Origin: an uncultured Dehalococcoidia bacterium
GTDB taxonomy: Bacteria > Chloroflexota > Dehalococcoidia > Lucifugimonadales > Lucifugimonadaceae
Assembly: GCA_951812795.1 (NCBI GenBank)
Contig: OX638325.1
Coordinates: forward strand, 1,760,277 to 1,824,276
Length of the DNA stretch: 64,000 nt
Direction: 5' to 3'
In this document: in pieces, positions 1 through 64,000 of the stretch
How positions within the stretch are numbered: the stretch's first letter is position 1
Layout: each line of letters opens with the position of its first letter
Position numbers and translations under genes: made by a program
Notes under the pieces: generated by a model
What the model was told of the DNA's origin: nothing
The model's database searches: none
Seen by the model: only the letters and a program-made list of their open reading frames with translations

Positions 1-174
1 CTATGGTACCAGCCGCCTCGACCAGTGACTTCATGCTATTGCTCGAATCTGGGCTCGAATCTGGGCTCCATGCAGGCGCAATTCGAACCTCCTGTGCTGG
101 ATGCGCGACTTAACATGATAACGACGGATCGCAGCAACGCCGCGGCTAACCAATACGAGGGAACGTAAACGACC

Positions 175-942
175 ATGAAGATACTAATCACCGGTGCCAG
201 CGGATTGATCGGCTCAGTGCTCCGCACCCACCTCGGAGAAACTGGACGGTACACCATCTCAGGCGTAGATGCTCGCCCGCTCGCCGACGATTCTCTTGCA
301 AACTTCACACTTGCCGATTGCTATGACTACGACGCAATGTCGCCGGCATTTGATGGCCAAGACGCAGTGATCCATCTAGCGGCTAATGCGCCAGTTCACA
401 CGCTATGGGACGACGTCCTTCGCAACAACATCGCATCGACTCACAACGTCTACGAAGCCGCCCGCGAACACGGTGTCAGACGCGTCGTATTTGCAAGTTC
501 GAACCATGCGGTTGGGAACTTTGAGCTCGACGAACCCTACAAGAGCATCGGTCTTGGCGATTACTCCTTAATCGACAACGATCCCGCCAATATCCGGCAA
601 GTCGACCACCGCGTGCCAATCCGTCCCGACAGTGACTACGGAGTGAGCAAGGTCTTTGGAGAGGCGACCGGTCGTTACTACAACGAACACTTCGGCCTCG
701 AAGTCGCTTGCCTCCGCATCGGTAGCGTCGTGCCGGAAAATCGACCGACGAATATTCGTGCCTACGCGACGTGGTTGTCGCACCGCGACCTCGCTCACTT
801 AGTCGACCGTTGCCTCGTCGCAGATCTGAGTTTCGATATCTTCTACGGCGTCTCTAACAACCACTGGCGATTCTGGGACATCGAACATGCCCGAGAGACT
901 ATCGGCTACGATCCGCAAGATAGTGGCGAGGGCTTTCGGTAG
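175..942 (+). CDS. NAD-dependent SDR, uronate dehydrogenase-like
   Basis: A 255-residue extended short-chain dehydrogenase/epimerase. The NAD-binding glycine motif GASGLIG lies at residues 7-13, a conserved serine/asparagine segment (ASSNH) at 107-111, and the catalytic pair Tyr155/Lys159 in YGVSK. The order of FASSNHAVG, YGVSK-FGE and a late LRIGS segment matches bacterial uronate dehydrogenases (Udh), which oxidise galacturonate or glucuronate to aldaric lactones; length also fits. The ATG at 175 is preceded by a GAGGGAA ribosome site. The gene converges on the LRR lipoprotein gene with only 14 bases between stops. A general NAD-dependent epimerase of unknown sugar specificity remains possible; the family is sure, the substrate is inferred. 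Confidence 0.85.
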   Translation: MKILITGASGLIGSVLRTHLGETGRYTISGVDARPLADDSLANFTLADCYDYDAMSPAFDGQDAVIHLAANAPVHTLWDDVLRNNIASTHNVYEAAREHGVRRVVFASSNHAVGNFELDEPYKSIGLGDYSLIDNDPANIRQVDHRVPIRPDSDYGVSKVFGEATGRYYNEHFGLEVACLRIGSVVPENRPTNIRAYATWLSHRDLAHLVDRCLVADLSFDIFYGVSNNHWRFWDIEHARETIGYDPQDSGEGFR

Positions 943-956
943 AGGTCACGAGGCGC

Positions 957-3461
957 TCAATTCTCGACGCCTTCGCAGTCGGGCAAATTGAGCTGGCGCA
1001 AGTCGGTGTGGAATAGTGGTTTCGGTAACTGGGGTAGGCAACCGGACAGGAAGTTGAATCTCAGGAAGAGGTCAGACAACTCAGTCAGGTTACCCAACTC
1101 TGCGGGGACCTGTCCGGTGAACGCGTTGGCGTCAAGATGGAGCGCCGTCAAAGAAACCAGTTCCCCTAACCAGATCGGTATCGTTCCGCCGAAATCATTG
1201 GTCCCGACATCGAACACACGCAACACAGCGAGATTACGCATCGCATCAGGTAATTCGCCTTCAAGCTGATTGTGGTTCAACCTAAGCTCGATCAGATTTT
1301 CCAGATCCCCGATTTCGGCGGGCAATTCGCCGGAGAGCAGGTTTGCGCTCAAATCGAGTTCGATGAGAGCGTCTAGGTTCCCGAATTCGGCCGGGACCTC
1401 ACCGACCAGACGGTTGTTGGAGAGGATCATATTTGTCAGGTTAGTTAGACCGCCCAATGCCGACGGTAGGTTTCCACTTAAGCCGTTCCTGCTTAAGTTG
1501 AGCGTCGTCAATTTGTTCAGGTTCGACAACTCAGGCGGGATAGGACCGGTGAGATCATTGTTGTTGACTATCAGCGCCCTCAGGTTAGCCAAGTCGTTCA
1601 ATTGAGAGGGAATTTCGCCAGTCAACGCATTCTCGCCGAGGTCCAAGATCATCAGATTGGTCAGATCGCGCAGTTCGGGCGGGATCTGACCTGACAGCCG
1701 GTTATCGCCCAGATTCAATTCCTCCAGCTCCGTCAAGGATGCAAGCTCTGTCGGGATCGGGCCTTCAAAATCGTTCGCGTTGAGATGTATCACCTGCAGG
1801 CCGGTCAGTTGCCCCAAGGATTTGGGTATCTTTGCTTCGATCGCGAGGTCGACCAACTTTAGCGCCGTTACGCGAGTGGGTGTTCCGCCGATTCCCACGC
1901 CGAGCCAGGTGTCGATCGGCTGCTCCGCCGACCAGTCGAGAATCTCGGTTCCATTGAGCGGTTCAATCAGTTGAAGCAACACTTCGCAATCGATGACGAG
2001 TTCCGGCGAGTAGACGGCAGCAGGCACGGCGATGCCGTTGGAACAGGGACCGTCTCCCGGGACTGAAGCGGGGCCACAAGCGATCAATCCCAACTCATCG
2101 AAATCATTCAATTCGACCCGGTCGAGGCCGATCGGAATGCAACCCGTCAGGTTGTTACCGTCTATGTGGAACGATTTGAGATTCGTCAATCCGGCCAGTT
2201 CCACGGGAATTTCGCCCGTCAACTGATTGTCTTCGAGGTTCAAAGTTTCTAGATTGACCAGTTCGCCGAAACTAGCTGGAATTTCGCCGGACAACTGGTT
2301 CGAACTTAGATCGAGATGTCGCAAAGGCGTGTTGTGGCCCAGCGACTCCGGAATCTCGCCGGACAGCTGGTTTCCGTCAAGCTGTAATGCCTCGATCGAA
2401 AGTAAGTCCCCCAAGGTCGAAGGTATAGCTCCGTTGAGTTGATTGGTGTGCAGCAAGATCTGTTTTGCGTTCGAGAGAAGTCCGAGTTCGAGCGGAATCT
2501 CTCCGAGCAGTTCGTTCTCCGAAAGATCCAAGACCACCAGATTGGAGAGCCGACTCAAATTCGGTGGAATCTCGCCCGTGATTTGGTTACCGGACATGGA
2601 CAGCTCGGCCAGGGATTCGAGGAAACCGAGATCGCCAGGGATCTCACCGGTCAGATCGTTATCGCTCAGACACAGGCGCTCCAACTTGATCAGCTCGGCC
2701 AATTCGGCAGGCAACCTGCCCGAGAGGAGGTTTCCGCAGAGTTCTAATGCAGTCAACGCGTCGAGTTCGCCCACAACTGTCGGGATTTGTCCTGCGAGAC
2801 CACGGTTGAGAAGCGATAGCTTGGTGACGCGGCTGGGCGACCCGCTTACCTCCACGCCTTCCCAATCGCGGATGGAGATTTCCACCGACCAATTCAACAG
2901 AACATTTCCCGCGAGTTCGTCGGCAGCCGAGAGCAGTGCTTGACAGTCCGAGACCAAGGCCGGGTTTTCCTCGGCATCGGGAACAGCGACGCCGTTCGCG
3001 CAGGGGATGATCGGTCCTTGATCCGTTTCGACATCTGGAGGATCAGGCTGAGCGGTAGGCGTCAGCGTCGCGGTCGGTTCCGGCGTCGCGGTTGATGTCG
3101 GTACGGTCGTCGCGGTCGGCTGCGGTGTCGCTGACGGAGTCGGCACCGTTGTTCCCGTTGGAACCGCCGTCGCGGTCGGTTCCGGTGTCGAAGTTGGCAG
3201 CGTAGTTGCGGTTGGGACCTGTGTCGCCGTGGGTTCGGGCGTGTTCGTTGGATTGGTAGTTGCTGTAGGCCTTGGGGTAGCCGTTGAGGTACTGGTGGCG
3301 ATTGGCCTCGCGGTCGGTGTGGTCGCGAAGACCACATCCATTCTCGGTGTTGGGGTCGCAGTTTCGCTCGCGCAACCGATGATCGGAACCGCCACACCCA
3401 CCACGACCATGGTGACGATCGCGGCATATGACTTCGCCGGTTTCCAATGTGAAGGGAGCAT
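957..3461 (-). CDS. Leucine-rich repeat lipoprotein with two LRR modules
   Basis: An 834-residue predicted surface lipoprotein. Residues 1-30 form a signal peptide ending in a lipobox (IIGC, Cys30). A Thr/Pro-rich linker of repeating PTxTxxPTxT units spans about 33-145. Two similar modules follow: each opens with a C-x-NG-x-AVP segment, a DC-LL segment and a W-GV segment, then runs into plant-type repeats of the form LxxLxLxxNxLxGxIPxxLGxL. Module 1 starts near residue 152 and module 2 near 478, which points to internal duplication. The linker probably spans the cell envelope and presents the repeats outside, for protein or glycan binding; that role is inferred. The short reading frames on the opposite strand are shadows of the repeat composition. 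Confidence 0.9.
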   Translation of the reverse strand: MLPSHWKPAKSYAAIVTMVVVGVAVPIIGCASETATPTPRMDVVFATTPTARPIATSTSTATPRPTATTNPTNTPEPTATQVPTATTLPTSTPEPTATAVPTGTTVPTPSATPQPTATTVPTSTATPEPTATLTPTAQPDPPDVETDQGPIIPCANGVAVPDAEENPALVSDCQALLSAADELAGNVLLNWSVEISIRDWEGVEVSGSPSRVTKLSLLNRGLAGQIPTVVGELDALTALELCGNLLSGRLPAELAELIKLERLCLSDNDLTGEIPGDLGFLESLAELSMSGNQITGEIPPNLSRLSNLVVLDLSENELLGEIPLELGLLSNAKQILLHTNQLNGAIPSTLGDLLSIEALQLDGNQLSGEIPESLGHNTPLRHLDLSSNQLSGEIPASFGELVNLETLNLEDNQLTGEIPVELAGLTNLKSFHIDGNNLTGCIPIGLDRVELNDFDELGLIACGPASVPGDGPCSNGIAVPAAVYSPELVIDCEVLLQLIEPLNGTEILDWSAEQPIDTWLGVGIGGTPTRVTALKLVDLAIEAKIPKSLGQLTGLQVIHLNANDFEGPIPTELASLTELEELNLGDNRLSGQIPPELRDLTNLMILDLGENALTGEIPSQLNDLANLRALIVNNNDLTGPIPPELSNLNKLTTLNLSRNGLSGNLPSALGGLTNLTNMILSNNRLVGEVPAEFGNLDALIELDLSANLLSGELPAEIGDLENLIELRLNHNQLEGELPDAMRNLAVLRVFDVGTNDFGGTIPIWLGELVSLTALHLDANAFTGQVPAELGNLTELSDLFLRFNFLSGCLPQLPKPLFHTDLRQLNLPDCEGVEN

Positions 3462-3588
3462 AATCTCTTATTCAGCGGTTTTGGTGGGCGGCCAATCGCT
3501 CGCGGCGAGTTTTGTGCGCTCAATGGAGCACCTGCCCGGTGTTATCCTAAAAGGGTTGTGCACGTCGCGCTTCTGCGACCACTTCCCC

Positions 3589-3665
3589 GCCCCGTTGGTG
3601 CAGCGGCCTAGCACGTCGGCCTTTCAAGCCGGAGATCACGGGTTCGAATCCCGTACGGGGTACCA
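3589..3665 (+). tRNA. tRNA-Glu (anticodon UUC)
   Basis: A full cloverleaf can be drawn. The acceptor stem pairs 3589-3595 (GCCCCGT) with 3655-3661 (ACGGGGT) and starts with one G-U pair. The D arm is GTGC/GCAC, the anticodon stem TCGGC/GCCGG with loop CTTTCAA giving anticodon TTC, and the T arm ACGGG/CCCGT with loop TTCGAAT. The discriminator is A at 3662 and CCA is encoded at 3663-3665. The anticodon reads glutamate codons. Confidence 0.95.
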
Positions 3666-3718
3666 CATCCAGCATTTCCCTCAGATCGGCCCGGCGTCGT
3701 CACTCCCTTGCGTCGACT

Positions 3719-3973
3719 TCAATCATCGGGAAGTGCTTCGTCCCATTCCGCGTCCTCATCTGCCGCAGCTTGATTTTTCAACGATGTGTAGATCAGCCAC
3801 AGCGGTATCAATACGATCGCGATCCCTAGAACCACGACGAACGTCCACGGACCCCAGCCAAGCAGATCGTGCAGCAGGTCGTTGATCCAAACGACCAGAG
3901 TCGGATCTACCGACTCGCTATGATGCATGTGCACCGATGCCGGCGAATCAATTTCTCTGACTGGTGCAATCAT
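3719..3973 (-). CDS. Small single-pass membrane protein, unknown
   Basis: An 84-residue protein with one strong membrane segment around residues 43-63 (WTFVVVLGIAIVLIPLWLIY), a histidine-containing N-terminal part and an acidic C-terminal tail ending in DEALPDD. I do not recognise a family. It lies 30 bases downstream of the MFS transporter gene on the same strand, so the two are likely cotranscribed. The composition (clear transmembrane helix, charged tail) supports real coding, but there is no homology evidence. Confidence 0.55.
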   Translation of the reverse strand: MIAPVREIDSPASVHMHHSESVDPTLVVWINDLLHDLLGWGPWTFVVVLGIAIVLIPLWLIYTSLKNQAAADEDAEWDEALPDD

Positions 3974-4003
3974 GCCTTGCGAGGCCGCGATTCTCCGGAG
4001 CGA

Positions 4004-5347
4004 CTAACTTGCAGATGCCGCCGCTTGCGCGTACCTTACCGAATACTTGGTCTCTTTGATCGTCAGGATCACGATGCCGGCGATCAACAAGCAGATTGCG
4101 CCTCCGATGAATGCTGGATCGTAGGTTCCATATCGGTCGAACGTAAGGCCGAACAAAAGGACGGCGGCGCCTCCACCCATCTGGTGGGAAAAGTTGATGA
4201 GACCGCCGAGGGTGCCGACGTTTCTCACGCCGTAGACGTCGGCGGTTAAGCCCGTCGTCAAGGGCACCGTGGCGAGCCAAGATGCGCCTCCGATGATGGT
4301 GAAGGCCCACATTGCCATCTCGCCGGGGAAGATGACAAGGGTCGTGAATGCGACACCTCGCACTAAGTAGACGGCGGCGAGCAGAAAGTGACGTTGGAAG
4401 ATGTCGGAAAGCAGGCCGATCAGCACGACACCTCCAGCGTTAATGCCCATCAATATCCCGAACGCCCACGCCGCATTCGCCTGCGAGACATCCTCGCTGA
4501 TTGCCCAACGCACAAAGTGCGTCGAGATGCTCGCAGTGGTGATTCCGCAGACGAAGTAGCCGATTGACAGTTGCCACATCGGCCACGACTTGAAGGCTTC
4601 TGTCCATCCTTCGGAACCTAAAGGTCCTCCGCGCATCAAGGCCTGCGACCTTGATCGTTGGTCTGCAGACGCCTGAGCGCCTTTGGCCCGGGCTTCGCCG
4701 TCAGGCAACAGTCCCATGTCGTCGGGCTGGTTGCGAAGGACCAGTATGGAGGCTGGCAAGCCGAGCGCGAGTACGAGGATGCCGGAAACGACCCACGCCG
4801 TTTGCCAACTAGTGGCGAGCATTAGTTGGGTAAGAAATGGCACCATTACCAATCCGCCAAGCGAGCCACCGGCGGCCACAACGCTCATGGCTTTGCCCCG
4901 TTCGCGTTGGAACCAACGGGTGATGACCGCGCCCGAGGTGCCAGGTGAGACACCGCCGGCGAAGAATGAAATCACACCGCCGAAGAGTACCGCGAGCATC
5001 AACACGCTGTCGATGAAGGCCAGAAGCAGGTAAGAGATGCCCAACACGACCATGCTGACCACCACCACGACCTTGCCGCCATATTTGTCGACGATCATTC
5101 CTAAAATCGGCTGGGAAAAGCCGTTAATGATCCACCCGATCGCTGCCGCCACTGAAATCTGGCCGGTAGTTACGCCCCACTCCCGCTCCCAGTTGTCCAC
5201 AAAGACCCCGAAACCATTGCGAGTACCCATCACCAAGAACATCCCAAAAAACATGGCGCCGACCACGTTCCACCCGTAGAAATGGTTACGGCGACGCACC
5301 CCTACCCGTGCTCGGCGAGTGAGGCGGTTGACATTGAGCAACGACAT
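4004..5347 (-). CDS. Major facilitator superfamily transporter
   Basis: A roughly 447-residue MFS permease with twelve likely membrane helices. The N-terminal half begins FYGWNVVGAMFFGMF, typical of the oxalate/formate antiporter-like or monocarboxylate MFS group, and the loop between helices 2 and 3 carries the D-x-x-GG-like signature (VDKYGGK). A central hydrophilic loop (PDDMGLLPDGEARAKG) separates the halves. The reading frame is open to 5527, but the extra N-terminal 60 residues lack helix character and overlap the neighbouring gene, so the ATG at 5347 is preferred. The substrate cannot be told from sequence; organic anion exchange or uptake is an inference from subfamily resemblance. 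Confidence 0.85.
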   Translation of the reverse strand: MSLLNVNRLTRRARVGVRRRNHFYGWNVVGAMFFGMFLVMGTRNGFGVFVDNWEREWGVTTGQISVAAAIGWIINGFSQPILGMIVDKYGGKVVVVVSMVVLGISYLLLAFIDSVLMLAVLFGGVISFFAGGVSPGTSGAVITRWFQRERGKAMSVVAAGGSLGGLVMVPFLTQLMLATSWQTAWVVSGILVLALGLPASILVLRNQPDDMGLLPDGEARAKGAQASADQRSRSQALMRGGPLGSEGWTEAFKSWPMWQLSIGYFVCGITTASISTHFVRWAISEDVSQANAAWAFGILMGINAGGVVLIGLLSDIFQRHFLLAAVYLVRGVAFTTLVIFPGEMAMWAFTIIGGASWLATVPLTTGLTADVYGVRNVGTLGGLINFSHQMGGGAAVLLFGLTFDRYGTYDPAFIGGAICLLIAGIVILTIKETKYSVRYAQAAASAS

Positions 5348-5451
5348 GATCTGGGGGGACCGGACTACAGGTCGCCGGGATGATGCAAGTCTAACCGCGA
5401 ACTGGTCGTGATTCGCTGATGTAAGTGGAATGCGCGTGTGGCTAACGTCAG

Positions 5452-6168
5452 CTATGAAACGGGCATTGCATCCCAAGTTTGGCCTAGGAGTTGCCGACCG
5501 GTGCGCGACTTCTGTACGCCACCCCACTGTTTAAAGAAGAAAGGCACATCAGCTTCGTCGCATTGATTCTTGATGTTTACGACCCAGTCCTTGTGCATCG
5601 TCCTTGCACCCGGCCCAGATTCACCGCCCACGATCACCCAATGAATGCCGCTGAGATCGAAATCTCCAAGATCGTCCAGTAGTGGTTCGAGAGATAGGAA
5701 ACGTATTTTGGCCGGTACATCGCGGAGCGCGTCGATGCGCCAAAGATAATCGGCGGATTCGACACTTGTGCCCATCCAAACGTTGTCGGGGACTTCATCT
5801 TCCGCGAAGCTGCTCACGTAATGAGCCATTGTCTTGGGGCGCTTGGTGAGTACTTGGAAGCGGTGTTGACCGGCCCGACGCATCACATCGAATACTCGCC
5901 AAATGAAATCGAAGGAAACTTGTGGATGGAAAAGATCGCTCATCGAGTTGACGAAGACGTGTTGAGGTTTGCGCCAACGCAACGGCCGATCCAACATGTG
6001 TTCGTGCATGGTTGGATCAAAACCGTTTCGGTAGTTCTTCACGCCCATCGCGTTTAAGCGCACCGACATGCGCGCTGCGTAGCAGTTGTCGCAACCCGGA
6101 CTGATTTCATCGCAGCCGGTGACGGGGTTCCATGTGGTTTCGGTCCATTCAATCATTGATTTGGACAT
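5452..6168 (-). CDS. DUF5131 (phage Gp37/Gp68-like) three-Cys protein
   Basis: A 238-residue protein of the Gp37/Gp68 family (DUF5131). The start IEWTETTWNPVTGC and the three cysteines C19, C26 and C29 (C-x6-C-x2-C) define the three-Cys motif, which resembles the radical-SAM cluster motif. Other family segments are FVNSMSDLFH, VLTKRP, WMGTSVE, FLSLEPLL and IVGGESGPGAR. The gene overlaps the upstream TcmP gene by 20 bases, so they form a coupled pair. The biochemical role of this family is not established; phage-borne homologues and the obligate partner suggest nucleic-acid or tRNA/DNA modification, which is speculation. Confidence 0.92.
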   Translation of the reverse strand: MSKSMIEWTETTWNPVTGCDEISPGCDNCYAARMSVRLNAMGVKNYRNGFDPTMHEHMLDRPLRWRKPQHVFVNSMSDLFHPQVSFDFIWRVFDVMRRAGQHRFQVLTKRPKTMAHYVSSFAEDEVPDNVWMGTSVESADYLWRIDALRDVPAKIRFLSLEPLLDDLGDFDLSGIHWVIVGGESGPGARTMHKDWVVNIKNQCDEADVPFFFKQWGGVQKSRTGRQLLGQTWDAMPVS

Positions 6169-7084
6169 TTTTGTAGTACCTCAAAATGTGTTCCGCACCG
6201 CGTTTCGCGAGCGATCGAGCAGGTTTGGAGGGATTGCTTACAGCGAAATGCACTTCGAAGAGAGGTGATCCTTGCGAGCCCAACACGGCAAAGGTGTCTG
6301 AAACCTCTGAAAACACGGTCTTCAACCGTTCGCGATAAAGATACGATATCGCCGATGCATGAGCCCTGAATTCATAAGTTGGATTTGATTCGATTTCGTC
6401 CATATCGAACAACCTAAGATTTTTTGGGGCTTCAGGTGAGCGGTTTGCTTCATACCATTCGTTAAAACCAACGTCGTATAGCCGTTCCCAAGACTTGTCA
6501 CCGAAAACTCGATCCAACGTAGATTCGAACTGATGCTTTCGCTTCCTTTCGTGGCGCAACGGCGTTGACCTCGTTAAGGCACTCAGCGGGAACAACAAAA
6601 TGAGATCCAATGTCTGCGTTCGCGCTATCGCCTCAATCGAAACCCAAGAAACTTGAGACGCGAACGGATCCAAAAACACGACTCCACGTACATCGGGATT
6701 GTCGGACTTTCGAAGCATAGGACATAACTTAGATAAGAACACATCCGAGGAATCGCTGTCGTAGTTGACGGAACGATCCGGGTGAAGCGTCGAGACGATT
6801 TCTCGCAAGGTTGTGACGTTTTCTTCAGTTATGTCGTTGAAGTAGAACTCGTCGAAAGGACGGTTATCAATATTCAACGCCATTAACGGCGATCCATCGC
6901 GAATCTGAGGGTCTCCAGCGGATTGCCAATGACCGTTACCGCAAAACGGATCAACATAGGCGAGCTTGAAAGGGTTACTTGCGGATGGCGATGCTTTGAG
7001 GACTTGTGTGAAGAAGTCCAAATACAACCTCAAGATCTTCAATTTCTCGTCAGTGTGCTCGCCACCGAACTGTTGTGCCTGCAA
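6149..7084 (-). CDS. tcmP: Three-Cys-motif partner protein TcmP
   Basis: A 311-residue protein recognised as TcmP, the partner family of three-Cys-motif proteins. The segment YVDPFCGNGHW (43-53) resembles a SAM-methyltransferase motif I/IV and is the family hallmark; a second hallmark is FLDPFASQVSW in the middle, followed by LILLFPLSAL. It is encoded first in a two-gene operon with the DUF5131 protein and its stop overlaps that start by 20 bases. The Rossmann-like pattern suggests a methyltransferase-type fold; activity is unproven. About 175 AT-richer bases separate it from the divergent DM13 gene, presumably holding both promoters. Confidence 0.9.
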   Translation of the reverse strand: MQAQQFGGEHTDEKLKILRLYLDFFTQVLKASPSASNPFKLAYVDPFCGNGHWQSAGDPQIRDGSPLMALNIDNRPFDEFYFNDITEENVTTLREIVSTLHPDRSVNYDSDSSDVFLSKLCPMLRKSDNPDVRGVVFLDPFASQVSWVSIEAIARTQTLDLILLFPLSALTRSTPLRHERKRKHQFESTLDRVFGDKSWERLYDVGFNEWYEANRSPEAPKNLRLFDMDEIESNPTYEFRAHASAISYLYRERLKTVFSEVSDTFAVLGSQGSPLFEVHFAVSNPSKPARSLAKRGAEHILRYYKNVQIND

Positions 7085-7260
7085 CGTCGACCTTCGTCCT
7101 TTCTGATACGCGTGTAACGATTAATAGTAGCACATAATTGGTAAATGCGCAATGGGATTCGCATCGAAGTCCACACTTGTAACCGTCACCGTAGAATCTA
7201 GAATCAAAATTAAAGTAACTTTCGTTAAATTCACCATTTCTCCACCCCAGATCCGAGAAT

Positions 7261-7896
7261 ATGACCATGAAACAAATCACCGATTGGATCAAATCCCACA
7301 AACCCTTGTCAGCAGCAATTGCAGCGGTAATCATCGTGCCCGTCTTAGCAGTCGCCTGGTGGCTCGGCTCGCCGCTCTTCATCGACGTGGTCGTTGATGA
7401 AGACTTTCCAGCGTTGGAAAATGCTGTGATCCCAGAGGGAATGTCCATGCCTGACGCTGATGCGACGATGGAGGCCGCGATGGATGCGCCGATGGAGGTC
7501 GAGGAAGAGATGATGGAGGCGATGGGCGCGATGCTTGCGCCAGAGGCGGTGAAGTCGGGTGAGTTCCGTGATGGCGATGCTTTTCACAAAGGCAGCGGAA
7601 TGGCCACGATCTTTAACCTCGGTACCGACGGATACGTGTTGCGTTTTGAGGACTTCAACGTGATCAACGGGCCAGACCTGCGGGTGTTGCTGACTACGCA
7701 TCCGGATCCGATGGGACGTGGTGACGTGCACGCGGACGACGTGACATATGTAGAACTAGACAAATTGAAGGGCAATATCGGAAACCAGAACTACCCGATT
7801 CCGGATGACGTTAGCGTGGACGACCACCACAGCGTAGTCATATACTGCAAACCGTTCCAAGTGGTATTCGCGGTAGCACCGCTGACGTTCAACTAA
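7261..7896 (+). CDS. Membrane-anchored DM13-domain protein
   Basis: A 211-residue protein with an N-terminal membrane anchor (about residues 16-35), an acidic Met/Glu-rich linker (about 55-97) and a C-terminal DM13 domain from about residue 100. DM13 hallmarks visible are SGEFRDGD-FHKGSG, the segment RFEDFNVINGPDLRVLL, LDKLKGNIGNQNYPIP and the conserved cysteine in VIYCKPFQVVFAVAPL. DM13 domains are proposed to act in extracytoplasmic electron transfer through this cysteine. ATG 7261 or ATG 7267 could be the start. The next gene begins 22 bases after the stop, so they may be cotranscribed. Confidence 0.85.
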   Translation: MTMKQITDWIKSHKPLSAAIAAVIIVPVLAVAWWLGSPLFIDVVVDEDFPALENAVIPEGMSMPDADATMEAAMDAPMEVEEEMMEAMGAMLAPEAVKSGEFRDGDAFHKGSGMATIFNLGTDGYVLRFEDFNVINGPDLRVLLTTHPDPMGRGDVHADDVTYVELDKLKGNIGNQNYPIPDDVSVDDHHSVVIYCKPFQVVFAVAPLTFN

Positions 7897-7918
7897 TTCG
7901 CAAACTGGAAGTGAGCCG

Positions 7919-9130
7919 ATGGGCAACAAATCCGCAGACGTCATCATCGTAGGTCTAGGTGCCCATGGCAGCGCATCGGCATGGCAACTCGCCAAACGCG
8001 GCACCGCCGTAATCGGGTTCGACGCCTTCACGCCTCCGCACTCCCTAGGTTCGAGCCACGGCGACACGCGTGTAATCCGTGAAGTTTACGCCGAGCATCC
8101 CGACTACGTCCCGATCGTGATGCGCGGTTACGAGATCTGGCGGGAGTTGGAAGCGGCCGCCGCCGATGACTTCCCGGAAACCGCGCGCGCAGGCGCTGGA
8201 GCGTTCGGTGAGCTGTTTCGAATGATCGGCGGCATCACAATGGGTCGGCCTGAGAGTGACGGCATCCGAGGGATGAAACGTTCTGCCGACGAGCATAATC
8301 TCGAGATCGAAATCCTCGATCCTTCGGAAATCCGAAAACGCTGGCCGCAGTTCGAACCGCGGGACAACATGATCGGCGCGTACGATTCGCGGTCCGGGGT
8401 GTTATTCCCTGAAAAGTGTGTGTCTGCACACCTCGATCAAGCGTCAAAGGAAGGCGCGGACATCCACTACAACGAGCCAGTGCGAAGCTGGCGCCCTGAC
8501 GGCGATGGTGTGCGCGTGTTTACCGACCGCGGCGAGTACACCTCCGATCAAATCGTATTCTCGGCAGGGGCGTGGAATCCGGGTTTTGTATCCAAGTTAA
8601 ATCTCCCATTTCGGTTGGAGCGGCAGGTACTTTTCTGGTTCCAACCTGCTGGCAGTCCGGAACTGTTCAGGCCCGAAAACAGTCCGAACCATTCGTGGGA
8701 ATGGTCACCCGGCCAGAGTCTTTACTGCCAACCCGACTTTGGCGGTGGCGTCAAGACGGCTTTCCATCACGAAGGCGAGATGTTCGACGATCCGGAGGAT
8801 CTAGACCGCACGGTGCGCGAATCGGATGAGCGATCGCTCCGAGATGCGATTTCAGACATAGTTCCACAATTGAACGGGCGCGTGTTGAGGTCCGCGGTCT
8901 GTATGTACACGGACACGCCGGACCGCCAATTCTTGTTGGACTGGCACCCCGGACACCGGAACGTCATAATTTGCAGTCCCTGTTCGGGACACGGCTTCAA
9001 GTTCGCATCGGTGATCGGCGAGATGGTGGCGGACATGGCGACCAAGGGCGACCACGGCTACGATGCGCCGCTTATCCAGATCGATCGTTTGCTTTCTGAC
9101 GAATCGCAAACTGAATGTCCTGATGACTAA
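7919..9130 (+). CDS. Sarcosine/N-methyl-tryptophan oxidase family flavoenzyme
   Basis: A 403-residue flavoprotein of the monomeric sarcosine oxidase (MSOX/SolA) family, which oxidises N-methyl amino acids with oxygen to give the amine, formaldehyde and peroxide. The FAD Rossmann motif GLGAHG lies near the N-terminus, followed by the family segment SLGSSHGDTR. The covalent-flavin cysteine is present in the CMYTDTPD motif (Cys328), and the C-terminal segment CSGHGFKFASVIGE is typical. Length matches the family. It follows the DM13 gene by 22 bases. The exact methylated substrate is not visible. Confidence 0.88.
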   Translation: MGNKSADVIIVGLGAHGSASAWQLAKRGTAVIGFDAFTPPHSLGSSHGDTRVIREVYAEHPDYVPIVMRGYEIWRELEAAAADDFPETARAGAGAFGELFRMIGGITMGRPESDGIRGMKRSADEHNLEIEILDPSEIRKRWPQFEPRDNMIGAYDSRSGVLFPEKCVSAHLDQASKEGADIHYNEPVRSWRPDGDGVRVFTDRGEYTSDQIVFSAGAWNPGFVSKLNLPFRLERQVLFWFQPAGSPELFRPENSPNHSWEWSPGQSLYCQPDFGGGVKTAFHHEGEMFDDPEDLDRTVRESDERSLRDAISDIVPQLNGRVLRSAVCMYTDTPDRQFLLDWHPGHRNVIICSPCSGHGFKFASVIGEMVADMATKGDHGYDAPLIQIDRLLSDESQTECPDD

Positions 9131-9218
9131 TTGCTACCTCTAACTTAGAATCTATCGAGTGTGGGCAACTTTTAGTTGGTGGAACCAAATCGGGCGACGG
9201 ACCGCCCCGAGGAAGAGA

Positions 9219-10022
9219 ATGAACTCGAGACTTACTACAAGGCATCTTGGTGGAATATTGATGTTGGCGCTTCTCACGCTGGCATTGACGGTGGTCGCAT
9301 GCGGCGGTGAGGAGGTCGTCGAAGAGGTCGAAGAAACGATTGAGTGGAGTTATTCTGGCGCAGGCGGACCTGAGAATTGGGCGTCGCTTTCCGCCGATAA
9401 TGCGCGGTGTGGCGATGGCACCCAGCAATCCCCGATCGACATTACTGGTTACGAGCTGGGAAGTTCGCCTCCGATCTCGTTCTCCTACCGGAGAGAGGCC
9501 GAGGCCGTGACCAATGGCGGGCACCTCATATCGGTCAGATACCCGACCGGCAACCGCCTTGGCTTTGGCGAACGCACGTATCAGCTGGAATCGGTTCACG
9601 CGCACACTCCAAGCGAACATCGTATCGACGGCAAATCGTATCCGCTGGAGCTGCACTTGATACACAGCCAAACCTTCGGTGACGTGGCGGTAGTCGGGAT
9701 GATGTTCGAAATAGGAGAGGCCAACCCGGTCCTTCAAGAGATGATCGAAAATGCTCCGGCGGAGATCGGCTCAACAGAGACTACCGGGATACTCAACGCC
9801 CGCAACCTCATGACGAAGGATCTCGGTTACTACTCGTACAAAGGCTCGACGACCACTCCGCCCTGTGCAGAACCTGTCGATTGGTTCATAATGCTCGAAA
9901 TCGGCACGGTATCGCAAGCACAAGTTGACGCGCTGCAAAACTTAACCGGACCAAACAACCGGCCACTGCAACCCGACAACGGGCGAGCGATCGCCACCTC
10001 GGGCTCCCGTAGCGGGCCGTAA
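9219..10022 (+). CDS. Alpha-type carbonic anhydrase lipoprotein
   Basis: A 267-residue exported carbonic anhydrase interconverting CO2 and bicarbonate. The N-terminus is a lipoprotein signal with lipobox VVAC, followed by a short acidic linker. Alpha-class signatures are QQSPIDI, the zinc-binding stretch VHAHTPSEH with the third ligand in LELHLIH, and the C-terminal STTTPPC-EPV-WFI motif with the substrate-pocket threonine. The reading frame is open to 9159, but the ATG at 9219 has a GAGGAAGAGA ribosome site and places the signal peptide at the terminus. Two cysteines (ARCGDG and PPCAEP) fit the usual disulfide. Location outside the membrane is inferred from the lipobox. Confidence 0.92.
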   Translation: MNSRLTTRHLGGILMLALLTLALTVVACGGEEVVEEVEETIEWSYSGAGGPENWASLSADNARCGDGTQQSPIDITGYELGSSPPISFSYRREAEAVTNGGHLISVRYPTGNRLGFGERTYQLESVHAHTPSEHRIDGKSYPLELHLIHSQTFGDVAVVGMMFEIGEANPVLQEMIENAPAEIGSTETTGILNARNLMTKDLGYYSYKGSTTTPPCAEPVDWFIMLEIGTVSQAQVDALQNLTGPNNRPLQPDNGRAIATSGSRSGP

Positions 10023-10056
10023 AGCTAAATCCTCCCTCGTGTTGTCCAAGCCGTGC

Positions 10057-10226
10057 GGTGCACTAACCTCCCCCTTGACGCCCAAGATGGTTCGTGCACC
10101 ATCCTCCCCCTTGATGCCCAAGGGGGAACAAAAGGGGGTTTAGACATGCCATTTTGCATCGCACTCCGGCGCCCGCCCCTCTGGATTCCGGCTTTCGCCG
10201 GAATGACGGCAGGTGTGCAAAGCACC
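10057..10226. repeat. Dispersed composite repeat (REP/MITE-like)
   Basis: A copy of the window's main dispersed element. It contains the block CTCCCCCTTGATGCCCAAGG near 10103-10122 (with a partial second copy just before), a GGGGGTTTAGAC block, and the palindrome ATTCCGGCTTTCGCCGGAAT at 10184-10203 followed by GACGG and a GTGCAAAGCACC arm. Similar composites occur near 20.2, 37.0, 38.0, 39.6, 39.8, 45.3, 45.5 and 47.5 kb in both orientations. It encodes nothing. Confidence 0.85.
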
Positions 10227-10243
10227 AAAGTGGGGACCGATAA

Positions 10244-11416
10244 GTGAACCCAAAAGCAAGACGTTCCTCACGCGTAGCCATTGTCGGCGGCGGAATCATC
10301 GGTTGCGCGACGGCTTATTGTTTGAGCCGGGTTGGCATTTCTGACGTCACGGTAATTGAGCGCGACGAAATCGCCTCGGGCGCCAGCGGATACTCGGCTG
10401 GCATCCTGACGCCGTATTCAGGTTCCAACGATCCGGGGTTGCTGGCGCTATCTGCTGCTTCGCTCGAGTTGCACGCGAGATTGGCGGACGAACTGCCTGA
10501 GATTACGGGCATCGATCATGGTTACGACCTCAAACCGTATCTGCGATGCGGATTTGAAGAGCCGGGCTTTGATGCCTCCCAACAGTTCATGGCGGATCGC
10601 ATCGCTGAAGGGTTGCCTGCCGAATGGTTGAGTGGTTCCGAGGCGCGTGAAGTATGCGATTGGTTGAGCGACGACGTAGTTGGTGCCTGTGCCACATCCA
10701 TCGAACCTACCGTCGATTCAAAGCTGTTAACACAATCGCTCCTCAAGGCGGCGCAGACCGATGGAGCCGAGACAAAGATTGGTAGCGCCGTCGGATTTTG
10801 TGGCCCAGAAGACGCCCCGAACGGTGTCAAGCTATCCGACGGCACCGTAGTCGAAGCGGACGCGATTGTCCTAGCGATGGGTCCGTGGACAAAAGAGGCT
10901 AACGATTGGCTGGGTTACGACATTCCCGTCGAACCGCAAAAAGGCGAGCTGCTGTACATGCACCGGCCTTCGGATGAAGCCGGAGACGCTGATCAAGGCA
11001 AACCGTCGGCCACGATGCACAACATGGACGAGGGTGGCGTGATTCTCACCCGTCGACTGTCCCGCACGGTGCTGGGAGCGACGAAAGAGGACGATAGAGG
11101 TTACGACCGCGAGATTTCGGAATACGCTTGGGAGTTCATCCTGCCGCGAGTCCAGCGATTGACCGATCGGATTACGAAGAACTCGGTAACTCATCACACC
11201 GCCTGCCTGCGCCCGATGCCCGCCGACGGCAAACCGTTTGTCGGCAAAGCACCGCGCCGGGACAACGTCTACATTGCATCAGGTCACTGGTCAGAAGGTG
11301 TTCACTACGCGCCGCTCACCGGCAAAGCGATCAGCGACCTTGTGGCCACCGGCGAGTCTTCTACCGATATCGGGGCGATCGATGCGGCCCGTTTGGACGA
11401 CTTTCGCAGAAAATAA
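10244..11416 (+). CDS. FAD-dependent oxidoreductase, DAO/glycine-oxidase-like
   Basis: A 390-residue DAO-family flavoprotein. The dinucleotide-binding motif VAIVGGGIIGCATAY is followed by the acidic end of beta-2 (VIERD) and the family segment SGYSAGILTPYSG. The C-terminal part has LRPMPADGKPFVG and SGHWSEGVHYAPLTGKAI, typical of glycine oxidase/ThiO-like and D-amino-acid dehydrogenase-like enzymes. No thiazole-biosynthesis genes are adjacent, so a general amine or D-amino-acid oxidase is more likely than ThiO. The start is GTG at 10244, directly after a dispersed repeat. The next gene follows after about 124 bases. Confidence 0.85.
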   Translation: MNPKARRSSRVAIVGGGIIGCATAYCLSRVGISDVTVIERDEIASGASGYSAGILTPYSGSNDPGLLALSAASLELHARLADELPEITGIDHGYDLKPYLRCGFEEPGFDASQQFMADRIAEGLPAEWLSGSEAREVCDWLSDDVVGACATSIEPTVDSKLLTQSLLKAAQTDGAETKIGSAVGFCGPEDAPNGVKLSDGTVVEADAIVLAMGPWTKEANDWLGYDIPVEPQKGELLYMHRPSDEAGDADQGKPSATMHNMDEGGVILTRRLSRTVLGATKEDDRGYDREISEYAWEFILPRVQRLTDRITKNSVTHHTACLRPMPADGKPFVGKAPRRDNVYIASGHWSEGVHYAPLTGKAISDLVATGESSTDIGAIDAARLDDFRRK

Positions 11417-11540
11417 ACACACGGGTCGGACGGTTAAATTACAAGCATCGCCCGCGAACGGTTCGGTCGGCGTCCCTGCCGGGAGTGCCAATCGCACCAA
11501 TTGAACCTGCAGACGACGAATTAATTGGATCACGATAGAG

Positions 11541-12878
11541 ATGACCCTCAATATCGCACTAGTCGGAGCAGGCGGCATGGGAATGCGCCATGCAACTGGT
11601 TACATCGAACTCCGGAAGTACTTTGACGATGTCAAGGTTGTCGCCGTGTGTGACCCGCACCTCGATTCCGCCGAAGCGGTGGCTCAGGTCATCTCCAACT
11701 CGACACCGGAATCTCCAAGACCATTTGCCGGGCTTGTAGAAGCAGCCGATGCTCCCGATATCTCGCTCGATGCCGTCGATATCGTAACCAGCACACCGGC
11801 GCATCACACGTTGGCGATTGAGGCTATGCGCTCGGGTTTACACGTGATGGTCGAGAAGCCGATGGGGTTGACTCTGACCGCTTGCCGTTTGATGCAGTCG
11901 GCTGAGAGAGCCACGAGTAAGGTGCTTTCAATCTCTGAGAACTTCCGGCGAGACCCTATGAACCGTTTAGCAAAGGCCCTGATCGATGCCGATGCCATCG
12001 GCAAACCTTATTTCGCGCTGGATTTCAGTATCGGCAGCGCCAATCGCGGCGTGATGCACAGCACCGTTTGGCGCGCCAAGAAGGCCCAAGCTGGTGGTGT
12101 TGTCTTAGACGCTGGTGTGCACAATGCAGACTTGCTGCTATATCTGATGGGTCCCGCCGAACGGGTTTTTGCTGAAACCGATGTCAACGACCGTCAACGC
12201 CTGCTACGCCCGATGTCTGACCAAGCGCCGGGTTTGGCCGCCATGTACGCGCATCGAAGAGAGCCTGATATTAATCCCCTCTCCTCCCGGGAGAGGGTTA
12301 GGGTGAGGGTCGGCGATACCATCGAACAGGATGCCGTTGATACTGCCTTCGCCTCGATTCGTTTCAAGTCGGGAGCTGTCGGGCAGTTGGTAATCACCGA
12401 TGCGTCCCATGGTTACGATCTTGGCGATTCGGTCGTCGTCGGAAGCGAAGGCACGCTATACCGTCCGCCAAGCCGCAGAGGTTCGAGTCCACGAATCGTC
12501 TTGGGCCCAACAAGCACCAACAATCACACCATGATTGAGGGCGACGGATTGCTTAATCTGGTGCCCGAATTTGAACTCGACGAGATAACTGCGACGCTCT
12601 GGGACGGCGAGAACCGAATGGCGTCCTATGAGATGGATTTCAGGCAGATCGACGCCAAGATTATTGCGCTCGAATACATGGACTTGGCTCGGGCAGTCGC
12701 TGATGGCAGGTCGCCGGAGGTGGGCAGTGCTGAAGGGATGGCGGCGCTCGGCCTTGCTTACGGCGTGATGGAATCGGGTGAAGCTAACGAAGCGGTTCTT
12801 GTTGATGACGTTGTCGAAGGCAAAGTCCGACGTTTCCAAGAAGAGATCGATCTTGCCGCCGGTATCACCGAGTGCTGA
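11541..12878 (+). CDS. Gfo/Idh/MocA family oxidoreductase carrying a repeat insertion
   Basis: A 445-residue NAD(P)-dependent sugar/inositol dehydrogenase-like protein. The N-terminal Rossmann motif is GAGGMGMRHA, followed by the DPHLD segment and the family catalytic EKPMG motif (VMVEKPMGL). The C-terminal alpha/beta domain includes GGVVLDAGVHNADLLLYLMG, with the usual histidine. The stretch NPLSSRERVRVRVGDT is encoded by an in-frame copy of a dispersed 36-base repeat and looks like a late insertion into a surface loop. The 3' end overlaps the GTG start of the following MFS gene by 7 bases, indicating translational coupling. Substrate is unknown. Confidence 0.9.
   Translation: MTLNIALVGAGGMGMRHATGYIELRKYFDDVKVVAVCDPHLDSAEAVAQVISNSTPESPRPFAGLVEAADAPDISLDAVDIVTSTPAHHTLAIEAMRSGLHVMVEKPMGLTLTACRLMQSAERATSKVLSISENFRRDPMNRLAKALIDADAIGKPYFALDFSIGSANRGVMHSTVWRAKKAQAGGVVLDAGVHNADLLLYLMGPAERVFAETDVNDRQRLLRPMSDQAPGLAAMYAHRREPDINPLSSRERVRVRVGDTIEQDAVDTAFASIRFKSGAVGQLVITDASHGYDLGDSVVVGSEGTLYRPPSRRGSSPRIVLGPTSTNNHTMIEGDGLLNLVPEFELDEITATLWDGENRMASYEMDFRQIDAKIIALEYMDLARAVADGRSPEVGSAEGMAALGLAYGVMESGEANEAVLVDDVVEGKVRRFQEEIDLAAGITEC
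12276..12311. repeat. Dispersed GC-rich repeat inside a coding region
   Basis: Read on the minus strand this is the same CCCTCACCCTAACCCTCTCC-type repeat seen in intergenic gaps at about 31.48, 36.32, 37.94, 39.59 and 45.35 kb. It is about 36 bases, a multiple of three, and keeps the Gfo/Idh reading frame open. Confidence 0.85.
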
Positions 12879-14116
12879 GGCAGACCGGATTCGCCGTCTT
12901 CGGATACCGCGAGTACCGGCTCTTTTGGATCGCCGCGGCATTCTCAAACATCGGCATGTGGACGCTCGTCTATGGTCGGCTGTGGTTGATGCGGACGCTG
13001 TCTGATTCCGAGATCCTTCTCGGGTCGGTTACAGCGGCGACTATGGCGCCAGTGATGATCTTCTCGGTTTGGGGAGGCGTTGTCGCCGACACCGTAAACC
13101 GACTCAGATTGCTCCGCTTCACACGCCTCCTTTTCGCCGTCGCAGGTTTCGTGACGGCCGTTTTGATCGCCACCGACACCATCGAAGCATGGCACCTGTT
13201 GGCTATCTCGGCAGTGACCGGCGTGATGCTCGCATTCGACATCCCGACGCGCGGCGCAATGGTCGCATCGCTGGTGCCAAGAGAACAACTGCCCAGCGCC
13301 ATCGCCCTTTACTCCGTCGTCTTCGGAGGTGCTGCGATTTTGGGTCCTTCGCTGTTCCACCCGCTCGTGTCGGCCGTTGGTATGGAGGGTTTATTTTTCA
13401 TCGTTTCGGCGTCTTATGTTTTGACGGTCTTAACGCTGATGCGGATGGATCACACACCACACCAGGCGAGACCCGACGTAGATTCGACTGCTGACGGTTC
13501 GACCCGCCTCGTTGTTAAGGTGCGGGCGCGGGTCCGCGACATGGTTGACGGCGTCAAATATGTCCGGCGCGAGACGGCGATCGCTGTTTTAATCGTGTAT
13601 GGGGTAGTGATTGGGATTGTTGCGACGCCGCTTGAAACGTTGTTGCCGGTGATTACTCAGGAGGTGTACCAGGGAGACACGGAGACCTATGGGAGGTTGT
13701 TGCTGGCGGTGGGAATCGGCGGATTGGTGGCGACGTTCACGATTACGTTTATAGGGTCGCGGGCGAAGCCACCGGTGTATCTGGCGATTGGTGGTGCTGC
13801 GGTCGGAGTTTGCTATTTGGTGTTCGGGGTTGTGGATGTATTCATGTTCGCGGTGGCGATTGCCGGCGTGGTCGGAGGGTTGACGGTGGTCAAGGGGACG
13901 ATGAGCACCACTGTGGTTCAGACGTTGGTTTCGGATGAGTTCAGGGGACGTGTGATGAGTTTGATGAACTTCACATGGGGGGCGCAGGCTGCGGGAGCGT
14001 TGTTTATGGGGGCGTTGGCTCAGGTCTGGGGTGCGCCATTTGCTTTCGGAGTTGCCGGCGTTTTGGGGGTCGTGGCGACTATAGGGGTTTGGTTGGTGGC
14101 GTTGAGGAAGCTGTGA
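12872..14116 (+). CDS. MFS transporter, EntS-like exporter type
   Basis: A 414-residue MFS protein of the MFS_3/EntS-like group, with the N-terminal FGYREYRLFWIAAAFSNIG segment and the signature GGVVADTVNRLRLL between helices 2 and 3. About 10-12 hydrophobic helices are visible. It begins with a GTG that overlaps the stop of the Gfo/Idh gene by 7 bases, so expression is coupled to that dehydrogenase. EntS-like members export small molecules such as siderophores; here the cargo is unknown. Codon use becomes more G/T-rich in the second half, but the frame stays continuous. Confidence 0.88.
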   Translation: MLRQTGFAVFGYREYRLFWIAAAFSNIGMWTLVYGRLWLMRTLSDSEILLGSVTAATMAPVMIFSVWGGVVADTVNRLRLLRFTRLLFAVAGFVTAVLIATDTIEAWHLLAISAVTGVMLAFDIPTRGAMVASLVPREQLPSAIALYSVVFGGAAILGPSLFHPLVSAVGMEGLFFIVSASYVLTVLTLMRMDHTPHQARPDVDSTADGSTRLVVKVRARVRDMVDGVKYVRRETAIAVLIVYGVVIGIVATPLETLLPVITQEVYQGDTETYGRLLLAVGIGGLVATFTITFIGSRAKPPVYLAIGGAAVGVCYLVFGVVDVFMFAVAIAGVVGGLTVVKGTMSTTVVQTLVSDEFRGRVMSLMNFTWGAQAAGALFMGALAQVWGAPFAFGVAGVLGVVATIGVWLVALRKL

Positions 14117-14296
14117 GGGGGATCATCGCCGACCGTCTACTGCGCGGACGTTTGCTATTCTCCCCTACGCCCGTCACAACCGCACTCCCGTCGGACGTCC
14201 TCACCCATCTCTCTGAAGCGACCGCCCAACCACTGCCTCCCCTGCTTCTTGCTTCAGAACCCGCGCCATGTCGAACTTTGAAGTGCTACCGACACG

Positions 14297-14530
14297 TCAG
14301 TCACCATCAGCAGTGACAATCGTTACGATGTTGGCCAATAGCCATGCGGATGCCGCAAACAACTGCAACCAATCCCCAGTGGATTCGACCCCGGAAGTCA
14401 GCATGCTACCGATCCAGCAAACGCTGGCCGTTGTTTGCCCGAGCCAAGTGACGCTCCGCGCCTTGGCTAGTCGGTTTCGACTTGGGCCTGACGCGACGGC
14501 TGGTTCGTCGTTTCGAGTTAACATACGCAC
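14297..14530 (-). CDS. Possible small membrane protein
   Basis: A 77-residue frame on the minus strand whose ATG overlaps the 3' end of the FAD oxidoreductase gene by 13 bases. It contains two hydrophobic segments (around TASVCWIGSML and LQLFAASAWLLANIVTIV) separated by a short polar turn. No family is recognised. The overlapping position and hydrophobic pattern fit a coupled small membrane protein, but the region between 14117 and 14517 is otherwise empty and this may be chance. Confidence 0.35.
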   Translation of the reverse strand: MRMLTRNDEPAVASGPSRNRLAKARSVTWLGQTTASVCWIGSMLTSGVESTGDWLQLFAASAWLLANIVTIVTADGD

Positions 14531-15648
14531 TCTTCTCCACAGTTGGAAAGGTCATCGAGATACATGCCCCAGTCGCGGTATCCTTCCAGCGCTTCCGCCG
14601 GTAGCCCCAACGAGGTCGCAATTGCTTTGGCGACAACTGCGAATCGTTGTCGATACTTGAAAATAAAGCAGAAGACGTGATTGTCGTGGCGAACAGCTGG
14701 GCCACACAGAAATAGTCCGGGCACGATCGTCGATTCATCGTGTTCGCTCAGAAGCAGTGAGCCATCATCGCGTTGTTCAAACAAATCTGCGACTAACTTC
14801 TGACTCCCGTCGAATCCGCCTGCAAACAGCGGCGGCACGCGGGTTTCAAACCGCAGCCCCTCACCAGCCGTGACTTCATACGTGCCGTCTACGCAAGTGA
14901 CCGATTCGACAGGACAATACGGATACAGTTCCACCTGTTTAAAAAACCGAGGGTCACGGATCCGGTCGTGTGTAAACGGGGAAAGCGCGATGCTGGGATC
15001 GGAGCTCTCTTCCATCCACGGGCGTTGTGTGTCGAACACCCGCACTCGTTTGCCGCGACACGCCAGGTGGTAGGCCGCGTCGACACCACTTTCGTAGCCA
15101 CCTATAACGACGAAGTCGTCACCTTCAAGCTCTTCATAGCTGGGTATGGTCGCTGTGTGGCGACACAATTCGCTACCGTCAAACCCATTTAATCGCGGGT
15201 ATTGGAACTCTCCGGCAGCCCAAATTACGTGTTTGGCTCGCAAGGTCCCATCGGCGGTATCGATGCGAAAGCCGTCGTCAACCTTGGCTACCTGCACCAC
15301 GTCCGTGTTTTCGCGAACGGTTAACCCGAGGAATTTCGAGATTACCTGCAAATACGACGCGTACTCTTCACCCGTCGGATGCTCGACCTCCAAACTGTAC
15401 GCGGGTGAAGTTTTGATCGCGACCGAGTTCAAATCGAGCATGCCAACTGAATTGGTAGGGAACGAAGGCGTGATGAAGCGAGTCTCGGCCGGCCATGAGG
15501 CGAACGATGCTCCGACCGTATGACGCTCGCAGACTACGTAGTTCTCGATACCGGCGTATCTGAGTGCCACCGCCACACCGACGCCCGCGGCACCGGCGCC
15601 GACGACCACTACGTCATAGACACCGTCACTCACCTCGGTCGTGTTCAT
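14518..15648 (-). CDS. FAD/NAD(P)-dependent oxidoreductase with Cys-rich tail
   Basis: A 376-residue two-dinucleotide-binding-domain flavoprotein. FAD motif VVVVGAGAAGVGVA lies near residues 13-26, and a second Rossmann motif (FVVIGGYESGVDAAYHLA) lies mid-protein for NAD(P). The C-terminal part has the PGLFLCGPAV segment of thioredoxin-reductase-like/monooxygenase proteins. There is no internal CxxC redox centre of the thioredoxin-reductase type; instead the extreme C-terminus is CGEECVC, a possible metal or redox tail. The gene is divergent from the molybdenum hydroxylase operon across a 628-base gap. Function could be a bacillithiol/thiol reductase-like or N-hydroxylating activity; neither is proven. 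Confidence 0.82.
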   Translation of the reverse strand: MNTTEVSDGVYDVVVVGAGAAGVGVAVALRYAGIENYVVCERHTVGASFASWPAETRFITPSFPTNSVGMLDLNSVAIKTSPAYSLEVEHPTGEEYASYLQVISKFLGLTVRENTDVVQVAKVDDGFRIDTADGTLRAKHVIWAAGEFQYPRLNGFDGSELCRHTATIPSYEELEGDDFVVIGGYESGVDAAYHLACRGKRVRVFDTQRPWMEESSDPSIALSPFTHDRIRDPRFFKQVELYPYCPVESVTCVDGTYEVTAGEGLRFETRVPPLFAGGFDGSQKLVADLFEQRDDGSLLLSEHDESTIVPGLFLCGPAVRHDNHVFCFIFKYRQRFAVVAKAIATSLGLPAEALEGYRDWGMYLDDLSNCGEECVC

Positions 15649-16276
15649 ACAGACTCCTTAAATCGAAACTCAAATCATCCACATTGCGAACCACTGCCGC
15701 ATCCTTTGCTGATCGAGACCATGGCCGACAGGTTTTATGGATACATAGTATCATTTCCACTCTTTCGCCGAAATGCAGTGGAGTTATGGCACGATTCTTG
15801 CCACATGAGAGGGCATTGTTGCCAGAAGTGCGTCTGCCGTTGCACGAACGGCGAGCGGGTGGGGACTACATAATCCAGAAGGTAGGAAACGGACATCGAC
15901 CGCAGGGAAGATCGAAATTGGATTGTAATGAGACTAGATATCGATCCGTTAAGCGATTTACGAGGACCGAAATACAGAGGAACGTCGATTCCTGCGAGTC
16001 GGGCCGAGGGGCGATGCAGGCGATTTCTCTAGCCGGGACGTCGAGACGCAAAGCGTGGGTTGGTCTTTCGGCGAACGTGGATCCTTTGACAGGCTGTACT
16101 CCGAACGATTCGCGCCCCGCTCTGCCGCACTAATGAGATGTGACTTTCTCAATCCGTTTTGCAGTCGCGTGTAATCTCGCTTAAACTCATATGCGAGAAA
16201 ATCGGCGTTGTTCTGTTTTGAGTGTTCGACTCGGCGGGATGAGCTGTTAGGCAAAAAAGTCTAAAGGAGCGGGCTT
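15649..16276. other. Long intergenic region, no gene supported
   Basis: About 628 bases between divergent genes. Several short frames exist, but none has a ribosome site plus plausible protein composition, and they overlap each other on both strands. The end of the region holds a strong AAAGGAG ribosome site at 16263-16269 for the TTG start at 16277. It presumably contains the promoters of both neighbours and possibly a decayed gene; I see no RNA structure that I can name. Confidence 0.5.
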
Positions 16277-17158
16277 TTGCATCCATTTGCATATGAGGCG
16301 CCCACAACTATCGACGCAGCAGTCGCATTGCTAGACAAGCATGGCGACCGAGCGCGCCCGATCGCAGGTGGGACTGACGTACTGGTCCAAGCAAGGGCCA
16401 ACCGATGGGACCTCGACGCGATCGTCGATGTCAAGAACATCCCTGAATTGACGGAGATCAGCCACTACCCGGATGGGAGCGTCGCGATCGGCGCTGCGGT
16501 TCCGTGTTACCAGATCTACGAAGATCAGAAGATACGGGACAACTTCCCGGGCATTATCGACGCGGTCGAGATGATCGGCGGGATCCAGATCCAGTCGCGA
16601 GCGGCCTTGGGCGGCAACCTCTGCAACTCGTCTCCGAGTGCGGACGGCATCTGCCCATTGATCGCCTACAACGCCGTTTGCCACATCGCAGGGCCGGGCG
16701 GCGACGACAACCACCGCGATGTTGCGGTCGAAGATTTCTGTACCGGACCGGGCAGCAATGTTCTTGCGCGTGGTGAGATTTTGGTGAGCGTCGTTCTCCC
16801 TAACCCAGGCGACAACTTCGGCGCCGCCTACGAGCGATTCATTCCTCGCAATGAAATGGATATCGCCGTTGCCGGTGCTGGCGTATCTGTCAAACTCAAC
16901 GCCGCCGGCGACAAGTTCGAGGCCGCACGCGTGGCCCTCGCCGCGGTCGCTCCGGTTCCGCTAGTCGTGCCGGCAGCTGAGGCCGCACTGGTCGGCAACT
17001 CGGTTAGCGATGACGTGATCGAGGCTGCCGCAAAGGCCGCCGGTGATGCTGCCAGTCCGATAGCGGACATGCGCGGCACGATCGACCAACGAAAGCATCT
17101 CTCTGCGGTCCTGACCCGAAGAATGATCAACCAAGCCGTAGCGCGAGCGAGAGGTTAA
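16277..17158 (+). CDS. Molybdenum hydroxylase FAD subunit (CoxM/XdhB-like)
   Basis: A 293-residue FAD-binding subunit of a xanthine-dehydrogenase-family complex, passing electrons from the Fe-S subunit to the acceptor. FAD segments are RPIAGGTDVLVQ and the conserved ALGGNLCNSSPSAD (TIGGN-like). The C-terminal CO-dehydrogenase flavoprotein domain (about 180-290) is present. The start is TTG at 16277, seven bases after an AAAGGAG site, and gives the expected HPFAYEAP N-terminus. The Fe-S subunit gene starts seven bases after its stop. Order M-S-L is the same as in aerobic CO dehydrogenase and related hydroxylase operons. Confidence 0.93.
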   Translation: MHPFAYEAPTTIDAAVALLDKHGDRARPIAGGTDVLVQARANRWDLDAIVDVKNIPELTEISHYPDGSVAIGAAVPCYQIYEDQKIRDNFPGIIDAVEMIGGIQIQSRAALGGNLCNSSPSADGICPLIAYNAVCHIAGPGGDDNHRDVAVEDFCTGPGSNVLARGEILVSVVLPNPGDNFGAAYERFIPRNEMDIAVAGAGVSVKLNAAGDKFEAARVALAAVAPVPLVVPAAEAALVGNSVSDDVIEAAAKAAGDAASPIADMRGTIDQRKHLSAVLTRRMINQAVARARG

Positions 17159-17165
17159 GTAGTAG

Positions 17166-17660
17166 ATGACAACTCAGATAACTCCGGGACCATCCCGGGT
17201 ACACGTTAGGACGACCATCAACGGTCAAGCGCACGAGTTTCTCGTGCCGCCATACATGAGCCTCCTTGACACTCTTCGAGAAATCGTCGGATTGACCGGC
17301 ACCAAAGAGGGATGCTTGGACGGTAACTGCGGTGCGTGCACCGTGTCGCTAGACGGTCGCATCGTCGACTCGTGCCTCGTTCTTGGAGCCGAGATCAATG
17401 GCAAGTCCGTTGAAACCGTCGAAGGAATGGCTACTGCCAACGGACTGCACCCGTTGCAACAGGCGTTTTTGGAAGAGGCCGCGCTCCAGTGCGGTATCTG
17501 CACGCCTGGTTTCTTGGTGGCCGCGAAGGGCCTGCTGGATAACGAGCCGGCACCGGACGAGCACCGCATTCGACACTGGTTGGCAGGTAACCTCTGCCGC
17601 TGCACCGGGTACGACAAGATCGTGCGCGCAGTGCAAAAAGCCTCAGCCGAGATGGCGTAA
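17166..17660 (+). CDS. Molybdenum hydroxylase 2Fe-2S subunit (CoxS/XdhC-like)
   Basis: A 164-residue iron-sulfur subunit. The plant-ferredoxin-type cluster is bound by the cysteines in EGCLDGNCGACTVSLDG plus a later cysteine (VDSCLVLG). The second, proximal cluster is held by CGICTPGF and LCRCTGYDKIV. Length and motif order are typical for this family. It sits 7 bases after the FAD subunit and about 120 bases before the large subunit, so all three form one operon. It moves electrons from the molybdenum site to FAD. Confidence 0.95.
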   Translation: MTTQITPGPSRVHVRTTINGQAHEFLVPPYMSLLDTLREIVGLTGTKEGCLDGNCGACTVSLDGRIVDSCLVLGAEINGKSVETVEGMATANGLHPLQQAFLEEAALQCGICTPGFLVAAKGLLDNEPAPDEHRIRHWLAGNLCRCTGYDKIVRAVQKASAEMA

Positions 17661-17781
17661 CAGTTTGGAATTAAGGCCGATGCGTTCGCGTGAGATCGCC
17701 AAAGCGTCGGCCTTTCAGCTAGGTAGTTGGACTTCAACATCTAGTCGATCAACAGTCGATCAACATTAGGGGGATCCGCCC

Positions 17782-20058
17782 ATGGTCGCAACATTTGAAC
17801 CTAAGAGCGAATACAAGGTAATCGGCACCCGACCGATCCGTCACGACGGGCTGGACAAAGTGACCGGCCGAGCCGTCTACGGCGCGGACATCAAGTTGCC
17901 GAGCATGATTTGGGGCGCGGTTCTGCGAAGTCCGCACGCCCATGCTCGCATCTTGTCGATCGACACCTCAGCCGCCGAGGCGATGGACGGTGTACACGCC
18001 GTCGTTACCAACGCTGACCTGCCGCAGGCTGAGAACGAGATGGTCGACCTCGGTGAAGGCGCGACAAATCTCAAGTGGGCCGTCGACAACATTCTTGCCA
18101 GCGACAAGGCGCTTTACGCCGGACACGCGGTTGCCGCCGTCGCGGCTGCAGACCGGTACACCGCTGAAGAAGCGGCAAGGGCCATCAAGGTCGATTACGA
18201 AGTTTTACGCGCAGCAACCAACGTCGACGACACGATCGCCGATGGCATGCCGGCGATCCTGGAAGAGTTCGTCGACTCCCCTGGCGCACAGGAGAGCGGT
18301 CACGCGAACCACGTCAAGGAGTTCACTCACGAGTTCGGAGACCCGGATGCCGCGATTGCCGGTGCCGACCACGTCGTCGAAGGTGAATTCAATCTTCAGA
18401 TGGTGCACCAGGGCTATATCGAGCCGCACAACGCAACCGCGGTCTGGGACGAGAATGATCGCCTGAAGGTGTGGACAAGCACGCAAGGCGCATTCACCGT
18501 CAGGCAGCAAATCGCAGCGATCCTAAAAATCGACGAGTCGCGCGTCCGCGTGACGCCGCTTGAGATCGGTGGAGGATTCGGTGGCAAGATCCCGATCTAC
18601 CTTGAACCGGTTGCGGCGGTGCTGTCTCGCAAAGCCGGTAATGTCCCGGTCAAACTAGTCATGGAACGCCGCTCGGTCTTCGAGGGAACGGGTCCTGCCG
18701 CGGGCGGCAAGATTCATCTCAAACTCGGCGCGACGAAAGACGGACAGTTGGTCGCCGCAGATTCGACTCTGCGCATGGAGGCCGGTGGATACCCTGGATC
18801 GCTCGTTGGCGCTTCCGGCATGTGCATCTACGCCTGCTACAACATTCCGAACATGCGCATCGTCGGCTACGACGTCTTGGTGAACAAACCCAAGGTCGCG
18901 GCATACCGCGCTCCTGGTTCGCCGCAGGTCGCATTCGCGATAGAGACATTGATCGATGATCTGTGCGAACAGGCCGGATTCGACAAGTGGCAGTTCCGAC
19001 GCGACAACGCGGCAAAGGAAGGCACTCGCCGTGGTGATGGCCCCATTTTCCCTCGTATCGGTATGGAGGAAGTTCTCGACGCAGCCAAAGAGACCGACCA
19101 CTTCAACTCCGATCTCGGCGATCCCGCGCCCGGCAACGTCCGAGGCCGAGGTTTTGCCAGTGGTTACTGGTTCAATGTCGGTCTGCAGTCGTCTGTGAAT
19201 CTTTCGTTGAACAACGACGGTACGGTCGAGTTGGTGGAAGGCTCCACCGACATCGGCGGAACTCGCGCTTCGATCGCCATGCAGGCCGCGGAGACTCTCG
19301 GAATCACCGCCGAAGACGTCAACCCGACCGTTGTCGACACCGATACCGTTGGCTTCACCGCGGTGACGGGCGGCAGCCGTGTGACTTACGCCACGGGTTA
19401 CGCCGCCTACAACGCCGCGATCGAGATGATCGACAAGCTGAAGGTTCGCGCCTCCATGCTTTGGAGCATCGACGCCGACGATGTTCAGTTTGAAGACGGT
19501 GTTTTCTCCTCGAAGTCCGACCCCGAACTCAGCATTGCTTTCAAAGATCTCGCCGGCAAACTCGGCGACACCGGCGGACCGGTGACATCGACCGGCAGCG
19601 TAGATCTCGAGGCTGCTGGTGGAGCATACGGCACGCACATCTGCGACGTCGAGATCGACCCCGAGACGGGGAAGACAGACGTGGTGCGCTACACCATCGT
19701 CCAAGACGCTGGCCGGGCGATTCACCCGTCCTACGTCGAAGGTCAGATGCAGGGCGGTGTCGCACAGGGCATCGGCTGGGCATTGAACGAGGAATACTAC
19801 ATGAGCGACGACGGCGTGATGTCGAACTCCTCATACCTCGATTACCGAATGCCGACCTCGCTCGATCTACCGAACATCGAGACGGTCATCGTCGAAGTGC
19901 CGAACCCGGTTCACCCCTACGGGGTCCGCGGCGTTGGCGAAGTCCCGATCGTGCCTCCGGTTCCGACCGTCGGCAACGCCATCAAAGACGCTATCGGAAT
20001 TCGGCTTCGAGAGACCCCGATGAACGCCGGACGCATCGTCTCGGCGCTCGGATCGTAG
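17782..20058 (+). CDS. Molybdenum hydroxylase large subunit, xanthine dehydrogenase family
   Basis: A 758-residue molybdopterin-binding catalytic subunit. Visible motifs are TGRAVYGADIKLP at the N-terminus, the cofactor loop GGGFGGK, the active-site loop AYRAPGSPQ, and the C-terminal GVRGVGEVPIVPP with the catalytic glutamate. The active-site loop is neither AYRCSFR of form I CO dehydrogenase nor AYRGAGR of form II, so a hydroxylase of another substrate (purine, aromatic or heterocyclic) is more likely than CO oxidation. The ATG at 17782 follows an A/G-rich site. It closes the three-gene operon and is followed by a perfect terminator. A moeA gene later in the window could serve its cofactor. 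Confidence 0.93.
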   Translation: MVATFEPKSEYKVIGTRPIRHDGLDKVTGRAVYGADIKLPSMIWGAVLRSPHAHARILSIDTSAAEAMDGVHAVVTNADLPQAENEMVDLGEGATNLKWAVDNILASDKALYAGHAVAAVAAADRYTAEEAARAIKVDYEVLRAATNVDDTIADGMPAILEEFVDSPGAQESGHANHVKEFTHEFGDPDAAIAGADHVVEGEFNLQMVHQGYIEPHNATAVWDENDRLKVWTSTQGAFTVRQQIAAILKIDESRVRVTPLEIGGGFGGKIPIYLEPVAAVLSRKAGNVPVKLVMERRSVFEGTGPAAGGKIHLKLGATKDGQLVAADSTLRMEAGGYPGSLVGASGMCIYACYNIPNMRIVGYDVLVNKPKVAAYRAPGSPQVAFAIETLIDDLCEQAGFDKWQFRRDNAAKEGTRRGDGPIFPRIGMEEVLDAAKETDHFNSDLGDPAPGNVRGRGFASGYWFNVGLQSSVNLSLNNDGTVELVEGSTDIGGTRASIAMQAAETLGITAEDVNPTVVDTDTVGFTAVTGGSRVTYATGYAAYNAAIEMIDKLKVRASMLWSIDADDVQFEDGVFSSKSDPELSIAFKDLAGKLGDTGGPVTSTGSVDLEAAGGAYGTHICDVEIDPETGKTDVVRYTIVQDAGRAIHPSYVEGQMQGGVAQGIGWALNEEYYMSDDGVMSNSSYLDYRMPTSLDLPNIETVIVEVPNPVHPYGVRGVGEVPIVPPVPTVGNAIKDAIGIRLRETPMNAGRIVSALGS

Positions 20059-20080
20059 TCGCCCGTCGACATACGTATGG

Positions 20081-20113
20081 AAAACTCCCCCGACATCTCG
20101 TCGGGGGAGTTTT
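20081..20113 (+). terminator. Intrinsic terminator after the hydroxylase operon
   Basis: A perfect 13-base inverted repeat, AAAACTCCCCCGA (20081-20093) and TCGGGGGAGTTTT (20101-20113), around a 7-base loop, 22 bases after the large-subunit stop. The A-tract on one side and T-tract on the other allow it to work in both directions. Confidence 0.9.
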
Positions 20114-20153
20114 GATTCTGGGGTCATCACGCAGTGCACAGCTGTACCGGTTC

Positions 20154-20275
20154 TTTGCACAACTACCGTCATTCCGGCGAAAGCCGGAATCCAGAGGGGA
20201 TGGGCTACGGAGTGCAAAGCGAGGTGCCAGATCTAAACCCCCGTTTATCCCCCATTGGGCATCAAGGGGGAGGCT
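20154..20275. repeat. Dispersed composite repeat, inverted copy
   Basis: Carries the palindrome ATTCCGGCGAAAGCCGGAAT at 20170-20189, then CCAGAGGGG, a GGAGTGCAAAGC block, a TCTAAACCCCC block and GGGCATCAAGGGGGAGG. This is the reverse complement of the copy near 10.1 kb, with some degeneration. Confidence 0.85.
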
Positions 20276-20338
20276 AACCCCATGCGAGAGGCGGATATTA
20301 CACACTGTTGTATATCTGACACTGAGAGTGGAGTATCC

Positions 20339-21505
20339 ATGACCGGCGCGACAAAGCACTGTTTCTTTGGCTTGATGGCGATCCTCTTGGTCACCGCGGC
20401 TTTCGTTCTCTCTGTCTCGGCGTGTGATCAGGCGATTGACGAGGCCGTTGTACCGGCCTCGTCAGTTACCGGGCATATACGCTCGCCAACGCTCATTCCG
20501 GAGTCCAGCCTCACGCAGGTACCCAGTAAAACTGTCGCACCGGCAAGCGCGACCTATTTGTCTCCAACCGCAGCATCCGTTCCGATACGTTCGTCAAAGG
20601 TCGCGTTTGAGCCTGCCCCAACGCAGACACCCGTAACTCTGGTTTCATCTGAGGGGAATGCTCCATCTGAAACGAGCGAGCGCATGCCTATGGCTACGCC
20701 GACGCCGACTTCTACTCCCACACCTACGCCAAAATCTACGCCAACGCCGACTCCTGCGGCTCATCCGACGCCTGATACTCGGCCGCCATCAACTTCGATA
20801 CCTCAGCATTCGTACAGCGCGGAGCAGCTCGAGGAATGGTATGCATTGGCCCTGAAACCGTCACTACCTTGGATTTGGGGCTATCAAGTGAGGCACGATG
20901 AAGGCTTTGTCGGTCTATCCACAAGTTGCGAGAATAAAGTGGAGAATTCCCTACAAGCCCTTGCGGACCTGGGTATCCCGTCGGACGCGATAAGAATCGA
21001 AGTAATTAAACGCCCCAGGCACAGCATACTTCCGCCCCCTCCTCCCATATTCGAATGCATCCCTCCCGAGGTAGTTGACCCAGTTACCGGCGTCTCCGAA
21101 CCGGGTTTTGGTGGCCTCTACGCAGAATATGAAGTTGCTACTATCTATCTGCTGGAACCGTTACAGGAGATTGGGGAAAGCCTCGTACACGACGAGTTGG
21201 GTGATGCAAGATTTGAAGAGCTTAGCGAGGTGCGAGTCCTAAAGGGTGAATACACGTGGGATCAGTTGCTCAAATGGCATCAATCAATTCAAACTCACAG
21301 ATCAGAATCGATCAAAGACGGTACGGTTGACATCAATTGGGGGTGGGTGCTTCTCAATCCCAGGAACAATCGCATCACTATAAACGTACTCCCGCCTAAA
21401 GGCGCTTGGACTGAGGACAGCTGGTTCGTCGGAAGGATCGAAGAAGCGTTATTGACACTCGGCATCCCCCGCGAAGCCGTCATCTTCGTGAACGAATGGG
21501 AATGA
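20339..21505 (+). CDS. Lipoprotein with Thr/Pro linker, unknown C-terminal domain
   Basis: A 388-residue predicted lipoprotein. The start ATG 20339 follows GAGTGGAG and yields a signal peptide with lipobox VSAC near residue 29. A long Ser/Thr/Pro linker follows, with a strict PTPTSTPTPTPK-type section. The C-terminal half (from about residue 160) is a folded domain with two cysteines (STSCENK and IFECIPPE), the repeated theme of LxxLGIPxxAI-, and acidic strands; it holds two segments of similar plan (around LADLGIPSDAIRIEVI and LLTLGIPREAVIFVN), suggesting an internal duplication. I do not recognise the domain. Like the LRR lipoprotein it seems built to project a domain from the membrane. Confidence 0.78.
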   Translation: MTGATKHCFFGLMAILLVTAAFVLSVSACDQAIDEAVVPASSVTGHIRSPTLIPESSLTQVPSKTVAPASATYLSPTAASVPIRSSKVAFEPAPTQTPVTLVSSEGNAPSETSERMPMATPTPTSTPTPTPKSTPTPTPAAHPTPDTRPPSTSIPQHSYSAEQLEEWYALALKPSLPWIWGYQVRHDEGFVGLSTSCENKVENSLQALADLGIPSDAIRIEVIKRPRHSILPPPPPIFECIPPEVVDPVTGVSEPGFGGLYAEYEVATIYLLEPLQEIGESLVHDELGDARFEELSEVRVLKGEYTWDQLLKWHQSIQTHRSESIKDGTVDINWGWVLLNPRNNRITINVLPPKGAWTEDSWFVGRIEEALLTLGIPREAVIFVNEWE

Positions 21506-21659
21506 CCGGCATCTTCCCGACTGGGATTACGTATAATTGCGAATAAGGACACACTCCTTACGTATCGCATACGGATCTGAACGCCGACCCAAAACTCTCC
21601 CTTCGAATATCACGTATTCAGTTACAGTTGGTTTGATTCCAACTGCGATAATCCCCTAG

Positions 21660-22868
21660 ATGTCCAACTCCCCACAAGCATCGGCCGCCGACAAAGGTTC
21701 GGAAGATTCGCTGATGTATCGCCCTCCCGAGCGTGATGAAGAGCCGGAAGTAACTTTCGGCGACATCATGCAGCGGATCAAAGAGGCGTTTTCGGGAGTT
21801 CCAGGTTTCGGCGACGACAATGATGGTCGTTCGCGAGACGACGAATCGAACGGAAGCGGCGGCGGTGCCGGTCGGCGGTCTGGCAGCGTGATCGTGCTCG
21901 CACTCATACCGGTAATCGCCATCATTTGGCTCGGAACCGGTGTCTACACCGTCGGCCCTGAAGAACAGGCCGCATTGCGGACCTTCGGGCGATTCGTGGC
22001 GATTGCCGACCAAGGTCTGCATTGGCACTGGCCCAGCCCGATTGGAACCCGCAACGTTGTGGCCGTAACCAACACCCGCCGACTCGAACTCGGTTTCCGA
22101 AGTACTCAGAACGGCTCCACAACGCCGGTTCAGATCGAATCGGAGATGATCACTGGCGATGAGAACATCGTTGATGTGCAAGTGGTTGTGCAGTATCGTA
22201 TCGCCAATCTCGAATTTTTCCTGTTTGAGGTTGACGACCCCGGAGATCCGGACCGCGGTATCGCGCCCGGCAACCCTGACGGCGAGACTTTGCGCGACAT
22301 CGCCGAAACCGCAGTGAGGCAGGTGGTTGGTGCCCGCAATATTGACGATGTGTTGACGACGGAGAAGGAACAGGTGCAGGCGAGCATCTTGGATAAGATG
22401 CGCGAACTCGCCAGCGACTACAACACCGGACTCGACGTGCTCCAGGTGCTGTTGCAGAACGTTAACCCGCCGGCCGAGGTTCAGGACGCGTTCGAAGACG
22501 TTGTGAGAGCGCGCGAAGACCGCGAGCGCGATATTAACTTGGCAGAGGCTTACGAGGCCTCACAGATCCCGGAAGCAACGGGTGCTGCCGCACAGATCGT
22601 GGAAGAAGCCGATGGTTTTAAGCGCGGTCGTGTCGAGCGCGCACGGGGTGAGGCGGAAGGTTTCGAAGCCATATTGGCGAGCTATGAGATTTCGCCACAA
22701 GTGACTCGCACACGACTCTACCTTGAAGCGATGGAACGCATCATGGCTGGCAAGTCCAAGATCGTGATCAACTCAGCTTCGAACGCGTTGCCGCTGCTAC
22801 CGCTCGACAGCTTGGGCACCTTGTCCGGCAACTCTTTGTCCGGCACGACGACAGGCGGAGGACAGTAG
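21660..22868 (+). CDS. hflK: HflK-like SPFH/band-7 membrane protein
   Basis: A 402-residue HflK homologue. A Gly/Ser/Asp-rich cytoplasmic N-terminus precedes one membrane helix (about residues 80-98, VIVLALIPVIAIIWLGTGV), followed by a band-7 domain with GLHWHWPSPIG and ENIVDVQVVVQYRI. A long alpha-helical region rich in Glu/Arg (residues 260-350) follows. HflK and HflC form a large membrane cage that controls the FtsH protease. The hflC gene begins four bases after its stop, the usual arrangement. No clear ribosome site precedes ATG 21660, so the exact start is less certain. Confidence 0.92.
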   Translation: MSNSPQASAADKGSEDSLMYRPPERDEEPEVTFGDIMQRIKEAFSGVPGFGDDNDGRSRDDESNGSGGGAGRRSGSVIVLALIPVIAIIWLGTGVYTVGPEEQAALRTFGRFVAIADQGLHWHWPSPIGTRNVVAVTNTRRLELGFRSTQNGSTTPVQIESEMITGDENIVDVQVVVQYRIANLEFFLFEVDDPGDPDRGIAPGNPDGETLRDIAETAVRQVVGARNIDDVLTTEKEQVQASILDKMRELASDYNTGLDVLQVLLQNVNPPAEVQDAFEDVVRAREDRERDINLAEAYEASQIPEATGAAAQIVEEADGFKRGRVERARGEAEGFEAILASYEISPQVTRTRLYLEAMERIMAGKSKIVINSASNALPLLPLDSLGTLSGNSLSGTTTGGGQ

Positions 22869-22872
22869 CAAT

Positions 22873-23964
22873 ATGCCTCGCCTGATAATTTCCATAGTCG
22901 TCATCATCGTCGCGGCGTTCATCCTGATTCCGCAGGCGTTCTTCACCGTTGACGAGACACAGCTGGCCATCGTAACCCGTTTCGGCGCCTTCCAGCGCGA
23001 CTACCGGAGCCCTGGCCTCTACGTTAAGCAGCCGTTCGTGGAGACGGTGGTGAAGATGGACAGTCGATTGCTGAGGGTCGATGCGCAACCGGCATCGTTG
23101 CTGACGTCTGATAAGCGGAACCTCGTTATCGACGCCTACGCGCGATACCGCATCATCGATCCTTTGAAGTTCTTCCAACGACTTCGCACGGAGAACGAGG
23201 CAGTGTCTCGCGTATCCGACATCGTAAACTCTCAACTCCGACGTGAAGTTGCACTTGACACGCAGTCTGAGGTGATTTCAGAGACCCGCGAACAGGTGAT
23301 GGGCCGCATTGCCGAAGCCAGCAACCGGTCTGAAATCACACGCCAGCAAGCGATTGAGCTTTTCGGCGGTAATATGCGCGACCCGCGTTTGACGGTCATC
23401 ATCACCGAGGAGACGGCCGAAGGGCTTGCGAGCCGCGGACGTCCGGCCACGATCGCGGAGTTGAATGCGTTGAACTCGGAAGAGCGCCCCGAAATCATCG
23501 GCACAGCCGCCGTTGCTTACTACCAACCGCTCGTCGACGAACTTGGCATCGAGATCGTTGATGTCCGGATGAAACGCGCCGATTTCCCGACTGAGATCGA
23601 GGCATCAGTCTTCGCCCGAATGAGAGCCGAGCGTGCCCGCATCGCCGAAGGTCTGCGTGCCGAAGGTACGCAGAGAGACCGCGAAATCCGAGCCGAAGTC
23701 GACCGCGACGTGCAGATCATCTTGGAGACGGCGAACGGAACCTCCGCAAGGCTACGTGGTGAGGCCGAGCAAGAGGCCATCACGATCCTGGCCGAAGCAC
23801 TGGAGAAGGCGCCAGAGTTCTACGAATTCCGTCGCTCCCTAGAAGCCTACGAACGCATCATCGACGGTCAGTCGCTAATCGTTTTGGAGAGCGACTCGGA
23901 TCTGTTCAAGTACCTGCAATCTTCCGGCGTGATCAACGAAGACGGGGAGTACGTGGGGCGGTAG
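22873..23964 (+). CDS. hflC: HflC-like SPFH/band-7 membrane protein
   Basis: A 363-residue HflC homologue with an N-terminal membrane helix (IISIVVIIVAAFILIPQAFF), a band-7 domain (TRFGAFQRDYRSPGLYVKQPF) and a helical C-terminal part with the characteristic MRAERARIAEGLRAEG-QRDREI segment. The C-terminal FYEFRRSLEAYE segment is typical. A moderately longer middle region (VIITEETAEGLASRGRP) than E. coli HflC is present. It is cotranscribed with hflK and partners it in the FtsH-regulating complex. The next gene lies 188 bases downstream. Confidence 0.92.
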   Translation: MPRLIISIVVIIVAAFILIPQAFFTVDETQLAIVTRFGAFQRDYRSPGLYVKQPFVETVVKMDSRLLRVDAQPASLLTSDKRNLVIDAYARYRIIDPLKFFQRLRTENEAVSRVSDIVNSQLRREVALDTQSEVISETREQVMGRIAEASNRSEITRQQAIELFGGNMRDPRLTVIITEETAEGLASRGRPATIAELNALNSEERPEIIGTAAVAYYQPLVDELGIEIVDVRMKRADFPTEIEASVFARMRAERARIAEGLRAEGTQRDREIRAEVDRDVQIILETANGTSARLRGEAEQEAITILAEALEKAPEFYEFRRSLEAYERIIDGQSLIVLESDSDLFKYLQSSGVINEDGEYVGR

Positions 23965-24152
23965 GGAAAGCGTTGTTTGGTGGCGTGGCGACGGGCACCA
24001 AGATCATGATCCCGTTACTTAAGTTTCGGATGGCTATGGCGCCTTTCTCGTTTCCCTTGTGGAGTCAAGTGTCAATATCCGCCTGACGAACCAAAAGCGA
24101 ACTAGATACAATCGCAATCACGCAGAACGCGCCGTTCTAATTCGCCAAACTA

Positions 24153-25343
24153 TTGGGTTCCCGACCGACATGCATTGACCTCTTCGCTGGTTGCGGAGCC
24201 ATGTCATTAGGTTTCAATCGGGCCGGTTTTCATACACTCGCCGCGATCGACATCGAACCTAAAGCGTTGGAAGTTTTGCGAGCAAATCTAACCGACGTCG
24301 AATTCACGTTTTGCGAGGATTTAACACAATTCAAACCCGTCGATTTCGCGAATCGTACTGGTATCTCATCCGTCGATGTAATCGTTGGTGGGCCTCCATG
24401 CCAAGGGTACAGCCAAGTAAGGCAACGCGACGGCTCGAATAACGGCGCTAGGTTGGTTCACGACAATCGGAGAACTCTTTACCGGGATTTTTTGGATTAT
24501 GTCGAGTATTTTCGTCCTGCGATATTCCTGATGGAAAACGTGGTAGGCATGCGCAGCGCAGAGGGTGGTCGACATTACGACGACATGTTGGACGAGAGCC
24601 GGGAGATCGGGTACGAAGTGGAGGCCGGGATCGTGCAAGCTTCAGATTTTGGCGTTCCACAAAGTCGTCGCCGATTGTTATTGATTGGTGTAAGAAACGA
24701 CGCATCTACGATCGCCCAAGATATCGGAAACGAAGTATTCAACCGCGGCCGCGGCCCATCCGAAATCGTCTCTTTGTGGGAGGCGATTGGCGATCTACCT
24801 CCTTTGGAGGCGGGTGACGGTCAGGACCCTACCCACTTCGACGACCAAAGACGAACAATTCATCGGAGTCAATATCCACAAAGTGAATTCAGTCGCAGGA
24901 TCAAGGATAGCGACCGGTTGACAGCGCATGTATCGCGCCCGCATAACGACCGAGATCTCAGGGATTTTGCGAGACTTCGAGAAGGCGAAAACTCAAAACA
25001 AGCTTTGCAACGCGGAGTGGAAATGGAATTCCCTTACAATCGTGATGTGTTTACAGACAAATACACGCGTTTGGCCAAAGATCGCCCAAGCCGTTCGATT
25101 TTGGCCCACATGAGCAAAGACGGATTGATGTACATTCATCCTGACCAGGTGCGTTCTCTCACCCCGCGAGAGGCGGCACGGTTACAGACCTTCCCTGATA
25201 GTTTTCATTTCCCTGTGACCCGAACACATCAGTTCAGCTTGATCGGCAACGCAGTACCGCCACTGCTTGTTGAAAGCATCGCGAAATCCATAAAACACCG
25301 CCTACGAAACGCACCGGCAGGGTCAAATGTGGCGCTTCACTAA
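24153..25343 (+). CDS. C5-cytosine DNA methyltransferase
   Basis: A 396-residue m5C methyltransferase. Motif I is DLFAGCGAMSLG (9-20), motif IV is GGPPCQGYSQ with catalytic Cys83, motif VI is ENV (128-130), motif VIII is QSRRR (170-174), and motifs IX/X are LTPREAARLQTFP and SLIGNAVPP. The variable target-recognition region (roughly 190-310) is ordinary in size. The start is TTG at 24153, just before motif I, as there is no room for an upstream start. It overlaps the GHKL ATPase gene by 17 bases and so belongs to the same operon. It presumably protects host DNA or marks sites; the recognition sequence is unknown. Confidence 0.95.
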   Translation: MGSRPTCIDLFAGCGAMSLGFNRAGFHTLAAIDIEPKALEVLRANLTDVEFTFCEDLTQFKPVDFANRTGISSVDVIVGGPPCQGYSQVRQRDGSNNGARLVHDNRRTLYRDFLDYVEYFRPAIFLMENVVGMRSAEGGRHYDDMLDESREIGYEVEAGIVQASDFGVPQSRRRLLLIGVRNDASTIAQDIGNEVFNRGRGPSEIVSLWEAIGDLPPLEAGDGQDPTHFDDQRRTIHRSQYPQSEFSRRIKDSDRLTAHVSRPHNDRDLRDFARLREGENSKQALQRGVEMEFPYNRDVFTDKYTRLAKDRPSRSILAHMSKDGLMYIHPDQVRSLTPREAARLQTFPDSFHFPVTRTHQFSLIGNAVPPLLVESIAKSIKHRLRNAPAGSNVALH

Positions 25344-27213
25344 ACACGAACCGAGCCAACCGATCCGAGATCCGATCGAGGGCGAGTTTTTCCAGGAAGA
25401 GGACGACGCTCGGACTGCGCGTCATCTCGTCAGGGAATCCATCCAGAATTCGTTAGACGCAAGGAATGGACAAGACCAGGTTAAGGTGCGTTTCACCTTT
25501 GGAGAACTGGCGGAGGTTCCGGCATTCAGACTCTACGCGGGTTTAAATGGCCATCTTGAGGCCGATGGCAACGGCCTGCAAAACCCGCCTGGTCCAGAAG
25601 ACGGTGTGCGGTTTCTTGCGATCGAAGACTATGGCACGCAAGGTTTAACAGGTGACACTGAACAAGTCATTGATGCTGAATCCGACAAAGAGAATCGGTT
25701 CTTTTATTTTTGGCGAAACGTCGGTAGGACAGGCAAAGGAAAAGGCAATCTCGGAACTTGGGGCCTCGGCAAGACTGTGTTTCCAGCCTCTAGTCGCATT
25801 AATTCTTTCTTGGGATTGACGAACCGTTCAGGTGAACCAAAGATGCATCTGATGGGAATGACAGTGGTCAAGTCGCATCAGTTGAATGGTGCGCAGTATC
25901 AACCTTACGGTTATTACGCGAATTGGTCGGATAATATGCCGATGTCGATCACTGATCGTGAAGCGATAGAAGATTTCCGTCAGAATTTTCACATTGAGAG
26001 AAACGAGGGTCAACCAGGATTTTCTGTCGTGATACCGCATATCGTAGAAGAGTTCACGGTCGAGATGCTTCAACGCGAAGTTACTGAACACTTCTTTTGG
26101 CCGATTCTTAAGGGTGATTTGGCGGTCGAAATTCAAGAGGATGTATCGACATCTCCAGAGACTTTCATTGATCGAGAATACTTGGAGTCTGCAATTCGTC
26201 GAAACAATCGCAACCGTCTTGACCAGGAGCTTTCGGACACAATCGAACTTGGTTTGTGGGCATCTAGCAATCCTGAGCCACATGCTTATGCATTTCAACC
26301 GACAAAGGGACCAGCTGCTGACTGGAACAAAGTCAGGTGGGGCACAAACGGTATCGATGGTCTGATCAAATGTGTTGAACGCAACTTGCCTTTCGCAGTT
26401 CGGATAGGTGTGAAACTGAAAACGTCGGATGGGTTAGACCAGACCCATTTCGCGACGATGTACGGGAAGTCGGTTGGTTACAACGGCAGGAGGCATTCTT
26501 ATTTTTGTCGTCAAGGCATCAGCGTATCCGATGCCTGCGCGACGAATCCTCCCCGTTTTGTGTGTTTGATCGTGGTCGACAGAGGCGAATTGGCCATCAT
26601 GCTTAGCGCGTCTGAAAATCCGTCGCATACACGATTCGGGATGACTGATAGGTTACGGAACGATTACGCGTTCGGAATTTTCCAAACGATAAAGTTTTTG
26701 CAACTAGCCCCTCAAGCCATCGCTAGATTGATAAATCAAGCTGATCGAGAATCAGATCAGGGCCTTTTGTCTGACGTTTTTTGGAGAGTGGCAGACCGCC
26801 GCGAAATCAAACGAAAACCGAAGGACGTCAAAGGAGATGAAACGGGAACGGAGCAGCCGGATTCTCCGCCCCCGCCGAGAATTCAAGCGTACGAATTGCG
26901 ACAGTCTGACGACGGTTTCGACGTATCCGACAACGTAAGTAGTGAAAATGATCTAGAACACATTGATATACGGGCCGGTTACGCATCCGCGTCCGGAGAT
27001 GCGATCAAGAATCACTCCCAGTGGGATTTCGACTTTACTAACCCGACGCGATCAGAAATTTCTATCAACGGAGAGGGATGCAGATGGGAGTCCGAGGCGG
27101 CCAATCACATCAGACTGTTTGACGTACAACACGGTTTCAAGTTGCGCGTCAGCGGTTTCGACAACCGCCGCGATCTCGTTGTGACGGTTAGATCTAGGAA
27201 GGCATCTGTATAA
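25327..27213 (+). CDS. GHKL-type ATPase of a predicted defence operon
   Basis: A 628-residue protein with a Bergerat-fold (GHKL) ATP site. The N-box is RESIQNSLDA, with Glu37 and Asn41. The second motif is EDYGTQGLTG (100-109, Asp101-x-Gly103). The lid motif is GNLGTWGLGKTVF (140-152), with Lys149. The middle region is mixed alpha/beta (about 200-470). After a charged Pro-rich linker (around 500) the last 110 residues are beta-rich and could be an immunoglobulin-like or DNA-binding module. Similar ATPases (MutL/MORC-like) are known from restriction systems next to cytosine methyltransferases. No nuclease motif is obvious. It overlaps the methyltransferase gene and abuts the next gene directly (stop 27213, start 27214). 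Confidence 0.82.
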   Translation: MWRFTKHEPSQPIRDPIEGEFFQEEDDARTARHLVRESIQNSLDARNGQDQVKVRFTFGELAEVPAFRLYAGLNGHLEADGNGLQNPPGPEDGVRFLAIEDYGTQGLTGDTEQVIDAESDKENRFFYFWRNVGRTGKGKGNLGTWGLGKTVFPASSRINSFLGLTNRSGEPKMHLMGMTVVKSHQLNGAQYQPYGYYANWSDNMPMSITDREAIEDFRQNFHIERNEGQPGFSVVIPHIVEEFTVEMLQREVTEHFFWPILKGDLAVEIQEDVSTSPETFIDREYLESAIRRNNRNRLDQELSDTIELGLWASSNPEPHAYAFQPTKGPAADWNKVRWGTNGIDGLIKCVERNLPFAVRIGVKLKTSDGLDQTHFATMYGKSVGYNGRRHSYFCRQGISVSDACATNPPRFVCLIVVDRGELAIMLSASENPSHTRFGMTDRLRNDYAFGIFQTIKFLQLAPQAIARLINQADRESDQGLLSDVFWRVADRREIKRKPKDVKGDETGTEQPDSPPPPRIQAYELRQSDDGFDVSDNVSSENDLEHIDIRAGYASASGDAIKNHSQWDFDFTNPTRSEISINGEGCRWESEAANHIRLFDVQHGFKLRVSGFDNRRDLVVTVRSRKASV

Positions 27214-28014
27214 ATGCCACGTCCTTTCAACTACACCGGTCGCGAATTGATCAGTCGAAGCGATGTTCTCGTAAGATTGAACCAACAGGATAATCGTCCC
27301 GCGCAAATCGAGGTTTCAGTCGACGTCGCCAAGTATCGCTTTTCACGATTGGCAAACGCTGAAGTGATACTCGAGGCTTATATTGGCTCGACGGGCGAAC
27401 GGCAACGCTTCAAGCTGAACGAGCCTTGGGTCAGAATGGCTGCCGAGAAGTTTACTCTAGGCGAAATCCGCGAAGCCGAACAATTGCGTTTCAACCTGAA
27501 GGTCGTAGAAAACGATGGTGATGGGAGATTGTTGGGGGCGTGTCGACAGATACGTTGGGTCGGTTTTGAAGATCTGATCGAGAATGCGGATGGACTTTTG
27601 GAGGTTGAGCCGCGAGATATCGGTGAATTGCTTTGGAAGATTGAGTTCCCGCTTGAGGGGAAACCGGTTTTGCTCTGGTCGAAGGAATTTTGGGGGCGAC
27701 GAAACGAATTGGTACGAAACGCCGTTTTTCGCTCATCAGCCTTACCTGAAATATTGCGGCAGATATTGATGAAGGGACTGACCGACAGCAATTGGTCCGA
27801 CGACGGAGTTTCGCATGACGCTTGGTTTGATGACTGGAAGAACTGGATGAACACCCAGAGAGGTCTCAGGGGTTTGCTAGATGCCGTCGACGATTTGGAT
27901 GACGCCGAAACTCGAGAAAGATGGGTCGATGAAGTTGTAGAGCGTTTCGCCGCATCGACGAGGCTTCGACTTGGTCGTCGGTTGGCCGAATTTCTATCGA
28001 AAGAGAGTGGTTGA
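27214..28014 (+). CDS. Unknown protein of the methyltransferase/GHKL operon
   Basis: A 266-residue protein with no family I can name. The first half is beta-rich (VSVDVAKYRF, EVILEAYIGS, QLRFNLKVVEND, ACRQIRWVGF) and resembles the beta-sandwich character of the preceding ATPase's C-terminus. The second half is helical and charged (LPEILRQILMKGL, DDLDDAETRERWVDEVVERF). It begins immediately after the ATPase stop and its TGA overlaps the next start, so it is a fixed operon member. It may be an adaptor or effector; the lack of any recognisable nuclease signature leaves its role open. Confidence 0.75.
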   Translation: MPRPFNYTGRELISRSDVLVRLNQQDNRPAQIEVSVDVAKYRFSRLANAEVILEAYIGSTGERQRFKLNEPWVRMAAEKFTLGEIREAEQLRFNLKVVENDGDGRLLGACRQIRWVGFEDLIENADGLLEVEPRDIGELLWKIEFPLEGKPVLLWSKEFWGRRNELVRNAVFRSSALPEILRQILMKGLTDSNWSDDGVSHDAWFDDWKNWMNTQRGLRGLLDAVDDLDDAETRERWVDEVVERFAASTRLRLGRRLAEFLSKESG

Positions 28015-28742
28015 TGATAGTGCGTAGTTTTTCTGCTCGTGGCGAACAACGTTTTGCAGCGTTTCTGGATGCGTATCAAGACGGCAACGTGCCCCAAGAT
28101 GTCGCAATCGACATAGCGCTTAACAAATCATTAACGGAAACTGTTTCGCCGGAAGTCAGAATCGAGGTCCCAAAACTCGCCACAAAGAAAGTACTGGCCA
28201 GATCAGTGTGCGAAGCATTTGCCGCTGCAGGTTGGCAATCACTTCCGTCGCATGCAGATCCTCGAATGAGACGAATATGGACTTGGTTAGCCGCGATCTG
28301 TTTCGAGCGCATTCGGTCAAGGCGCGCGAATAGACGACTACAGGATTACAGTTTCTTTATAGCCGGTACCAATTGGAACCGCTTCTATCGTCATCGAGTA
28401 GCTGGCCCCGCGCGAAGTTATTGGTTGTTCATGAAACGACCCAAGGATGCCGAAATATTGTTGTACGGTCCGGCACATCAGCACTCCGATTTCGAAGAGC
28501 AGATCACTGGTCGGCAAGACCGGTACAGCAATACGTCGTTAGTATCAGCCGCGAACCGGTTGTACTGGGATTCCGACGCTGACAGGCCGAAACGAGGCGC
28601 GCAGACTCGCCAGCGTGCAGGGACACTGAGGCGTTTCTTGAACGTGATGGATCAGCTTGATCTGACATACGATCTGCACGGTGTTTCTGATGACCAGATT
28701 CTCAACCTTCTGCCACCCGAGTTTGACCGTTGGAAATCTTAG
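28014..28742 (+). CDS. Unknown C-terminal operon protein, DUF6339-like
   Basis: A 242-residue protein. The start ATG at 28014 shares its A with the previous stop (TGATG), after an AGAGAG ribosome site; a TTG one codon earlier is possible. The conserved-looking part is FIAGTNWNRFYRHRVAGPAR, LLYGPAHQHSDFEEQITGRQ, LVSAANRLYWDSD, KRGAQTR--AGTLRRFLNVM and QLDLTYDLHGVSDDQILNLL-PPEFDRW. This pattern reminds me of the DUF6339 family, found near other methyltransferase/ATPase defence operons, but I cannot verify that here. His and Asp residues in HQHSDFEEQ could be catalytic. It is the last gene of the operon; recO follows convergently. Confidence 0.72.
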   Translation: MIVRSFSARGEQRFAAFLDAYQDGNVPQDVAIDIALNKSLTETVSPEVRIEVPKLATKKVLARSVCEAFAAAGWQSLPSHADPRMRRIWTWLAAICFERIRSRRANRRLQDYSFFIAGTNWNRFYRHRVAGPARSYWLFMKRPKDAEILLYGPAHQHSDFEEQITGRQDRYSNTSLVSAANRLYWDSDADRPKRGAQTRQRAGTLRRFLNVMDQLDLTYDLHGVSDDQILNLLPPEFDRWKS

Positions 28743-28755
28743 ATTTTCTCAGATA

Positions 28756-29604
28756 CTACGCCCCCACCTCCCCCATCACCCGCTCCGCCCTGCCGACGCC
28801 GCGCTCTTGTTGATAGCGCAGCATCGCGCCCGTCAACCTCAGTCCGGCCTTCACATCCCGGTCATCCACGCGCAGAGTTGCTAGCCGCGCCCAATCTGGG
28901 GTACGGGTTATGTGGCGGAGGAGTTTGATGGTGTTTTTGGGGGCGGGGACTATGGGGACGGTTTGGGGAGTGGATTGATCTTCTGAGTTGGGTTGGTAGG
29001 CGATGGGGTCGGGGGTTGCGGTGTTTTTGGCGATTTGGAGCTGGTCGGGGCGCATTATGAGGCCGCCTTCGGAGGGCGAGAACCAGTGGTCGCCTGGGGG
29101 GATTTCGGCGTTGGTGCGGACGCAGCGATGGAGTTGGGGTTGGAGGCCGACGGTGGTCAGGAGGGTGGTTTCGTGCCAGAGTCGGAGGAGGGGGAGGATG
29201 GGTTTTGCGGCCGTTTCGGTGTGCGTCAGGGTGTCGCGGAGGAGGGCGAAGAGATTGGCGTTGGCGGCGTTAGGTAGTGAAAAGCGTTCGCACATCTCGG
29301 CGAAGTGGGAGGCTAGCGAGAGTCGGTCAAGGTCGCGGCGAAGGCCGAGGTATGCGTTAACGGTCTCAACTTGGCTGAGGGTGTGGAGGTTGGATCGGCC
29401 CTCGGAGACGTGCGCAGTAATGTGTCGTAGAAGATCGACGTGTCCGCCGGTCCGAGAGGTCGTTCGTCGTGCGCCGCGCGCTACGCACGAGAGGAGGCCG
29501 AGGTTTGGAGTGAAGAGGATGACGATGCGATCGGCCTCTCCGAGGTCGCGGGCACGGACGACGATGCCTTCGGCGTTGAAGTATCGTCGTCGAGTTGGCG
29601 ACAT
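28756..29604 (-). CDS. recO: DNA repair protein RecO
   Basis: A 282-residue RecO homologue for recombinational repair; RecO works with RecR to load RecA on SSB-coated DNA. The N-terminal OB-fold is clear (FNAEGIVVRARDLGEADRIVILFTPNLG, broken here as YFNAEGIVVRARDLGEADRI then VILFTPNLG), followed by the helical domain with LRRDLDRLSLASHFAEMCE. The C-terminal part lacks the four-cysteine zinc site of many RecO proteins; only one cysteine (LHRCVR) remains. A Gln/Thr/Pro-rich stretch (PIAYQPNSEDQSTPQ) looks like a loop insertion. It lies 26 bases after a membrane-protein gene on the same strand. recR is about 3.5 kb away. Confidence 0.88.
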   Translation of the reverse strand: MSPTRRRYFNAEGIVVRARDLGEADRIVILFTPNLGLLSCVARGARRTTSRTGGHVDLLRHITAHVSEGRSNLHTLSQVETVNAYLGLRRDLDRLSLASHFAEMCERFSLPNAANANLFALLRDTLTHTETAAKPILPLLRLWHETTLLTTVGLQPQLHRCVRTNAEIPPGDHWFSPSEGGLIMRPDQLQIAKNTATPDPIAYQPNSEDQSTPQTVPIVPAPKNTIKLLRHITRTPDWARLATLRVDDRDVKAGLRLTGAMLRYQQERGVGRAERVMGEVGA

Positions 29605-29630
29605 GGTAGTGAAATCACATGGATACGGTT

Positions 29631-30131
29631 TTAGTGACCGTTGTCAGATGAACCGTTCTCCAAGTATGGCGGCGGCTCGTGGAACGTTTCGCCGCGTCGT
29701 TCTGAAGCTTGCCGACGCCGGTCCCAATCCTTCATCTCCGCGCGCACCTGTGCCCGGACTTCTGCGCGGCCTTGCTCGCGGTTTCGTTCCTTCGCAGGTT
29801 CAACGAGATTCTGTCGTATCCATTCGCTCATTAACATGATGCTGCCCAGTAGTTCGACAAGTGTAAATGTGATGATCGCCGCCGCGATCCCGACCTGACC
29901 GGTACGGAGAATGATATCAAAGTACGCCTGTATCCAAATTTCGGGAGTTGCCGATGATATACCGTCGTACGTGGCGATGCCGGTACCGAGAACCACCTGA
30001 AGTGTGAATAGCAAGAAGTAGGGCGTCGACCAGCGCGGTCGAATCGCCCATATTGCTTCGCGGTTATCGTTTTCAGAAGGCCTTCTTTCGCCGTTCCACT
30101 TATTCAAGACTCGCTCGATTGAATCATTCAT
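29631..30131 (-). CDS. Two-helix membrane protein with charged tail, unknown
   Basis: A 166-residue protein with a hydrophilic N-terminus, two membrane helices (about YFLLFTLQVVLGTGIATY and VGIAAAIITFTLVELLGSIM) and a C-terminal Arg/Glu/Gln-rich region (NREQGRAEVRAQVRAEMK) likely to form a coiled coil. No family is recognised. It lies directly upstream of recO on the same strand. The composition strongly supports real coding. Confidence 0.7.
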   Translation of the reverse strand: MNDSIERVLNKWNGERRPSENDNREAIWAIRPRWSTPYFLLFTLQVVLGTGIATYDGISSATPEIWIQAYFDIILRTGQVGIAAAIITFTLVELLGSIMLMSEWIRQNLVEPAKERNREQGRAEVRAQVRAEMKDWDRRRQASERRGETFHEPPPYLENGSSDNGH

Positions 30132-30221
30132 CCGTTCGGTGCTTTGTCAAGCATAACGTTAGTACGGATGTTCATTCGAGTCGAAATGGCGAAACTCTTC
30201 GAACTCCTATTGAAGGGAGTG

Positions 30222-30330
30222 TCACACCGATCCTCTCCCATCGGAGGAGAGGGGATGATGGCTTGCGGTGTCTCCGGGCATCCCCTGCGTTCGCTTCGCT
30301 CCGCGTCCCCTTCGCCCAGCGAAGTGGAGG
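30222..30330. repeat. Dispersed repeats at the enolase-gene 3' end
   Basis: Contains CCTCTCCCATCGGAGGAGAGGGG (a short palindrome around 30233-30255), then GCATCCCCTGCG and an array of small palindromes (TTCGCTTCGCTCCGCGTCCCC TTCGC). The GCATCCCC-GCGTCCCCTTCGC block recurs near 33.65, 39.88 and 45.44 kb. Confidence 0.75.
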
Positions 30331-30334
30331 TTGG

Positions 30335-31462
30335 TTAGCGGAGGCCGACGCTGCCATCTTCGCGGATGGGCGGCGGGATTTTGGCTGGATTGAAGGGGTG
30401 TAGGTTAGGGGCGTTGTCGTTGAAGGTTACGCCGAGGCCGGGTTTCTCAGGGAGGGTGAACCATCCATCGACTACCTCCATGGGGGCGTCGACCATATCT
30501 GACCGCGGCGGCTTATCCTCATCCACAGCCTCAAGCACGTCCCAAGATGGCGACGAAATCCCAAGTTGGACGCAGGCGGCGGTGGCGATGGGACCTTGGA
30601 AGTTATGGGGCGCGATGAGGATGTGGTGGGCCTCGGCGATGGCGGATATCTTTTTGACGCCCGTGATGCCGCCGGCAACTGCGATGTCGGGCTTGAAGAA
30701 GGAGCAGTTGGTCATCTGGGCGTACTCGCGGAACTCGTAGATCCCGGTGTTGCGCTCTCCAACGGCGAGGGGCAGGCGCATTTTGGTGGCGACTTCGGAC
30801 ATCGCAAGGACGCCGTCGGGAACTATGGGGTCCTCGATGAAGTAGGGGTTGAATGGCATCGCCTTCTCGCAGAAGACCACCGCTTCCGACGGTCGCATGT
30901 TGCGGTGTATCTCGATGCCGATGTCGAAGTCGTTGCCAACCGTCTCGCGCACGGCAGCGAGCATGTCGATGGCGTTGTCGACTAGGACGGGGTATTTGAG
31001 CAACTGGAACTCGCGCGGCATGGGCGTGAATTTCAAGGCGGAATAGCCGCGGTCGACGGCGATCTTGGCTCGCTCGGCGACTGCGGCGGGTGTTTCGCCG
31101 CCCACACCAAGGAAGATGCCGCGGATCTTCTGCCGAGCACGGCCGCCTAGGAGGTCCCAGACGGGTGCGTCGAGGCGCTTGCCTTTAATGTCCCACAGCG
31201 CCATGTCGATGCCCGAGATTGCGGCGGCGATACTGTTGCCGCGAAAACTGCCGTTGTAACGGTGCATGTAGTTAAAGATGTGCTCGGTGTCGCCCGGATC
31301 CATGCCGACAATCGCTTCGCCGAGAGCGTGGACGGTCTCTTCAGCAGCGCGGGGATACGCCCAGTAGCAGGATTCGCCGATGCCCTGAGTGCCATCATCC
31401 GTAGTGACGCGGACGACAAGGAAACGGTCGACCAAAAAAGTCTCGATCTGTTCGATTTTCAT
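30335..31462 (-). CDS. Enolase-superfamily (mandelate racemase/MLE-like) enzyme
   Basis: A 375-residue enolase-superfamily member with the N-terminal capping domain (residues 1-115) and a (beta/alpha)7-barrel. Metal-ligand positions are visible as IEIHRN (Glu in place of the usual first Asp, with the His of DxH-type dehydratases), FIEDPI and AVGERNTG; the late catalytic histidine sits in IAPHNFQGP. The single Lys in LKFTP stands where many members have KxK. This resembles galactonate/gluconate dehydratase-type enzymes, so an acid-sugar dehydratase is likely, with substrate unknown. SAR202-type genomes are known for large expansions of this superfamily. The stop codon lies at the edge of a repeat cluster. 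Confidence 0.88.
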   Translation of the reverse strand: MKIEQIETFLVDRFLVVRVTTDDGTQGIGESCYWAYPRAAEETVHALGEAIVGMDPGDTEHIFNYMHRYNGSFRGNSIAAAISGIDMALWDIKGKRLDAPVWDLLGGRARQKIRGIFLGVGGETPAAVAERAKIAVDRGYSALKFTPMPREFQLLKYPVLVDNAIDMLAAVRETVGNDFDIGIEIHRNMRPSEAVVFCEKAMPFNPYFIEDPIVPDGVLAMSEVATKMRLPLAVGERNTGIYEFREYAQMTNCSFFKPDIAVAGGITGVKKISAIAEAHHILIAPHNFQGPIATAACVQLGISSPSWDVLEAVDEDKPPRSDMVDAPMEVVDGWFTLPEKPGLGVTFNDNAPNLHPFNPAKIPPPIREDGSVGLR

Positions 31463-31469
31463 GGGTTCG

Positions 31470-31508
31470 GGCCCTCACCCTAACCCCTTCCCACAACCGG
31501 GAGAGGGG
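31470..31508. repeat. CCCTCACCCTAACC-type dispersed repeat
   Basis: GCCCTCACCCTAACCCCTTC followed by CCACAACCGGGAGAGGGG, directly upstream of the enolase-family start codon. It is a partly degenerate copy of the element found at 12.28, 36.32, 37.94, 39.59 and 45.35 kb. Confidence 0.8.
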
Positions 31509-31610
31509 ACGTATTCTTCGTTGCGATTATATGGGCGGTTGATCGGGTAATCCGCAGGAAACGGCGATTGACGAAATCACGAGGATTCGGCCCAGAGTTG
31601 GCATTGAGAA

Positions 31611-31964
31611 CTAAGTAGACGCAGCGGTCAAAGTGCGATCTGCGTCCACACTTGTGGCTTTAACTTCGAGGTGTACGTCCTCTGTCAGTGCGGCATGTGA
31701 CAGTATTGCGACGAGATTCGAGGCGCGCGGATTGCCTTCGGGGCCGAGCATGCGGATGAGGCTCTTTGGGTGGATGCCGATAACGTCTGCAACGGAATCG
31801 TAGCCAGCGGTGGACTTGATGTACAGCCTGAGTGCGGCTTTCCCTTCGTCGAGGTCTCCCGAGACTAACGCCTCGGCAGCGACTTCCAAGAGGCCTATCC
31901 GGAATTCGGAGTCGTTGTTTGCGCGCTCACGGATTGTGCCGTGGAAACTGGTGGTTGAAGGCAT
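31611..31964 (-). CDS. HigA-like antitoxin (COG3636-type)
   Basis: A 117-residue helix-turn-helix antitoxin. ATG 31964 is chosen because it follows the toxin stop by 8 bases; a longer frame would overlap the toxin. The HTH region is around GYDSVADVIGIHPKSLIRML followed by GPEGNPRASNLVAIL, which matches the S-x-EGNP-x-x-x-L segment of COG3636 antitoxins paired with HigB-type killer proteins. It would neutralise the toxin and repress the operon. The C-terminus carries a longer tail than usual (EVKATSVDADRTLTA). Confidence 0.82.
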   Translation of the reverse strand: MPSTTSFHGTIRERANNDSEFRIGLLEVAAEALVSGDLDEGKAALRLYIKSTAGYDSVADVIGIHPKSLIRMLGPEGNPRASNLVAILSHAALTEDVHLEVKATSVDADRTLTAAST

Positions 31965-31972
31965 CAGTTGTT

Positions 31973-32299
31973 TTACTCTCGTTTCAGATCTCGATAGTGT
32001 CGCCATCTACTGCGTGCATCTCGGATGTCCCTTTGTTGGCGTCGCTTGTCGCCGCCGCCCAACAGGATGATCAGCGTGTCGCCGTCACGTCCGAAGTACA
32101 CGCGATATCCGGGGCCGAATGACAGGCGTCGCTCCATAACGCCATCACCAACTGGTTTCACGTCTCCGAGATTTCCTTCGGACATTCGTTCAAGCACAAC
32201 CGCGATGCGGGCAGCTGCGTTGTGGTCAAGTTGTCGAAACCAACGTCGAAATGGATTCCTTCCCTGATCGTCGTTGTATTCGCGAAGTTCGATCACCAC
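31973..32299 (-). CDS. RelE/HigB-superfamily toxin
   Basis: A 108-residue toxin of the COG3657 'addiction module killer' group. Family landmarks are IELREYNDDQGRNPFRRWF, NLGDVKPVGDGVMERRL, FGPGYRVYFGRDGD and LLGGGDKRRQQRDI. Members cleave mRNA at the ribosome. The toxin gene precedes the antitoxin gene, the order seen in HigBA modules. ATG 32299 lies about 90 bases from the recR stop. Confidence 0.9.
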   Translation of the reverse strand: MVIELREYNDDQGRNPFRRWFRQLDHNAAARIAVVLERMSEGNLGDVKPVGDGVMERRLSFGPGYRVYFGRDGDTLIILLGGGDKRRQQRDIRDARSRWRHYRDLKRE

Positions 32300-32387
32300 T
32301 TGATGGTAACTTAAATGTTACTTACATGTTCGACTGATCCATGTAAGTTCAATACGACTACATTCAACCGCTACGCCGTAGTGAGAA

Positions 32388-33068
32388 CTACGCGCCAATC
32401 TCCGCCCGCGACTCCAACGAGTGTGCCAGCGTTGCATCATCTGCATATTCAATATCAGTCCCTGACGGCAGACCTCTTGCTAGGCGGGTTACTTTGATGC
32501 CGGCGGGAGAGATGGCGCGTTGAAGATACATGGCGGTCGCTTCACCGTCGAGGTTGGTGTTGGTTGCGACGATCACTTCGGTTACCGTCTGATCGGCGGT
32601 GTTGGCTTGGAGGCGCTGGAGCAGCTCTTTGATCTTGAGGTCGGAAGCAGCGATGCCGGAGGTCGGTGAGATGGCGCCGTGAAGCACGTGATAAAGGCCG
32701 GTGTAGGCGCGCGTGCGCTCGAAGGCGGTGACATCGAGGGGTTCCTCGACGACGCAGATCGTGGACCGGTCACGGTTGGGGTCGGTGCAGATGTGGCAGG
32801 TGGTCGCCTCGGTGATGTCGGCGCAAGTCTCGCATAGCTTGATGCGCTGTTTGACGCCGGTGATCGCTTCCGAGAGCTCGGCGGCTTCGGCCTCGGGCAT
32901 GCGTACGAGATGGTAGGCGAGACGTTGCGCGGATTTGGGTCCGATGCCGGGAAGTCGCCGAAAAGCTTCGATGACGCGGGCGACGGGCGCCGCAACGCCG
33001 CGGGGCGCATCGGTGCGAGGTGCTACGGGCGAAACCGGGCGTGGAGGGTCGGGTCGGAAGGCGGCCAT
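32388..33068 (-). CDS. recR: Recombination protein RecR
   Basis: A 226-residue RecR. The helix-hairpin-helix segment (FRRLPGIGPKSAQRLAYHL), the four-cysteine zinc finger (CETCADI-TEATTCHIC) and the Toprim domain (ICVVEEPLDVTAFE, EVIVATNTNLDGEATAMYL) are all present. About 25 residues of Pro/Arg/Ala-rich sequence precede the usual start; a downstream start is possible. It follows ybaB by 35 bases on the same strand, the classic ybaB-recR pair. RecR acts with RecO in loading RecA. Confidence 0.96.
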   Translation of the reverse strand: MAAFRPDPPRPVSPVAPRTDAPRGVAAPVARVIEAFRRLPGIGPKSAQRLAYHLVRMPEAEAAELSEAITGVKQRIKLCETCADITEATTCHICTDPNRDRSTICVVEEPLDVTAFERTRAYTGLYHVLHGAISPTSGIAASDLKIKELLQRLQANTADQTVTEVIVATNTNLDGEATAMYLQRAISPAGIKVTRLARGLPSGTDIEYADDATLAHSLESRAEIGA

Positions 33069-33103
33069 CGGTAATCTGCGAACGTGCGAAACGCCCCGAA
33101 TCG

Positions 33104-33415
33104 CTAGAAGCTGAGCCCGGGAATGTTGAGACCGCCGGTGATAGCCTTCATCTTCTCCGCGGCCAGTTCCTGCGACTGATCAATGGCCTGGTTCACCGCG
33201 GCGGCAACGAGGTCTTGGAGCATCTCGACATCTTCAGGGTCAACGACATCAGGATCGATCTCGATAGATTCGACACGAGAACCACCGACCACAACGGCCT
33301 TGACCGCGCCACCTCCGACCGACGCCTCAGTAGTGGCCTGAGCAATCTCCTCCTGCACCTCCTGGATCTTCTTCTGCATCTGCTGAGCTTGCTTAAGCAT
33401 GTTGCGGTTCATCAT
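33104..33415 (-). CDS. ybaB: YbaB/EbfC nucleoid-associated protein
   Basis: A 103-residue YbaB/EbfC family DNA-binding protein. The N-terminal helix MLKQAQQMQKKIQEVQEEI and the motif VGGGAVKAVVVGGSRVESIE are typical, as is the second helix QDLVAAAVNQAIDQSQEL. In most bacteria it sits between dnaX and recR. Here recR follows directly, but dnaX is 12 kb upstream, beyond an accessory island. Confidence 0.95.
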   Translation of the reverse strand: MMNRNMLKQAQQMQKKIQEVQEEIAQATTEASVGGGAVKAVVVGGSRVESIEIDPDVVDPEDVEMLQDLVAAAVNQAIDQSQELAAEKMKAITGGLNIPGLSF

Positions 33416-33489
33416 GAGGTGAGGGGGCTCCGAGGTGTGGGTGGTGGCTACGGGTTTGATTTTACTCGCGGGGGTGATTGGTTGGTAGC

Positions 33490-33639
33490 GTGAGTGACCC
33501 GCGCCCCATCTGGGTTCCCCTCGGCGGCTACATCCTCCCGGTATCGCCGCCGCTGTCGATCACGTCGCCGGAGAAAGACGATCTCTGCGACGCGGTGGAG
33601 GATGCGATCATGGAACTGTTGACGGGCGTGGAGGAATAA
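33490..33639 (+). CDS. Possible 49-residue protein
   Basis: A GTG-started frame of 49 codons, with acidic C-terminus (DAVEDAIMELLTGVEE) and a Pro-rich N-terminus (SDPRPIWVPLGGYILPVSPP). A GGTTGGTAG stretch is upstream. It stands alone between ybaB and a repeat cluster at the left edge of the accessory island and may be a remnant. No family recognised. Confidence 0.3.
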   Translation: MSDPRPIWVPLGGYILPVSPPLSITSPEKDDLCDAVEDAIMELLTGVEE

Positions 33640-33700
33640 CGCCCCCTTCGCGCAGCGTGAGGGGGCGTGAGCAAGCGAAGCGAGCGGGGGATGCCCGGGG
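33640..33700. repeat. Short palindromic repeat cluster
   Basis: GCCCCCTTCGCGCAGCGTGAGGGGGC forms an inverted repeat (33641-33666), followed by AAGCGAAGCGAGCGGGGGATGCC. It shares blocks with the clusters at 30.3, 39.88 and 45.44 kb. Confidence 0.7.
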
Positions 33701-33865
33701 TGTTCGCACCAACGAATCTAAACCTCTGCGGAGCGCATTGGAAAAGCGACGACGGGGCGAGATTTGACGCTAGGATTGGGACGTGGTTACGACTCTTTCT
33801 AGGTTGACTCTCATCGGTATCACCACTAAAATGTAGTTAGTGTAGATGTGCTAGAAAGGATACAA

Positions 33866-34009
33866 ATGAATTTCCTGTCCCTGATCTTCGATGAATTCCC
33901 GGAAAATCCAGTCGGGTTCGTATTCGGCATCGTGTTAATAATCGTGTTGACACCGATTGCCCTTGTCCAACTAGGCAAGTTGATCAGTATGCTTCTATCC
34001 CCATTATGA
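33866..34009 (+). CDS. Tiny single-pass membrane protein coupled to a methyltransferase
   Basis: A 47-residue protein: an amphipathic N-terminus (NFLSLIFDEFPENPVG) and one strong membrane helix (FVFGIVLIIVLTPIALV) followed by LGKLISMLL. ATG 33866 follows an AGAAAGGA ribosome site by five bases. Its stop overlaps the start of the DNA methyltransferase gene as ATGA (34006-34009), which strongly supports translation and operon membership. It is not a known part of PmeII-like systems as far as I know, and could be a membrane effector or a regulator of methyltransferase translation. Confidence 0.7.
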   Translation: MNFLSLIFDEFPENPVGFVFGIVLIIVLTPIALVQLGKLISMLLSPL

Positions 34010-34866
34010 CAACCAACGTATCTCAAACGGAAACGGAGGCTGACGTGATCGAAACAATTGATCGAGGTTACCGGATATTCGCCGACGATTGCCTTTCCGT
34101 CATCGAATCCGGGGTTATCGCGCCTCGGTCGGTCAACCTGATCTTCACATCGCCGCCGTATGCCGATCAGCGCAAGGACAACTACGGCGGAATCCATCCT
34201 GACGAATACGTGGAGTGGTTTCTGCCAAGAGCCAAAGCGTTTCAATCCGTGCTTGCACCGGATGGCTCTTTCGTTCTCAACGTCAAGGAAAAGGCGATCA
34301 ATGGCGAGCGACACACGTATATCTTGGACCTTATCGTTGAGCTACGGAAACAGGGATGGCGATGGGTTGACGAATACATCTGGCACAAGAAGAACTGCTA
34401 CCCCGGAAAATGGCCCAACAGATTCCGCGACGCTTGGGAACGGCTCTTGCACTTTACGCTTAACAAAAAGTTCAAGATGCGCCAAGAGGCAGTCATGGTG
34501 CCGATGGGCGAATGGAGGCAAGCGCGTCTTCGAAATCTGTCGGACACTGACCGGTCACGAGTTTTATCGAAGAACGATAACGGATTCGGCAAAAACGTGT
34601 CAAACTGGAGCGGTCGCAAAATGGCATATCCGACGAACGTCTTGCACATGGCAACCGAGTGCAACAACACGGGACATCCAGCCGCTTTTCCGACTCCGTT
34701 GCCGGAGTGGTTTATACGGCTGTTCTCAGACGAAGGCGACACCGTCCTAGACCCGTTCGCGGGTTCGGGCAGTACGCTGGTGGCGGCCCGCGATCTCCGT
34801 CGCAACGCGATCGGAATCGACACGAGTCCTGAGTATTGCGACGTGATCAGAAAGCGCATGTCGTGA
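34006..34866 (+). CDS. Site-specific DNA methyltransferase (N4-cytosine/N6-adenine)
   Basis: A 286-residue amino-methyltransferase with circularly permuted (beta-type) motif order: the catalytic motif IV TSPPY at 48-52 comes first, and motif I DPFAGSGST at 249-257 comes last. The SPPY form is common in N4-cytosine methyltransferases. Between them lies a target region with WHKKNCYPGKWPNRFRDAWE. Its start overlaps the tiny membrane protein's stop, and its TGA overlaps a GTG start of the following endonuclease gene. It would protect host DNA from that enzyme. Confidence 0.93.
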   Translation: MTTNVSQTETEADVIETIDRGYRIFADDCLSVIESGVIAPRSVNLIFTSPPYADQRKDNYGGIHPDEYVEWFLPRAKAFQSVLAPDGSFVLNVKEKAINGERHTYILDLIVELRKQGWRWVDEYIWHKKNCYPGKWPNRFRDAWERLLHFTLNKKFKMRQEAVMVPMGEWRQARLRNLSDTDRSRVLSKNDNGFGKNVSNWSGRKMAYPTNVLHMATECNNTGHPAAFPTPLPEWFIRLFSDEGDTVLDPFAGSGSTLVAARDLRRNAIGIDTSPEYCDVIRKRMS

Positions 34867-35579
34867 CAACCCATCCCGACTGGTGGGATGAAGCCAGACC
34901 AGAGATCGACGAGATTCTCTCCGTTTTCACGCAGGAACTGGCGGATCGACTCTCGGCACCCTCGCGCAACATCATTCGGAATAAGAACCCGTTTCTATTT
35001 CGGATGCGGACGAATGAAGATGCATCACAGTTTGCTGATACGGCGATAACAGCTTATCTGTCGTCAAGCGAGGAAACGAAATTCGGTAAGGTGCTTGAGA
35101 GGATCGCGGTTGTGACATGCCGAAAGGGAAGAAACGGCAGGGAATCCGGTATCACGAATGTCGACTTGGAGTACGACGAAGGGGCAACACGTACCGTAGT
35201 GCAAGTGAAATCGGGACCTCGTTGGGGTAACGCCGATGCGCGCCGAGCTTTGGCTCGGAGTTTCAACAGCACAAGCGCGGTACTCCGGCAGAACGGTTTG
35301 ACACCGATTTGCGTCGAGGGAATCTGCTATGGAAAAAGCGGCATAAGAGATTTGGGAACTCACGTGAGAATCACTGGCGACGCGTTTTGGGAAGAAATCT
35401 CAGGTAGTCCCCGTACTGGATTGAGCATCATGCAGCTGATCGGCGAACACGCTGGCAACGGCCTTTATGAACGGAGAGCTGCCGCGAAGGTTGCGATGGT
35501 GCGGTACCTTCACGAATCGGAGATAGCGGTCAACGGCGAAATGCAATGGGATCGCCTTCTCGAATTGGTGATGGCTTAG
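34863..35579 (+). CDS. PmeII-family type II restriction endonuclease
   Basis: About 238 residues. The start is taken as GTG 34863, which overlaps the methyltransferase stop as GTGA; a TTG at 34836 is an alternative. The family segment NKNPFLFRMRT is clear, followed by a PD-(D/E)xK-like nuclease core: NVDLEYD then TVVQVKSGPRWGN, with Asp and Lys as metal and catalytic residues. These match PmeII-like restriction enzymes, which cut DNA at sites protected by the adjacent methyltransferase. The recognition site is not predictable from sequence here. Confidence 0.85.
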   Translation: MTTHPDWWDEARPEIDEILSVFTQELADRLSAPSRNIIRNKNPFLFRMRTNEDASQFADTAITAYLSSSEETKFGKVLERIAVVTCRKGRNGRESGITNVDLEYDEGATRTVVQVKSGPRWGNADARRALARSFNSTSAVLRQNGLTPICVEGICYGKSGIRDLGTHVRITGDAFWEEISGSPRTGLSIMQLIGEHAGNGLYERRAAAKVAMVRYLHESEIAVNGEMQWDRLLELVMA

Positions 35580-35591
35580 AAATCGGATCGG

Positions 35592-35873
35592 GTGTCAGAC
35601 ATCATGGAAAACCGCAAAGTAACAATCGCGGTCACGATCAATCGAGAAACGTTCCAGCATTTGTTTCTAGTAGTGCAAAACAAATCTTTTGACGAAATGA
35701 CCCATATCAAAACCAAATTCTTGCGAGACATCGACGAAGTAACTGGCAACGGTGACGGGGTGCCCACGAGTATGCTCGTATACGTGACGTTTCTCAGTGC
35801 CGCGATGCACGAAACACCCCTGCACGAAGATGGTTACACTACTCATTTCACATTTAACTCACCCCAACCATAA
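35592..35873 (+). CDS. Small protein downstream of the restriction operon
   Basis: A frame of 93 residues starting at GTG 35592 or ATG 35604, 12-24 bases after the endonuclease stop. It has alternating strand-like sequence (KVTIAVTINRETFQHLFLVV) and ends THFTFNSPQP. No family is recognised. The tight spacing suggests it belongs to the restriction-modification operon, perhaps as a regulator, but nothing in the sequence shows that. Confidence 0.5.
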   Translation: MSDIMENRKVTIAVTINRETFQHLFLVVQNKSFDEMTHIKTKFLRDIDEVTGNGDGVPTSMLVYVTFLSAAMHETPLHEDGYTTHFTFNSPQP

Positions 35874-36308
35874 TCGCCATTGTGGTCCGAATTGAACCAA
35901 TTGTTCGATAACGACCAACCGGCTCAGTAGGCGATAAAAACGGCGCCTATCGCCGAGATCGCGGCGGGGACCGTCAGATATGGTTACCAGAGCCTACCGA
36001 AGTTCCAGGCAATGTTTCTCGCGCGTGCCGCAATGGAATCCAGGAACCAATCCCATTCCAAAACCCCAACCGGTTCGTTAAGCGTCCTTTCAGCCGAATT
36101 CCAATCGCAATCGCCCACCCACACCACGTCGACCACACGCTCGACCAACTAGCCATCAACATACCAGTCATACCCGGATTGCTCCGCACCACACGTTTCA
36201 CCTCTACCGAAATTCGTATCCACCATCAACATCACAAACCCGATCACCATCACAACGAACCCCAACACGATCACCATGCCCCCGCCATCACCGCGCAACC
36301 CAAACAAC
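35874..36308. other. Gene-free stretch with a small hairpin
   Basis: No convincing coding sequence. An inverted repeat GGCGATA (35930-35936) and TATCGCC (35948-35954) with an 11-base loop could end transcription of the restriction operon, though it lacks a T-run. The remainder is cytosine/adenine-rich on this strand (many CAACAC-type runs from about 36220 to 36310), unlike its neighbours, and looks like decayed sequence. Confidence 0.4.
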
Positions 36309-36380
36309 ACAACAACCATCCCCTCTCCCGCTCCGCGGGAGAGGGCTAGGGTGAGGGCAACAGGGCGGCCAAGGGGCCCG
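36309..36380. repeat. Long inverted copy of a dispersed repeat (partner at 45.33 kb)
   Basis: CCCCTCTCCCGCTCCGCGGG through GAGGGCTAGGGTGAGGGCAA and CAGGGCGGCCAAGGGGC. The reverse complement of almost the whole block occurs at 45327-45393 with only a few differences, so the two copies form a long inverted repeat pair about 9 kb apart around the phage cassette. Confidence 0.85.
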
Positions 36381-36448
36381 GCCATGACCAAAACCGCATT
36401 CATCGCACCACCCTAAACAACCATCACCCCATCCTTCAAAATCCTAGT

Positions 36449-36870
36449 TCACAACCCCAACTCCGCCCGAGCCTCCTCCACCGTCATAATCCCGTTTTTA
36501 ACCAAACCACCCTCACGTTCCGCCTTTTCAGACTGCGACTCTTGCACCGCTTCAATTCCGCTCAAATCAAACCTGACTTCCAGATGCTCACCCGCGGTTT
36601 CGTAGCCCGGAACAAGACCGCTATTGAAACCATCCTCGAGCATCCGAAGTTCCGGAATCACAGTGTTACGCCACAAGAATTGCTCCATAACACTTATGTT
36701 TGACAGCGTCGCATCGTCATACTCGCTCAAGAAAACCTTCGGAACACCAAATGCCCTCGACACTTCATATTGGAATTCCTGCTCTACGGTCAGCGCGTTC
36801 ATCCCTAGAAATCCTTCAGACAAGGTTTAACTGGTCGTTTGCAGGGGCGATCAACGATACGTGGTGTTGA
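36449..36870 (-). pseudogene. Truncated, frameshifted phage portal protein copy
   Basis: The 124-codon frame 36449-36823 matches the C-terminal third of the intact portal at 41094-42332: VSRAFGVPKVFLSE is identical, and MEQFLWRNT, IPEL, EAVQES and a final VEEAR-ELG are shared. Homology continues upstream in another frame (an IVDRP-KRPV segment like LVDP--HRPV), so there is a frameshift near 36830, and the 5' part is lost at the dispersed repeat starting near 36905. The orientation is opposite to the intact gene. The DNA similarity is far from identical, so this is an old or independently acquired copy. Confidence 0.85.
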
Positions 36871-36904
36871 ATACGTCCTATTGCGGCGGCGTGGTGTCGA
36901 CGCC

Positions 36905-37070
36905 GTCATACCCGCGTGCGCGGGAATGACGTCAGTTATGTCCGGGAATGACGTTAATGAAGTGCGGGAATGAAACATGGTACGCGGGCGCTTCCCTGTT
37001 GCCCTTCCCCTCTGGATTCCGGCGTTCGCCGGAATGACGGAGGTTGCGCACAGCACCCGAAGAGGAGAGC
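36905..37070. repeat. Composite dispersed repeat with nested variants
   Basis: Holds a different hairpin, CCCGCGTGCGCGGG (36911-36924), two degenerate GGGAATGACG copies after it, then the standard block CCCTCTGGATTCCGGCGTTC-GCCGGAATGACGG and GCACAGCACC. It abuts the broken portal copy. Confidence 0.8.
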
Positions 37071-37191
37071 GAAAATTCTCAAATTTGTGCCAATTAGGGG
37101 TTGCGAAATAAGTGTTGGTGTTGCATCATAGTTAGTAGAACGTGTGTAACAGTTAGTGCTGCTTCGGATGGGGCGGCGTTGATGAGGAGAT

Positions 37192-37893
37192 GTGGCAGGC
37201 ATGGTATTGAGTTGTGATTTGGATGTCGGTGATGCCGGCGCGATGGGGCGACAGAGTGATGTGGATGAGGTTGTGGTTAAGTGGTTTGGCGCTGGTGTCT
37301 TGGATGCTAGCGTTGACGGTGTTGAGCTGACCTCGGAGGCCGATGGCGATGGTGTTGCGGTACGTGCCGTGAGCGATGATGCCAACGTGAAAGGTTCTCG
37401 GCGTTTGATCATCACGGCAGCGGTTGGAAGCGAGGATCGCAAGGGGGATTTGATCGATCCGAACGGATGGGAGCTTGAGGGGTATCGGAGGAACCCGGTG
37501 TTCCTTTGGGCGCATGATCGGTCGATGCCGCCGATCGGCAGGGCGAGTCGGGTCTGGGTCGAGGGTGAAGGGTTGAAGGCGTTGGTGGAGTTCGCGCCGA
37601 CGGCGTTTGCGATGGAGATCGCAGACCTGTATGCGCGGGGCTTCATGCGCGGAGTGTCGGTGGGTTTCATTCCGTTGGAGACGGAGATGAGGGAGGCTTC
37701 GAATGGACGGCGTGGTTATTGGTACAAAAGTCAGGAATTGCTAGAGATCAGCGCGGTGCCTGTGCCCATGCACTCGAGCGCGCTGGCGTCTGGTGGTCCG
37801 GATCGAGAGGTGCGCGACGATGGCGAGTTTCTGGAGATGCGTGAGGGAATGCGGCGGTTATGGCGGGCGGTGTCCGGATTGGGCGAGTTGTGA
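37192..37893 (+). CDS. HK97-family prohead protease
   Basis: A protein of up to 233 residues (GTG 37192 or ATG 37201). After a variable N-terminus, the HK97 protease core begins near residue 65: ITAAVGSEDRKGDLIDPNGW, RNPVFLWAHDRSMPPIGRAS, DLYARGFMRGVSVGFIPLE and QELLEISAVPVPMHSSAL. The histidine in LWAHD and the serine in SVGF are the presumed catalytic residues. These proteases trim the capsid scaffold during head maturation. The capsid gene follows after a 380-base gap full of dispersed repeats, whereas in phages the two are usually adjacent. Confidence 0.9.
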   Translation: MAGMVLSCDLDVGDAGAMGRQSDVDEVVVKWFGAGVLDASVDGVELTSEADGDGVAVRAVSDDANVKGSRRLIITAAVGSEDRKGDLIDPNGWELEGYRRNPVFLWAHDRSMPPIGRASRVWVEGEGLKALVEFAPTAFAMEIADLYARGFMRGVSVGFIPLETEMREASNGRRGYWYKSQELLEISAVPVPMHSSALASGGPDREVRDDGEFLEMREGMRRLWRAVSGLGEL

Positions 37894-37930
37894 GGCGCGG
37901 GCGGGGTTGCTCGGCGAATTGCGGCGGGGT

Positions 37931-38172
37931 GGCCCTCACCCTAACCCTCTCCCAGGGGGAGAGGGGAAAGATGGATTGCCCTCACCCTGGCCCTCTCCCA
38001 GGGGGTGCTGTGCATAACCACCGTCATTCCGGCGAAAGCCGGCGCTTCAGCGGACGGAACGTCCATCCAGAGGGGCCGGGCAACGGAGTGCAAAGCGAAA
38101 CGCCAAGTCTAAACCCCCCTTAATTCCCCCTTGGACATCAAGGGGGAGGGTTGTGCATAGCACCCAGAGGGA
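37931..38172. repeat. Cluster of dispersed repeats between protease and capsid genes
   Basis: Two successive CCCTCACCCT-(AA/GG)-CCCTCTCCCAGGGGG copies (37932-37964 and 37981-38007) are followed by GTGCTGTGCATAACCACCGT and an ATTCCGGCGAAAGCCGGCGC element with an extra CTTCAGCGGACGGAACGTCC segment (38046-38066), then TCTAAACCCCCCTTAATTCC and GGACATCAAGGGGGAGG. The extra segment occurs again only at 45.27 kb. Confidence 0.85.
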
Positions 38173-38272
38173 GAGGGGATTGCAGAGTGTGACCTCTTCC
38201 TGACGATGAGGGGAAAAGTATTTGATCTCTCCTAGATGGAGAGGGTTGACAGACAAAAGGAGAATGGCTTAG

Positions 38273-39583
38273 ATGCCTGAAACTACACAAGAGATGGAAC
38301 TCCTGAGGAAGGAGTTGGCGGACGTTTCGACGTTTGTCAAGGAACGAGTCGAGCCGGTTCACGATGAGCGGGTTCGGTTAAGAAAGGCGATCGAGGCGCT
38401 GACTACGGAGCAGCAGGGTTATCGTCGAGATGCGTTGCTGGCCGGTGAACACGGTTCGGCAGGTAACACGGTCGTGAAGTCGGGTCCCTATGCGGGTTGC
38501 GATGAGTTGGACCTGGCGATCTTGCGGAGCGTGCAACGGGCGGCGGAGACGCAGCTGGGCGCCGAGTCGGTGCGTGAGTGGGACGTGCGTCTGAAGGCGG
38601 CGATGGACAGCGTGACGGCTGGTCGGGGCGATGAGATCGTGCCGACGGGCATGGCGTCGCGGTTGTGGGATGACGTGCATCAGGAGACGCGGGTGGCGAG
38701 TCTGTTCAATCGGATCGACATGCCGACGAATCCCTTCGATATCCCGTTGCAGTTGGGCGATGTGAACTGGTATCCGGGAACGGAGAACACGGCGACTACC
38801 GAGAGCACACCGAAGACGGCGAAGCAGACTTTGACGGCGTATGAGCTGGTTGCGGAGGTTCCGTGGTCGCTGACGCTGGACGAGGATGCGGTCTTCGCGG
38901 TGCTTCCTGAGGTGCGACGGACCTTGGTCCGGAACGCGGCGGAGGTTATCGACGACGTGTTACTGAATGCCGACCGAACAGCGGCGAACGGCATCAATGC
39001 GGACGGTGAGACGTTGGAGACGTCGACGGCAGGGAAGGCGCAATTTTTGATCGGTTTCGACGGGTTGATCCATCTTCCGCTAGTGGATAACACGGCTCAG
39101 GGCATCTCGCAACTTGAGGGAGTTACGAGCGGTGCATACCTCGGCCTGTTGAAGAAACTCGGCAAATACGGACTGAGCCAGACTGAGACGGTGTTCGTGA
39201 CCGACGTGGCAACGTTCGTCCGCAGCTTGGGTTTGAACGCAGTTGAAACGGTAGACAAGCTAGGTCCGAAGGCGACGATCCTGACGGGTCAGTTGGCCTC
39301 GGTCTACGGTCACCCGCTGATCGTGAGCGGTCAGATGCGTCTTGCAGACGCGGACGGCAAGGTCACGAGCGGGGGGAACACGCAAGACCGCGGTCGACTG
39401 TTAGCGGTGAACACTGGTCAATGGCGCGTGGGCTTCCGTCGGAATCTGATGATCGAGACGGAGCGTGACATCCAGAAGCGTCAGAACGTGATGGTGGTGA
39501 GCATGCGCCTGGCCTTCGCAGAGCGGACGGGTAATCGTTCGAAAGCGGAGCACACGGCTTTGGTCTACAACATCACGATCTGA
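38273..39583 (+). CDS. HK97-fold major capsid protein
   Basis: A 436-residue HK97-type major capsid protein. The first 110 residues are helical and charged (ELLRKELADVSTFVKERVEP) and would be the scaffold-like delta domain. The capsid core follows: IVPTGMASRLWDDVHQETRV, FDIPLQLGDVNWYPG, TLTAYELVAEVPWSLTLDED, a long N-arm to spine region, and a C-terminal VMVVSMRLAFAERTGN segment. ATG 38273 follows a GGAGAAT site. It forms the head cassette with the protease upstream and the connector downstream, but both gaps contain repeats. Whether particles still form cannot be told. Confidence 0.9.
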   Translation: MPETTQEMELLRKELADVSTFVKERVEPVHDERVRLRKAIEALTTEQQGYRRDALLAGEHGSAGNTVVKSGPYAGCDELDLAILRSVQRAAETQLGAESVREWDVRLKAAMDSVTAGRGDEIVPTGMASRLWDDVHQETRVASLFNRIDMPTNPFDIPLQLGDVNWYPGTENTATTESTPKTAKQTLTAYELVAEVPWSLTLDEDAVFAVLPEVRRTLVRNAAEVIDDVLLNADRTAANGINADGETLETSTAGKAQFLIGFDGLIHLPLVDNTAQGISQLEGVTSGAYLGLLKKLGKYGLSQTETVFVTDVATFVRSLGLNAVETVDKLGPKATILTGQLASVYGHPLIVSGQMRLADADGKVTSGGNTQDRGRLLAVNTGQWRVGFRRNLMIETERDIQKRQNVMVVSMRLAFAERTGNRSKAEHTALVYNITI

Positions 39584-39588
39584 GTGTG

Positions 39589-39680
39589 TGCCCTCACCCT
39601 GGACCTCTCCCGGGAAACGAGGCCAGTGCAAAACTCCGTCATTCCGGCGAAAGCCGGAATCCAGAGGGGTCGGGCAATCA
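39589..39680. repeat. Dispersed repeats after the capsid gene
   Basis: A short CCCTCACCCTGGACCTCTCC copy followed by ACTCCGTCATTCCGGCGAAA-GCCGGAATCCAGAGGGG, the standard palindromic core. Confidence 0.8.
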
Positions 39681-39794
39681 GGGCCTATCGCCTAAACGGT
39701 CGATTCGTGACCCCGATCGCGGGTTGTGCAATGGTCTTGTGAAACGAGCGGGGGGAATGGGGCGTGCCCAGTTCGTTGGAGCGAATGAACGTGT

Positions 39795-39900
39795 AGGGGC
39801 GGTTCGCGAACCGCCCTCGCACCGCCCCTCTGGATCCCGGCTTTCGCCGGAATGACGGTGGTTATGCACGCGTCCCCTTCGCGGAGCGAAGGGGAGGGTA
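39795..39900. repeat. Dispersed repeats before the connector gene
   Basis: A GGGCGGTTCGCGAACCGCCC palindrome (39798-39817), then CCCCTCTGGATCCCGGCTTT-CGCCGGAATGACGGTGG and a CGCGTCCCCTTCGCGGAGCG-AAGGGGAGGG block. The connector gene starts 28 bases later with its own AAAGGAG site. Confidence 0.8.
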
Positions 39901-39927
39901 CTAAATTCAAAAAAGGAGAAATAAACA

Positions 39928-40779
39928 ATGACGGATTCTGAAGCGCCGGTTGGGGTGCTTAATCTGTATGCGAAGCCGACGGAATTGAAGGGTCGGCTAG
40001 GGATTGCTGATACGAGTCACGACGCGGTGTTGTGGCATCTGCTTCACGTGGCGAGTCGAGTGGTCGACGGTCACTGTGGTCGCAACTTCTACGTCAGCTC
40101 GGCGTCAAAGCGGTTCGATGTGTCGGACAGATTGCGAGTGCATGTAGACGATCTGATCGAGGTTTCGCAGATGGTCGAAGACTGGGATGGCGATGGGGTT
40201 TACGAGCGGACTCGGCATCGGTCGGAACTGCTTCTGTATCCACTGGATACGAACCCGCGGTCGCCGCACGGGGTCCCGTTTCACACGGTGCGAGTGAGTC
40301 CGAAGCGGTCGAGATCGTGTTTTCCACTGGGTCGGGCCCGGGTTTCGGTTACGGGCCGGTGGGGATACCGGTCGCATGTCGTCTCGCTGGATGCATACAC
40401 CGACGACAGTGGTTCGTCGGTAAGCAAAGCATCGAAGTCGGTCAAAGTTGACGATGCGCGGAACATCGATGCGGGCCACACAATCATCATCGACCACGAG
40501 CAGATGTTTGTCCGGCAGGTGGGCGCTTCAGTGTTGAACGTCGAGCGCGGTGTCAACGGAAGCATCGCGACAGAGCATCTAGATGGCTCGCTGATCAAAG
40601 CGTTGCAATTTCCGCCTGAGGTCGTTGAGGCCACGGTGCTGACTGCGGTGGATCGATGGCGTCGGCGGGACGGCGTGGCGAGAACGGACGATGTTGCGGC
40701 TGGCGCGTCGCGATCGCTCTACGACCCGTCGGGCGACGTGAAGCGGTTGCTGGCACCGTATCGAAAGGTGTCGATCTGA
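39928..40779 (+). CDS. Phage head-tail connector-like protein
   Basis: A 283-residue protein. The N-terminal segment (LKGRLGIADTSHDAVLWHLLHVASRVVDGHCGR-F) and the late segment PPEVVEATVLTAVDRWRRRDG match the helical gp6/connector-adaptor pattern, although the protein is longer than most gp6-like connectors (about 100 residues) because of a central beta-rich insert (MVEDWDGDGVYERT, SLDAYTDDSGSSVSK, HTIIIDHEQMFVRQVG). The ATG follows AAAAAAGGAGAAAT. The position after the capsid gene supports the call; the insert may be a second structural domain. Confidence 0.72.
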   Translation: MTDSEAPVGVLNLYAKPTELKGRLGIADTSHDAVLWHLLHVASRVVDGHCGRNFYVSSASKRFDVSDRLRVHVDDLIEVSQMVEDWDGDGVYERTRHRSELLLYPLDTNPRSPHGVPFHTVRVSPKRSRSCFPLGRARVSVTGRWGYRSHVVSLDAYTDDSGSSVSKASKSVKVDDARNIDAGHTIIIDHEQMFVRQVGASVLNVERGVNGSIATEHLDGSLIKALQFPPEVVEATVLTAVDRWRRRDGVARTDDVAAGASRSLYDPSGDVKRLLAPYRKVSI

Positions 40780-40806
40780 GATGTCAGGAACGGAGGTGTA
40801 CGACAT

Positions 40807-41079
40807 ATGGATCCACGCGAAGTATTGCTGGAGATGGATCTTGAGGATCTGGCTGGGCGAGGCAGGTCGCACGTTCAGAAAAGGTCTTCGAGAGTTGATG
40901 ACGAGCCAGAAGAGTCGGATCTTCTGGCGCAGGTGAAGCGACTGAGGTCGACGGTTGAGGGAGATCACGATGCGCGGTTGCGTGGCATCGAGATCAACAT
41001 CCGTTGGCTGATGGTGCTGGTAGGCGGCGAGGTGTTGGCGATCGTGGGATTTGCGATCAGTTCAACGGCCGGTGTCTAG
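40807..41079 (+). CDS. Small XhlA-like membrane protein of the head cassette
   Basis: A 90-residue protein. It has an acidic N-terminus, a coiled-coil-like middle (LLAQVKRLRSTVEGDHDARL) and one C-terminal membrane helix (WLMVLVGGEVLAIVGFAIS). The layout LRGIEINIRWLM-helix is like XhlA/haemolysin-type accessory proteins found beside phage holins. ATG 40807 follows an ACGGAGGTG site. It lies between connector and portal genes; a lysis-related role is an inference. Confidence 0.65.
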   Translation: MDPREVLLEMDLEDLAGRGRSHVQKRSSRVDDEPEESDLLAQVKRLRSTVEGDHDARLRGIEINIRWLMVLVGGEVLAIVGFAISSTAGV

Positions 41080-41093
41080 GAGGAGCTAAGGAG

Positions 41094-42332
41094 ATGAAGC
41101 AGAGAGAACGAGAAGGTAACGGCGTGTTGAAACGGATCGGACGCGTCGTCGGTGCGCCTTTCGGACGTGGCCGTGCTGGTGATGAACCGGACGGCGTCGA
41201 GCGCCGCGGGTATTCCTCGCGCCGGGTCGTCGACCGGATCGGCATCCCGTTAGTCAGCCGGGATGATGTCGATTGGACGCCGGCGCGGTACGGGGAGTAC
41301 TACGCGCAGTCGACGGCGGTTCATGCTGCGGTGCGAGTGTTGGCGGAGGCGGTGAGTCGACCTCCGTTGGAGGTCTGGCAACGACGGAGTCCGGGCACGG
41401 AGTTGGAGCTGGCTGGAGCCGGTCATCCGTTGCAGCGGTTGTTGGAGCGTCCTAATGCCGTTTGGGACGGCGGACAGTTGCTGCGAGTGACCGAGAGCCG
41501 GCTGGCGCTTTGGGGTTCGGCATATTTGGCGCTGGCTCGAGACGGCGACGGTGTGCCGTACGAGATGTGGCCGTTGCGACCCGACGAGGTGCACGTAGTT
41601 GGCAGCGAGGATGATCGCACCGTCCGTGGCTTCATCCATCAGACGGCGGACGGGCGTGTGGCCTATCTGCCTGAAGAGATGCTGTGGTACCGACGGTTCA
41701 ATCCGATGCGCGGGCTGTCGGGATTCTCGTCGATGGCACCGGCGCGGGCGGCGGTCGATATGGGTGCGGAGGCGTTGCGGTTCAATCGTCGCTTCTACGT
41801 GCACTCGGCGATGCCGTCGGATGTGGTGATAACGGCGGACAATAATGCCAATCAGTACGAGATTGAACGATTGAAGGAGATCTGGGACGCGCGCCTGGTT
41901 GATCCCGATAAGGCGCACCGGCCGGTCGTGTTGAGCGGCGGAGTTGACATGAAGCGGTTGGGCTCGAACCAATCGGAGATGGAGTTCATCGCCGCGTTGC
42001 AGTGGTCGGTCGAGGAAGTATCACGGGCATTCGGAGTTCCTAAAGTCTTCCTGAGCGAGTTCGAGGATGCGACGCTGGCGAACGTGCGGACGATGGAACA
42101 GTTCCTGTGGCGCAACACCATCATCCCGGAGCTGAAGTCGCTCGAGGACGGCATCAACCATCGCCTAACGCCCTACTTCGCCAGCTTCCCGAACGAATTA
42201 AACGTCCGCTTCAACCTCTCGGACGTCGAAGCGGTGCAGGAGTCGCATTCGGACCGGGCGGACCGCCTAGCAACGCTCGTCGGCGCGGGAATCATGAGCG
42301 TGGAAGAGGCGCGACGGGAGTTGGGGGTTTGA
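41094..42332 (+). CDS. HK97-family phage portal protein
   Basis: A 412-residue portal. The start is ATG 41094 after CTAAGGAG, even though the frame is open upstream. Landmarks are YYAQSTAVHAAVRVLAEAVS, GHPLQRLLERPNAVWDGGQL, ESRLALWGSAYLALARDG, YEMWPLRPDEVHVV, GLSGFSSMAPARAAV and VSRAFGVPKVFLSEFEDATL. The portal forms the DNA entry ring of the head. In phages it normally precedes the protease and capsid genes; here it is last. No terminase large or small subunit is visible anywhere in the island, so the cassette could not package DNA by itself. Confidence 0.94.
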   Translation: MKQREREGNGVLKRIGRVVGAPFGRGRAGDEPDGVERRGYSSRRVVDRIGIPLVSRDDVDWTPARYGEYYAQSTAVHAAVRVLAEAVSRPPLEVWQRRSPGTELELAGAGHPLQRLLERPNAVWDGGQLLRVTESRLALWGSAYLALARDGDGVPYEMWPLRPDEVHVVGSEDDRTVRGFIHQTADGRVAYLPEEMLWYRRFNPMRGLSGFSSMAPARAAVDMGAEALRFNRRFYVHSAMPSDVVITADNNANQYEIERLKEIWDARLVDPDKAHRPVVLSGGVDMKRLGSNQSEMEFIAALQWSVEEVSRAFGVPKVFLSEFEDATLANVRTMEQFLWRNTIIPELKSLEDGINHRLTPYFASFPNELNVRFNLSDVEAVQESHSDRADRLATLVGAGIMSVEEARRELGV

Positions 42333-42548
42333 GGGGCTAGCGACCAATCGGGGTTGTTCGGAGGCGACCCCGATTGTTGCCCGAAGTTGTCCAGAAACGC
42401 CGCGAAGGAATTCATTAAGTCCCAGATCGATGTAAGTGGTGGATTTATAATAGAAATTATGTTTCATTTCACGCACCGCTACGATAGGTCGGTCAAGGGT
42501 AACTAAATCCAGCGAGATTCCCGCGAACACGGTGACCAACGGGAGAGA

Positions 42549-43508
42549 ATGATGACAAAACACGAAACCTACAGAATCAAAACTGAACGCCGTAGACTGT
42601 ACCGAACTGCACGGAAACTGTTCCCAAGCGTCACTCGCGAACAAATCACGGAGCTGATGAATGCGACCGAAGGATTGATCGATATCGAAGATCTCTGTCA
42701 ACGAATTACATGGCGTGACCCGTTCGGGATTGATCGTCACGTGAGAGTGGAGCTTAGCACGGGCGTGGACATCGCGAGCCTACATCTCGAACACGCAGCG
42801 CATAATAGGGACGGCGGCTACGCTTCGATGGCCGCGTACGCCAGCTATCTGTCCGCTGAGGAAGTCAGTAAGTGTCTGAGTTCGATCTTGACTGGACAAT
42901 CCCGTGACTCCCAACGAGGGCATCGTCAAGGCCGAAAACTTTATGAGCAAATGAGCTTGGATCAAAACCGTGACATTTTGAAAGCTTTGGCTCCTTATTT
43001 GAATTCGACCCGCTATAACAGCGCATTGGCGAGTCTCAACGAGGTCTCGGTGATGATCGACTACTATGAGAAAGCGGAACAAGGTTTCGGCGTACATATG
43101 GACGCAGCTTTTTTGAGGTCTACTTCGGATGCGGTTTGGAGTTTCGGCGAATCGGTTATGGACATTCAAGTGGGCGAGCGGGAGTTAAAACACATCGTGG
43201 TCAAGTTGAAAAGCTTCAAGGCACCTGATGTCTTTACGCCGGAATTTGTGGTTAAGACTCAAGAGGCGATGCTTCGGTACGTTCGGATGATTACGGACCA
43301 GATGTATCTTTTGTTAGTGCTTGAACCTCATAAAAACGTTTCCCGCTATGTCGCGAATGGAATGAGCCCACTGAGCTACATGCCGACGCGCTCGACCGAA
43401 GCTATTGAAATCGGATTAGTGGAGTGCTTCGACGAGGTGTGGAGGTTGCAAAAACGATTTTTGGATGACCTCCGTTACATCGTCGACCAAGCGAGCGTGA
43501 CGCGGTGA
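42549..43508 (+). CDS. Unknown 319-residue protein, first gene of a coupled trio
   Basis: I do not recognise this protein. It is soluble, mostly helical, with a basic N-terminus (RRRLYRTARKLFPSVTREQI), a beta segment (GIDRHVRVELSTGVDIASLH), and a long helical C-terminal half with RYVRMITDQMYLLLVLEPHK. Start ATG 42549 or 42552 follows GGGAGAG. Its stop overlaps the next start as GTGA, and the third gene is coupled in the same way. Location in an accessory island next to a restriction system, phage cassette and toxin-antitoxin module makes a defence or mobile-element role possible; there is no motif to support one. Confidence 0.7.
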   Translation: MMTKHETYRIKTERRRLYRTARKLFPSVTREQITELMNATEGLIDIEDLCQRITWRDPFGIDRHVRVELSTGVDIASLHLEHAAHNRDGGYASMAAYASYLSAEEVSKCLSSILTGQSRDSQRGHRQGRKLYEQMSLDQNRDILKALAPYLNSTRYNSALASLNEVSVMIDYYEKAEQGFGVHMDAAFLRSTSDAVWSFGESVMDIQVGERELKHIVVKLKSFKAPDVFTPEFVVKTQEAMLRYVRMITDQMYLLLVLEPHKNVSRYVANGMSPLSYMPTRSTEAIEIGLVECFDEVWRLQKRFLDDLRYIVDQASVTR

Positions 43509-43711
43509 GGCGGCATGAGTTGTACTTAGAGATTGAAGAGTACGTAGCTGAGCAAGCGCTAGTCATACCCGTAGGAGTCGAGCCCACGACTGTTCATTGC
43601 CGTTCGCATCCATGGGTCCACGACCTAAAACCTCCCAAGTATCCCGGTAGCATATTCCACAAGGTCTGGCTCGATGAGACGGCTCCGAAACGGGAGTTAC
43701 CGTTGCCATGA
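43505..43711 (+). CDS. Small unknown protein, second gene of a coupled trio
   Basis: A 68-residue frame starting with GTG in a 4-base overlap (GTGA) and ending in a 4-base overlap (ATGA) with the third gene. The N-terminus is helical (RRHELYLEIEEYVAEQALVI), the rest Pro/His-rich (GVEPTTVHCRSHPWVHDLKP). No family recognised. Double overlap is the main evidence for coding. Confidence 0.55.
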   Translation: MRRHELYLEIEEYVAEQALVIPVGVEPTTVHCRSHPWVHDLKPPKYPGSIFHKVWLDETAPKRELPLP

Positions 43712-44151
43712 CTAACGGAGGGACCGGAATGTTAGGTCAAGTCCACGAACACATCGTTAGGGAGTTGGGGGAGAGCAGCCGCACCGACACGATTTTCGTG
43801 TTGACTGCGATTGTGTTCAATCTGATTGTGCTGGCGGTGAATTCAGGGGTGTCGACGGAGGCGAAGTTGGAGGATGCGGATGCGAGTTACGACATCATAT
43901 TGGGCGTGTTCATCGCGATGTCGGTCTTGCTGAATGCGGTGGCACTAGTGGCTCTGGTCATGGGGCGTCGGACGCGTCGGACGTTGCTCGCCGGATTGGT
44001 GGCGATGTATCGGGACAACGAGGTGGCGAAATATTACGATCCGTCGCTGATGTCAAACTACGGCGTCCGGTACCTGTTGTTCGCGGCGGTGATCGGGCTG
44101 TTGGGGCTGACGGCGATCGTGGTGCCGTTGATCATCCGGTTTACGGGGTAA
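43708..44151 (+). CDS. Three-helix membrane protein, third gene of a coupled trio
   Basis: A 147-residue membrane protein with three hydrophobic helices (around TIFVLTAIVFNLIVLAVN, DIILGVFIAMSVLLNAVALV and YLLFAAVIGLLGLTAIVVPL) and an Arg-rich loop (MGRRTRRTLL) after helix 2. It overlaps the previous gene by four bases. In many defence operons a small multi-helix protein acts as a membrane effector; that would be an attractive but untested reading of this trio. It converges on the vapC gene with 17 bases between stops. Confidence 0.7.
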   Translation: MTNGGTGMLGQVHEHIVRELGESSRTDTIFVLTAIVFNLIVLAVNSGVSTEAKLEDADASYDIILGVFIAMSVLLNAVALVALVMGRRTRRTLLAGLVAMYRDNEVAKYYDPSLMSNYGVRYLLFAAVIGLLGLTAIVVPLIIRFTG

Positions 44152-44168
44152 CCCGATTCGGATCGGGG

Positions 44169-44564
44169 TCATCCGATGAGTTCGAAACCTTCGGATTGGA
44201 AGTCGGAGTCGTAAGCGAACGCGGTGGTGGAGCCGTAGGTTTCCATCAGCACAAAGCTGACGCAATCGACGAGGCTGAGATTGCGGCGGCGGCGTTGCCC
44301 GAGCCGGTAGACGGCTCGTTCATGATCTTCTTGGGATACCCAATGGATCGTAGCGAGGTTGACGATTTCGGTGAGGAATTCCAATGCTGGTTCGATGCCC
44401 AACTTACGCTGCATGACGGCGGAAGACTCGAGTACGACGTAACTGTGCGTCCACAACGGCGTTGATTCGGATCGCAGATTGTTTAATGCGTCGAGAGCAC
44501 GTTCGTGGGCTTCGTCTCTCGTGTCCGCAATTGCGACGATTGCAGACGTGTCCACCAAGATCAT
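44169..44564 (-). CDS. vapC: VapC-type PIN-domain toxin
   Basis: A 131-residue PIN-domain ribonuclease. Acidic active-site residues are seen in MILVDTSAIVAI (Asp5), in the central ESSAVMQ, in LSLVDCVSFVLM and in AFAYDSDFQSEGF. The N- and C-terminal motifs are complete, so the toxin is likely active. Its ATG overlaps the stop of the ribbon-helix-helix antitoxin by four bases, the standard VapBC layout. VapC toxins cut tRNA or rRNA. Confidence 0.93.
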   Translation of the reverse strand: MILVDTSAIVAIADTRDEAHERALDALNNLRSESTPLWTHSYVVLESSAVMQRKLGIEPALEFLTEIVNLATIHWVSQEDHERAVYRLGQRRRRNLSLVDCVSFVLMETYGSTTAFAYDSDFQSEGFELIG

Positions 44565-44809
44565 TCGAGGGCGGCCTCGGCGAAGATGTCGTCGTGATGG
44601 ATCGAGGCGGAACGTGGGTCATCTGGTGATGACCTGCCCGACCCGATGAATTTGAAGTCTTTCAAAGTCAACTTGCGCCGAGGAGGGTTTTGGAGATACT
44701 GGTTGACGGCGTCTCGGACGAGCGCCGACATCGACCGGTTTTCGGAATGAGCTCTGTTTTTCAAAAGCCTATGGGTCGTCTCGTTCAGTTGGATTTGGGT
44801 GCGTACCAT
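44561..44809 (-). CDS. vapB: VapB-type ribbon-helix-helix antitoxin
   Basis: An 82-residue antitoxin. The N-terminal ribbon-helix-helix is MVRTQIQLNETTHRLLKNRA followed by SENRSMSALVRDAVNQYL; the C-terminal part (KDFKFIGSGRS, then an acidic tail) would wrap the toxin. It is translationally coupled to vapC. An almost identical second copy lies about 70 bases upstream. Confidence 0.92.
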   Translation of the reverse strand: MVRTQIQLNETTHRLLKNRAHSENRSMSALVRDAVNQYLQNPPRRKLTLKDFKFIGSGRSSPDDPRSASIHHDDIFAEAALE

Positions 44810-44878
44810 AGTCGCTTCCTAGTCACTGATGTAATGATGTAATGATAGCAGGGCAGGGTGTTCCCATTGCCACCAAGA

Positions 44879-45127
44879 TCACTCGTTGTAGATCTCCGCG
44901 AGTGCATCGTCATGTCTCGTGGACAATGGACGGGGGCCGTTTGAGTCCGATCGTCCCGACCCGATGAATGTGAAGTCTTTCAATGTCAACTTGCGCCGAG
45001 GAGGGGTTTGGAGATACTGGTTGACGGCGTCTCGGACGAGCGCGGACATCGACCGGTTTTCGGAATGAGCTCTGTTTTTCAAAAGCCTATGGGTCGTCTC
45101 GTTCAGTTGGATTTGGGTGCGTATCAT
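44879..45127 (-). CDS. Duplicate orphan VapB-type antitoxin
   Basis: An 82-residue near-copy of the adjacent antitoxin; the first 39 residues are the same except one (MIRTQ for MVRTQ), and divergence begins only in the acidic tail (SDSNGPRPLS versus SSPDDPRSAS). ATG 45127 is aligned with the start of the other copy. Directly after its stop the first codons of a vapC-like frame (ATC TTG GTG) are recognisable before homology ends, so a vapBC unit was duplicated and the second toxin lost. Upstream sequences (GGTCGCTTCCT then GATGT) are also similar. Confidence 0.88.
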   Translation of the reverse strand: MIRTQIQLNETTHRLLKNRAHSENRSMSALVRDAVNQYLQTPPRRKLTLKDFTFIGSGRSDSNGPRPLSTRHDDALAEIYNE

Positions 45128-45230
45128 GGTCGCTTCCTTGTGACCGATGTGATGACGCCATGGTAACAAGGTAGGTGTTTTTGCATTGCCACTAATGGCT
45201 TCTCGCCTTTAGGTTCGCGGGTTCCTGAGT

Positions 45231-45618
45231 GAGGGTGCTGCACATTACTAACGTCATTCCGGCGAAAGCCGGCGCTTCAGCGGACGGAACGTCCATCCAG
45301 TTGGGTGGGGGGCGTGGGTGCCGCGCCCCTTGGCCGCCCGGTTGCCCTCACCCTAGCCCTCTCCCGCGGAGCGGGAGAGGGGATGGTTATTGCGGTTTGG
45401 GGGTTGTTGCTTTGAATTTCGGGCATCCCCTGCGTGCTTTGCACGCGTCCCCTTCGCGGGGCGAAGGGGTGCTGTGCACAACCCTCCCCCTTGATGCTCA
45501 AGGGGGAATTAAAGGGGGTTTAGATTCGGTGTTTCGCTTTGCACTCCATAGCCCGGCCCATCTGGATTCCGGCTTTCGCCGGAATGACGGTAGTTGTGCA
45601 CAGCACCCGAAGGGGGAG
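45231..45618. repeat. Large cluster of dispersed repeats at the dnaX 3' end
   Basis: From left to right: GTCATTCCGGCGAAAGCCGG with the extra CGCTTCAGCGGACGGAACGT segment; a long inverted-repeat partner of the 36.32 kb block (GGCCGCCCGGTTGCCCTCAC to GAGCGGGAGAGGGGATGG, 45331-45386); GCATCCCCTGCGTGCTTTGC-ACGCGTCCCC; and a complete composite element (45470-45610) with CTCCCCCTTGATGCTCAAGG, GGGGGTTTAGAT, ATTCCGGCTTTCGCCGGAAT and GTGCACAGCACC. This marks the right edge of the accessory island. Confidence 0.88.
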
Positions 45619-47322
45619 CTAATTCCCGTCGATGCCGACGATGCGGCCACCTACGTTGCGGAGACGATTGACTGTGGGATTGGTGTCGATGGCATCGGGA
45701 ATGCCGTAGGGTTGGGGAGTGTCGGCGAGTTGGTTTGATCGGTTTGGCGCGGACGGCCTAGGTTGGGTAAATTGGGTGGGTGTCGGAGCTGGTCGGGGTG
45801 CAGTTGGAGCCGGTGCACTGGTGGTGGGAGCAGGTGTGGACGTTGAACCGGCGGATGGTGAGGGGGATGACTGTTGGAGTTGGACGCGGATGTTTGAGCC
45901 GTAGACGCTTTGGAAGGCGGGGCGTAGTTTGGCTCTGGTTTCGTCGTTCATCCACATGTCGCGGAGGCGTTTGGTTGCACTGGCGTATTTGGGCTGGAGG
46001 ATGAGGACGCCGTCGTCGTTCGGTCCGATGAAGTTGGCTTGTGCGAACGCGGTCCGGACAGGTCTCCCGGCGGCCTTTTCGATTTCGTCGAGGATTGGCG
46101 AGCCAGTGGCGACATCTGCCCCGGATTCCGTTCGTGGGGCCGAACGAGGCGCAGGTTGTCGGTTATGTTGTTGTGCTGTCGCCGGAGCACGGGCCGGTTG
46201 TCGGCGTGGTTGCTGTGCAGTCGCTGGAGTTGCGGCTGGTTGTGGCGAAGGGGGTGCGGCTATGGCTCTGAGGGCGGAGATTTCGAGGGACAATGGCGAT
46301 GATGCTTCACCGAAGCGCTCGTTGTGCCCGAAGATGGTGATGGCGTGGAGCATCTGCTCGGAGGAGGCCTGCATGGCTTCGGCTTCGAGTTCGGGTGCGT
46401 CGCCCAGCTGTCCGTAAAGCGTGGTGATGCCGTGTTTCGCGAGGAGCGCACCGCGGAGCGCGGAGATGGTGCCGTCGCGCAGACCTCTGAGTTCGGCACC
46501 GCGCCCGGCTTCTTCTTCGATGATTTCAAGAGCGCGTTTCGTGTCTTGCGCGAGGACTGCGCTGGCGAGATTGCGGGCGGAGGATGTGTCACCTATTCCG
46601 AGTAGCTCGCGGGCTTGTTCTTGGGTGATTTCGCCAGTGCCGCATGAGACGGCAAGCTGTTCGAGGAGATTCTCGGCGTCGCGAAGGGATCCCCACGCGG
46701 ATCGGGCGACGAGTTCCAGGACGCTAGGTTCGCATTCGATCCCCTCTTCGTCGCAGATGAGGATTAGACGTCCGATAACGTCGTCGGGAGTGAGACGTCG
46801 GAAGTCGAACCGTTGGCACCGGGAGATTATCGTCGCCGGGACGCGGTGGATGTCGGTCGTGGCGAGGATCATGACGACCTGCGGCGGCGGCTCTTCGAGG
46901 GTCTTCAACAAGGCGTTAAAGGCCTCGGTGGTAAGCATGTGGACTTCGTCGATGATGTAGACCTTGAACTGGCCGACGGTCGGACGTAGCAGCACTCGCT
47001 CGCGCAGGTCGCGGATGTCGCCGACACCCCGGTTCGAGGCGGCGTCTATCTCGATGAGGTCCATGTATCGTCCCTCGTCGATGGCGATCGCGGCATCGGT
47101 GTCGGGCAACGGATCGCCGTTTTGATCGAGTTCAGCGTTGATGGCTTTGGCTAGGATGCGCGCAGTGGAGGTCTTGCCGACGCCGCGCGGACCGGTGAAG
47201 AGGTATGCGTGGGCGACACGGTCAGACATCACGGCACGGCGCAGCGTGTCGGTGATGTGTTCCTGTCCGACGACGTCGCTGAAACGGGTAGGTCGCCACT
47301 TTCGATAAAAGACGGTGCTCAT
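45619..47322 (-). CDS. dnaX: DNA polymerase III subunits gamma/tau
   Basis: A 567-residue clamp-loader ATPase. The N-terminus (STVFYRKWRPTRFSDVVGQE), Walker A GPRGVGKTSTA, the EIDAASNRGVGDIRDL segment, Walker B VYIIDEVHMLT and the sensor ATTDIHRVPATIISRCQ are all present. Unusually, the zinc-binding cysteines normally found between Walker A and the EIDAAS motif are absent (AKAINAELDQNGDPLPDTDA). The C-terminal part is a Pro/Ala/Gln-rich linker and a short domain. In most bacteria ybaB and recR follow immediately; here they are 12.2 kb downstream on the same strand, after the island. Confidence 0.96.
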   Translation of the reverse strand: MSTVFYRKWRPTRFSDVVGQEHITDTLRRAVMSDRVAHAYLFTGPRGVGKTSTARILAKAINAELDQNGDPLPDTDAAIAIDEGRYMDLIEIDAASNRGVGDIRDLRERVLLRPTVGQFKVYIIDEVHMLTTEAFNALLKTLEEPPPQVVMILATTDIHRVPATIISRCQRFDFRRLTPDDVIGRLILICDEEGIECEPSVLELVARSAWGSLRDAENLLEQLAVSCGTGEITQEQARELLGIGDTSSARNLASAVLAQDTKRALEIIEEEAGRGAELRGLRDGTISALRGALLAKHGITTLYGQLGDAPELEAEAMQASSEQMLHAITIFGHNERFGEASSPLSLEISALRAIAAPPSPQPAATPATAQQPRRQPARAPATAQQHNRQPAPRSAPRTESGADVATGSPILDEIEKAAGRPVRTAFAQANFIGPNDDGVLILQPKYASATKRLRDMWMNDETRAKLRPAFQSVYGSNIRVQLQQSSPSPSAGSTSTPAPTTSAPAPTAPRPAPTPTQFTQPRPSAPNRSNQLADTPQPYGIPDAIDTNPTVNRLRNVGGRIVGIDGN

Positions 47323-47424
47323 TGTGGGGTGAGAATAGGCAATCGGATTACGTATTCATGATATGCGTGCATCGGCGATTCGCGAGGGGCGTCCAGGGAC
47401 AGGACGTGGCACGATGAAGGGTGG

Positions 47425-47610
47425 TGCGAACGCGGTGCAAAGCGAAACGCCAAGTCTAAACCCCCTTTAATTCCCCCTTGGGCATCAAGGGGGAGGGTTG
47501 TGGAAAGAACCTGTACCCCCTTGGGCATCAAGGGAGAGGGTTGTGGAAAGAACCTGTACCCCCTTGGGCATCGAGGGGGAGGGTTGTGGAAAGAACCTGT
47601 GCGCGGGATG
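47425..47610. repeat. Composite repeat ending in three 43-base tandem copies
   Basis: Begins with GGTGCAAAGCGAAACGCCAA and TCTAAACCCCCTTTAATTCC, the usual element. Then a 43-base unit starting CCCCCTTGGGCATCAAGGGG and ending GGTTGTGGAAAGAACCTGTA is present three times head to tail at 47473-47515, 47516-47558 and 47559-47601, with only two or three substitutions. No spacer exists, so it is not CRISPR. Confidence 0.92.
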
Positions 47611-47657
47611 ATAGTGGATGTGCAATCCTCCCGAAGAGGATAGAGGATAATGGCGAT

Positions 47658-48482
47658 ATGCCGGAAGCACCTGACCTTTATGTTCTGCGAGAGTATCTTG
47701 AGCCGCGTATAAAAGGCGAGGTAATTGAGTCAGCCCGGGAGTTGCGGCCTTTGGTGGTTAGGAATTTGATTGGCGAGCCGCTGGTGGAGCATGTTCGCGG
47801 TCGGAAGATCGAGGGACTGGATCGCAAAGGCAAACTGTTGCTGATGTCGCTGTCTGGCGGTATTTCGATGGTGGTCAGTCCGATGCTGACAGGCGATCTG
47901 TCGTTGGTTGAAGCGAGCAAGAAGCCGTTGAAGTCGACTATTTTGACGATGAATTTAGGTGGCGGTATGCAGTTGAGATACTCGGATGCGAAGCGGATGG
48001 GTCAGATCTACTACGTTGGATCGGACAATGTTGGTGAGATAACGCGGGTCGCGGATCAGGGTCCGGATGTATTGGACGATCCGCTGAGCTTGGCGGATTT
48101 TCGTTTGGCGCTGAAACGTTTTCGAGGCGAGGTTAAAGGTGTTTTGACCCGTGGTGAATTGGTAGCGGGTATTGGCAACGCGTACGCTGATGAGGTGCTG
48201 TGGGCAGCCGGCATCTTTCCGTTTAGAAAGGTCTCGCGGTTCACCGTCGATGACGTAAACCGGTTGCACGAAGCGGTCTACAGTGTGCCAAGCCAAGCTG
48301 TCGCAACGTTGCGAGAGATTTTTGGTCAACGTCACCCACGGAAGGATCGGAAATTCCGAAGCGTTCATGGCAAACCGGGTTCGGATTGCCCGCGTTGTGG
48401 CTCGACGATTAGTTCGGTGAAATCTCGGCAACGAGACACGAACTTTTGCCGAAAATGTCAGCCCGGTAGCATGTTTGATTGA
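47658..48482 (+). CDS. Fpg/Nei-family DNA glycosylase
   Basis: A 274-residue formamidopyrimidine/endonuclease VIII-family glycosylase excising oxidised bases. ATG 47658 gives the essential MPE- N-terminus (Pro2 nucleophile, Glu3); the frame is open upstream only because of repeats. The lysine of the beta-hairpin is in RKGKLLLMSL, the helix-two-turn-helix in GVLTRGELVAGIGNAYADEV, and the zinc finger has CPRCG and FCRKCQ with the arginine of the family in SRQRDTNF. The MPEAPDL start is nearer to Nei-like than to MutM-like members. The gene is divergent from dnaX. Confidence 0.92.
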   Translation: MPEAPDLYVLREYLEPRIKGEVIESARELRPLVVRNLIGEPLVEHVRGRKIEGLDRKGKLLLMSLSGGISMVVSPMLTGDLSLVEASKKPLKSTILTMNLGGGMQLRYSDAKRMGQIYYVGSDNVGEITRVADQGPDVLDDPLSLADFRLALKRFRGEVKGVLTRGELVAGIGNAYADEVLWAAGIFPFRKVSRFTVDDVNRLHEAVYSVPSQAVATLREIFGQRHPRKDRKFRSVHGKPGSDCPRCGSTISSVKSRQRDTNFCRKCQPGSMFD

Positions 48483-48592
48483 ACGTGGATGGTGAATTGG
48501 ACAGGGTTTGATTTTGTAGAATCTCGCGTAAAGCGAATTTGGGCTTGAAATCCAAGTTTTGGCTCGTCCAATCGCCTTGAATCGGAACAGGT

Positions 48593-48952
48593 TTGTTCGA
48601 ACTTAACGACATCTCTCAATACAGCGGCATCCTGCGCGACATAGCGTTCGTTGTCGTCTGCGTAGTGGTGACGGTCGTAGCATTGGTAACCCTTGGTGCC
48701 GTGCGAAAGGCCGTGCAGCGATTGAACGAGGCGATGGACCGCGTTGACAACTTGATCGACTCGGTGGTTGCGGCTCGCGACGCGATTTCGGAGTTGCGAG
48801 ATCGTGTGCGGAGCCGGGCTGGCATGGGTTCGCAGGAATCCGGCGGCGGCTTCAATGTAGTTTCGTGGCTGCTGTCACCGTTGGGCTCCGTGTTCAAACG
48901 TCGAATGCGCGAACGATCACGGGCACGTTCTGACGAACGATCCGGTGACTGA
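48593..48952 (+). CDS. DUF948-like membrane protein
   Basis: A 119-residue protein with one N-terminal membrane helix (IAFVVVCVVVTVVALVTLGAV) and a helical region (AVQRLNEAMDRVDNLIDSVV) typical of DUF948-like proteins, then a basic tail. The start is TTG 48593 after GGAACAGG. It is followed by a YtxH-type gene, a common pairing of small envelope-stress proteins. The function is unknown. Confidence 0.75.
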   Translation: MFELNDISQYSGILRDIAFVVVCVVVTVVALVTLGAVRKAVQRLNEAMDRVDNLIDSVVAARDAISELRDRVRSRAGMGSQESGGGFNVVSWLLSPLGSVFKRRMRERSRARSDERSGD

Positions 48953-49017
48953 GGCGATACAAACCGGCGTGGATGAGATCCTCGTCGAAACCGAGATAAA
49001 AGAAATGGAGATTAATC

Positions 49018-49407
49018 ATGGCAAACGGTGGAGATAGTTTTCTGGCAGGTGCGATCCTAGGTGGCATCGCGGGTTTCGCGGTCGGTATTTTGCTGGCACC
49101 GAAATCGGGCGCGGAGATGCGTGCTGACCTGATGGATCGCAGCGATGCCGCCCGTGAACAGATCTGGGACCGGACCGGCTCGGCTCGCGAGCAGTTCATG
49201 GACCGATCCGGTGCCGCACGCGATCAGATGGAAGAGTTGTTGGACTCCACGAGCCAGCGTCTCGAGGAGATACGCGCCGAGGCGGCGAATGTAGCTTCGA
49301 CGCTTCGCCAACGCGTCAGCAGAAGCTCGTCGTCGGATGCTGACAGCATGCCGGTGATGGCCGAGTTCGAGTCGGCGCCGCAGTCCGAAGAACAAGACCG
49401 CGTCTAA
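49018..49407 (+). CDS. YtxH-domain protein
   Basis: A 129-residue YtxH-like protein. It has a Gly-rich N-terminal membrane segment (FLAGAILGGIAGFAVGILLA) followed directly by the PKSGAEMR motif of the family. Two imperfect 11-residue repeats (MDRSDAAREQI, MDRSGAARDQM) and a similar third (WDRTGSAREQF) form a helical tail. ATG 49018 has a GGAG site. YtxH proteins are linked to stress response; the role here is inferred from family only. Confidence 0.88.
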   Translation: MANGGDSFLAGAILGGIAGFAVGILLAPKSGAEMRADLMDRSDAAREQIWDRTGSAREQFMDRSGAARDQMEELLDSTSQRLEEIRAEAANVASTLRQRVSRSSSSDADSMPVMAEFESAPQSEEQDRV

Positions 49408-49505
49408 CAGTTAAGAAATCATGGTCGGCAGGTTCTGGTCGATGCGTCAGTCACGACGCATCGTCAGGAGCTTGCCGGTACCTGCATCAATAGGTTGGAA
49501 ACGAA

Positions 49506-50474
49506 ATGTCCAACGGAGAACGAGCACTCGTAGTGGTGCCATCTGACGACCCGGCTCAATGCGAAGGGTCGCCTCGTATGGCTGAGCTCAGTGCGGTTGC
49601 GGATGTAAAGATATTTCCGACTCGCTGCGACAGTTTCGACTTGCAGATAGAGCGCTCGCAAGGAGCGACGACGATCATCAACTCCCGGAGCTATCTCGAG
49701 TGGCGTTCGGAAATGTTTGACTTGTTGCCGGAGTTGCGATTCATCTCGGTCTGCGGCATCGGCACCGATTCCATCGATTTGGAGGCGGCTCGGGAGCGCG
49801 GCATCACGGTGTCGAATATCCCCGGCAAGACGGCGCCGGTGGTGGCCGAACATGCGTTCGGGTTGATGTTTGCGGCCGCGAAACGGGCAGCGTGGTATAC
49901 GGAGATGACGCGGCAGGGTCATTGGGTGAAGCAGGATGGCGTGTTCCTGGGCGACAAAACGGTCGGAATCGTAGGCACCGGCAATATCGGTGCGGAGATG
50001 GCGCGGATCTGCAACGCGTTCGGGATGAACGTGATCGCGCATACCTTCAATCCGTCAGACGAGCGCGCAGAGAAGTTGGGAGTTAGGTTTGTGGGTCTTG
50101 ACGAGCTTATGGCCACGTCAGATGTGATTACCATCCATACAAAACTGACGCCCGATTCGGAGAAGATGATCGGGGCCCATGAGATCGGTCTGATGAAACC
50201 GGAAGCGATACTGGTGAACGTGGCTCGTGGTCCCATCGTCGATGAGACGGCGTTGGTCGAGGCGCTGAATGCGGGTCGGATAAGCGGTGCGGCGTTGGAT
50301 GTTTTCGAGAACGAGCCGCTACCCGAAGGTAGTCCGATCACAGAGTGTGAGCAGGTGATCTTGACGCCACACATCGCGGATATGACGCCGGAGGGTTTGG
50401 ATCTGCTCAATCAGGGCGTTGTTGAGAACACATTGGCGTACTTAAATGGATCGCCGATTAACGTGGTCAACTGA
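49506..50474 (+). CDS. D-isomer 2-hydroxyacid dehydrogenase (SerA-like)
   Basis: A 322-residue NAD-dependent dehydrogenase. The NAD motif is VGIVGTGNIGAEMARIC, the substrate-binding arginine lies in LVNVARGPIVDETAL, the glutamate in DVFENEPLPEGSP and the catalytic histidine in LTPHIADMTPEG. This group includes 3-phosphoglycerate dehydrogenase and hydroxypyruvate/glyoxylate reductases. There is no C-terminal ACT domain, so feedback control by serine is unlikely. It heads a run of same-strand genes continuing to pheA. Confidence 0.92.
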   Translation: MSNGERALVVVPSDDPAQCEGSPRMAELSAVADVKIFPTRCDSFDLQIERSQGATTIINSRSYLEWRSEMFDLLPELRFISVCGIGTDSIDLEAARERGITVSNIPGKTAPVVAEHAFGLMFAAAKRAAWYTEMTRQGHWVKQDGVFLGDKTVGIVGTGNIGAEMARICNAFGMNVIAHTFNPSDERAEKLGVRFVGLDELMATSDVITIHTKLTPDSEKMIGAHEIGLMKPEAILVNVARGPIVDETALVEALNAGRISGAALDVFENEPLPEGSPITECEQVILTPHIADMTPEGLDLLNQGVVENTLAYLNGSPINVVN

Positions 50475-50492
50475 ATCCGAGGAGCCATTGAA

Positions 50493-50954
50493 GTGATTTC
50501 GATACGCGAACTGCATCAAGGAGACGCGGAGAGAGTATTGGCGTTGGATCAGGAGATCCGTGGGCCGGATCGATCGGCGACGTGGGACCAGTACGTGGGT
50601 CGCGTTTTGGAGATAATCGCGTTGGACTCGTTGGAGTACGCGCCTTGGGGATGCTTTGTGGCGGTCGATGAGGATCAAGGTGGCGAGATCGTAGCGTTCT
50701 TAATGTCCGAGCGCCAGACGGCGTCATATGGACTTCCGCCGGGCGTGCGGGTAGTTGCGATGGCGGTCCACCCGGATCATCGGCGGCAGGGCGTAGGATC
50801 GCGGCTGATCGAAGCGTTGACGCAGAAAGCCAAAGCCGATGGTTTGAACAACATGTTCTCGGTGCTGTTGGATGAAGACGAGCGTGATGCATCGTTCTTG
50901 GAGCGCAACGGCTTTTCCGGGGCGCATTTCAAGGTGTTCACGAAAGAGATATAG
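50493..50954 (+). CDS. GNAT-family N-acetyltransferase
   Basis: A 153-residue acetyltransferase. The acetyl-CoA motif is VVAMAVHPDHRRQGVGSRLI, followed by the family C-terminal strand FSVLLDEDERDASFLERNGF. The start is GTG 50493 behind GAGGAG. It lies 18 bases after the 2-hydroxyacid dehydrogenase and two bases before the phosphopantothenate synthetase gene. The acceptor is unknown; C-terminal homology to ribosomal-protein-type acetylases is weak. Confidence 0.88.
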   Translation: MISIRELHQGDAERVLALDQEIRGPDRSATWDQYVGRVLEIIALDSLEYAPWGCFVAVDEDQGGEIVAFLMSERQTASYGLPPGVRVVAMAVHPDHRRQGVGSRLIEALTQKAKADGLNNMFSVLLDEDERDASFLERNGFSGAHFKVFTKEI

Positions 50955-50956
50955 GC

Positions 50957-51745
50957 GTGGGGCACAACCCTAGCCATCCCCCGCAGGAGCGGAGTCAGAG
51001 TCTGGAAGCGGCGTTGGCATCGCATCCTAGGCGGCAATCGTTGCTGATCCGCGAGCGATTGGTTGAGGGGGTAAACAAGGGGATTACTTCTCAGCACGGT
51101 CTGATAGCCCACGGACGCGGGGAGGCCTTCGATTACCTGATCGGCGAACGGACGCGAGATTTTGCTGAGATTACGATACGCGCGGCCGTAGCGATGATGT
51201 TTAGGGCGGATCGTCCGGTGATTTCAGTTAACGGTAATGCGGCGGCATTGGTGCCCGGCGATCTGGTGAGGTTGTCAGAGGTAACGGGCGCACCATTGGA
51301 GATCAACCTCTTTCACCACAGCCGAGAGCGCATTGCCGCGATCGCGGCGCATTTGCGGGAATTCGGCGCGGTAGATGTGTTGGAACCAACCGCTGATGCG
51401 GTGATCGTCTCGCTGAGCAGCGATCGACGATATGTGAATCCTGACGGGATCGCTCGGGCTGACGTGGTGTTCGTGCCGCTCGAGGACGGCGACAGGTGCG
51501 GCGCGTTGCGCGCAGCTGGTAAGTCGGTGATCACGGTTGATCTTAATCCGATGTCACGCACCTCGCGCGACGCCTCGATAACCATCGTCGACAACGTGGT
51601 GCGCGCGGTTCCGCGCATGATCGCACGTGTCGCAGAGCTCGGTGGCGCCCTGGATGAGGCGACGTTACGGCGTGACATTGATAGCTACGCCCATGATTCG
51701 ATATTGGTCAAAGCCGAGCACGCAATCCGTTCTGGCGCCTCCTAA
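50957..51745 (+). CDS. Archaeal-type 4-phosphopantoate--beta-alanine ligase
   Basis: A 262-residue homologue of archaeal phosphopantothenate synthetase (formerly DUF137). Strongly diagnostic segments are ASHPRRQSLLIRERLVEGV, GLIAHGRGEAFDYLIGE, ISVNGNAAALVPGDL, LEINLFHHSRER, VFVPLEDGDRCGAL and VDLNPMSRTSRDASITIVDN. The enzyme joins 4-phosphopantoate to beta-alanine with ATP on the route to coenzyme A, replacing bacterial PanC plus pantothenate kinase. The start is GTG 50957, two bases after the GNAT stop. Its pathway partner, pantoate kinase, is not in this window. Finding it in an otherwise bacterial neighbourhood is notable and suggests inter-domain transfer. Confidence 0.92.
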   Translation: MGHNPSHPPQERSQSLEAALASHPRRQSLLIRERLVEGVNKGITSQHGLIAHGRGEAFDYLIGERTRDFAEITIRAAVAMMFRADRPVISVNGNAAALVPGDLVRLSEVTGAPLEINLFHHSRERIAAIAAHLREFGAVDVLEPTADAVIVSLSSDRRYVNPDGIARADVVFVPLEDGDRCGALRAAGKSVITVDLNPMSRTSRDASITIVDNVVRAVPRMIARVAELGGALDEATLRRDIDSYAHDSILVKAEHAIRSGAS

Positions 51746-51796
51746 AGCTGAGGCGAGAGCGACGCCATTGAGTTGAGATCTTCTGATTAACCTAGA

Positions 51797-53302
51797 ATGT
51801 TGGCTGTTGCCCAGATGATGATGGGCGAAACTTCGGATATGCGTCGTCGTAACAACGGGCCAAGGATCGGGGACCAAGTGGTTCGCGTTCCCCGAGCGGC
51901 CCAAACAGCCTCAGTGGACGTTCCGGTAACACCGCGCTCAGTTTCAGTGCGTGGTATCGCGTCGCCGATGTCGCTGATCTACGGCTTCTTCATCATCGAC
52001 CTGATCGGCACCGGTTTATTGTTGCTGCCCATATCGAGCAAGGCTCCGGGAATTGCAAACCCGTTGACGTGTCTATTCACCGCCACAACTTCGGTGACGG
52101 TAACTGGATTGGTCACGGTGGACACGCTTGAGCATTGGACGGTTTTCGGTCAGACCGTGATCCTGAGTTTGATATTCATCGGCGGATTGGGATTTATGAC
52201 TGGTGCGGCGTTTCTAATCATCATCGTTGGTCAGGAACTCAGGTTGCAGAACCGATTGATTGTGCGTGAAGGACTCGGTTGGGGGGGGCTAGGCGGGATC
52301 ACGACATTGGTGCGGAACATCGTTCTGTTCGCGGTGATCGCGCAGTTGATCGGCGTCGTTGTGCTTTGGGTGTACTGGACATTGATCCGAAATTTGTGGG
52401 AGGGATTCGATTTCTGGCACACGGTGTGGCTCGCGTTTTTCCACGGGATTTCGGCATTTAACAATGCCGGAATCGAAATTTTGCCAAACAACGTTGTAGG
52501 TGGCGACAGTTTGCAGGGATTCGCGGCGGACTATTTCACTTTGTTCGTATTCGCGTCGTTGATCTTAATCGGAGGAACCGGGTACGTGTTGTGGAGCGAT
52601 GTTTGGCGGAACAAGAGTTTCCGTTGGTTACGGTTGGAGAGCAAGTTGATATTGATCGGAACCGCGGGACTGTTGTTGACGGGATTCATCACATTCGCGA
52701 TCGGCGAGTGGAGCAATCCCGGGACATCTGGGGGCAGCAGCGTGGTGCAAAAGATCGCCGACGCCTTTTTTCACTCGTTTTCGGCGCGCACCGCCGGGTT
52801 CTCGATCATCGACTACGGCCAAGCGTCGAGCGCGACCGACACCGCGACGGAGGTGTTGATGTTCATCGGTGGGGTTTCGGGCACCACTGCCGGCGGCATC
52901 AAGGTAAACACGTTCATGGTGATGGTGGTCGCGGCGATCGCCACGATGTCCGGTCGAAACAGCATCAACATCTTCAGGAGTCACATTCGGTCGTCGACGG
53001 TTCAGCGCGCGTTGGTGCTGGGCGGTGTATCGGCGGCGATCGTGGCGATCATGGCATATGTGGCCTTGCAGCTGCAATCGGATCTGCCAACGAGGGACGT
53101 GTTGTTCCAAGTGGTTTCAGCTGCGGCGACGGTAGGATTGGACACCGGAATAACCTCGAAATTGAACGGGCCGACGCAAGGTTTGGTAATCTTCGCGATG
53201 TTCCTAGGCAGGTTTGGTCCGTTGTCGTTGGCGCTGTTGATGGCGGGTCGCCAGATTGAGCAGCGATATTCGCTCCCGACAGAAGAGGTTAGAATCGGTT
53301 GA
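51797..53302 (+). CDS. trkH: TrkH/KtrB-family K+ transporter subunit
   Basis: A 501-residue potassium channel-like transporter. All four P-loops are visible: TATTSVTVTGLVT, HGISAFNNAGIEI, FSARTAGFSIIDY and AATVGLDTGITSK, with the selectivity-filter glycines. There is an extra hydrophilic N-terminal part of about 50 residues before the first helix (SLIYGFFIIDLIGTGLLLLP). The subunit needs a cytoplasmic TrkA/KtrA-type ring for gating, and three candidate genes follow. K+ uptake serves osmotic balance and pH control. Confidence 0.95.
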   Translation: MLAVAQMMMGETSDMRRRNNGPRIGDQVVRVPRAAQTASVDVPVTPRSVSVRGIASPMSLIYGFFIIDLIGTGLLLLPISSKAPGIANPLTCLFTATTSVTVTGLVTVDTLEHWTVFGQTVILSLIFIGGLGFMTGAAFLIIIVGQELRLQNRLIVREGLGWGGLGGITTLVRNIVLFAVIAQLIGVVVLWVYWTLIRNLWEGFDFWHTVWLAFFHGISAFNNAGIEILPNNVVGGDSLQGFAADYFTLFVFASLILIGGTGYVLWSDVWRNKSFRWLRLESKLILIGTAGLLLTGFITFAIGEWSNPGTSGGSSVVQKIADAFFHSFSARTAGFSIIDYGQASSATDTATEVLMFIGGVSGTTAGGIKVNTFMVMVVAAIATMSGRNSINIFRSHIRSSTVQRALVLGGVSAAIVAIMAYVALQLQSDLPTRDVLFQVVSAAATVGLDTGITSKLNGPTQGLVIFAMFLGRFGPLSLALLMAGRQIEQRYSLPTEEVRIG

Positions 53303-53348
53303 TCTCGAATTCTGAACTTCCAGACGATCAGATATCTGGAGACTTGAG

Positions 53349-54008
53349 ATGGCACCTCAAAACATAGTCGTCGCCGGCATTGGACGATTCGGCGCACAAT
53401 TGGCTACCGGTCTTTTTCAGCATGGGCACGACGTGCTTGCTATCGATAACGACCAATCGAGGATTCAAGACTTGATCGGGCGGGTGACGTATTCAGTTTC
53501 TGGCGATGCGACCGATGAGATTTTGATGCGGGATCTCGGGGTCGAGAATTTCGACGTGGCGATTGTTGCGATTGGCCGGAATGTCGAATCTAGCATCATG
53601 ACCGCGGTGCTGCTACGTTCATTTGAAATTCCGATGGTCGTGGCGCGCGCTCGAAACCGCCTCCACGCGGAGACGTTGCAGCGTATCGGTTGCCAACGGG
53701 TGATCAATGCGGAGGAGGAGGCCGGGATGCGATTGGCCGAGACGCTGTTTTCACCGAACGTTGCCGACTACCTTTCGTTAGGCAGCGACCAAGGCATCAG
53801 CAGATTGCGTGTTCCCGAGCGCTTCGCAGGGATGACACTACGGGAAGCCGGGTTCACCGAGTTCAACGATCAAAGCCATCTATCCGTCATGGCGTTGATC
53901 AGGGATCAAAACGCGCGGATGATCCCCGACCTTGACGAGCGGGTGCGAACCGCGGACGAGATCGTAGTTTCGGGCGGCAAAGAGTTAGTTGACGGGTTGG
54001 CGGCATGA
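53349..54008 (+). CDS. TrkA/KtrA-type K+ uptake regulator
   Basis: A 219-residue RCK protein. The nucleotide motif is VVAGIGRFGAQLATGLFQHG, the ribose-binding acid ends the next strand (DVLAIDNDQ), and a TrkA-C domain (about 140-215) follows the TrkA-N domain. ATG 53349 is behind a TGGAG site, 46 bases after trkH. It would form a ring bound to TrkH and gate it by ATP/ADP or NAD(H). Confidence 0.92.
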   Translation: MAPQNIVVAGIGRFGAQLATGLFQHGHDVLAIDNDQSRIQDLIGRVTYSVSGDATDEILMRDLGVENFDVAIVAIGRNVESSIMTAVLLRSFEIPMVVARARNRLHAETLQRIGCQRVINAEEEAGMRLAETLFSPNVADYLSLGSDQGISRLRVPERFAGMTLREAGFTEFNDQSHLSVMALIRDQNARMIPDLDERVRTADEIVVSGGKELVDGLAA

Positions 54009-54490
54009 GCTATTCCCGCGTATTGTGTTTGGTCAGAGGCGATGATAGCGACACTGAAGTCATCGCGACCGCGGTGAATCTCTCGAATGGCAACCATCGG
54101 AGAATCCATTTCGTCTACGTCATAGTTGTTGATCGCAGGTACGCGTTAGATTCGCCAAATCTTGCGAATTACGCCGAAGGGGAGCGGGTCTTACTAAGGG
54201 CGGAACAAGCGTCCGGACTGCGGAACGAAACCCGGGGTTCGATTCTGCAGGCGCGTTCCATTGGTCAGGTGTTGGTGCGTGAGGCGTTGGATTTCGGTGC
54301 CGAAGCGTTGGTCTTATCGGCGCGCATCGTCTCGACGATGAACTCGAATAAGATCGATTCGGATTCTGAGTACCTGCTCGTGAATGCACCCTGTGCGTTA
54401 ATTTTGGTCCGGGATGCGTTGGAGGAATATGATGCGTCGAACGGTCATCCGGACAGGTATCCGGAGAGCGTCTTTGTCCAGGGATCTTGA
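54005..54490 (+). CDS. USP-like protein in the K+ transport operon
   Basis: A 161-residue protein with a universal-stress-protein-like layout: an N-terminal strand (RVLCLVRGDD), IHFVYVIVVDRRYAL, a QVLVREALDFGAEALVLSAR segment and a final CALILVRDA strand. The ATP-binding G-x2-G-x9-G-S/T motif is not evident, so it may not bind ATP. The ATG overlaps the trkA stop (ATGA), showing coupling. Role in K+ transport control is inferred. Confidence 0.7.
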   Translation: MSYSRVLCLVRGDDSDTEVIATAVNLSNGNHRRIHFVYVIVVDRRYALDSPNLANYAEGERVLLRAEQASGLRNETRGSILQARSIGQVLVREALDFGAEALVLSARIVSTMNSNKIDSDSEYLLVNAPCALILVRDALEEYDASNGHPDRYPESVFVQGS

Positions 54491-54548
54491 ACGGGGTGGG
54501 TGCGTGATTTGGAACCGCGAGAGGTTGTCCTAACTTGAGAATTTGCAC

Positions 54549-55001
54549 ATGAGAGTTGTAATCGCAGGACATGATCGATTAGGTATCGTGACGGCCGACC
54601 TTCTCAGCGAGGCCGGCCATGACGTGTTGATCGTGGAAGAGGACGGAAGACGCATCCGTTCGTTTCCGAGCCACCTATTGGCGCGCCCGAACGTGGACGT
54701 GCTTGAAGCCAAACCGACGCAGGACGAAACAATGGTGGCGATGGACATTCGAGGTGCAGACCTATTCGTGGCGGCTCTTCGCACCCCGGCGGAAAATGGT
54801 TTGGCGGCGCTTAAGGCCAAGATCACGTACGGTGTCGACCAAGTTGTCGCCGTGGTGACGCACGAAGCATTAAGCACGATATACAAGCGATTCGGCATTC
54901 GAACGGTGAACCCGTACACGTTAGCGCTGTCTGATTTGCGTGACACGCTTAACATGGAAGTCGACGGCGATGGCCGGATTGGCTCGGTCACGCCGCGTTG
55001 A
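54549..55001 (+). CDS. TrkA-N-only protein (second TrkA-like)
   Basis: A 150-residue TrkA-N (RCK) domain: VVIAGHDRLGIVTADLLSEAG with an altered glycine motif (GHDRLG), followed by DVLIVEEDGRRI and TVNPYTLALSDL. It lacks the C-terminal TrkA-C domain. ATG 54549 is preferred over the TTG two codons upstream. It may form mixed rings with its neighbours. Confidence 0.85.
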   Translation: MRVVIAGHDRLGIVTADLLSEAGHDVLIVEEDGRRIRSFPSHLLARPNVDVLEAKPTQDETMVAMDIRGADLFVAALRTPAENGLAALKAKITYGVDQVVAVVTHEALSTIYKRFGIRTVNPYTLALSDLRDTLNMEVDGDGRIGSVTPR

Positions 55002-55029
55002 TATCGCACGAATCGATGGACGGACTTCA

Positions 55030-55713
55030 ATGTATGTCATGATCGTCGGATGCGGTGCATTGGGCACGCGCATCGCATATTCCCAGGTTCATGCTGGCAA
55101 CGAGGTATTGATGCTCGACATCGATGAAAGTCGCGTTTCGATGATTCATAAGTCCCTAGGCAATGTGGCGATTCCCGGCGATGCGACTGAAGAGTTCACG
55201 TTGTACAACGCCGGAGTCGATCGGTGCGACGCGTTCATTGCGACGACTGGGGATGATGCGGTGAATTTGGCGTCGTGCCAGTTGGCGAAGTTTACGTTCG
55301 AAGTCAAAACCGTGGTGTCGATAGTGAACGATAGCACGGATACCAACCTGTTCCTTGCCGCGGGCGTGGACTCGATCGTAAGCCGGACGGACGTCGTCTT
55401 GGCGAACCTCGCCGGGACGCTGCTTGACCATCCGATGGCCGAGTTGATGACGCTCAACGATCGCAACGAGAAGTTAGTTTCGATGAGGATTCCCGCGACT
55501 GCCCAGTCGGTGGGCAATCGATTCCGGGATCTGGCACTGCCTTATGGAATCATCATCGCGTTGATCGTTTCGAGTGTTGGTTCGCCATTTATTCCGAACG
55601 AAGACACGGTGATTCTCGGTGGCGAGGAAGTGATTGCGTCTTGCCCGCATGAAGCGTTGGATGAGTTGGCGTACGTATTGACCGGACAGAGGTTCTCGTC
55701 GATTGTCACCTAA
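55030..55713 (+). CDS. TrkA-type K+ uptake regulator (third TrkA-like)
   Basis: A 227-residue protein with TrkA-N (VMIVGCGALGTRIAYSQVHA, EVLMLDIDESRV) and TrkA-C domains. The frame is open to 54940, but ATG 55030 places the Rossmann strand at the N-terminus as in its relatives. It follows the TrkA-N-only gene by 28 bases and its stop is overlapped by the pheA start (TTG 55703). The cluster therefore holds one channel subunit, three RCK-type proteins and one USP-like protein. Confidence 0.9.
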   Translation: MYVMIVGCGALGTRIAYSQVHAGNEVLMLDIDESRVSMIHKSLGNVAIPGDATEEFTLYNAGVDRCDAFIATTGDDAVNLASCQLAKFTFEVKTVVSIVNDSTDTNLFLAAGVDSIVSRTDVVLANLAGTLLDHPMAELMTLNDRNEKLVSMRIPATAQSVGNRFRDLALPYGIIIALIVSSVGSPFIPNEDTVILGGEEVIASCPHEALDELAYVLTGQRFSSIVT

Positions 55714-56545
55714 ACGTATTTCTCACCTCGGTCCGGAGGGTACCTTCACCGACCAAGCGTGCCATGTCTACGCACCTGCGGATTGGGAGCGTGTCGCTTA
55801 TCCAGAGATGCATCAAGTGGTGGGCGCGCTCGTCGACGGCGAAGTCGATGAAGCGATAGTGCCGATCGAGAACAGCGTCGGCGGCGCGGTGATCGACGTC
55901 GTGGACTTCTTGGTCGGGACTTCGAACGTCCAGATCAAGGGTGAATTGTTGTTGGGTATCGAGCAATGTTTGATCGCACATCCCGGCGTTGATCCATCTG
56001 AAATCAAGGTCGTCAGATCGAAGCCCGAAGCGCTGGCCCAATGCCGCAAGTACTTGGACACTCATCTCCCCGACGCCGTTCGAGTGGCCACCGCGAGCAC
56101 GGTTGAGGCCGTGTACATGGTGAAGAGCGGGACGCGTGAGGTATCAGCTGTAGGCCCACACCGGGCGGCAGACTTGGCCGGGTTGCCGGTGATTAGATCC
56201 GGCATCCAAGACGGTCAAAACAACGTGACTAGGTTCGTGATGCTCGCTTCAAACGACCATGAACCGACCGGCGCCGACAAGACGAGTATCGCGTTCAGTT
56301 TCATGAATCGAGACACGCCGGGTCAGCTGTACAAGGCTTTGGAGCCGTTTGCGCGTCGGAACATCAACCTGACGAAGATCGAATCGCGACCCACGGGCGA
56401 AGAGCTCGGCAACTACGTATTCCTGTTGGACTTCATCGGGCACCGAATGGACCCTGAGATCGTTGAGACGTTAAACGGACTGCGAGAGGTGGCGCCGATG
56501 GTCAAGGTACTCGGCTCGTATCCGCTGTCCGCCAAAGTTCATTAA
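55703..56545 (+). CDS. pheA: Prephenate dehydratase
   Basis: A 280-residue enzyme that converts prephenate to phenylpyruvate in phenylalanine synthesis. The catalytic domain has HLGPEGTFT near the start, IVPIENSVGGAV, and the TRF motif in NNVTRFVMLA. The C-terminal ACT regulatory domain (about 195-275) includes NLTKIESRPTGE, the phenylalanine-binding ESRP motif, so feedback inhibition is likely. There is no fused chorismate mutase. The start is TTG 55703, overlapping the upstream trkA gene by 11 bases. Confidence 0.95.
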   Translation: MSPKRISHLGPEGTFTDQACHVYAPADWERVAYPEMHQVVGALVDGEVDEAIVPIENSVGGAVIDVVDFLVGTSNVQIKGELLLGIEQCLIAHPGVDPSEIKVVRSKPEALAQCRKYLDTHLPDAVRVATASTVEAVYMVKSGTREVSAVGPHRAADLAGLPVIRSGIQDGQNNVTRFVMLASNDHEPTGADKTSIAFSFMNRDTPGQLYKALEPFARRNINLTKIESRPTGEELGNYVFLLDFIGHRMDPEIVETLNGLREVAPMVKVLGSYPLSAKVH

Positions 56546-56554
56546 AGACGGCTT

Positions 56555-57007
56555 TCAGAGCCACCTTCTAACCCGGTTGCAGTACTGATCGTATGCAAAA
56601 CCGAGTTTCCCCATAAGGTAGCGCTCTTCCCTCGGTATCGTGTACCAGTTGAAGACCACGAATGACGGGATGGTGGCTAGAATTATCGCGAGCGAGTTGG
56701 CGACACACCCGATCCCGAAAATCGCGATCAGCATCGCCAGATAAGCCGGATTTCGAGATGTAGCGTAGATTCCACCCGTGACGAGGTTCGCGGTTGGTTT
56801 GCCGACGTTAAAGCTCTCGCCTCGACGACGGAAGGCGAGGATCGAGACGGCGAACATGAGAACTGCGATCGCGAGAATGATGCCGCCGCTGATGTTGTTC
56901 CACGGTTCTTGCAGCGGTTCGAACGCCCACACTGTGTTGTGTACGATGCCGGCGAAGATGGTGCAGAGTGCGGGAATTACTGGTGGCAATCGGAGAAATC
57001 GTTTCAT
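56555..57007 (-). CDS. ICMT/PEMT-like integral membrane methyltransferase
   Basis: A 150-residue protein with four hydrophobic helices and the conserved C-terminal core of the isoprenylcysteine-carboxyl/phospholipid methyltransferase-like group: ANLVTGGIYATSRNPAYLAM and IPREERYLMGKLGFAYDQYC. It would methylate a membrane-bound substrate using SAM. The gene converges on pheA (9 bases between stops) and is divergent from the OsmC gene. Confidence 0.88.
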   Translation of the reverse strand: MKRFLRLPPVIPALCTIFAGIVHNTVWAFEPLQEPWNNISGGIILAIAVLMFAVSILAFRRRGESFNVGKPTANLVTGGIYATSRNPAYLAMLIAIFGIGCVANSLAIILATIPSFVVFNWYTIPREERYLMGKLGFAYDQYCNRVRRWL

Positions 57008-57100
57008 TGGTTCGTGATTTTGGATCCTGTGGTGCGCGGTTGTTATCGTGCGGTATGCTAAACGAATCTACCACCCGAATGTATCCAGAGAGAGTTGGGG

Positions 57101-57583
57101 ATGTCCACAAACGACGCTGTAGCCTACCGTTCCCGTGTGAAATTGGAGAGGATTAAAGGTCCGTTCCGGATTGCGCACCTGCCGATCGACGGCCCGGTGA
57201 AGTTCGGCGTTCACTCCGAAGTCGCCGAGCACTACGGAGTCAGCCCGGACATCTCAGAGCCACACGCCACGACGTTGGACTACATCGTGGCCGCGACAAG
57301 CGGTTGAATGACGGGAACGTTTGGCGGCGCCCTTGAGGCGCGCGGTATCCCGGCTGGCGAAGGCTACCTCGAATCCGACACCATCGGAGAAATCGAGAAG
57401 GAAGGCAACGTCCTAGTCATCAAGCGCATCCACATCACCTACAAGTTGAAGATCGATCCGGAGTTGCTGGAGGAGAAGAGGGATGCGATCGATCGAGTGA
57501 TGCGCGTGCACCCCAACTCATGCCCGGTCTATCGGAGCATTTCGGGAAGTATCGGGATTACGGCGGAGTTGGAGTTGGTTTGA
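57101..57583 (+). CDS. OsmC-family protein with in-frame UGA at the catalytic Cys (candidate selenoprotein)
   Basis: One continuous frame of 161 codons containing a single internal TGA at 57305-57307 (codon 69). The part before it ends TTLDYIVAATSG and the part after begins MTGTFGGALEARGIP; together they read as an OsmC/YhfA-like domain in which the segment VLMAAGGC of E. coli YhfA aligns with IVAATSG-UGA. The UGA thus stands exactly at the first catalytic cysteine. The second conserved cysteine is present (HPNSCPVYRSI). OsmC-like selenoproteins have been reported from marine metagenomes. A GC-rich hairpin follows the UGA. ATG 57101 is used (TTG 57095 possible). Alternatives are a nonsense pseudogene or restart at ATG 57308. 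No Sec machinery genes are in this window. Confidence 0.75.
57312..57352 (+). promoter_or_regulatory. Candidate bacterial SECIS-like hairpin
   Basis: Starting five bases after the in-frame UGA, CGGGA (57312-57316) can pair with TCCCG (57348-57352), and inside it GCGCC (57327-57331) pairs with GGCGC (57337-57341) around a CTTGA loop. The apical loop lies 24 bases after the UGA, within the usual bacterial SECIS range. The loop G is not in the first two positions, which departs from the common consensus, so this is a tentative call. Confidence 0.4.
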
Positions 57584-57858
57584 CGAGTCGAGTTGCGCTG
57601 AGGGCTTCCAAATCGTTGACACCTATTCGCGATCGGGATTACTCCGTGCCGCTTTGATGTGTTGCCGTCTACGTTCGGCGTCTGCACTTTATAGATCTTC
57701 CGATCACTCCGTCTGATTCTTAGAGATGCCTCGACTGATCTAAGAACCCATTAGGCGACGGAACGGATTTTCCCATTTCGGTGTCTCACGCCGCCTTTTC
57801 CTGTAATTCATGCTATACTTAGCATAGATGACAACAGGAAAGGCACTTCAGGTGTGGC
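57584..57858. other. Gap before the Mrr-like gene with a promoter-like palindrome
   Basis: The 275-base gap has no coding sequence I can support. Near its right end ATGCT (57810-57814) and AGCAT (57821-57825) form an inverted repeat around ATACTT, with a TATACT (-10-like) hexamer at 57814-57819. It may be the promoter and operator of the downstream DNA-binding protein gene. Confidence 0.4.
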
Positions 57859-58422
57859 ATGAAGACGATGAAAACGATTGAGATCGATGCAGCTGTCTAC
57901 GAGACACTATTAAGAAACATTCGAAGCTTTGAAGACAATCCAAATACCGTGCTGAGACGCATCCTCAGGCTCGATACTGACCGTGTTGAACGACACGACA
58001 CGACGATTGGGCAGTCGGGAATTAGCAATGAGTTCGATTCGCCATTGGAGCCTTCGTTGGTCAATGGACAAAAGGCTGACAACCCAAGGCGGAGCAGAGC
58101 CCGAAGTGGCGAGATTTTGGGGATGGATGAGTATCACTTACCAATAATGCGAGCGCTGGATCGACTAGGAGGCCAGGCTTCCTCGCGGCAAGTATTGGAG
58201 GTCGTAGAAACACTGATGGGTGACGCATTGACGGGGAAAGACTTGGAAAAGCAAGAATCCGGTGAAATCCGGTGGCGCTACAGAGCTCAAATGTCTCGTT
58301 TGGCAATGGTGAAAGGAGGGTTATTGGACAGTGAAGCGCCGCACGGTACGTGGATTTTGACTGAGAAAGGCCGTAAACGTGCAAGACAAAACGACGCTAT
58401 AAAGGAGGAATCAGAATTGTAA
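57859..58422 (+). CDS. SeqA-N-like plus Mrr-N-like winged-helix protein
   Basis: A 187-residue protein of two parts. Residues 4-40 (TIEIDAAVYETLLRNI, then NPNTVLRRIL) resemble the oligomerising ribbon-helix-helix start of SeqA. Residues 93-180 match the winged-helix domain found at the N-terminus of Mrr restriction enzymes: LPIMRALDRLGGQASSRQVL, IRWRYRAQMSRLAMVKGGLL and GTWILTEKGRKRA. The Mrr nuclease domain itself is missing. It is probably a DNA-binding regulator or a reader of modified DNA; this is inferred. The gene is AT-richer than its neighbours, as is the following frame, suggesting recent acquisition. Confidence 0.82.
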   Translation: MKTMKTIEIDAAVYETLLRNIRSFEDNPNTVLRRILRLDTDRVERHDTTIGQSGISNEFDSPLEPSLVNGQKADNPRRSRARSGEILGMDEYHLPIMRALDRLGGQASSRQVLEVVETLMGDALTGKDLEKQESGEIRWRYRAQMSRLAMVKGGLLDSEAPHGTWILTEKGRKRARQNDAIKEESEL

Positions 58423-58448
58423 CAAAAAACACAAAAAAGACATGAAAA

Positions 58449-58736
58449 ATGATTAAGTTAACGGGATGTATCCGCAAAGAAAGTATGAAAAATATGTTTG
58501 AAAGAATTACAAAAGAAAAAGAGAATGAATTGTATGACGGGCGACGATATCTGCGCAAGAGACACGTCTTTCGTCGCACAAAATGTAACCTAGCTTTTGG
58601 GCGAAGTGAAGTTGCTCATGCACTCAAACGAGTGGTGCCAGCGATGCTCATGTTGCTGTTTTCGATGATCCCGGGAGCTGGTGTTGCAAGTGCAATCGAG
58701 ACGATATGGCAAATGATTCTCAGTTTTATTACATGA
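58449..58736 (+). CDS. Low-GC small membrane protein, uncertain
   Basis: A 95-residue frame 26 bases after the Mrr-like gene. The N-terminal half is strongly basic and A-rich in DNA (RKESMKNMFERITKEKENEL, RRYLRKRHVFRRTKC). The C-terminal part is hydrophobic (VVPAMLMLLFSMIPGAGVAS). No clear ribosome site precedes ATG 58449. It could be a toxin-like or phage-derived membrane peptide, or a decayed gene. Confidence 0.4.
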   Translation: MIKLTGCIRKESMKNMFERITKEKENELYDGRRYLRKRHVFRRTKCNLAFGRSEVAHALKRVVPAMLMLLFSMIPGAGVASAIETIWQMILSFIT

Positions 58737-58839
58737 AATGCAATGTGATTTAGCAGTGAACACAGCCACCGGCATCGCTCGGGTTGACGACGTTCCAATC
58801 TCGCCACCTACGTGGAGAGATGGGATTTTAGGTAAATCG

Positions 58840-59232
58840 TTAACTCACCTGCTGAATCAGCTCGATCCGAATGTCGCCAGGGGCGGCGATGAAGCCGATT
58901 TTGCGGCCGTCGGGAAGAGCTATCGGGCCTTCTTTGAGTTCGGCGCCGAGGGCCGTGAGGCGGGTGATGTCGGCGTCCATGTCGTCGGTGTCGAAGCCAA
59001 AGTGCTCGAGGCCGTAATGGGCGTTGGCGTCGGCTGGGCCGAGCGTCTCACCGGTGCGCTCGTTAGAGATGTTGATCGCAAGTCCACCTTCGGTTTGAGT
59101 GACGATGAAATGGTCGCCGAAGTCTCGGACCGTGTCAGACATGATTTGGACATTGAAGGCCTCGACGAACCAGTCGGCGGTCTTCTTGGGGTCGGATGAC
59201 TTCAGGTGGATGTGGTTGACCAAGTATGGCAT
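58840..59232 (-). CDS. VOC/glyoxalase-family protein
   Basis: A 130-residue protein of one vicinal-oxygen-chelate module pair. It starts NHIHLKSSDPKKTADWFVEA, has HYGLEHFGFDTDDMDADITR and ends with APGDIRIELIQ. Metal-ligand candidates are the first histidine, the HFGF histidine and the final glutamate. Glyoxalase, dioxygenase or epimerase chemistry is possible. It lies 100 bases downstream of the Fe-S oxidoreductase gene on the same strand. Confidence 0.9.
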   Translation of the reverse strand: MPYLVNHIHLKSSDPKKTADWFVEAFNVQIMSDTVRDFGDHFIVTQTEGGLAINISNERTGETLGPADANAHYGLEHFGFDTDDMDADITRLTALGAELKEGPIALPDGRKIGFIAAPGDIRIELIQQVS

Positions 59233-59331
59233 GTGCTTTTGCTCCGTTGATTTCTCGCGCAGTTTCCTAAGTTTACGCGAATTCGAAAACGCCCCGACGA
59301 CGCGGAACGCGTCAGGCGATCAAGGATGGCT

Positions 59332-61470
59332 TTAACTGGCCTCGTCAACGAGTTCGATGAGGTCCCGGGCCCGTTTGTTGTCTTGCTGTCCTTTGGCGGC
59401 AATGCCCTCTTCGAACATCTGAAGGCAGAAGGGGCATGAGACGGCGACGGTGTCCGCGTCGGTCTCGAGAAAATGGTCGGTTCGGATGTGATTGACGCGA
59501 GTGCCCGATTCTTCCATCCACATCCGTCCACCACCAGCGCCGCAGCAGAAGCCGCGCGAGCGACATTGCGACATCTCGCTCAATTCAATACCGGCGACGG
59601 CGTTGGCGATGTTTCGAGGTTCGTCGTAAATGTCGTTGTGGCGACCTAGGTAGCAAGAGTCGTGGTAGGTCACGCTGCCACAACCACCGCCGCCGTTCGC
59701 ACTCCGTTGAGTCACGGATTCCTTGTCTGACATCTTTAGCCGGCCTTCAGAGATGAGACGATCGACGAACTCTGTGTAGTGCAAAACCTCGACGTTCCAA
59801 TCGGCCGCGAGGGACTCTGCGACTTGGGAGTATTCATTGCGCATGGTGTTGAAGCAGTGAGGGCATGTAGTCAAGATCGTCTTGATGCCGTAGCCGTTGA
59901 CAGTTTCGATATTCTGCCCCGCGAGGATCTGAAACAGGTATTCGTTACCCATGCGACGTGCGGGGTCGCCAGTGCAAGTCTCTTGCGATGCGAGCACGGC
60001 GAAGTTGACGTTGGCTTTCTTCAGGACGGATGCCATGGCGCGAGTGACGCTGACGCCGCGTTCCACTAATGCGCCAGAACATCCGACCCAGAACAAGACA
60101 TCCGGATTCGGATTTACGTCGATGGTAGGGACGTCGTCCATATCTTCGAGCCAAGATTCTCTGGTCAGCGAAGTGCCGCTCCAAGGATGGCCACGTTGCT
60201 CCATGGATTGCAGAGCCGACATCGCGGTATCGGGCGCTGATGCCTGTTCCAGCATCAGGTACCTCCGCATGTCGACGATGGAGTCAATGTGCGAGATTTC
60301 GACGGGGCAGGCCTCCACGCAGGCCGCGCAGGTTGTGCATGACCATAGGACCTCTTCACCGACCGCTTCGCTGACCATTGACGTCGATGGCGGCGGCGTC
60401 GCTTCGCCAAGCGCCACGGCTCCGAACACTTCCGGTGCACGCTGCTCCATGTAACCGCGCATGTCTTGGATGACTTTGCGGGGTGACAGCGGTTTGCCGG
60501 AGGCCCACGCCGGGCAGTTGTCTTGGCATCGACCGCAGTTGGTGCAGGCGTCATAGCTGAGCATCTGTTGCCACGTAAGGTCTTTGAGATCGGACGCGCC
60601 GAACGATTCTAGGGTTTCGAAGTCACCCATCGGTTTCAGCGCGCCGCGCGGTCGTAACGGCCGGAGATAGATGTTCAGGGATGAAACGATGATGTGAGAC
60701 AGCTTGCTGAAGCTGATGGCGGCGTATGCAAGACCGATGGCGAAGATGGCCGCGTGGGTCCACCATAGGGCTTTGTGCGCTGAGATCATCGCGTCGGGCG
60801 ACATCCCGATGGCATCGAACAGAATCGCGAATACCCATCCGACTGGCGACCAAAGCGCATCAGACGGAGCGTAAAGGTCGGAATTCGGGTTAAGCTCGGT
60901 TGCTCCAATACGCAGGCCTTCGAGCGCGAAACCGGTCACAACAAGCAAAAGAAGGTAAGCAAGGATCACCGAATCGTCGGCAAATGAGTTGATCCGATCA
61001 GGTTTGATGACGTAGCGGCGCCAGTACGCCATTGCGATTCCAATGAGCGCCAGCACACCCCCAAAGACGTCCCAAATGAAGCTGGTCTGAAGTCGGAAAT
61101 ACGCAGTAGGAAAGTTGAGGCCGAGGTATTCTTCGAAGTTGAACTCGATCGCAGCGATGGTGGTCGCCAGCAGAAGCACGGCAAATCCCCAGAAAATGGC
61201 GAAATGCATGATGCTGGCGTAGCGTTCTCGGCGCGGGTGAAACTTACCGTGTCCGCCGAATCCGAACGCACCGGTGCGGAGGAATTCCCTAACGCGTTCG
61301 CGGTGCGAACCTATCTCGTCGTAATCGGCGCCGAGTCGCCAGAACTGGATACGCCGGTACAGGCCGTAAGCGATAAATGCGATAGATATCGGAGCGATCA
61401 GGTAGACGATCGCGCCGAGGAGAGGGTATCCGATGTTCCAGAAATCGGTGCGTCCCGCGACTTCAAGCAT
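59332..61470 (-). CDS. HdrD/GlpC-like membrane Fe-S oxidoreductase
   Basis: A 712-residue protein. The N-terminal third has about six membrane helices of the NarI/haem-b type. Then come two 4Fe-4S sites, CTNCGRCQDNCP and CTTCAACVEACP, and finally a pair of CCG-type cysteine domains: CTGDPARRMGNE with TTCPHCFNTMRNEY, and YHDSCYLGRHNDIYDEPR with CRSRGFCCGAGGGRMW. It resembles fused membrane heterodisulfide-reductase-like (DsrMK/HdrED-type) and glycolate/lactate-oxidase Fe-S subunits, passing electrons from a soluble dehydrogenase or the quinone pool. No electron-transfer flavoprotein genes are adjacent in this window. Confidence 0.9.
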   Translation of the reverse strand: MLEVAGRTDFWNIGYPLLGAIVYLIAPISIAFIAYGLYRRIQFWRLGADYDEIGSHRERVREFLRTGAFGFGGHGKFHPRRERYASIMHFAIFWGFAVLLLATTIAAIEFNFEEYLGLNFPTAYFRLQTSFIWDVFGGVLALIGIAMAYWRRYVIKPDRINSFADDSVILAYLLLLVVTGFALEGLRIGATELNPNSDLYAPSDALWSPVGWVFAILFDAIGMSPDAMISAHKALWWTHAAIFAIGLAYAAISFSKLSHIIVSSLNIYLRPLRPRGALKPMGDFETLESFGASDLKDLTWQQMLSYDACTNCGRCQDNCPAWASGKPLSPRKVIQDMRGYMEQRAPEVFGAVALGEATPPPSTSMVSEAVGEEVLWSCTTCAACVEACPVEISHIDSIVDMRRYLMLEQASAPDTAMSALQSMEQRGHPWSGTSLTRESWLEDMDDVPTIDVNPNPDVLFWVGCSGALVERGVSVTRAMASVLKKANVNFAVLASQETCTGDPARRMGNEYLFQILAGQNIETVNGYGIKTILTTCPHCFNTMRNEYSQVAESLAADWNVEVLHYTEFVDRLISEGRLKMSDKESVTQRSANGGGGCGSVTYHDSCYLGRHNDIYDEPRNIANAVAGIELSEMSQCRSRGFCCGAGGGRMWMEESGTRVNHIRTDHFLETDADTVAVSCPFCLQMFEEGIAAKGQQDNKRARDLIELVDEAS

Positions 61471-61528
61471 TCTCGCAATGTTACGCGCGATGCGGTCGAG
61501 AATGCGTCAAGGTCGATCGACTGCGAAG

Positions 61529-61993
61529 TTACTCGGGGTCGGCAGCGCGGCCGATGTGGTACTCATTGGCACTGTCGAGTATGCGCTGCAAAAGCTCAAG
61601 CGATTCGACTCGTTGAGGGAACTCCGAGCCCCAATGCTCTTTGAGTTTGTCAACTACGGCGCTGAACTTCATCGGCTGGTTGCCGTTCACAATCAGGATG
61701 CGGAAAACTGCTTCCAGCACAGACATCGTTGGAGTGATGAACTGCACTTTCGCGGGACACGAGCGAGAAGCATTGTAGATGCTGGTCACGGTGGTGGTAC
61801 CAGGGACTACGGGTTTACCTTCCGGATACCGCCTGCACAGACGGCACTCGCCGGACCAGCACAATCGTTGCCACACCTTGAAGAAGTAGGATTCGCCAGC
61901 ATCCTCATGGGCTTGTTCGTTCACCGCGTAAAGAACGTCGGCAACGGGGTTGCTTACCGTGGTTTCTTGAGGGGTTTCGGTACCAGATGTCAT
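61529..61993 (-). CDS. Unknown Cys-containing small protein
   Basis: A 154-residue soluble protein. The middle has a cysteine-rich stretch (LCWSGECRLCRRYPEGKPVV and later RSCPAKVQF) that could bind zinc or an Fe-S cluster. The C-terminal 60 residues look like a winged-helix or RNA-polymerase-delta-like module (EAVFRILIVNGNQPMKFSAV, HWGSEFPQRVESLELLQRIL). No named family is recognised. It lies 58 bases upstream of the Fe-S oxidoreductase gene and may share its promoter. Confidence 0.7.
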   Translation of the reverse strand: MTSGTETPQETTVSNPVADVLYAVNEQAHEDAGESYFFKVWQRLCWSGECRLCRRYPEGKPVVPGTTTVTSIYNASRSCPAKVQFITPTMSVLEAVFRILIVNGNQPMKFSAVVDKLKEHWGSEFPQRVESLELLQRILDSANEYHIGRAADPE

Positions 61994-62078
61994 TCGACCC
62001 GTCCAGATTCATCTTGAGCGGTTAACTAGCTATTAACTAATGTACCTTGCTTGTAGGATGAACGTCATAATCTCTATA

Positions 62079-63428
62079 TCAATCGTCGATCGGCGCGCTT
62101 AACAGATCGTCGTCCGGCCAATCCAGCATCTCAACTTTTATTTCCGAGCCCGCGGCGATTGTTGCGACATCGTGCGGACAGATCGCTAATCCGCGGGCGT
62201 AGGCCATCGAATGCAATGCGCCGGAACTTTGATTGCCGGTCGATCGGGCGCGGAAGTTGCCGTTGTCGTCGCGATAGACCTCAACACGAGCATATACGCG
62301 TCGGCCGTCGTGGTTATGGACCGGGTCGTCGAGAATCGCGACAATCGAAGGCTTGGGCAACGCTTTTTTGCCGAGCATGACCCGGATGGCCGGACGACCA
62401 AATTGTTCGAACGCGACCATCGCGCTGACCGGGTTGCCAGGTAGTCCGAGATGGGGAACCTTGCGACCATCGGGAGCGTTCAATGCGCCGAAAGCCAAAG
62501 GCTTCGCTGGACGCATACGGACTGACCAGAGCGCAATTTCTCCGCCCTTTGCAAGGACGTCTTTGACAACGTCGTAATCGCCCTTGGATACTCCTGCCGA
62601 GGTCACAACCATGTCATATTTCACGGCTTCTTCTAGCAAATTTTCAAGAGATTCGATACTGTCGCGTGCGATGCCGACGATCTCTGCAACCGCTCCATAT
62701 TTCTCCGACATCGATGCGATGCTGAAGGCGTTGGAATTGTAGATCTTGCCCGGACCGAGTTCGTCGCCTGGGTCCACCAACTCGTCGCCAGTGGAAACGA
62801 TGGCGATGATCGGCCGTCGGATAGCTCGTACTGACGTTCTGCCTAAAGACGCCGCGACACCAATGACACCCGGCGTAAGCTCGGTGCCTTTGGTGACGAC
62901 AGTGGCACCACGTTGGATGTCCTCACCCGCCGGCCTGATGTTTTCACCCGGTTCGGCGCAGAGGTTGACGCTGATCTCGGAAATGGTGTCGCTGATTTGC
63001 CGTCGGGCCTCTTCGTCGGTGTCTTCAAACGGGACGACCGCGTCCGCACCTTCAGGAACTGGAGCCCCGGTCATGATCCTCACCGCTGCGCCGGGTGAAA
63101 CTGGTTTGGTAGGAACATCACCCGCTGCGATATAACCGTTGACTGGCAAACTAACGGGGTTGTATTTTGAAGCCGCAGTGATGTCAACAGAGCGAAGCGC
63201 ATATCCGTCCATCGCGGAGTTGGCCAACGGCGGAATGTCGAAATCGGCGACTAGGTCTTCGTCAAGCGTAAGGCCCAGTGCTTCAAGGAGCGGGACATCT
63301 ACCGACGCCAATGGCTGGAAGTACGAAAGGATGCGGTCGCGCGCATCTTCCACGCTGAGCATTTCGGCATCGTAGTGATGGCGATGGGGCCGTTCAACGG
63401 CGAACGAATGATGAGATTGTGTGGTCAT
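62079..63428 (-). CDS. moeA: Molybdopterin molybdenumtransferase MoeA
   Basis: A 449-residue MoeA, which inserts molybdate into adenylylated molybdopterin. Landmarks are EALGLTLDEDLVADFDIPPL, NSAMDGYALR, VRIMTGAPVPEGADAVVPFE, AIVSTGDELVDPGDELGPGK, TSAGVSKGDYDVVKDVL and HLGLPGNPVSAMVAFE. An extra 22 residues before MLSVEDARDRILSYF may not be translated; an inner start at 63362 is possible. The cofactor would serve the molybdenum hydroxylase at 16-20 kb among others. Confidence 0.95.
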   Translation of the reverse strand: MTTQSHHSFAVERPHRHHYDAEMLSVEDARDRILSYFQPLASVDVPLLEALGLTLDEDLVADFDIPPLANSAMDGYALRSVDITAASKYNPVSLPVNGYIAAGDVPTKPVSPGAAVRIMTGAPVPEGADAVVPFEDTDEEARRQISDTISEISVNLCAEPGENIRPAGEDIQRGATVVTKGTELTPGVIGVAASLGRTSVRAIRRPIIAIVSTGDELVDPGDELGPGKIYNSNAFSIASMSEKYGAVAEIVGIARDSIESLENLLEEAVKYDMVVTSAGVSKGDYDVVKDVLAKGGEIALWSVRMRPAKPLAFGALNAPDGRKVPHLGLPGNPVSAMVAFEQFGRPAIRVMLGKKALPKPSIVAILDDPVHNHDGRRVYARVEVYRDDNGNFRARSTGNQSSGALHSMAYARGLAICPHDVATIAAGSEIKVEMLDWPDDDLLSAPIDD

Positions 63429-63479
63429 TGAGTGGGGATTAACCCCGATCCTTCCCCTCGTGAGGGTGATGTGCCGAGC

Positions 63480-64000
63480 TTAGCTTCGAAGCGAAACTCC
63501 TAGCTCGTGTTCTAATCTTCGTACGATCTGTTCTTCTGCGCGCGCTACCTGATTTGAAGTCAGAGTTCGTGTGTCAGATTGGTACATGACACGGATGCCG
63601 ATCGATTTCTGGCCTTCGTCCACACCGCCGCCTTCATATAAGTCGAACACCGATGCCGATTTGACGAGCCGGTTTTGTTGGCAGATCTGCAGGGCATCAC
63701 CAACGCGGACACCGCTGTCGGCAACCAAAGCCAAGTCGCGTTGAGAGCCAGGATACCGAGGGTATGCGGTGTAGCTATCGGCGCGGGTCTTATCGCCAAC
63801 GATTTCGCGGAGCGCTTCCATGTCAAGTTCGAACATGACCGCACCTGGGCTTTCGGCTTCAAACCGTTCCCACACCGCGGTGTCGACAATTCCGACGGTG
63901 CCGATTGGGGTCCCTTTCCGATCGGCGGTAACGACCTCCGCGGCCTTTCCTTGGGCGTAGGTTGTGTCTTCCAGAGGAATGAATCTGGCACCGATGCCGA
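63480..64000 (-). CDS. pheT: Phenylalanyl-tRNA synthetase beta chain, C-terminal part
   Basis: The frame runs off the window's right edge; only the last 170 or so residues are seen. Visible segments are IPLEDTTYAQGKAAEVVTAD, TVGIVDTAVWERFE and, in the ferredoxin-fold anticodon-binding (FDX-ACB) domain, AYPRYPGSQRDLALVADSGV, KSASVFDLYEGG, KSIGIRVMYQS and the final RLEHELGVSLRS. The last is the normal C-terminus of PheT. The gene lies upstream of moeA on the same strand with 51 bases between. Confidence 0.93.
   Translation of the reverse strand, partial: GIGARFIPLEDTTYAQGKAAEVVTADRKGTPIGTVGIVDTAVWERFEAESPGAVMFELDMEALREIVGDKTRADSYTAYPRYPGSQRDLALVADSGVRVGDALQICQQNRLVKSASVFDLYEGGGVDEGQKSIGIRVMYQSDTRTLTSNQVARAEEQIVRRLEHELGVSLRS

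Follow-up and report, generated by a model that had tools for sequence, protein, structure and literature searches.

An OsmC-like gene with an in-frame TGA

The window analysed here, i.e. the whole stretch of 64,000 nucleotides of DNA, contains at 57101..57583 (+) a reading frame that is open except for a TGA at codon 69 (57305..57307, +), which raises the question of whether this codon ends the protein or is read as selenocysteine (Sec). The sequence-only reading had favoured Sec, at the catalytic position of an OsmC-family protein. Re-reading of the frame bore out that this TGA is the sole break before the terminal stop, which is itself a TGA (57581..57583, +). Reading through codon 69 gives a protein of 160 residues, which, with Cys put for Sec, matched the Pfam OsmC family (PF02566) with an E-value of 1.5e-9 and 38.6 bits (gathering cut-off 27.5). 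The same protein scored 19.6 bits against the NCBIfam OsmC model TIGR03562 (curated cut-off 85.8) and 21.1 bits against the SACOL1771 peroxiredoxin model TIGR03563 (curated cut-off 166.15). Because these scores are far under both subfamily cut-offs, we regard the window protein as a divergent OsmC protein.

When the in-frame TGA codons of the entire window were screened for coding signal on both sides, 57305 came out as one of the two leading candidates; the one at 32667 looks like composition bias. The automatic list of open reading frames contains only 57308-57583, as an ORF of 91 residues whose start codon is the AUG adjacent to the UGA. As the gene is thus split and only this second-half fragment is listed, the real gene would be missed by standard annotation. 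In the gene neighbourhoods of the family, no neighbour is kept outside small groups of relatives, and these neighbourhoods provide no operon clue.

The AlphaFold model of the product has a pLDDT of 86.6, and in this model the active-site helix comprises residues 58-80. Among the matches listed by Foldseek, the best are OsmC/Ohr structures. The fold as well as the catalytic and resolving positions are common to the window protein and the Ohr/OsmC reductases (E. coli OsmC, 1nye; T. thermophilus, 1ukk; T. acidophilum, 2onf); by contrast, the window protein has Sec in place of Cys, and identity is 9-20% among the structural matches listed. Consistent with the claim that the TGA falls at the conserved peroxidatic Cys, 29 of the 30 OsmC paralogues of the class without a TGA have Cys in the column of residue 69. 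Moreover, residue 69 matches the conserved Cys of solved OsmC proteins, and together Sec69 and C141 correspond to the two redox Cys residues of OsmC proteins. C141 (codon at 57521..57523, +), the second conserved Cys that had been described as intact, is invariant in the aligned family and, as it lines up with the second Cys in OsmC/Ohr proteins, is the predicted resolving Cys. The residues E43-H44-Y45, which are conserved in the window subfamily, are not shared by most paralogues of the class at the aligned positions. In total, the homologous loci described below, the AlphaFold model and the Foldseek matches identify the gene as a selenoprotein gene of the OsmC superfamily.

Conservation of the TGA codon among homologues

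We collected 118 homologous loci, some of which are the same gene fetched twice; codon 69 is TGA in 116 of these, TGC in one and TGG in one, and with duplicates removed the counts are 108, 1 and 1 of 110. The TGA is kept down to ~36% identity. Scanning 84,980 species genomes yielded 74 homologues, and the aligned codon is TGA in all 74. The pattern used in the homologue search was built with Cys codons at the Sec site and, therefore, had no bias toward TGA. In a sample of Dehalococcoidia, the gene was found in 29 of 294 genomes, and the clear matches each have exactly one TGA. A profile search of a phylum sample of 400 genomes gave two exceptions: L168 has a natural Cys codon at the site, and L167 has TGG. 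The closest named relative, the SAR202 MAG L025, encodes a protein that is 99% identical and also has the TGA, as do five more MAGs with proteins that are 86-92% identical; thus, it is very unlikely that the TGA arose by misassembly.

The sequence-only reading took other disruptions of the gene in close relatives as a sign of a pseudogene. The frames are otherwise intact except in three relatives. In L167, where the Sec codon is TGG, a frameshift close to the N-terminus has put that end of the protein into a different frame; the genome with L167 has selA, and this locus is a decaying copy. L047 has an extra in-frame TAA at +28 after the Sec codon and L096 an extra in-frame TAG at +21. We rejected both as second Sec sites because neither is TGA, and they are probably draft errors or decay.

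The family is found in Chloroflexota, Actinomycetota (Rubrobacteraceae, Acidimicrobiia, Solirubrobacterales and Pseudonocardiaceae), Acidobacteriota, Myxococcota, one Poribacteria MAG and one MAG labelled Nitrospinota; many carriers are MAGs, and individual phylum assignments may be in error. A tree built from the OsmC proteins of the class groups the window family, with strong support, as a single clade that sits on a long branch. L168 nests within the Sec clade, which suggests a reversion from Sec to Cys; L168 is itself long-branched and its placement is unsure.

selA is present in 27 of the 29 class carriers, the two genomes without it being 81% and 86% complete, as well as in 32 of 33 further carrier genomes of the phylum sample. 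selA is common in the class anyway and, therefore, its co-occurrence with the gene is by itself modest support. Finally, of 20 further carrier genomes from several phyla, 17 have a tRNA-Sec that scores over the Rfam cut-off.

The SECIS-like hairpin and the decoding of UGA

The sequence-only reading also described a nested GC-rich hairpin 5-45 bases 3' of the UGA, and we found the corresponding pairs. The full pairing of this SECIS-like hairpin covers 57312..57352 (+) and is supported by the RNA fold, synonymous constraint and a low-energy rank; within it, the apical stem-loop GCGCC-CUUGA-GGCGC lies at 57327..57341 (+), with a loop that includes a G. Among 107 TGA genes, the entropy ratio of synonymous codons is 0.39-0.51 at codons +7, +8, +9, +11 and +12 after the UGA, while it is ~0.8-1.1 at most neighbouring codons; codons +1 and +2 are constrained to a lesser degree. 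The folding energy of the whole 51-nt region is mildly unusual (mean z -0.79 versus -0.20 to -0.55 in control stretches). Because this effect was weak relative to codon shuffles, we added a local hairpin test on 51 representatives with less than 80% identity. In this test, the 21-nt stretch from codon +7 had a stability rank among codon-matched shuffles of 0.088, compared with a control mean of 0.478 (sd 0.049). Such behaviour would be expected of a bacterial SECIS element, for which the definition in PMC1088965 was used. An Rfam scan of the gene region returned no SECIS match and one chance match only.

The apical design of most family members is GCGCGCU-GGA-AGCGCGC, while that of the SAR202-type genes including the window gene is GCC-CUUGA-GGC plus flanking pairs. 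Only about one in two of the SAR202-type genes retains the pair 57328-57340 and, therefore, the exact outer stem is uncertain. In L094, from an actinomycete, the SAR202-type register is kept with U-A pairs replacing C-G. A stricter bacterial SECIS consensus has a conserved G within the first two bases of the apical loop; the hairpin of most relatives can be drawn with a GGA loop, and the CUUGA loop of the window gene has its G at the fourth base. By clade, the apical loop reads CUUGA in SAR202-type genes, CUGGA in most others and CUCGA in L094, and it is possible that these clade-specific loops reflect co-evolution with SelB.

The host genome, a single contig of 2.61 Mb that is 94% complete, encodes the complete set of Sec genes for which a search had been proposed: selA (520 bits), selB (325 bits) and selD (366 bits), all well over their curated cut-offs, and a tRNA-Sec (67.8 bits). 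selD (L020 positions 1399-2448, minus strand) has its own in-frame TGA, in the context CAG-U-AGK, followed by the predicted hairpin CGCCCA-GGUUU-UGGGCG. Thus, the Sec system has at least one other client besides the OsmC-like gene. The two are selenoprotein genes of the same genome; however, SelD is an unrelated protein, and its predicted loop is GGUUU rather than CUUGA.

If an altered genetic code or a dedicated tRNA led to the insertion of a standard amino acid such as Trp or Cys at UGA, the frame would likewise stay open, and the one relative with TGG could be read as pointing to Trp. However, the OsmC-like gene itself ends with TGA, which is also the most frequent terminal stop among the family genes, indicating that TGA still terminates in the host genome; the tRNA with the anticodon UCA is called as tRNA-Sec by both Rfam and ARAGORN; the aligned paralogues without TGA have Cys and not Trp in all but one case; and the TGG copy is frame-broken. 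We consider decoding as a standard amino acid highly improbable. To the same small degree, we credit termination at the UGA followed by a restart at the adjacent AUG (57308), which would yield an N-terminal peptide and a C-terminal peptide of 91 residues. In the window gene, as in other SAR202-type genes, the codon adjoining the UGA on its 3' side is AUG, and the ORF list gives the 91-residue ORF; however, the next codon is Leu, not AUG, in ~75% of the family members, a split within the active-site helix would part the fold, and the SECIS constraint and the Sec machinery would be left unexplained. Least probable of all is that the OsmC gene is dead or misread, its TGA being a nonsense mutation or a sequencing or assembly error. 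This is the first impression given by a lone TGA in an otherwise ordinary gene, and the truly frame-broken L167 with its TGG is a precedent; against this reading stand the TGA at the exact codon in independent genomes of several phyla, the conservation of the frame past the TGA and the selection of downstream synonymous codons for the hairpin.

Altogether, the Sec machinery, the TGA in nearly all homologous loci and the constraint on the hairpin support the original proposal that the UGA is read as Sec, and we are very confident that the gene encodes a true selenoprotein with an OsmC fold, in which UGA-69 is read as Sec via the SECIS. The incorporation of Sec as such we infer from the conservation of the UGA and the presence of the Sec machinery.

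Relation to other OsmC-like selenoproteins and proposed chemistry

OsmC-like selenoproteins have, as the sequence-only reading stated, been reported from marine metagenomes: a survey of the Sargasso Sea in 2005 described three sequences with the motif UxxT (PMC1088965), and the GOS survey found five OsmC-like Sec sequences (PMC2398784). Reviews from 2022 and 2026 still list one OsmC-like family, assigned to COG1765 or PF02566, with the motif UxxT (PMC9312934, PMC13188914). AACY01145085, MBR72571.1 and MCS5647933.1 are OsmC-like examples from the literature. Thus, OsmC-like selenoproteins as a kind are already known. The published family and the window subfamily have in common the OsmC superfamily, a UGA at the redox position, a SECIS downstream and an occurrence in marine bacteria. 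We set the two apart by the published motif and description rather than by sequence comparison, and on this basis they differ in three respects. First, Cys homologues outnumber Sec homologues in the published family, while the window subfamily has one Cys orthologue in 118 loci. Second, the motif of the window subfamily is U-[ML]-T-G-T or U-L-L-G-T with no Thr at +3, and the window protein (U-M-T-G-T) accordingly lacks a Thr three residues after Sec. Third, unlike the published family, the window subfamily extends to Actinomycetota and Acidobacteriota. Judged by title and abstract, none of the papers found that combine SAR202 or Rubrobacter with selenoproteins or selenocysteine concerns the window protein.

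At least three further OsmC groups of the class have a TGA in the same catalytic column, i.e. L171-L174, L175, and L176 and L177; the SECIS elements of these groups are predicted by folding alone. L171, L172, L173 and L174 have GTUTxxT or GSUTAIT and, in the tree, are intermixed with Cys genes from their own group. The divergent genes L175, L176 and L177 have VGULSV, GLUTLS and LFUEMT, respectively, and L177 (UEMT) is the only OsmC TGA gene observed that fits the published UxxT. The presence of TGA at the same column in several OsmC groups suggests that the catalytic position is prone to exchange between Sec and Cys. Unlike these other groups, the window subfamily is almost fixed for Sec.

The present analysis adds a subfamily that is nearly obligately Sec-containing, broadly distributed and deeply separated from Cys-containing OsmC proteins, together with a SECIS apical loop that differs by clade and a TGA at the same column in other OsmC subfamilies of the class. 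More tentatively, and with somewhat less than even confidence, we propose that the window gene belongs to an undescribed OsmC subfamily apart from the UxxT family, which has been Sec-dependent since its origin, is essentially Sec-locked in about six phyla, has switched its loop by clade, perhaps together with SelB, and represents one of several independent gains of a catalytic Sec among OsmC lineages.

Ohr/OsmC proteins reduce hydroperoxides, and this biochemistry is the basis for the reaction that we propose for Sec69 and Cys141 with a dithiol reductant. SelB and tRNA-Sec would decode the UGA at codon 69 as Sec, directed by the SECIS hairpin, of which the predicted apical stem lies ~20-34 nt 3' of the UGA within the coding sequence. 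The product would adopt the OsmC fold, in which Sec69 would serve as the peroxidatic residue and Cys141 as the resolving one. The selenolate would attack an organic or lipid hydroperoxide, a Sec69-Cys141 selenylsulphide would then form, and this selenylsulphide would be recycled by a dithiol, possibly of the lipoyl type as in Ohr/OsmC proteins. By analogy with these enzymes, we favour a specific role as a hydroperoxide reductase, with rather less assurance than we have in the selenoprotein itself.

With these findings, a family known in the literature consulted from a few metagenome sequences becomes a defined, nearly obligate Sec subfamily. Its carriers include bacteria with complete chromosomes (the SAR202-type bacterium of the window and 'Candidatus Lucifugimonas marina') as well as the named actinomycete strain Qaidamihabitans albus YIM S01255 and, therefore, the chemistry of the subfamily is open to testing. 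Moreover, reversion to Cys is almost absent, which suggests a reaction that depends on selenium.
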